Both the position numbers and the translations under genes were made by a program. The notes under the pieces are model-generated. The model searched no databases. It was not told the origin of the DNA and saw only the letters and a list, made by a program, of their open reading frames with translations. Positions 1 to 21,768 of a stretch of DNA of 21,768 nt are shown here, in pieces (the stretch's first letter is position 1; every line of letters starts with the position of its first letter). The stretch comes from a virus. The stretch spans positions 1-21,768 of IMG/VR virus record IMGVR_UViG_3300032289_002000, one strand, 5' to 3'.

Positions 1-60
1 CTGCTGGTTTCTCTGCTGGTTTCTCTGCTGGTTTCTCTGCTGGTTTCTCTGCTGGTTTCT
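1..60. repeat. 12-bp tandem repeat, five perfect copies
   Basis: Five uninterrupted identical copies of ctgctggtttct start at the first base. On the minus strand they encode Pro-Ala-Glu-Lys units inside the open-ended gene 1-832. They grade at 61-94 into a related, imperfect 12-bp repeat (ggtcttggctct) encoding Glu-Pro-Arg-Pro. The unit is a multiple of three, so copy-number change would alter linker length without a frameshift. The array may continue left of the window. Confidence 0.95.
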
Positions 61-832
61 CTGCTGGTCTTGGCTCTGGTCTTGGCTCTGGTCTTCTAAC
101 AGGAGTTTGTGCAGGGGTAGAAGTATCACCGCCCTTTATGGGTCTGCCAAACACATTTTTTGGTGCACTGGACAACCCGTAATCTGTATATTTTTTATAT
201 GTAGTCGGTTCCTCTAACGGAGTTAATAAATCATAATTTGTAGATTTGTTAGATGTAAAGTTGTCAGATGCAGGCTTATTACCAAGACCAGATACTACTG
301 GGCTAGTTGTTGCAACAGGAGCAGTAGATTGTACAGGATCGGGTGCTGGTTGTACAGCAGATGCTGACGCTGTAGACTGGCGAGGTACATATCCTACTCT
401 CTCTGGGGTCCAAAAGGTTTTGGTGTTGCCGGCTAGACCATTAAACCAAGTTTCATTGTCTTTGTATTTCCATGTTAATTTTCCATCAGGAGCATATTCA
501 CCGTCGACACTGTAATTTTGCAGTATACCAGGTTTGGTTTCTTTTTCTACATCCGTTACCTTCATATCTGGTGGTAAAAACAGTTTCATTCCGTTATTGG
601 TCTTTTCCCAAAATTCCCCAGGCTTAGCCATCATCAACGGAATTTTACCACCGGTATAAGGAATATGAAAATGTGTTGGAATAAAAGAATTCGGCGGGGT
701 AGGGGTATTTAAAGATCGTGCGGTGTTATTACCTGAATTAGACGTGTTATCTTCCTCGTCATCGTCCTCATCGTCCCACCACGCTTCACGAAGATCCTCC
801 ATTTCCGACAAATAGTGCTTAAAAGTTTTCAT
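1..832 (-). CDS. Unrecognised virion-associated protein with capsid-targeting-like N-terminus and PAEK repeat tail (partial)
   Basis: Reading the minus strand from ATG at 832 gives 277 codons with no stop before the window edge, so the C-terminus is missing. The ATG overlaps the TGA of the upstream 546-aa gene as ATGA, a typical coupled start. Visible parts are: residues 1-11 MKTFKHYLSEM; an acidic run DDEDDDEED near 20-28; a Trp/Tyr-rich central stretch about 50-140 (FWEKTNNGMKLFLPP, LTWKYKDNETWFNGL); a low-complexity Ala/Pro/Thr/Ser stretch from about 145; then Pro-Arg-Pro-Glu and (PAEK)n repeats. No family was recognised. The first ten residues resemble the T4 capsid-targeting peptide (MKTYQEFIAE type) with Leu-Ser-Glu at the expected gp21 cleavage position, so packaging inside the head is an inference. 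The extended repeat suggests a flexible linker to an unseen domain. Confidence 0.8.
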   Translation of the reverse strand, partial: MKTFKHYLSEMEDLREAWWDDEDDDEEDNTSNSGNNTARSLNTPTPPNSFIPTHFHIPYTGGKIPLMMAKPGEFWEKTNNGMKLFLPPDMKVTDVEKETKPGILQNYSVDGEYAPDGKLTWKYKDNETWFNGLAGNTKTFWTPERVGYVPRQSTASASAVQPAPDPVQSTAPVATTSPVVSGLGNKPASDNFTSNKSTNYDLLTPLEEPTTYKKYTDYGLSSAPKNVFGRPIKGGDTSTPAQTPVRRPEPRPEPRPAEKPAEKPAEKPAEKPAEKPA

Positions 833-2469
833 TTTGGATTGTAATTATGATATGAAGTTTTTGCGCCAGACAGTTTCAGTATATCTAGCATTTCTTGAAT
901 ATCTTCAGCCATGGGCGAGTTGGGTTCTTGTACGGGCGGTGCAGCATTTGGTTGCGGCTGCGCAGGAATTTCTGGTTGAGGTGCAGGTTGTGCGCCAGTA
1001 GGCTGTTGTGGCTGTTCGGGTGCTTCGGGCTGCTTTAGACCCAGTACTGTAGCCAGTTCTGAGTTTTGATCAGGATCAACTAGATCGGGCAAATTGATTT
1101 CTGCCCATAGAGAAAATATCTTTAGCGGATCTGCTGATTGATTGTCGTCGCTCGAATTTGCAGCGGCTTTGAAATCATTCTTCAAACTACTGTCCCATTC
1201 CGGTCCGCCTTGGCCTATTTCTATAGCCTGGGAAAAGAAATCCCAGGCAGTCATGCCATCTGGGCCTAGTTCTAATGGTTGATTACTGTCAGTGAGATCT
1301 TGAATTGCCTTGGTTAGATTTGTAATTTGATCGTCTGTTAAATCTTCTTGTTCATGTTGTTCAATTGATTCTGCCCATTGTTCAAATTCGTTGAATATGT
1401 TTTCTTTTATGTTTTTTTCGTTTTCTTCGTTTTCTTCTGATTTTGTAGCGTAGTCTTCAAGGTCAACTACTTCTTCCTCGGCCATAATTCGATGTATTAA
1501 AGGAAAAAATTTAGTTAGTTCTTCTTTAAATCTAGTTTCTGTAAATTTGCTTTTGTATTCTTCCATAGCAACAGTATCTAATTCGATTAGATCCTCGTCA
1601 TTGCCTTCATTGAATTCTGATAGCCATGCTTTGTAGTGTCTGCTTTTGCCCAACGATTCCAGTGTGGTTTTTAAGTGATTAAGGCGGCCTACGGCCCTTT
1701 CTGTTATTCCTAGTGCTTCTTGATTGAGCGTCGGGCTCTGAACATGTTTTCTAAATTCTTGTAGTTGTGCAATTTCTTCACACATACTGATGATTTTTTT
1801 AGCAGGTTCGTCATAGGGAACACCGCCGTGATCAATGTGCTGTGCCAATGCAAATGCCAGTGGTAAGTAGTTGAATGGGGATTTAAATCTTTCACCATCT
1901 CGATTTTGAATAAAAATTGCAGATATGTTAGATCCTCTGCTGCGATCTCCAGGAAATGTTTCACTTACTGGTTTACGATGCCTAACAATAACTTCAGTTT
2001 TGCCCTGAACTCTTCGACTGGTTTTGCTAGATACTCTACCATTCCATTTAGATTCGCTCATTTTTACCATTTTTTGTTCCTCATTATTGTCGGTTTTAGT
2101 AGCGGCCAGATGTTGAAAATCTCTTTGGTCGAGATTGTTTTTAGCAATATCTCTAGTATCAAATCTCAGTAGTCTGCGTTTGGCAAAATGCCTCATTTCT
2201 TTTAAAAAACTATACCAAAGATTTAAAACACCAGCATCTTGATCCTCAGTAATTCCTTGACTATAATAAATTTTAAGACTACCCGGGTCGTTAATGCTAA
2301 TGCTGATTCTGCCTAGATCGTTGCCCTCGATCATAAAATCAAAATCAAAAAATCTTGCTTCGACCGGATCAATTGTAACAGATCCTGCTTTGTCCCCCAT
2401 TTCAAGATTGCTGAATCGGCTGCGAATCTTGTCAAAAAGGTCTTGACTGATAATTTGTATGGCCTTCAT
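829..2469 (-). CDS. Conserved-looking phage protein of unknown function next to terminase
   Basis: A 546-aa acidic protein. The N-terminal 110 residues look globular (MKAIQIISQDLFDKIRSRF, FFDFDFMIEG, LKIYYSQG, and a basic KRRLLRFDTRD). A basic segment follows at about 130-165 (SKTSRRVQGKTEVIVRHRK), then a mainly helical, Glu-rich middle and a Pro/Gln/Ala-rich C-terminal linker (about 480-520) before a short final helix. From memory, similar proteins sit beside terminase genes in uncultured marine T4-like phages without an assigned function. The start ATG lies 9 nt before the end of gp17 on the minus strand and has no Shine-Dalgarno. A CATAAATA box ends 6 nt upstream. It is followed by the ATGA overlap with the gene ending at the window edge, so the two are probably co-translated. 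A role in packaging or head maturation is only suggested by position. Confidence 0.75.
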   Translation of the reverse strand: MKAIQIISQDLFDKIRSRFSNLEMGDKAGSVTIDPVEARFFDFDFMIEGNDLGRISISINDPGSLKIYYSQGITEDQDAGVLNLWYSFLKEMRHFAKRRLLRFDTRDIAKNNLDQRDFQHLAATKTDNNEEQKMVKMSESKWNGRVSSKTSRRVQGKTEVIVRHRKPVSETFPGDRSRGSNISAIFIQNRDGERFKSPFNYLPLAFALAQHIDHGGVPYDEPAKKIISMCEEIAQLQEFRKHVQSPTLNQEALGITERAVGRLNHLKTTLESLGKSRHYKAWLSEFNEGNDEDLIELDTVAMEEYKSKFTETRFKEELTKFFPLIHRIMAEEEVVDLEDYATKSEENEENEKNIKENIFNEFEQWAESIEQHEQEDLTDDQITNLTKAIQDLTDSNQPLELGPDGMTAWDFFSQAIEIGQGGPEWDSSLKNDFKAAANSSDDNQSADPLKIFSLWAEINLPDLVDPDQNSELATVLGLKQPEAPEQPQQPTGAQPAPQPEIPAQPQPNAAPPVQEPNSPMAEDIQEMLDILKLSGAKTSYHNYNPK

Positions 2470-2475
2470 AATGAG

Positions 2476-2483
2476 TATTTATG
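2476..2483 (-). promoter_or_regulatory. T4-type late promoter box CATAAATA
   Basis: The minus strand reads CATAAATA, one mismatch from the T4 late octamer TATAAATA. It is embedded in the stop codon of the terminase gene and followed by 6 nt and then the ATG at 2469. In T4, late transcription begins about 5-7 nt after the octamer, so the transcript would begin at or 1 nt before the start codon. No Shine-Dalgarno is present. Confidence 0.45.
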
Positions 2484-4059
2484 TGTATTGGGTAATATAC
2501 AAGGGCAACGGGGTATCGTAATCCTCTAATCCGGTATGATCTTTCATTTTTTCATAAATCGCCGGGTCCCAATCCTGTAATACCATAATCATACGTATGG
2601 CCAACAATAAACTGCTAACCAAGTCGTCATGATGCCCTGATTTGGCTTTAAATGTAATTCCTGCTGCTACAAAATTTTTTAATTCACTTAGCAAACTTTT
2701 GCTATGTATTTTTAACAATCTTCCTTCTACCAATTGTTTAAGTTTAGAACATGCGCTGATTTTCGAACCATGCGTGGTGTTAAATCCTTTACGAAATCTA
2801 CGAACATGTCCTTTTTTAATTGGCTCACTTAAAAATAATCCTGGGAAAGTTTCTTCTCCTAACTCGTTAATAGCCACTAGTGCGCTTTCTCCAAGTGTAT
2901 TGTTTTCTACGCTGAAGTAGATATTACTAGGGCTACCGTTATCGTCTATGTATTTTAATAAATCTCGTAGTATTTTAACTTGTGTTTGCACTGGAGTAGT
3001 ATTGTGATGCCACTCGCACACTTGAATTAGTGAGGGCAATTCGACTACTTGTATAGCGGCATAATCGCCTCCGGTTCCTAAACTAGGGTCGAGACTAACA
3101 ATATAGGTAGAACCAGGAACAATGTTTTTATACCACCTTGCTTGGCCCATTTTCATAATGGGGTCACTACCTTCTAATCCTGCAAGATTTAAACTATTAA
3201 TTAGTGTTTCATCAAAAATGAGAAATTTACATTCATGCTCTCGTTCAAATCTTTCTACGCCTACTCGGCTGCGCTCTTCTTGTGCCCAGACGTCGTCACG
3301 ATCAGGGTGTTCGCTCCAGGTTGCAAGACAAGGAAAAAATCCGTTACGTCCTAGATCTGTTTCATTTCCGTAGTCATCAAATCGTTTATTGGCTTCATTC
3401 CATATTTGTGCAAATTGATCTTCGTCGCTGTTAGGTGTGCTGGTAATAATTGCTTTACCGCCTGTCGCTAGTGTAGGGGATATACTGGTCCAAAACTCGA
3501 CGGCAATGTTGGGTACCACATAGGCAAACTCGTCAAGGTATATCATAGATATACTCATACCACGACCAGTTGTTTCTGTAGTAGTCTGCGCTACAATACG
3601 ACTACCATTGTCGAATTCTATACTTTGTTTGTTATAACTAGTAACCCCGCAACGAATATGATCGGGACACAGTTCATATGCATAACGTAATCGTTGCATA
3701 ATTTCTTGAGCACCTGAAAACTTGTGTGCAGCAATTAGTATAGTGCTGTTGTCGACAAACATTGCATACCATAGCAAATAACCCACAGCAGTTGTGGTTT
3801 TACCCATCTGTCTGCCCAACATGTTAACACTGAATCTGTGTGTGTGATAACTTGACAATAATCTTTTTTGATAATCAAACGGACTATACAACAATTTGCC
3901 TTTGACAGGATGTTGTATATAAAAGAAATTTTCTAAGAAATAACTAGGACCTGTATCCGGATGCTGACACTTGGACAGATCCTCAATGTCCTTTTCGGTG
4001 AATTTTTGAGATATATTGGCTTTTTTTACCAAAACTCCGTCAAGATTTTTTGCGCCCAT
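2479..4059 (-). CDS. gp17: Terminase large subunit (packaging ATPase-nuclease)
   Basis: A 526-aa homologue of T4 gp17, the motor that pumps DNA into proheads and cuts the concatemer at headful. The order of motifs is complete: adenine-binding Q motif FDYQKRLL (61-68), Walker A GRQMGKTT (82-89), Walker B MIYLDEFAY (172-180; Asp176 and catalytic Glu177), coupling motif ITSTPN (205-210), then the RNase H-like nuclease with Asp324 (VSLDPS), Glu385 (SVENN) and Asp478/Asp479 (GHHDDL). It is shorter than T4 gp17 (610 aa), mostly at the N-terminus. It is separated from the small-subunit candidate by two accessory genes, unlike the 16-17 adjacency of T4. A hairpin terminator lies immediately upstream. 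A late-type box TGTAAATA ends 5 nt before the ATG with no Shine-Dalgarno, so it is probably an independent late transcription unit. Confidence 0.97.
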   Translation of the reverse strand: MGAKNLDGVLVKKANISQKFTEKDIEDLSKCQHPDTGPSYFLENFFYIQHPVKGKLLYSPFDYQKRLLSSYHTHRFSVNMLGRQMGKTTTAVGYLLWYAMFVDNSTILIAAHKFSGAQEIMQRLRYAYELCPDHIRCGVTSYNKQSIEFDNGSRIVAQTTTETTGRGMSISMIYLDEFAYVVPNIAVEFWTSISPTLATGGKAIITSTPNSDEDQFAQIWNEANKRFDDYGNETDLGRNGFFPCLATWSEHPDRDDVWAQEERSRVGVERFEREHECKFLIFDETLINSLNLAGLEGSDPIMKMGQARWYKNIVPGSTYIVSLDPSLGTGGDYAAIQVVELPSLIQVCEWHHNTTPVQTQVKILRDLLKYIDDNGSPSNIYFSVENNTLGESALVAINELGEETFPGLFLSEPIKKGHVRRFRKGFNTTHGSKISACSKLKQLVEGRLLKIHSKSLLSELKNFVAAGITFKAKSGHHDDLVSSLLLAIRMIMVLQDWDPAIYEKMKDHTGLEDYDTPLPLYITQYT

Positions 4060-4064
4060 AATTT

Positions 4065-4072
4065 TATTTACA
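4065..4072 (-). promoter_or_regulatory. Late promoter-like box TGTAAATA before gp17
   Basis: The minus strand reads TGTAAATA, 7 of 8 matches to TATAAATA, followed by AAATT and the gp17 ATG. The 5-nt gap puts the predicted transcription start on the A of ATG. It lies directly downstream of the hairpin at 4074-4098, so gp17 would be reinitiated after termination of the upstream operon. Confidence 0.5.
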
Positions 4073-4073
4073 T

Positions 4074-4098
4074 AAAAAAAGCCTCCAAAGAGGCTTTT
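4074..4098 (-). terminator. Rho-independent terminator between the 538-aa gene and gp17
   Basis: A perfect 9-bp stem (4077-4085 with 4090-4098; aaaagcctc / gaggctttt) with loop CAAA. On the minus strand it is followed by further T residues, giving seven in a row. It lies 20 nt past the stop codon of the 4118-5734 gene and just before the gp17 start, so it should end transcripts from the right. The arms are A/T-flanked, so it may also work weakly on the plus strand. Confidence 0.85.
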
Positions 4099-4117
4099 AC
4101 CCGTTTAATGTATCAGT

Positions 4118-5734
4118 TTAACCTTTAGGTGTAACCTTGCCTGTGTTGGGGTTTACATGATCGCCTTTGCTGACTTTTTGTCCAGGCTTACAGTAAACTT
4201 TTTTGCCAGTTACAGGATTAATATAGTAGTCACATCTTTCATCGGTTGCTGGGTTAACATCATTGCCAACTGTGTTAACACGGTATTTTGCTCCGCTGTC
4301 ACCTTCCGCCACACCTTGTTCCTCACCTTCTTCAAGTCCAGCCTGACCGTCACTATACCCTTGCTTTAAATTACGCCATGCGGTTTCAATCCAACCTACT
4401 CCAGATCCAATAGTATGACCAACGTTGAATCCAACCGAAGCGGCTTTTGGATTCTTAGTGTTTTGATTAAAATCTTTCATTGCGCCCGCTTCCCTTGCAA
4501 CTTTAAAAGTAGCAGGACCGTTTAATCCGTCAGTTTTAATCGTGTAGCCTTGTTTTTGCAATTCAAATTGTATATCCCATAACTTAGGATCACCACCAGG
4601 TGCAAGACCTGGACGATTTGCTTGTGGCTTTATTTGTTGTGGAATTTGCTGAACTTCTGCAGATCTTACTGGATCGATAGCTTTTACTTCCGTCACACCT
4701 TCGGTCATAAACTGTTTCCAGTCTGCCATTAACTGTTGTTCCATTGTAACATGCGCTTTAGGCATATTACCATCCATACGATCACCTTGGCCAGGTTGGT
4801 TTTCGTGATTAGCATAAATTTCAGGGTCAAATTCTGGAATGATGTTAGGGTCGTTTGGAGTATTAGTATAACCAGACTCGTCAACTTCCTCATCTATATC
4901 TGGATTCATCATGTCCATCATGCGACGCATATTGCTCGACTCATCGTCCACTTCGATTGAATCATCGTGATCGTGTTCCATATCGCTGTGATCGGCAGCA
5001 GCAGCGCCCACTGCTGCTCCAGGCATTGCAGTAATCACCACTGGGTCATGCTCTATTCCCAAATGCTCTGGTTCTACTTTGTGAACTCCTGCTAGTTTCA
5101 TAATATCGGCTAACATGCCACTCAACTCAGGACCGCTATCGGCTGTCATGTTGATACTGGCCGGAGTGTGATGTTCCACTTCACTGGGCATACCCATGGG
5201 CCCGCATTCTGCTAGATCCTCGTTTTCGTTCATTGCGGCTAATCTTTCTTCTTCCTTTCGAGATGCTTCTACTTCGTCAGGAGTAACTAACCAATTTGGT
5301 TTATCTGTGTTATCAGCAGTTGCTGGTTGATCGGGGGTCTCTTCTGGTTCTTCTCTAAATAAATCACGCAATCTTCCCATGGTATCAGTACCTTGCATCT
5401 CAGGAGGTAGTGCTTCTCTAGGTAATTGTTTAACAACTGTTGGATTTTTTGCCATCCATTCTTTTGACGGTAGTGTAGGAATCAAATTACCTGTTGCATC
5501 TCTTGGTCCGCCTAATCCACCACCTGGCTCTCCCGCAACAGACTGCTGACCTTGCAGATTCTTTATTCTCCACTGGAGTTGTGCCTTTTCCCAAGGTTCT
5601 TTTGCTGTCGAAAGCATTTGCTGCAGGCCTGCCATTTGTGGATCATTGCCGCTTTCCTTAACATGTCGAGTGACAATATTAGGATTGGCTGCATCTAATT
5701 CGGCTAGTCGGTTTAATACGTCGATCATTTGCAT
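4118..5734 (-). CDS. Acidic phage protein with peptidoglycan-binding-like motif
   Basis: A 538-aa, strongly acidic, Met/Asp/Pro-rich protein. Residues 1-20 read MQMIDVLNRLAELDAANPNI, an amphipathic helix. The middle has a His/Asp/Glu-rich tract (HSDMEHDHDD and VDDESSNMRRMMDMMNP) around 245-275. At about 385-425 LWDIQFELQKQGY and TDGLNGPATFKVA match the helix-turn-helix pattern of the PG_binding_1 fold, which binds peptidoglycan in many lysins. No catalytic domain is visible. The C-terminus carries two similar NPxTGK turns (INPVTGKKVY, VNPNTGKVT). It lies between the small and large terminase genes. Its function is unknown: possible internal head protein, virion cell-wall binder or scaffold-like protein. 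Start: ATG at 5734 has AAGGA 10 nt upstream. A second in-frame ATG two codons later (5728) would give MIDVLNRLAE, with an LxE at residues 8-10. Confidence 0.75.
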   Translation of the reverse strand: MQMIDVLNRLAELDAANPNIVTRHVKESGNDPQMAGLQQMLSTAKEPWEKAQLQWRIKNLQGQQSVAGEPGGGLGGPRDATGNLIPTLPSKEWMAKNPTVVKQLPREALPPEMQGTDTMGRLRDLFREEPEETPDQPATADNTDKPNWLVTPDEVEASRKEEERLAAMNENEDLAECGPMGMPSEVEHHTPASINMTADSGPELSGMLADIMKLAGVHKVEPEHLGIEHDPVVITAMPGAAVGAAAADHSDMEHDHDDSIEVDDESSNMRRMMDMMNPDIDEEVDESGYTNTPNDPNIIPEFDPEIYANHENQPGQGDRMDGNMPKAHVTMEQQLMADWKQFMTEGVTEVKAIDPVRSAEVQQIPQQIKPQANRPGLAPGGDPKLWDIQFELQKQGYTIKTDGLNGPATFKVAREAGAMKDFNQNTKNPKAASVGFNVGHTIGSGVGWIETAWRNLKQGYSDGQAGLEEGEEQGVAEGDSGAKYRVNTVGNDVNPATDERCDYYINPVTGKKVYCKPGQKVSKGDHVNPNTGKVTPKG

Positions 5735-5736
5735 AA

Positions 5737-6348
5737 TTATTTTTTCCTTGGATCTTTGGCCTGCTGAAGATTACTTTTAGTATTTGCAGGTGCGTCTGTA
5801 TTGTACTTGGCGGGCTGTGTTTCTGGAATTTTTTCTCCCCGCTCTTTTCTCTTTTGCTTTAATACATCATTCAATTCTTTTACAAAACCAGTGTTGTATT
5901 TGTCTCCGTAATAGTCTTCAAAATTTGCATTAGGCGCTTCTTCGTAATTAGCATTTTGTAACAAAGCACCTGTTCTAGTTTCTTTTTCTTCTTGATACTC
6001 TTCACTAGGCTCGCCAGGTCGACGAACTACCAACGAGTTGCGAGGAATTTTTAGTTCTTGAGTGAGTTTTTCGGTTAATTCTTGTTGAGTAGTGGGATAA
6101 TCTAGTACAACTTCATAAATGCTTACTTCAACATTTTTTAATTGTGGGAAATCTAACGGTAGAGCCTGGATTGGTGTTTTTGATAATTTTTTAAGTTTTA
6201 CAGGTTCGTTGCCTTCGGTATATCTACCAAGTACCATTTTCATTAAATTTTCTTGTTCAGGAGAGACTTCGTTAGCAATTTTTATACGAAATTCGTATTT
6301 TTTATTAGAAATGCTTTCTTGAAGATATTCTTTAAATGATTTGTTCAT
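5737..6348 (-). CDS. Phage structural/internal-head candidate with capsid-targeting-like N-terminus
   Basis: A 203-aa basic protein from ATG at 6348. An upstream in-frame GTG at 6360 is less likely, because AAGGTG sits about 10 nt before the ATG. The N-terminus MNKSFKEYLQES resembles T4 internal-protein capsid-targeting peptides (basic and aromatic, ending in Leu-x-Glu at residues 9-11). Then comes a compact alpha/beta segment: YEFRIKIANE, a helix to about 45, LPLDFPQLKNVEVSIYEVVL, and TQQELTEKLTQELKIPRNSL with VVRR. The last 80 residues are polar and look disordered, ending PAKYNTDAPANTKSNLQQ and a Lys/Arg tail. From memory, related proteins occur in marine T4-like phages as uncharacterised structural proteins. 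Its stop is followed after 2 nt by the ATG of the 538-aa gene. Assignment to the head interior is inference. Confidence 0.75.
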   Translation of the reverse strand: MNKSFKEYLQESISNKKYEFRIKIANEVSPEQENLMKMVLGRYTEGNEPVKLKKLSKTPIQALPLDFPQLKNVEVSIYEVVLDYPTTQQELTEKLTQELKIPRNSLVVRRPGEPSEEYQEEKETRTGALLQNANYEEAPNANFEDYYGDKYNTGFVKELNDVLKQKRKERGEKIPETQPAKYNTDAPANTKSNLQQAKDPRKK

Positions 6349-6368
6349 TATACTATACACCTTGTCAA

Positions 6369-6848
6369 TTATTTATTCAAATTCTTAAGTTTTTCTAGGA
6401 TACTGTTTCTATCGGTAATAATGTATCCTTGCCCCTCTACAGTATCATTTGTTTCAGCACTATGTTTTTTATCTATTGCAAGTTTTTTAAGTTGCAGGTC
6501 TACCATCTTTAATTTTTTATCAATTTTGTTAGTTTTTGCCGTAATGGCAGCATTCATCATATTAGCAGCAACTTCAAACATACGGGCCCCGTATCTTGGT
6601 TCTACATTCATGCCTAGGTCCATTAGATCATCATAGGCCTGTTCTGCTTTGTTGGCTAGTGCATCTAGTTCCGCATCACTCATATCTCCTAGACCCTTTA
6701 CTCTAGGTAGTGCCGCTGATATTTTATCAAATTCTTCTAATTTTTCCTCCAAGGTAAATGCGGGAGGTGATACTACAGACTTGTGTGAGGTTAGAGGTTC
6801 TGGGTTAGTTGGCTCAACATTGAGCAATTCTTCTAAACGTTTTGTCAT
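6369..6848 (-). CDS. gp16: Terminase small subunit candidate
   Basis: A 159-aa, mostly helical protein. A disordered Pro/Thr N-terminus (MTKRLEELLNVEPTNPEP) is followed by LEEFDKISAALPRVKGLGDM, then helices DLMDLGMNVEPRYGARMFEV and AANMMNAAITAKTNKIDKKL with MVDLQLKKLA. Helical-pair cores of this form, with a conserved Arg before VA..M..A...K, are typical of T4 gp16-type terminase small subunits. These form rings that regulate gp17 and recognise concatemer DNA. The size matches T4 gp16 (164 aa). Start: AAGGA lies 8 nt before ATG (aaggatattgaATG). It sits between gp4 and the 203-aa gene, three genes upstream of gp17 in the same transcription direction. The identification rests on fold-like pattern, size and context rather than a unique motif. 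Confidence 0.7.
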   Translation of the reverse strand: MTKRLEELLNVEPTNPEPLTSHKSVVSPPAFTLEEKLEEFDKISAALPRVKGLGDMSDAELDALANKAEQAYDDLMDLGMNVEPRYGARMFEVAANMMNAAITAKTNKIDKKLKMVDLQLKKLAIDKKHSAETNDTVEGQGYIITDRNSILEKLKNLNK

Positions 6849-6859
6849 TCAATATCCTT

Positions 6860-7297
6860 TTATTTTTTTATTCCGGCAAATAAATCGTGTTCGTTTATTA
6901 CTCGAAATTGTATTCCGTGATTTCTGCAAAATGCTGCGGCTGCTGACCACTTGGCCATGTTTTTAACATACTGCGATTGATTGTAGGGATTTTTTCCTAC
7001 TTTTTCTCTCAACATTTGATTTGCTGGTTTTATTTCTACTAATTCAACATGTTTTTTCATGTTTCGATCTATGTAGGTTATTAAAAAATCGGGAACATAC
7101 ACTGTTTGTTTACCCGTTAACGGATCCCTATAGGGAATTTTTATAGATTCGCTGGCCCATTGTTGCACACTAGGATTATTATCACAAAACATGCAAAATG
7201 TAGTTTCCCAACTGCTACGACAAAATGGTAGTTTTGACCCTACATACTTTTCTGGGTTTTTAGGGGTATAGAATGATTGGCTATATTTTAAACTCAT
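6860..7297 (-). CDS. gp4: Head completion protein, TnsA/PD-(D/E)xK nuclease fold
   Basis: A 145-aa homologue of T4 gp4 (50/65 head-completion protein). T4 gp4 acts after packaging, at the portal vertex before tail joining. The N-terminus carries the family signature FYTPKNPEKYVG and CRSSWETTFCMFCDNNP. The nuclease core is visible as Glu31 (SSWE), Asp70 (YVPDF) and Glu88-x-Lys90 (LVEIKP), followed by a conserved helix YVKNMAKWSAAAAFCRNHG. All putative active-site residues are present. It starts 3 nt after the stop of the 549-aa structural gene, with no clear Shine-Dalgarno, so translation is probably coupled. Length is close to T4 gp4 (about 150 aa). Confidence 0.85.
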   Translation of the reverse strand: MSLKYSQSFYTPKNPEKYVGSKLPFCRSSWETTFCMFCDNNPSVQQWASESIKIPYRDPLTGKQTVYVPDFLITYIDRNMKKHVELVEIKPANQMLREKVGKNPYNQSQYVKNMAKWSAAAAFCRNHGIQFRVINEHDLFAGIKK

Positions 7298-7300
7298 AAG

Positions 7301-8950
7301 TTAAGCATAAAAAATCGTATCAAAAAAATCAATATATCCCACAAAAGATTCACGACTATATTTGAATACCCCGACCCTTTCTCCTAAACTAGTTTCAGAT
7401 GTACTTTTTAAATTTACTGAAACTCGGCCTTTACCTATTTCCACTTTTTCAGTTGCGGTAGGATTAGACCAGCCATAGGTTGTGCTATTGAAAATCATTT
7501 CGCCGCCTTTGTATGCTGTAACAAATAATTCAATCGGATCGCTGCCAACAGATCCGAACCATTGTGCTCTACAGTCTACAGTTAAATTAGTTTCACTTGA
7601 ATATCCCTCCCTAAATTTTACTAAATCGATCAATACAGACTCGCTTCCAGAACTCGATGTATTATCACCACTCCAAATGAGGATATCATTAATTTTATTG
7701 AGTTGTCCCCATCCGACATAGCCTGGAAATGTTGTTATCCGAGTTCTGGTATCAAGATCTTGTCCGTCAGTAAATTTGTATTCAATTGTTATATAATCTG
7801 CCTCAAGAACAAATGATGTATCGTCTATGATAGTTAGATCTGAATACTCAATAATAGGACCGGTTAAGGATCCTGTTCTAAGATTAAACCGTAATGCTTC
7901 ATCGCCCTCTAAAACTGAATCTTTTTTTGCATGTATTAGAACATCACCGAATACTCGATAATATTCTGGTTGATTATAAGTTAAAACTTTAAATTTTCCA
8001 CTTATTGGAGTAACAAAATCTTCCTGATTAACATTATTACCATCTAATGTCCAAAATAATTCTATCCCTAATGGAACATACATAGCATCAATAAATATAT
8101 ACCGACGTAAAGCAAGATCTGTAGTTTCATAAAGTTCCCATGGGTACCATTGATATCTTGTATAATTTAAACTAGTAATCCGTATGCCGTGAACTGGTAC
8201 AATTCGAATTATAGGGACTCGAGGAATTAATTTTATCGAACCTTGTGTAACAGGTCCAGATGTTGGCGAATTTACTCTAACATTTAAATTTATTCTTTTA
8301 TCAATTTCATTAAAATTACTATCAAGTATTGTAGAAATTGGTACCGAATAAGATTGAATTGAACTAATGCCGTCATTAATGACTTGAATTTGTCCACTCG
8401 GTTGTGTCCCAGCAGCCACATCTGAAGATTCTATAGTCGAATTACTTAAATCCCAGTATAACATAGTCCCTGTTTTTACATCTTTTACAGTTATATTAAA
8501 TATTGCTTGATCCCCTTCATAAATTTCATTTTTTTGAGAGAAAACTATATAAACAGGATTCATCTTATCATTATCTACAATATTTCGAAAAACTTCTTGA
8601 TTTTGTAAAGGATTAATTGAAGAATAACCTATAAAACTTGAGTTATATCTATTGTAATTTAATATTTCTGTTAATACTAAAGAAAGATCGGCACTAGTAA
8701 TACCCTGCATTGTATCTAATACTTGCATAGGGTTCAAATTATCTCTTTTGCATTGAGAAATTATAATAACTGCAATAGATTGGGCAGCAGATTTATTAAA
8801 GTCTTTACTGGTAAAAAATCCTGTTATAGCATCAAAAGTTGCGCTGTCTAATTCTATAAGACTTTCGGAATAAGCATCAACTGCTTTGACAAATTTATTT
8901 TGAGACTGCCCTTCGCTAGAAGAGGGCAAATTATTGTAATTTACGGGCAT
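7301..8950 (-). CDS. Virion structural protein with Calx-beta/Ig-like repeats
   Basis: A 549-aa protein. The N-terminal about 115 residues are helical (FDAITGFFTSKDFNKSAAQS, AVIIISQCKRDNLNPMQVLD, LVLTEILNYNRYNSSFIGY) and resemble a domain I recall from structural proteins of marine T4-like phages. The remainder is beta-rich. Two segments show the Calx-beta-like pattern of an EGD turn, hydrophobic alternation and a following DD/T turn: NEIYEGDQAIFNITVKD (about 140) and SVLEGDEALRFNLRTG (about 347) with LTIIDDTSF. Such domains decorate phage virions and adhere weakly to surfaces or glycans. It lies between the tube-related gene and gp4, with gaps of 9 and 3 nt, in one run of tail/head genes. 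No Shine-Dalgarno is visible. Exact position in the virion is unknown. Confidence 0.7.
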   Translation of the reverse strand: MPVNYNNLPSSSEGQSQNKFVKAVDAYSESLIELDSATFDAITGFFTSKDFNKSAAQSIAVIIISQCKRDNLNPMQVLDTMQGITSADLSLVLTEILNYNRYNSSFIGYSSINPLQNQEVFRNIVDNDKMNPVYIVFSQKNEIYEGDQAIFNITVKDVKTGTMLYWDLSNSTIESSDVAAGTQPSGQIQVINDGISSIQSYSVPISTILDSNFNEIDKRINLNVRVNSPTSGPVTQGSIKLIPRVPIIRIVPVHGIRITSLNYTRYQWYPWELYETTDLALRRYIFIDAMYVPLGIELFWTLDGNNVNQEDFVTPISGKFKVLTYNQPEYYRVFGDVLIHAKKDSVLEGDEALRFNLRTGSLTGPIIEYSDLTIIDDTSFVLEADYITIEYKFTDGQDLDTRTRITTFPGYVGWGQLNKINDILIWSGDNTSSSGSESVLIDLVKFREGYSSETNLTVDCRAQWFGSVGSDPIELFVTAYKGGEMIFNSTTYGWSNPTATEKVEIGKGRVSVNLKSTSETSLGERVGVFKYSRESFVGYIDFFDTIFYA

Positions 8951-8959
8951 TTTTGAGTT

Positions 8960-10027
8960 TTAATTTATTTTCTTTTGTTGTGCATTGGTATTATTATTAC
9001 CAAATGCTGAGGTTATAGAAACTCCGATATTGTTTCTTACTTCTGGCCGATTTCCATTATTTTGTAAATCGGTTAAGGATCTGCTAATAGTTCTCTCTGT
9101 ATCACTTCTTATAGTTTTAGCATTTATCTTTTTTGCATCCTGCCATGTTTGGCCTGCATTAATTGCTACTCCTAAAAAATCCAATGGAGTTTTTGCATTC
9201 TTTAGGCTGCCATTTTCTCCGAATATATCGCTTACACCCCCTAATACTCCTGCTATACCTCCCGGACGTATAGGGCTAGGAGTGTTGTCATAATATACGG
9301 CAGAGAAAAATTTTGCATCTTTGTCTTTTTTAAGTTTTCCGTTTTTGTATAAAACTCCTTCGTAGGAAATTGTAGCTTTATTTGCTAATGCTCTTGTTTG
9401 GTCATCTTGGGACAAAGAATCGTGATCCCAAGCTGTTATTAAGGGGTTTAGCAATGTCATTTGTGTAAACTTTTGTTGATGCATTACATAAATGTCTATC
9501 GAATCAAAAAATCTGTTTATTTGTACACTATTTCCACCATAAAAAAAAGAATTACTATTAAATTTAGTATCTCTAAATGCTTCAGGTGGTGCTGACCTAG
9601 ATTTAACATCGTACCACCCATCGGCGTAATGATATTGATAATAATTTTTCCATAACCAATTAGTTATGTCACTATTATCGTCATGGAACGTCATTGTAAT
9701 ATCATTGTATTTTATATTTTTGTAAACTGGAACCCTCCTATTGTATTGATTAAGGATGTCAGTCGGCATTGTGAATTTAGGCATATCTAGTTTTTTAACT
9801 AATAGTCCTACGTCTTTCATTCCGGAGTTTTTCCAACCTTGATCGATTACAGCGTTTGGATTTATATTAAATGATACAAAATATAAAAATTGAACTTTTG
9901 GTGCACGAGCATATGTATTTGTAACATAAAGTCGATTAGCGTGTTGGTAATCATGAAAAAAAGATTTGTCCGAGCCAAATACTCCTTTTCCTACACCAGA
10001 TAAAAAATTAGTAAATGCATTAGCCAT
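8960..10027 (-). CDS. Tail tube-related baseplate/tube-initiator-like protein
   Basis: A 355-aa protein. After an N-terminal MANAFTNFLSGVGKGVFGSD, the segment VQFLYFVSFNINPNAV, LVKKLDMPKFTMPTDILNQY and NIKYNDITMTFHDDNSDITN follows the order typical of the gp19/gp54 tube fold: a first beta strand pair, a loop with K-x-x-x-x-P, then a strand pair ending in an exposed acidic loop and helix (WLWKNYYQYHYADGWY). It is longer than tube proteins and has a Gly-rich turn (PIRPGGIAGVLGGVSDIFG) and a polar C-terminus. Best guess: a gp54-like tube initiator or a second tube-like protein. It would have followed gp19 directly before the glycosyltransferase cassette came between them. No Shine-Dalgarno. A box ACTAAATA ends exactly 5 nt before ATG, with a terminator hairpin just beyond, the same layout as gp17. 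Confidence 0.65.
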   Translation of the reverse strand: MANAFTNFLSGVGKGVFGSDKSFFHDYQHANRLYVTNTYARAPKVQFLYFVSFNINPNAVIDQGWKNSGMKDVGLLVKKLDMPKFTMPTDILNQYNRRVPVYKNIKYNDITMTFHDDNSDITNWLWKNYYQYHYADGWYDVKSRSAPPEAFRDTKFNSNSFFYGGNSVQINRFFDSIDIYVMHQQKFTQMTLLNPLITAWDHDSLSQDDQTRALANKATISYEGVLYKNGKLKKDKDAKFFSAVYYDNTPSPIRPGGIAGVLGGVSDIFGENGSLKNAKTPLDFLGVAINAGQTWQDAKKINAKTIRSDTERTISRSLTDLQNNGNRPEVRNNIGVSITSAFGNNNTNAQQKKIN

Positions 10028-10032
10028 AGTAA

Positions 10033-10040
10033 TATTTAGT
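10033..10040 (-). promoter_or_regulatory. Late promoter-like box ACTAAATA before the tube-related gene
   Basis: The minus strand reads ACTAAATA, then TTACT, then ATG. It matches TATAAATA at 6 of 8 bases and has the same 5-nt gap to ATG as gp17 and gp13. The same box is preserved in repeat copy B (11009-11016), where the start codon is destroyed. Function as a promoter is inferred. Confidence 0.4.
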
Positions 10041-10041
10041 T

Positions 10042-10073
10042 AAGAAAAAACCGAGAAATCTCGGTTTTTTCTT
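10042..10073 (-). terminator. Perfect 15-bp hairpin terminator closing the glycosyltransferase cassette
   Basis: The arms 10042-10056 and 10059-10073 are exact reverse complements (aagaaaaaaccgaga), with CCGAG/CTCGG at the core and T6 after the stem on the minus strand. The A/T flanks make it symmetric, so it can act in both directions. It lies 25 nt beyond the stop of the epimerase remnant. Confidence 0.9.
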
Positions 10074-10097
10074 ATGCTACAGTAAATAATGCTTTCG

Positions 10098-10235
10098 TTA
10101 CATTAACCTTTCCACATTATCTCGATAACCGCCGGCTAGTGTATCATTACCCACAACGGTATGTCCTAGCTCTAACATTCTGTCGGCTAAATGACTTCCT
10201 AAAAATCCTGCTATTCCTGTTATAAAAATTTTCAT
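10098..10235 (-). pseudogene. Truncated NAD-dependent sugar epimerase/dehydratase, N-terminal 45 residues
   Basis: ATG at 10235 to TAA at 10098 encodes 45 residues starting MKIFITGIAGFLGSHLADRM. This is the first beta strand, Gly7-x2-Gly10-x2-Gly13 loop and helix of a Rossmann-fold short-chain dehydrogenase of the nucleotide-sugar epimerase type, continuing to VVGNDTLAGGYRDNVERLM. Family members normally run to about 300 residues, with a Tyr-x3-Lys catalytic pair that is absent here. After the stop there are only 24 nt before the terminator hairpin, so the rest has been deleted rather than frameshifted. The ATG follows the glycosyltransferase TAA after one base, so it would be translated by coupling. 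It could be a remnant of a full sugar-synthesis gene lost when the cassette was trimmed, or a retained small peptide. Confidence 0.8.
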
Positions 10236-10236
10236 A

Positions 10237-10923
10237 TTACCCTTTATATTGGGTCATAAAATTATACAATGCCTGCGTGTCAGATTGCAACCATCGTTGT
10301 GTTCTTGCCCAGAGCCAATGGTCTTTTTCTCTATTACAAAACTTGTCTTTGCGATCCCATAGTTCGTCTTTTATGTCAACAATTAACGGAGTTTTGACAT
10401 CTGTTACTTCAATGTATCTGCCCAGTTGTTTTGCAATGTCTCTATACCATGTATCAACATACCAGTGATGAAAGTGTGGAGGCAAGAAGTATCCTAATGC
10501 TCGTACCCAGTTTTTGTGTATGCAGAAATGCGGGCAATGATCTTTGGTTAAAAATCCACCATCCCAAGCTAGCCCATCCACTGACGGATAAACAAATGCA
10601 ATTTTATCTGGATAGGGTTCAAAGTATTTTAAAATTTTAATATCCCAATCCTGTGTCTCAAACCATCCATCGTGGCCAACCAAAAACAAATATTCATGTT
10701 TTGCCTGTTGAGCCATTATATTCCAGCTGTAGATTGGGCTACGATCTGGACCAACAGTAATATGTTTGCGATCAATTAACTCAAAATATTTTTGTAATTT
10801 TGGGTCGTCATCGTTAAGGTATAATATAATTTCAATATCGGTGCCTGCTAATGCTTTTGCAGTGTTCACCATCTTGGCGCATAACTCAGGTTGTCCTCTG
10901 CTAGGACATAGTATACTGATCAT
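10237..10923 (-). CDS. GT-A-type (family 2-like) glycosyltransferase
   Basis: A 228-aa protein beginning MISILCPSRGQPELCAKMVN, a typical first strand and nucleotide-binding loop of GT-A glycosyltransferases. It continues with IEIILYLNDDDPKLQKY and, at about 80-90, LFLVGHDGWFETQDWD, where the aspartate takes the place of the metal-binding DxD region. The C-terminal half is rich in Trp/His (HFHHWYVDTWYRDI, DHWLWARTQRW). No membrane segment. It probably transfers a sugar to a phage or host glycan; the donor and acceptor are not predictable. Start: AAGGA lies about 7 nt upstream of ATG. With the 45-aa epimerase remnant it forms a two-gene unit between two 58-bp repeats, with its own TTGACA-type promoter and terminator. 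It therefore looks like an inserted cassette in the tail gene run, not part of virion assembly. Confidence 0.7.
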   Translation of the reverse strand: MISILCPSRGQPELCAKMVNTAKALAGTDIEIILYLNDDDPKLQKYFELIDRKHITVGPDRSPIYSWNIMAQQAKHEYLFLVGHDGWFETQDWDIKILKYFEPYPDKIAFVYPSVDGLAWDGGFLTKDHCPHFCIHKNWVRALGYFLPPHFHHWYVDTWYRDIAKQLGRYIEVTDVKTPLIVDIKDELWDRKDKFCNREKDHWLWARTQRWLQSDTQALYNFMTQYKG

Positions 10924-10944
10924 TTAATTTCCTTATCATTTACT

Positions 10945-10981
10945 TATACTATAATAGAGTATACAACAATTTTTATGTCAA
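10945..10981 (-). promoter_or_regulatory. Sigma70-like promoter of the glycosyltransferase cassette, with inverted repeat
   Basis: The minus strand has TTGACA at 10981-10976. Candidate -10 elements are TCTATT (17-nt spacer, 10958-10953) and TATTAT (19-nt spacer, 10956-10951); neither is perfect. A 6-bp inverted repeat (tatact at 10945-10950, agtata at 10958-10963, 7-nt spacer) overlaps the -10 area and could be an operator. This would give the cassette a host-type promoter, distinct from the late boxes around it. Confidence 0.45.
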
Positions 10982-10994
10982 TTGTATTGGCAGA

Positions 10995-11052
10995 ATTAGC
11001 CTTAGCAATATTTAGTTAAGAAAAAACCGGGAAATCCCGGTTTAATCTTATG
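10995..11052. repeat. 58-bp direct repeat, copy B (dead start codon)
   Basis: Ungapped match to 10019-10076 with six differences. On the minus strand the position equal to the tail-gene ATG reads AAG, and the sequence after AAGGCTAAT diverges. It follows gp19 and contains that gene's terminator. Confidence 0.93.
11018..11049 (-). terminator. Terminator after the tail tube gene
   Basis: The core stem is 11024-11032 with 11035-11043 (aaaccggga / tcccggttt) and is followed by more T residues on the minus strand. It starts 20 nt past the gp19 stop. Relative to the copy at 10042-10073 the stem has a G-C pair in place of an A-T pair. Confidence 0.85.
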
Positions 11053-11068
11053 AAAAGAGGTATAGTTT

Positions 11069-11701
11069 TTAACCTAAAGCAAGAGACCTAATTGTCCTTC
11101 CTACACTAACACCAAGTCCAGTTCTATTACCGGCTGAATCAACTTGTAAAGCATTGTCAAATGATATTGATAAATCTACAGTCATTGCATCCGATGCGGC
11201 AGAATAACTGGCTTCTTTATATGTAGCGCTATCTATATAACAACCGTTTAGTTCAAAAATTTCTAATACACCAGGTGTATAAGCCCCGTTGCCCCCATCT
11301 AGCAATTCTACTCGTGTTGTAAATTTATAATCAATACCGGATGCTGCACCGCTCTGTTCATAAAAATCGAATTGCTTCTGCATTTGTTCTCCGATTTTTT
11401 TACTAACAGTATTGGTTACATCATCTCTGATTGATAACTTGATGGCTTCGAAAGAATGTTTTCCAGCCAATTTTACAGTACTGTTGTAAACGCTAAGTTT
11501 TATTTGTTCAAATTTAACAACAGGACGACCTACACTTATTACCTGTTTAGTAAGTTCAGTAGTTGCCGCACCCGCAACTCCAAAATTATCTAGCGTAACT
11601 CTAAATCTATAAGTGAGTTTGGGCATCAACAGGCCTTGGCTTGCTGAACTTTGATTAGTTGCTAAAGGTACTGTAAACCTACTTAAACTTGCGATAGCCA
11701 T
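11069..11701 (-). CDS. gp19: Tail tube protein
   Basis: A 210-aa protein directly downstream of the sheath gene, in the T4 18-19 order. It is beta-rich: LTYRFRVTLDNFG, then LTKQVISVGRPVVKFEQIKL (the loop and strand signature of gp19-family tubes), STVKLAGKHSFEAIKLSIRD, a helix EQMQKQFDFYEQSG, and a final strand pair GVLEIFELNGCYIDS and MTVDLSISFDNALQV. Stacked hexamers of this family make the rigid tube inside the sheath. It is longer than T4 gp19 (163 aa), with an extended N-terminus and loops. Start: AAGGAGC lies 7 nt before ATG, and a late box GATAAATA lies 19 nt upstream, in the 28-bp gap after gp18. High-level expression is expected. Confidence 0.9.
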   Translation of the reverse strand: MAIASLSRFTVPLATNQSSASQGLLMPKLTYRFRVTLDNFGVAGAATTELTKQVISVGRPVVKFEQIKLSVYNSTVKLAGKHSFEAIKLSIRDDVTNTVSKKIGEQMQKQFDFYEQSGAASGIDYKFTTRVELLDGGNGAYTPGVLEIFELNGCYIDSATYKEASYSAASDAMTVDLSISFDNALQVDSAGNRTGLGVSVGRTIRSLALG

Positions 11702-11720
11702 TAAATTGCTCCTTGTGTAT

Positions 11721-11728
11721 TATTTATC
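11721..11728 (-). promoter_or_regulatory. Late promoter box GATAAATA for gp19
   Basis: The minus strand reads GATAAATA, 7 of 8 matches to the T4 late octamer, 19 nt before the gp19 ATG. It leaves room for a short leader that carries the AAGGAG Shine-Dalgarno at 11709-11714. Confidence 0.65.
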
Positions 11729-11729
11729 A

Positions 11730-14699
11730 TTATAATCCAGCCTGGATATCGCCGGTATTTTTAATACGCAACGGAATGTAGATGAATTCAACAGCCTTGA
11801 CTGGCTCAATTGCAACGTCTACATATAGTTCGCCTCTATCAATCCTTGCAGTAGTGTTATTGGTTGCATCACATACTACAATAAAATCATATAGGGCACG
11901 CTGACCTACCATTTCTATTAACAAACTCTCTACTGCGGCTTTGATTTCTCTGCGTGTTTGAGAATCATTAGGTTCAAACAAGAAAGGTTTAGCTAATATT
12001 CCTAATTGTCTTCTCAAGTATACAATTAGTCGAATTACATTGATGCGATCTAATGCACTGGCATTTTTTGCACGAGTATACTGTCCAAAATTAACTAATC
12101 CTACTCCAGGCAATGTAGCAATTGGATTAATTTTAACTTTTGCCATGACGTCTCGTATCCCTTGATGAAGAGAAGCAGTTTTAAATTCGCCTTCCATGTC
12201 AATATATCCAACACTTGATGCGTTTTCAATACCACCTCTTCGAGTTCCTGCCGGGGCAAACCAAGGATAACTCTTAGCATCACTATTAATAATTGTTCTT
12301 AACATCATATGGCTAGGAGGAACAACTATATTATTTCCAAAATTATCGTTGGTAAATCCGCTTGGATAAAATAGTCCTAAATATTCACTGTAACTCACTG
12401 CTCCTTCGTCGCCGTTGTCAAAGGCTAGCATAGAATTATTCCCCCATTCTGATAATGAAGTTCCAGAGGGCTCTAATCTAAATGGGGTGTCACCTACAAT
12501 AAATGCAACTTCGCCGCAATCAGTATTGAATGCAATCATATTTTGAATAACTTCTGGGTATCCAGGGCAAGCAATTAGATTAAATGCTAATGTTTCTACA
12601 TCTCTGATAGCACCGTTAGTATCTATTAACGATTTCAAAGAAGCAACTACTACCCCACGTTGAGCCATTCTTCCAAATCTTCCAGACCCGTCCTCGTTAA
12701 CACTGAAGTAAGATACCCAACGATTTGTATCGTAGAGAGCCATAGATTCGTTATTAAACCTTATATTTTTACCGCTATTTGCAAAAATGTTAATATAACC
12801 GGATATAAATTGCTTAACATTGTTTCCGCTTCTGCGAGTATTCCATAATCTTGTTCCTTGTGGATATAGTGCAGGATCTGGTGCATCAGGATCAAGATAA
12901 TTGCTAGATAACAAACTAATAATTGTGCTAGGAGTCATTGTAGTACCAGTTGTAGCATATCTAGCATCAGCAAATAACCATCCATTTGGACTAGTTTGAT
13001 CAGTTACATCTTGAATAATCCATTTATTAGCCGAAGAACTCCATACATATACCGTTTTTCCGTATTGTTCAGGATCGGAAGTGTCGATCCAGATGTCACC
13101 GTTAACTAGAGGAGTTCCATCGCTTTGACCAGTTGCAGAATTAGGTTCTAATGCACTAATAATAGGTCCTCCCGGGCTGCTGCTGGGGAATGCATTTTTA
13201 TAGCCAACCCAAGTTGTACCATTATGATACATAATATCAACTTCGCTAATCGTATTATTATACCACAATGCACCGTCATTGGGCAATGTGTAAGGAGTTG
13301 TAGATTTTGCTTCGTAAGACAATGGTCTCCAATTAGTTATTAGGTATGTTGCACTATGATTTAACGGAGCATTATAAACATTAGCAGTTCCCAGTTTAGT
13401 GACACTATTATAAGCAGTTACGCCCATACTAGAGAAAGGAGAGCCAATATCGTCGAGTATTTCAAACATTCCACCCTTTGTATGTGTGATTGTTAGAGTT
13501 GATGTTGCAGAATCGTATGCCGCGCTGATGTTTAAAATTCCTGCGACTCCGAGTGCAGTTGCAATTGTTTCTGTAAGATTTGCAGTAGGAGACCCCGGAA
13601 CATTAATAGTGGAAAATGAAGACCAAGAACCAGTACTAACTTGAGTTACCCTAATATCAAATGATGTAGCACCGGCGCTTTTTCCGGTTGACTGAATTGT
13701 TAGCGTAGTGGGCCCCGATGCAGATTTCCTCCAAACTTTAAAATCTGCAGATGCTATATCGTTGTAATCAGTTGCTACTATAACAGTCCCTACCGGAATA
13801 TTTGCTCCGCCTCCTACAGTATCTAGAGTATAGATTGCATTTTCTAAACTTCTATATACATTAGCAGTAGTCTTTTTCCATTGTCTAGTACTACCTTCAT
13901 AATAACTAACGTCCCAGTTTGAACCGTTGCCTGGGCTTGTTGTCTTGAGCCATACACTCCCGTTTGGAGTAGATGCTGTCCAATTAGGGTATCTGGTGTG
14001 AGGATTTATTACAAATTGTTTTCCACTATCGAACGTGTTGGCAACCTGGACCCAAGCACCAGACACTGCACCTGTCTTATAATAAAGTTGATTCGGATAT
14101 GTTTGCCCGTTATCAGAAGTAATGTATACTGCATAATCTCCCCGGCTACCAAAAGAATCTCTTGGGATGCCACCAGTGCTATTGGTTTGATAGTTATCGT
14201 TGTCGATTATTAAAGGAGTTTTTACGGTAAATGACAGCGTTGCTGTATTCCATTCGTTAATACCGAATGCGGTATTATCTGTGTCAATCCAATAAGTTCC
14301 CGCGACAGGAGGACCTACCGGTACATCGGTAGTAGGTTCTAACTCGGTTAGATTTACATCTGCTCTTACAACATATACTCTAGAAGTTACACCTAAAAGA
14401 CTATATGCTGTTTGCAATCCATATTCGTTAAGTTCACTACCATGAATCGGGTTTCCAGTGGTGCTGGTTTTAAAATCTGGAGTCCCAAATGTGTCAGTTA
14501 AGTCTCTCTGACTAGTTATAACCCAAACTCTTCCATTCTTTGCTGGGGTTGTGCCCTGAGCAATTCCTGTACCGGAAGCATTGGGTTTATCTTGTGCTGT
14601 TGCAACAAATACTATAGGTGTTGTTCCTGCAGGAGCAGGATTGTAAAAACTTTCGTCGATTACTGTAACTTCTATGCCAGGGGACTCTAAAATAGCCAT
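11730..14699 (-). CDS. gp18: Tail sheath protein with large inserted surface modules
   Basis: A 989-aa contractile sheath. The N-terminus MAILESPGIEVTVID and TPIVFVATAQDKP, and the C-terminal LIVYLRRQLGILAKPFLFEP, FIVVCDATNNT and VEFIYIPLRI, are standard T4-type sheath signatures that form the contracting core. T4 gp18 has 659 residues. The extra length is a central insertion (about 130-590) containing several modules with a Trp/Tyr-rich pattern: GTYWIDTD near 135, LYYKTGAVSGAWVQV near 200, GSVWLKT near 256, GALWYNNTISEVDIMYHNGT near 480 and GDIWIDTSD near 536. These are probably surface decorations. Start: TAGGAG lies 7 nt before ATG at 14699. A TTG just upstream at 14702 is rejected on spacing. 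A late box GATAAATA lies 28 nt upstream of the ATG. Confidence 0.97.
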   Translation of the reverse strand: MAILESPGIEVTVIDESFYNPAPAGTTPIVFVATAQDKPNASGTGIAQGTTPAKNGRVWVITSQRDLTDTFGTPDFKTSTTGNPIHGSELNEYGLQTAYSLLGVTSRVYVVRADVNLTELEPTTDVPVGPPVAGTYWIDTDNTAFGINEWNTATLSFTVKTPLIIDNDNYQTNSTGGIPRDSFGSRGDYAVYITSDNGQTYPNQLYYKTGAVSGAWVQVANTFDSGKQFVINPHTRYPNWTASTPNGSVWLKTTSPGNGSNWDVSYYEGSTRQWKKTTANVYRSLENAIYTLDTVGGGANIPVGTVIVATDYNDIASADFKVWRKSASGPTTLTIQSTGKSAGATSFDIRVTQVSTGSWSSFSTINVPGSPTANLTETIATALGVAGILNISAAYDSATSTLTITHTKGGMFEILDDIGSPFSSMGVTAYNSVTKLGTANVYNAPLNHSATYLITNWRPLSYEAKSTTPYTLPNDGALWYNNTISEVDIMYHNGTTWVGYKNAFPSSSPGGPIISALEPNSATGQSDGTPLVNGDIWIDTSDPEQYGKTVYVWSSSANKWIIQDVTDQTSPNGWLFADARYATTGTTMTPSTIISLLSSNYLDPDAPDPALYPQGTRLWNTRRSGNNVKQFISGYINIFANSGKNIRFNNESMALYDTNRWVSYFSVNEDGSGRFGRMAQRGVVVASLKSLIDTNGAIRDVETLAFNLIACPGYPEVIQNMIAFNTDCGEVAFIVGDTPFRLEPSGTSLSEWGNNSMLAFDNGDEGAVSYSEYLGLFYPSGFTNDNFGNNIVVPPSHMMLRTIINSDAKSYPWFAPAGTRRGGIENASSVGYIDMEGEFKTASLHQGIRDVMAKVKINPIATLPGVGLVNFGQYTRAKNASALDRINVIRLIVYLRRQLGILAKPFLFEPNDSQTRREIKAAVESLLIEMVGQRALYDFIVVCDATNNTTARIDRGELYVDVAIEPVKAVEFIYIPLRIKNTGDIQAGL

Positions 14700-14727
14700 C
14701 AATTTTCTCCTAATGGAACATTATTTT

Positions 14728-14735
14728 TATTTATC
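14728..14735 (-). promoter_or_regulatory. Late promoter box GATAAATA for gp18
   Basis: The minus strand reads GGATAAATAAA. The octamer matches TATAAATA at 7 of 8 bases and sits 28 nt before the gp18 ATG, with a good Shine-Dalgarno between. On the plus strand the same gap has only a weak GTTAAATA (14757-14764) before the HNH-like gene. Confidence 0.65.
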
Positions 14736-14787
14736 CGGTATCATAAAAAAATAGCGGTTAAATAAAGAGAATAAAAAGGGCGGAGTA

Positions 14788-15123
14788 ATGAGGAAACTTT
14801 GCAAAAAATGTCAATTAAGACCATGTGCAATTAACTACTATAGGGAGGGAAGACCTTATTATAGGTCTCAATGCGATCACTGTGCCAAGGGGTATAAAAC
14901 AGAAAATCCCCGTTGGATGCAAGTCGGATACAAGAAGAAGGACCAATGCGACAAATGTGGCTTTAAAAGTCGGTATTCTAGTATTTTTAATGTTTTTTAT
15001 GTAGATGGGGATCTAAACAATAATAGAATTACCAATCTTAAAACCGTGTGTGCAAATTGCCAACGAATATTACATACGGAGGGTATTAAATGGAAGCAAG
15101 GAGATTTGACCCCGGATCTTTAG
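14788..15123 (+). CDS. HNH-like double zinc-knuckle protein, catalytic His apparently replaced
   Basis: A 111-aa protein on the strand opposite its neighbours. Two Cys pairs (C5/C8 with C29/C32, and C54/C57 with C88/C91) form two candidate zinc knuckles. The second frames VDGDLNNNRITNLKTVCANC, the His-Asn-His fold pattern (DG, N, NL and CxxC), but the usual first His before the DG is Tyr71 (FYVDGD). Nicking or cutting DNA is the family's usual role. Without that His the protein may be inactive or only DNA-binding. Start: GGCGGAG lies 3 nt before ATG. It sits between sheath and dNMP kinase, and its last 38 bases overlap the kinase 3' end on the other strand. HNH genes often spread as mobile genes in phages, which would fit its reversed orientation. 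Confidence 0.7.
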   Translation: MRKLCKKCQLRPCAINYYREGRPYYRSQCDHCAKGYKTENPRWMQVGYKKKDQCDKCGFKSRYSSIFNVFYVDGDLNNNRITNLKTVCANCQRILHTEGIKWKQGDLTPDL

Positions 15124-15748
15124 TAATTTTTTCTAATTCTGCAAATAGATCAGAAATAGACCCATTATTATCAATTTCCATATCAATCAACTGACCAATC
15201 CACGCAGTTTCACTAGCATGAATTCCTAACTCTTCCAAACGCTTACGTCCAACTGCCCAATTTATGTTTCCATTTGGGCCACGATTATAACTTTCGGCAT
15301 ATTCGTACCAGTCGGGATCTGGGCCCCGCTTGATTCTAATTACAATTCCGCCCGATTTTCGAATTGCAGTTATTTCGTTAGGAAAGCGAACATCACTGAT
15401 AACAATGTTATCACGAGTTTTCCTCATTTTATTTTCTAAACTGGCAATCCAAATGTCATCATGAAATGTGCCTCGCAATACTTCAGTGCCCCAATATTGT
15501 AGCACCCATCTCGGAGTAAGAGTTGGCATACTTAAACGGCTGGCCCACCATGGATCCACTTGTTCACGCCATTCTCGTGCTTCCTTAGTACGACCTTCAA
15601 GCAGTGTTCTATCCCAACCAAATACTGCTGCCACTGCATCTTTTAGTGTGCTGGCAAAACTATCTCGTCTAAATTCATGATAATTTACCAAATAGTCTGC
15701 CGCTGTATCTTTACCTGACGAGATAAAACCTACAAAACCAACAATCAT
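15086..15748 (-). CDS. Deoxynucleoside monophosphate kinase-like protein
   Basis: A 220-aa P-loop kinase resembling T4 gp1 dNMP kinase, which converts dNMPs released from host DNA (in T4 including the modified cytidylate) to dNDPs in the cytoplasm. The N-terminus MIVGFVGFISSGKDTAADYL has a Walker A (Gly7 to Thr15), followed by the acceptor-binding LVNYHEFRRDSFASTLKDAV, a substrate-lid region WRPRW-like (LTPRWVLQYWGTEVLRGTFH) and the second-sheet motif NIVISDVRFPNE. Start: ATG at 15748 with GGGGAT 4 nt upstream is preferred over the in-frame GTG at 15760, which overlaps that Shine-Dalgarno. It lies between sheath and gp13, unlike gene 1 of T4. Its last 38 bases are antisense to the end of the HNH-like gene. 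Confidence 0.82.
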   Translation of the reverse strand: MIVGFVGFISSGKDTAADYLVNYHEFRRDSFASTLKDAVAAVFGWDRTLLEGRTKEAREWREQVDPWWASRLSMPTLTPRWVLQYWGTEVLRGTFHDDIWIASLENKMRKTRDNIVISDVRFPNEITAIRKSGGIVIRIKRGPDPDWYEYAESYNRGPNGNINWAVGRKRLEELGIHASETAWIGQLIDMEIDNNGSISDLFAELEKITKDPGSNLLASI

Positions 15749-15807
15749 TTGTATCCCCACTAGATAACAATATTGTATTACAGTCTAATTAAAAAATCAA
15801 TTTTAAT

Positions 15808-16566
15808 TTAACCAGTGACCCAAGTAAGAGGAGTGTCTCCGGTCTTGTAATTTACCAGATCCTGTTCTAATATTTCAATTTCAGTTTTCCCTTCACCTTT
15901 AAGGGCTGCACCGTTTAATTGGGTACTTCCCTGCGGACTGGCAATACTGGCAAATTTTTCACGAGCCTCACCTAACATAAGTTTGCATGTAGCCAAACTA
16001 TAATCTCTTAACCATTGGCCTGCATGAGGGTCTTGTAACAGATTAAAATCTGGTCGATAATTATACATCCACATCAGCACCTCCTCGTTGGTTCGAGGAC
16101 GTTGCATTATTGTTAATACTTTGTTAGTTTTATTAAAAGAAAAATTTATATCCGAACCAAACATTTTGCCAACTTGTTTTTGGTAACTAGCAAATGCATA
16201 ATAGGTAGCCAGCCCGCCCATATTGGTACTGGCCATTAGATATGTGTTTGAGTATGCCAAATTAAATGGTTCGAATATTGTTCCGCCGTCACCGCCCCCT
16301 GATCTAGAACCAATACTGCGTCGAAACAATTGCCTAACTTCCATAACTTCTTTTGGGAGAATATAGTCATTTTGATCAAGTTGAAGGGAAATAAATCCAA
16401 AACTTTCTTCTACTGCATTGCTGCTTCTTTGACGAAATTTTGATAGTGCTCGATCAATTGCAGTGTTATAGTGAATTGGGTCTAGTTCTACATCTATCAT
16501 TCCAGCGCCGAGCATGGCTTGTATATATTCTACAACTTTTTGACGTTCGTTTAATGTATCACTCAT
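15808..16566 (-). CDS. gp13: Neck protein gp13
   Basis: A 252-aa homologue of T4 gp13, which with gp14 seals the packaged head and joins it to the tail. The similarity is clearest at the N-terminus (AMLGAGMIDVELDPIHYNTA, then IDRALSKFRQRS) and at the C-terminus: WLRDYSLATCKLMLGEAREK, STQLNGAALKGEGKTEIEIL, and DTPLTWVTG. These correspond to the final helices of T4 gp13. The middle keeps YILPKEVMEVRQLFRRSIGS and VLTIMQRPRTNEEVLMW. Slightly shorter than T4 (309 aa). No Shine-Dalgarno. A late box GATAAATA ends 5 nt before ATG, predicting a leaderless start. It is divergent from gp14, whereas in T4 genes 13, 14 and 15 run in tandem. Confidence 0.9.
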   Translation of the reverse strand: MSDTLNERQKVVEYIQAMLGAGMIDVELDPIHYNTAIDRALSKFRQRSSNAVEESFGFISLQLDQNDYILPKEVMEVRQLFRRSIGSRSGGGDGGTIFEPFNLAYSNTYLMASTNMGGLATYYAFASYQKQVGKMFGSDINFSFNKTNKVLTIMQRPRTNEEVLMWMYNYRPDFNLLQDPHAGQWLRDYSLATCKLMLGEAREKFASIASPQGSTQLNGAALKGEGKTEIEILEQDLVNYKTGDTPLTWVTG

Positions 16567-16571
16567 ACAGG

Positions 16572-16579
16572 TATTTATC
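16572..16579 (-). promoter_or_regulatory. Late promoter box GATAAATA directly before gp13
   Basis: The minus strand reads GATAAATA, then CCTGT, then the gp13 ATG. The match to TATAAATA is 7 of 8. With the usual 5-7 nt distance from octamer to transcription start, the mRNA would start on the ATG. It is one of four similar cases in the window. Confidence 0.55.
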
Positions 16580-16591
16580 TATTTGTAGTTC

Positions 16592-16599
16592 TATAAATA
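16592..16599 (+). promoter_or_regulatory. Perfect late promoter TATAAATA for the gp14-gp15-Nudix operon
   Basis: An exact T4 late octamer followed by C, 42 nt upstream of the ATT start of gp14 with a strong Shine-Dalgarno at 16629-16634 between. It is the only perfect octamer noted, and it lies 12 nt from the gp13 box on the opposite strand, so the two promoters diverge from one small region. Confidence 0.75.
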
Positions 16600-16628
16600 C
16601 AAGACTCGCTGATATTTCGATACCTTTT

Positions 16629-16644
16629 AAGGAGAATTAAAATT
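16629..16644 (+). promoter_or_regulatory. Shine-Dalgarno AAGGAG placed for an ATT start codon
   Basis: AAGGAG (16629-16634) is followed by AATTAAA and then ATT at 16642. The 7-nt gap is ideal for translation initiation there. No ATG, GTG or TTG in frame lies within a usable distance; the next in-frame ATG is at 16843. The site therefore decides the gp14 start, unless ATT is a base error for ATG. Confidence 0.7.
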
Positions 16645-17841
16645 CCAAGACTTAGTTTATATAGGCCAGAAAAAGGCAACGATTTTCGATTCTTAGATCG
16701 AATAATCAATGAAGAATTCCAAGTCGGCGGGGTAGATATTTACATTCACAAATATCTTGGACCAGTTAACCCTGCAGAAGGTGAAAGTACTCCTGGTACT
16801 CCTATAAATTCCAATGCTATACCAGAATTAGGTATACAAGATTTGATTTTTATGGAAAATCGAGATCGCCATTATGATCCTGATGTATATGTAATTCGAG
16901 GAATTTATACCATGCAGGATTTAGATTTTAATCTAAGTCAGTTTGGGCTATTTCTTAATAACGATGTTATTATGGTATCTTTTCATCTTCGCAGTTCATT
17001 TGAATGCATTGGTCGAAAAATTATGAGTGGAGATGTACTAGAATTACCCCATTTAAAAGACGAATATGCATTAAATGACAGTTCAGTTGCACTGCGAAGA
17101 TTTTATGTAGTTCAAGATGTTACCAGGCCCACTAATGGTTTTAGTCAAACTTGGTATCCCCATTTGATTCGAGCCAAATGCGTGCCGTTGATTGATAGTC
17201 AGGAATTTAAAGAAATTCTCGATGAGCAAAGTGGAGATGAAAGTGGTGGTTCTTTGCGAGATCTTATCAGCACTTATAAGAAAAATTTAGAAGTGAATAA
17301 TCAAATTATAGCAGAAGCGGAACTTAACACTCCAAAAAGCGGGTTTGATACCACTAGTTACTACGTGCTTCCTATTAATCCAGAAACCGGTCAATTAGAT
17401 ATTATTGATGCAAGTTTAACAACTGCTGATGCCAGTTCAGGGTGGGATGCTAGTTCAACATTAAAAACCCCTAGAAAAGAATTTTACGTCAGTTATTTAG
17501 ACGGTGACGGAATTCCGTCAAACGGGGCCCCATATGGGTTTGGAATTACATTTCCGTCGGGACCATCTGAGGGAGAATATTACCTTAGAACTGATTTTGC
17601 TCCTAACAGATTATTTATATTTGACGGAAGGAATTGGGTGAAATTTGAAGACGATGTTCGTATGACATTAAATAATTTTGGTAATGACGACGTGACTTCA
17701 GGTGTGTTTGCAGGGAAATCTGTTAGACAGACTTTAAAAACTTCTTTTATTAATAATAAAAATACAGCAACTATTGCTGGTCAAGTCGTGCAAGAACGTC
17801 AAGCATTGAGCAAGGCACTAAAACCAAAAGCGGATTATTAA
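16642..17841 (+). CDS. gp14: Neck protein gp14 with extended C-terminus, apparent AUU start
   Basis: 399 residues if translation starts at ATT 16642 (reads M-PRLSLYRPEKGNDFRFLDR). It is a homologue of T4 gp14, the neck protein that works with gp13. Shared pattern: GVDIYIHKYLGP, IQDLIFMENRDRHYD, LSQFGLFLNNDVIMVSFH, IMSGDVLELPHLKDEYA, and RRFYVVQDVTRP, matching the T4 order of DLIF, FGMQVDDEV, and EGDLIYFP. Starting at the first ATG (16843) would remove 67 residues, including the conserved first part. T4 gp14 has 256 residues; the extra C-terminal half ends with a module around 305-336 (EGEYYLRTDFAPNRLFIFDG, then WVKFED) similar to modules in gp15 and gp18. Its stop codon abuts the gp15 ATG. 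The late promoter TATAAATA is upstream. Confidence 0.85.
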   Translation: MPRLSLYRPEKGNDFRFLDRIINEEFQVGGVDIYIHKYLGPVNPAEGESTPGTPINSNAIPELGIQDLIFMENRDRHYDPDVYVIRGIYTMQDLDFNLSQFGLFLNNDVIMVSFHLRSSFECIGRKIMSGDVLELPHLKDEYALNDSSVALRRFYVVQDVTRPTNGFSQTWYPHLIRAKCVPLIDSQEFKEILDEQSGDESGGSLRDLISTYKKNLEVNNQIIAEAELNTPKSGFDTTSYYVLPINPETGQLDIIDASLTTADASSGWDASSTLKTPRKEFYVSYLDGDGIPSNGAPYGFGITFPSGPSEGEYYLRTDFAPNRLFIFDGRNWVKFEDDVRMTLNNFGNDDVTSGVFAGKSVRQTLKTSFINNKNTATIAGQVVQERQALSKALKPKADY

Positions 17842-19245
17842 ATGTCTGATTATTTTTACGACGGTCAAATAAAAAGGTATATAACCCAATTTATGCGGGT
17901 TTTTAGCAATTTCAGTTATAAAGATGCTAAAGGACAATTAGTACGTGTACCAGTTAGATATGGTGACATGTCTCGACAAGTGGGAAGTATTTTGGCTCAG
18001 AATTCAGAAAATTCAATTCCAAGTGCGCCTTTTATGAGTTGTTATATAACAGATTTAAAATTTGATCAATCGAGAATGCAAGATCCCACTTTTGTCAGTA
18101 CTGTTAATATAAGGCAGAGAGAGTATATCGATACTGAACAAGGGAGAGAGTTTTTGAATACTCAAGGCCAAAATTACACAGTAGAAAGATTGATGCCAAC
18201 TCCTTATTTAGGAACCTTTGTTACAGATTTATGGACAACTAATACAGATCAAAAACTACAAATTTGGGAACAGATTTCGGTACTGTTTAATCCAAGTTTA
18301 GAACTACAAACAACTGACAATTATATTGATTGGACCAGTATCAGTGTGTTAACACTAACAGGTACTAAGTGGACTAGCCGGACTATTCCTCAAGGCACAA
18401 ATCAAGATATTGATATACTTAGTATGAGTTTTGAAACATATATCTGGATCACACCACCAGTTAAGGTAAAAAAATTAGGTATTATCACTAAAATTATCGC
18501 TAATGTGTTTGATGCTGGCTTGGATAATCTGTCTGAATTAAATTCGGACACAGTTTTTAATTCAATTAGTCCTGAGAATTCAAAAGTAGTGATCACATCT
18601 GGAAATTTTGGTCTGCTGGTATTAAACAATACAGCAAAATTATTAACCCAGTCGTACATAAACGAACAAGAAAAATTTAATAAAATTGATAACAATGTTC
18701 CCTGGACCAGACTCTTAGATTTATATCCGGGAAAATTTCGAGCAGGTCTTAGTCAACTAAGATTAATGACTCCAAACAATACTGAAATAGTTGCTTATCT
18801 TAGTCTAGATCCACTAGATGAAACTGTGATGAATCTTAATTTTGATTCGGATACTATTCCTACTAACACTATAATTGCAGGAAGTGTTTTGCCAAGAGGT
18901 ACTGTAGATGCTATAATTGACCCAGAAAAATTCAATCCTTCATCCCCTAGTGTCGGTATACGATATTTGATACTGGAAAATTTAAATTCTTCTCACAGCA
19001 CGCCAGGTTATGATGGACCCGATGCTTGGAAAAACGCAGACAATTCTGATCCTGTTGCATCGGCTAATGATATTATCGAATGGGACGGATCTCGATGGCA
19101 AGTAATTTTCAATTCTAAAATAATCAGCAGTGTTGTTTACATAACCAATACCTATACGGGAATTCAATACAAATGGACCAACGGTGAATGGACTAAAAGT
19201 TCTGAAGGAATTTATGATAGGGAACTATGGAGATTGGTTCTTTGA
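17842..19245 (+). CDS. gp15: Tail completion/sheath terminator protein gp15
   Basis: A 467-aa homologue of T4 gp15, which caps the sheath and tube and binds the neck. Matching parts: MSDYFYDGQIKRYITQFMRV with FSNF, then LVRVPVRYGDMSRQ, FMSCYITDLKFDQSRM, VERLMPTPYLGTFVTDLWTT, IWEQISVLFNPSLELQTTDN, and LSMSFETYIWITPPVKVKK (T4: LTFEVNGWMYPPV). T4 gp15 has 272 residues. The roughly 200 extra C-terminal residues are beta-rich and hold a Trp/Tyr module (NDIIEWDGSRWQVIF and TYTGIQYKWTNGEWTKS) ending WRLVL. Its ATG follows the gp14 stop directly with no Shine-Dalgarno, so translation is probably coupled. The 3' end overlaps the Nudix gene by 19 bases. Confidence 0.88.
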   Translation: MSDYFYDGQIKRYITQFMRVFSNFSYKDAKGQLVRVPVRYGDMSRQVGSILAQNSENSIPSAPFMSCYITDLKFDQSRMQDPTFVSTVNIRQREYIDTEQGREFLNTQGQNYTVERLMPTPYLGTFVTDLWTTNTDQKLQIWEQISVLFNPSLELQTTDNYIDWTSISVLTLTGTKWTSRTIPQGTNQDIDILSMSFETYIWITPPVKVKKLGIITKIIANVFDAGLDNLSELNSDTVFNSISPENSKVVITSGNFGLLVLNNTAKLLTQSYINEQEKFNKIDNNVPWTRLLDLYPGKFRAGLSQLRLMTPNNTEIVAYLSLDPLDETVMNLNFDSDTIPTNTIIAGSVLPRGTVDAIIDPEKFNPSSPSVGIRYLILENLNSSHSTPGYDGPDAWKNADNSDPVASANDIIEWDGSRWQVIFNSKIISSVVYITNTYTGIQYKWTNGEWTKSSEGIYDRELWRLVL

Positions 19246-19667
19246 ATCAAATAGTGTGTGGTGGTGGACTGTTTTTTTCAGAGGATACTAAACGATTTCT
19301 TTTTTTACTGAGAAATCAAGGAAAAACTGCGGGAACTTGGGGTCTTGTAGGAGGCAAAAAAGAACCTGATGATCTTACAATCATAGATACTCTTCGAAGA
19401 GAAGTCGAAGAAGAGATTGGTAAAATCCCCAAAATTAAGAAAATTATACCTTTAGAATTGTTTACATCAACTGATCAAAATTTTCAATACAGTACATATG
19501 TATTGTTAGTTGAAAAAGAATTTATTCCGTTGTTGAATCGAGAGCACAGCGGCTATGCTTGGTGTAATTTTGACTGCTGGCCAAAACCTTTGCATCAAGG
19601 TGTAAAAAATAGTTTTAACAATCGAGTGATTCGTGCAAAATTAGAGTTGTTGCTGTCTTTATTTTAA
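19227..19667 (+). CDS. Nudix hydrolase
   Basis: A 146-aa single-domain protein with a Nudix box: Gly43 (GGKKEPDD) to Arg58-Glu59-Val60-Glu61-Glu62-Glu63-Ile64-Gly65. The metal-binding REVEEEIG part is intact. The spacer before it is one residue longer than the GX5EX7REUXEEXGU consensus, and the first Glu is Asp. An upstream strand (GLFFSEDTKRFLFLLRNQG, TWGLVGG) is typical. Such enzymes clear nucleotide diphosphate derivatives, and T4 carries NudE. The start is ambiguous: ATG at 19227 overlaps gp15 by 19 bases, while TTG at 19242 forms a TTGA stop-start overlap with gp15 and would lose five residues. The stop overlaps the fibre stop in a shared TTAA. Confidence 0.85.
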   Translation: MEIGSLNQIVCGGGLFFSEDTKRFLFLLRNQGKTAGTWGLVGGKKEPDDLTIIDTLRREVEEEIGKIPKIKKIIPLELFTSTDQNFQYSTYVLLVEKEFIPLLNREHSGYAWCNFDCWPKPLHQGVKNSFNNRVIRAKLELLLSLF

Positions 19668-21768
19668 GTGTGTTCTAATTTACATAATCTATTGTCGACT
19701 GCTTCTATTTTATTGTTTAGGTCTTTAACTGCTTCTATTAAGAGTGCTGTGAGATTTCCGTAGTCAATACTTAATATCGGTTCTCTAGTCGTTCCATCGG
19801 GGTCTGTTGGAACAGTTTCAATTACAACTTCTGGAATAATTGGAAGAACTTCTTGTGCAATTACTCCTATTTTTTTAGTTTTAGAAGAATCGTCAGTTCG
19901 ATTATAATATACTCCCCGCAATTTTAATGTTTTGTCTAGTGCATTGTCAATTTGCACAATGTTTTCTTTAAATTTAATATCTGAAAATGCTGTGACGTTA
20001 CCAGCAAAAGTACCAGCACCTCCAAACTGAGCACTATTGTTAGTTAAATCTACAACATACGGCCAAAGGCCTGTACTATTTGTTGCCCATCCATTGGCAC
20101 CATCCGATCTTAAAATATAAAAAAGATTACTATTGTTGTGAATTACACCACCAGTTTGGTCACTGTCGCTAAAAATAATAGTTGGATAAGTTCCCCGTAA
20201 CTTAATCGTTGGGCCTTCAGTATTAATGATTGTAAAAGCAGCCGAACTAGATACTCCGTTACCACTACTGTTACCGTAAAGAATCTGCCCTGATGTAGCG
20301 CTTACTGGAGCAATCTCTCCTTGTACGCCTATTTTTCCCTGAAGTCCTTGCTTTCCCTGTATACCCTGTACACCTTGATCACCTCTAACGCCCTGTAGAC
20401 CTTGATCACCTTTAATGCCCTGCTGACCTTGCCATCCCTGAAAACCTTGCTGAGAGGCTCGTTCCCCTTGGAATCCTTGTTCTCCTTGAATACCTTGCTT
20501 TCCTTGTGTACCTTGATCACCTTTAATGCCCTGCTCACCCTGTAATCCTTGCTTTCCTTGTAGTCCTTGCCGTCCTTGTAGTCCTTGCTCGCCTTGTATC
20601 CCTTGTGGTCCCTGCTGACCTTGTAGACCTTGTCGCCCTTGGAATCCTTGAAGTCCTTGCTTTCCTTGTTCTCCCTGAATACCTTGAATAGGGGGGCCTT
20701 GTAGTCCTTGTAGGCCTTGTAATCCTTGGTGCCCTTGCAGTCCTTGGTGCCCTTGCAGTCCTTGTCGACCTTGTTCTCCTTGTAGTCCCTGTTTTCCTTG
20801 AAGTCCTTGCTTTCCTTGTTCTCCTTGAATCGGGGGACCTTGCATTCCTTGTAGACCTTGTAATCCTTGGTGCCCCTGAAGACCCTGAAGACCCTGCAGT
20901 CCTTGTAGTCCTTGTAGTCCCTGCAGTCCTTGTAGTCCCTGCAGTCCTTGCTTTCCTTGTTCTCCTTGAATCGGAGTACCTTGCAGGCCTTGAAGTCCTT
21001 GTAATCCTTGTAGGCCTTGCTTTCCTTGAAGACCTTGTTCTCCTTGTTTTCCTTGAAGACCCTGCAGTCCTTGTAGTCCCTGAAGACCTTGTAATCCCTG
21101 CTCTCCTTGATTTCCTTGGATAGGAGCTCCCTGCAATCCCTGCAATCCCTGTAGTCCTTGTTCTCCTTGGCGCCCTTGTAGTCCTTGTAGACCTTGTAAT
21201 CCTTGGTGCCCTTGCAGTCCTTGCAGTCCTTGCTTTCCTTGTATACCTTGTAGTCCTTGCAGTCCTTGGAGACCTTGTGTCCCTTGATCTCCTTGGAGAG
21301 GAGGTCCCTGCATTCCTTGCAGTCCTTGTAGCCCTTGTAGCCCTTGTATCCCTTGAAAACCTTGAAAACCTTGCTTTCCTTGTATACCTTGCTCACCTTG
21401 TAAACCTTGTTCTCCCTGTTCTCCTTGAATAGGAGCCCCTTGAATTCCTTGCAGTCCTTGCAGTCCTTGTAGCCCTTGCGTACCTTGCTGTCCTTGAAAA
21501 CCTTGAGAACCTTGTTTTCCTTGAGAACCTTGTTTTCCTTGTAGGCCTTGTTCTCCTTGTTGCCCTTGAATCGGGGGACCTTGCATTCCTTGCATTCCCT
21601 GCATTCCCTGCATTCCCTGAAGTCCTTGTAAGCCTTGTGTACCCTGGAATCCTTGTCGCCCTTGGATACCTTGAAATCCTTGCTGTGAGGCTCGCTCTCC
21701 TTGAAATCCCTGAAGTCCTAATGGTCCCTGGACCCCTTGTGATCCCTGGGCGCCTGCTCCTTGAAACC
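19664..21768 (-). CDS. Collagen-like tail fibre with S74 intramolecular chaperone (partial N-terminus)
   Basis: 700 residues lie in the window, and the reading frame continues past base 21768 without a stop, so the N-terminus is missing. The ATG at 21613 is internal. More than 480 residues are Gly-X-Gln triplets, mainly GLQ, a collagen-type triple helix. Runs are broken by x-P-I-Q segments ([20 protein letters not shown]) every 44-59 residues and twice by GERASQQG. The C-terminal part has a short beta-rich region ([32 protein letters not shown]) and an S74 domain: [48 protein letters not shown] and a trailing coiled coil. The Ser codon at 19982-19984 and Lys at 19967-19969 match the SDxxxK dyad, so self-cleavage before Ser after trimer folding is predicted. 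Probably a receptor-binding fibre or whisker. Confidence 0.93.
20318..21768 (-). repeat. Gly-X-Gln collagen-coding 9-bp repeat tract
   Basis: About 1.45 kb of nested 9-bp units of the type caaggactt on the minus strand, encoding Gln-Gly-Leu and variants. The tract continues beyond the window. Longer blocks (for example those around the x-P-I-Q interruptions) recur, pointing to growth by unequal exchange. The periodic composition leaves a second frame open for 1 kb (20329-21396). Confidence 0.9.

Follow-up and report, generated by a model that had tools for sequence, protein, structure and literature searches.

Why does a sugar-transferase gene sit between two tail genes of a phage, bounded on both sides by nearly the same 58 bp? 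The question is raised by a 21,768-nt stretch of viral DNA (the whole of positions 1 to 21,768 of IMG/VR record IMGVR_UViG_3300032289_002000, hereafter the window), which derives from a large T4-like phage. An initial annotation had proposed that a cassette entered an ancestral tail-gene junction, which was duplicated in the process, and that the resulting repeats form a loadable slot for exchangeable genes. The features needed to answer the question are as follows.

4065-4098, minus strand: second module (hairpin, TAAATA, five bases, ATG), which precedes the large terminase gene and shares the architecture of the junction modules but not their sequence
8960-10027, minus strand: second tail-tube-like protein, 355 aa, downstream of the site that is empty in relatives (phrog_13438/phrog_4542, tail tube)
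10019-10076, minus strand: module copy A, comprising a terminator hairpin, a CTAAATA late promoter and the start of the tube-like gene, placed as in 174 distinct junctions of relatives
10033-10039, minus strand: late promoter box CTAAATA of copy A, 5 nt ahead of the ATG, with a predicted leaderless start
10041-10074, minus strand: hairpin terminator of copy A, with a 15-bp stem and a U-rich 3′ arm (−19.8 kcal/mol, z −7.9)
10077-10098, minus strand: remnant of the gene3 start, about 22 bp, its ATG changed to ACG, abutting copy A
10098-10235, minus strand: epimerase remnant of 45 codons, 40 N-terminal codons continuing in frame into the final codons and the stop
10237-10923, minus strand: intact GT2-like glycosyltransferase, 228 aa (phrog_14945, E 5e-28)
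10976-10981, minus strand: TTGACA element at the cassette's upstream end, corresponding to a promoter in a related operon (L085), its spacing degraded
10982-10994: 13-nt linker that joins copy B to the TTGACA element, without known source
10995-11052, minus strand: module copy B, recognized from the repeat and its sequence, with hairpin and CTAAATA retained and a dead start, AAG, at 11001-11003
11009-11015, minus strand: late promoter box CTAAATA of copy B, the putative late promoter of the glycosyltransferase
11017-11050, minus strand: hairpin terminator of copy B, differing from that of copy A by a compensating change in the stem (−19.4 kcal/mol, z −5.0)
11069-11701, minus strand: gp19-like tail tube protein, 210 aa, the upstream neighbour (phrog_4542, E 8.6e-48)
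11730-14702: sheath gene

The duplicated junction and its ancestral state

A repeat search over the window returned the two modules as a gapless direct pair of 58 nt with 52 identities (90%) at a spacing of 976, agreeing with the annotated coordinates and orientation, while the runner-up among non-repetitive pairs reached only 34 nt at 74%. Read on the minus strand, both copies run through the hairpin, CTAAATA and five bases, and then into ATG GCT AAT in copy A or AAG GCT AAT in copy B, as had been annotated, and CTAAATATT is present in both. Of the six differences between them, two are matched changes on opposite sides of the stem (CCGAG..CTCGG versus CCGGG..CCCGG) and so preserve the hairpin of copy B, two lie 5′ of the stem core, one falls in the spacer and one has removed the ATG. 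Both hairpins are strong, since shuffled controls of copies A and B fold at −4.5 and −7.6 kcal/mol, respectively. When 65 nt were compared for 6,931 pairs of TAAATA sites, each pair lying within one contig, in 1.18 Mb of DNA from the phage group, long relatives included, the window pair scored 53/65 and the runner-up, with its members 40 kb apart, 40/65; no second comparable duplicated module was found among these pairs, and a 35-bp pattern fitting copies A and B had no other match in the viral collection.

The ancestral state was read from relatives, collected as a first set and by two further scans. Among them are 230 loci with both genes, in each of which the second tube-like gene comes after the tail-tube gene. 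In 222 of these the two are separated by one short junction, its gap being less than about 130 nt, with no cassette; in the first set the gene order is that of the window and 44-89 nt separate the two genes. The glycosyltransferase was found at the junction in none of the 238 relative loci checked for it. Among 174 distinct junctions, all contain TAAATA, which lies 4-6 nt from the start in 166, and a simple detector called a hairpin in 170. In copy B, 65 nt separate the dead start from the stop of the tube gene, within the range of relatives (mostly 59-75 nt), and copy A stands immediately ahead of the tube-like gene; thus, the ancestral junction is preserved on its two sides. In comparison with the junctions of 78 relatives, the two copies found best matches of only 37 and 36 of 58, far below the 52 that they share with each other, indicating that the duplication occurred in the window lineage. 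The annotated sequence of events, namely an ancestral order of tube gene, terminator and promoter, and tube-like gene, followed by entry of a cassette with duplication of the junction and a dead start left beside the tube gene, is therefore borne out. Neither finding that the annotation had named as speaking against it, a cassette shared by all relatives with unrelated flanks or a lack of relatives with a single module, was encountered.

A decaying fragment of a glycan operon

The glycosyltransferase has its nearest relative in L085 (80% identity), followed by L086 and L087 (75% each). In L085 the gene belongs to an intact operon (42949-46397), in which a TTGACA-17-TATACT promoter is followed by the glycosyltransferase, an epimerase (PF01370), gene3 and gene4. 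DNA likeness between the window and L085 amounts to 75% over 810 bp, running from the glycosyltransferase into the epimerase and ending about 40 codons in, and it returns for 33 bp (29/33) at the epimerase end and gene3 start. Because the likeness stops and then resumes, the window epimerase is read as an in-frame deletion of about 0.88 kb followed by a gene3 stub; what is left of it shares 85% identity with the L085 epimerase over residues 1-41 of the latter. The epimerase remnant of the initial annotation is thus real and its glycosyltransferase intact, while of its TTGACA promoter only the element itself stood: the best −10 candidate, TATTAT, follows at a poor spacing of 19 nt, making early transcription from it doubtful.

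The 51-kb record from which L085 comes (G001) carries a sheath of the same family (E 3e-217) and the same order of the tail block. Its own tube/tube-like junction is empty and single-module, and its glycan operon lies about 31 kb away. As the same kind of phage with the operon intact, it identifies the cassette as a glycan-operon fragment of this phage group; the actual donor is not L085 itself. No module was found beside the glycosyltransferase in L085, L086 or L087, and one scan of genome contigs for a bacterial source returned no relative.

Family 2 membership of the transferase is borderline by profile, the window protein matching PF00535 at E 0.003, below the curated cut-off, and the L085 protein passing it narrowly (23.5 bits versus 23.3). 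A search against solved structures gave no match, and the AlphaFold model (mean pLDDT 48) is too poor for a fold reading. At the codon level, dN was 0.141 between the window and L085 and 0.147 between the operon-borne L085 and L086 genes, with silent sites saturated; the window gene thus appears to show no sign of relaxed constraint, a picture that a very recent insertion would give as well. The 10% divergence between copies A and B indicates that the event is probably not brand-new.

Origin of the cassette and the fate of other cargo

Considering the demonstrated empty sites, duplication, donor-type operon, decay and intact glycosyltransferase, we regard it as highly probable that the locus records a single past insertion, partly decayed since, in which glycan-operon DNA, from the phage's own genome or from that of a relative, came to lie in the junction with the module repeated on both sides and the two copies serving separately. 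The starting state would have been a tube gene, one 58-bp module with its intrinsic terminator, gp55-type CTAAATA and leaderless start, and the tube-like gene. The glycosyltransferase, epimerase and gene3 start would then have been copied or recombined into the junction, with the module doubled around them. The entry mechanism left no direct signature; a likely route is a template switch or ectopic exchange in recombination-dependent replication, with re-entry about 58 bp upstream, which would yield a direct duplication of arbitrary length and would need no transposase. Copy A would have kept serving the tube-like gene, while copy B would terminate the tube transcript and offer a late promoter, having lost its useless start codon. 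With an intact ATG, copy B is predicted to open a 19-codon frame ending just before the glycosyltransferase, a frame that disappeared with the ATG. Epimerase and gene3 would subsequently have been deleted to remnants and the glycosyltransferase retained, probably transcribed late from the copy B box through a leader of about 80 nt that carries a Shine-Dalgarno sequence (AAGGA), and insulated by two terminators. Its target may be a glycan of the host surface or of the phage.

Whether the junction is a loadable slot was judged from the other cargo found there. Eight of the 230 relatives carry inserts of 280-754 nt of at least four kinds. A 215-aa methyltransferase-like gene is placed between hairpin and promoter in two diverged relatives (L166:2495-3139 and L170:4695-5339, 70% identical, one of the two matching PF13489 weakly at E 3.5e-4). 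L217, L218 and L221 carry a gene for a 98-aa membrane/coiled-coil-like protein, L263 and L271 one for a membrane peptide of 39 aa, and L270 one for a protein of 122 aa whose N-terminus is signal-like. L270 and L271 have flanks in common and different cargo. Except in the L217 group, the late promoter still stands about 5-6 nt ahead of the tube-like gene in all cargo-bearing relatives. None of the eight has duplicated flanks or modules around its cargo. At the neighbouring sheath-tube gap, two of 232 relatives (L152 and L177) carry true inserts, genes of 513-552 aa on the opposite strand that were assigned by eye as endonuclease-like, and PA5oct has a Hef-like homing endonuclease in the same place (NC_071039, 121410-123026). 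An apparent sheath-tube insert in L025 was rejected as its gap reads as sheath C-terminus, and the long distance from the tube-like gene to the next gene in L024 and L048-L050 is not an insertion, the tube-like ORF being 1094 aa long in L049/G005. With shared descent counted, the excess of 8/230 over 2/232 is not convincing. Together with the lack of duplicated modules around the other cargo, this means that the repeats are not a general loading device: the junction accepts cargo repeatedly, and the direct repeats arose as a side effect of a single insertion. The slot proposal is therefore supported in part, as to the place and its varied cargo, and is not supported as to the part given to the repeats.

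A reversible version of the same idea, in which the repeats are maintained as recombination sites for exchange or loss of cargo, would draw on their 90% identity and on the varied cargo at the same junction, but the absence of repeats from the other eight junctions and of any further duplicated module in 1.18 Mb, the short uninterrupted identity of copies already 10% apart, the failure to see any excised form and a cassette decaying in place make it quite unlikely. Two direct copies at exactly the ancestral spacing would also be left by one crossover at the module with a donor, circular or linear, that bore its own module beside the glycan genes; this is unlikely too, given that the three operon-borne relatives have none there and that the 35-bp two-copy pattern is unique in the viral collection. 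That the contig is metagenomic and the nearest kin of its cassette lie in another contig might suggest an assembly chimera of two phages, which we consider extremely improbable, as it would require two separate junctions and a source with the module beside the operon, which L085-L087 do not provide, and would have to account for copies that differ at six sites, stem compensation included. A transposon was rejected since the cassette holds no transposase, the direct repeats are 58 bp long and the cassette ends match operon DNA; homing-endonuclease origin was rejected likewise, with no such gene in the cassette and repeats of that length.

The closest described parallel is that of the PeSLs, promoter early-stem-loop composites of T4-like phages (Arbiol et al. 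2010 and Comeau et al. 2014, as cited in PMC4503421), which passages of PMC4503421 report to mediate shuffling. In both systems, as far as those passages describe them, a short composite of promoter and terminator lies where one gene ends and the next begins and is tied to insertion of an unrelated gene, and in the window hairpin and CTAAATA flank the foreign gene on both sides. That a mobile unit of this type spread and carried genes by homology of its copies is nevertheless very unlikely here. Where many similar copies across a shuffling region would be expected of PeSLs, a single pair was found in 1.18 Mb; the motif has no further copies in the window or long relatives, and other hairpin-TAAATA modules of the group have different sequences. 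The repeat moreover contains a gp55-type late promoter rather than an early one and includes the start codon of the structural gene that follows, whereas TTGACA lies outside it, in the cassette. A phage moron resembles the single insertion favoured here in being a non-structural gene within a late structural block, with terminators on both sides and its own promoter, but the cassette is a piece of a glycan operon of the same phage group, the junction is duplicated and no prophage is involved. The sheath-tube inserts of PA5oct, L152 and L177 share a foreign gene at a neighbouring junction of the same tail block; they differ in encoding an endonuclease able to drive insertion, of which the cassette has none. 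The locus thus displays accessory-gene uptake inside the structural block of a lytic T4-like phage, with empty site, donor-type operon, duplicated junction and decay all visible.

Late promoters and predicted leaderless starts

T4 late promoters span −13 to −6 and those of Aeh1 use CTAAATA from −12, according to passages of PMC1524935, the Aeh1 box given there being identical to that of the window; the same passages make no mention of a leaderless placement. A box ending 5 nt ahead of the ATG would accordingly make the A of this ATG the +1 position. Across four records (375 kb), 27 of 248 TAAATA sites were followed at exactly 5 nt by an ATG opening at least 80 codons, as compared with at most about 1% with an ATG at this distance for permuted hexamers (n = 14). 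Shine-Dalgarno sequences were found at 0 of 35 starts lying 4-6 nt from TAAATA versus 30 of 58 at 15-44 nt. A gene for a gp55-like sigma is present in three long relatives (G004, G005 and G006), so that box and sigma, the pairing that defines a T4-type late promoter, both occur, the sigma having been seen in the relatives' genomes. In the window, TAAATA lies 5-6 nt ahead of an ATG devoid of a Shine-Dalgarno at four places on the minus strand, that is, at the copy A box and at 4065-4070, 2476-2481 and 16572-16577, and the hairpin-TAAATA-N5-ATG arrangement also precedes the large terminase gene in G001, G004 and G005.

The T4 gene 19-gene 20 junction is similar in having a hairpin and a TATAAATA late promoter after the tube gene, but T4 has a 26-nt leader with a Shine-Dalgarno and a portal gene downstream, whereas in the window group the spacing is 5 nt, a Shine-Dalgarno is lacking and the gene downstream is a second tube-like one. 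Throughout the T4 structural region, TATAAATA is never 4-6 nt from starts and clusters at 26-28 nt. The sequence arrangement strongly suggests that the late mRNAs of the tube-like gene, terminase and other structural genes would be leaderless; a literature search, not exhaustive, found no description of leaderless late initiation in T4-like phages. The group is widespread, and conserved across it is a compact late-gene switch with a T4-type promoter exactly 5 nt ahead of the start codon; should the mRNA indeed lack a leader, phages with a gp55-type sigma would translate major virion genes without Shine-Dalgarno recognition.

It is tentatively conceivable, if rather doubtful, that the junction acts as a natural safe harbour and that a major class of late virion genes is leaderless-translated. 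Since some 60 bp hold terminator, late promoter and leaderless start together, the tail gene downstream would be expressed independently of whatever lies upstream, and cargo such as a sugar transferase, a methyltransferase-like gene or membrane proteins might thus be accepted repeatedly without harm to virion assembly.

Elsewhere in the window, 19664-21613 encodes a 649-aa protein with collagen-like QGxQG repeats and a C-terminus resembling a self-cleaving fibre chaperone, and the head-closure protein at 6860-7297 (phrog_218) also matches a TnsA-like endonuclease N-terminal family (PF08722, E 1.4e-22).
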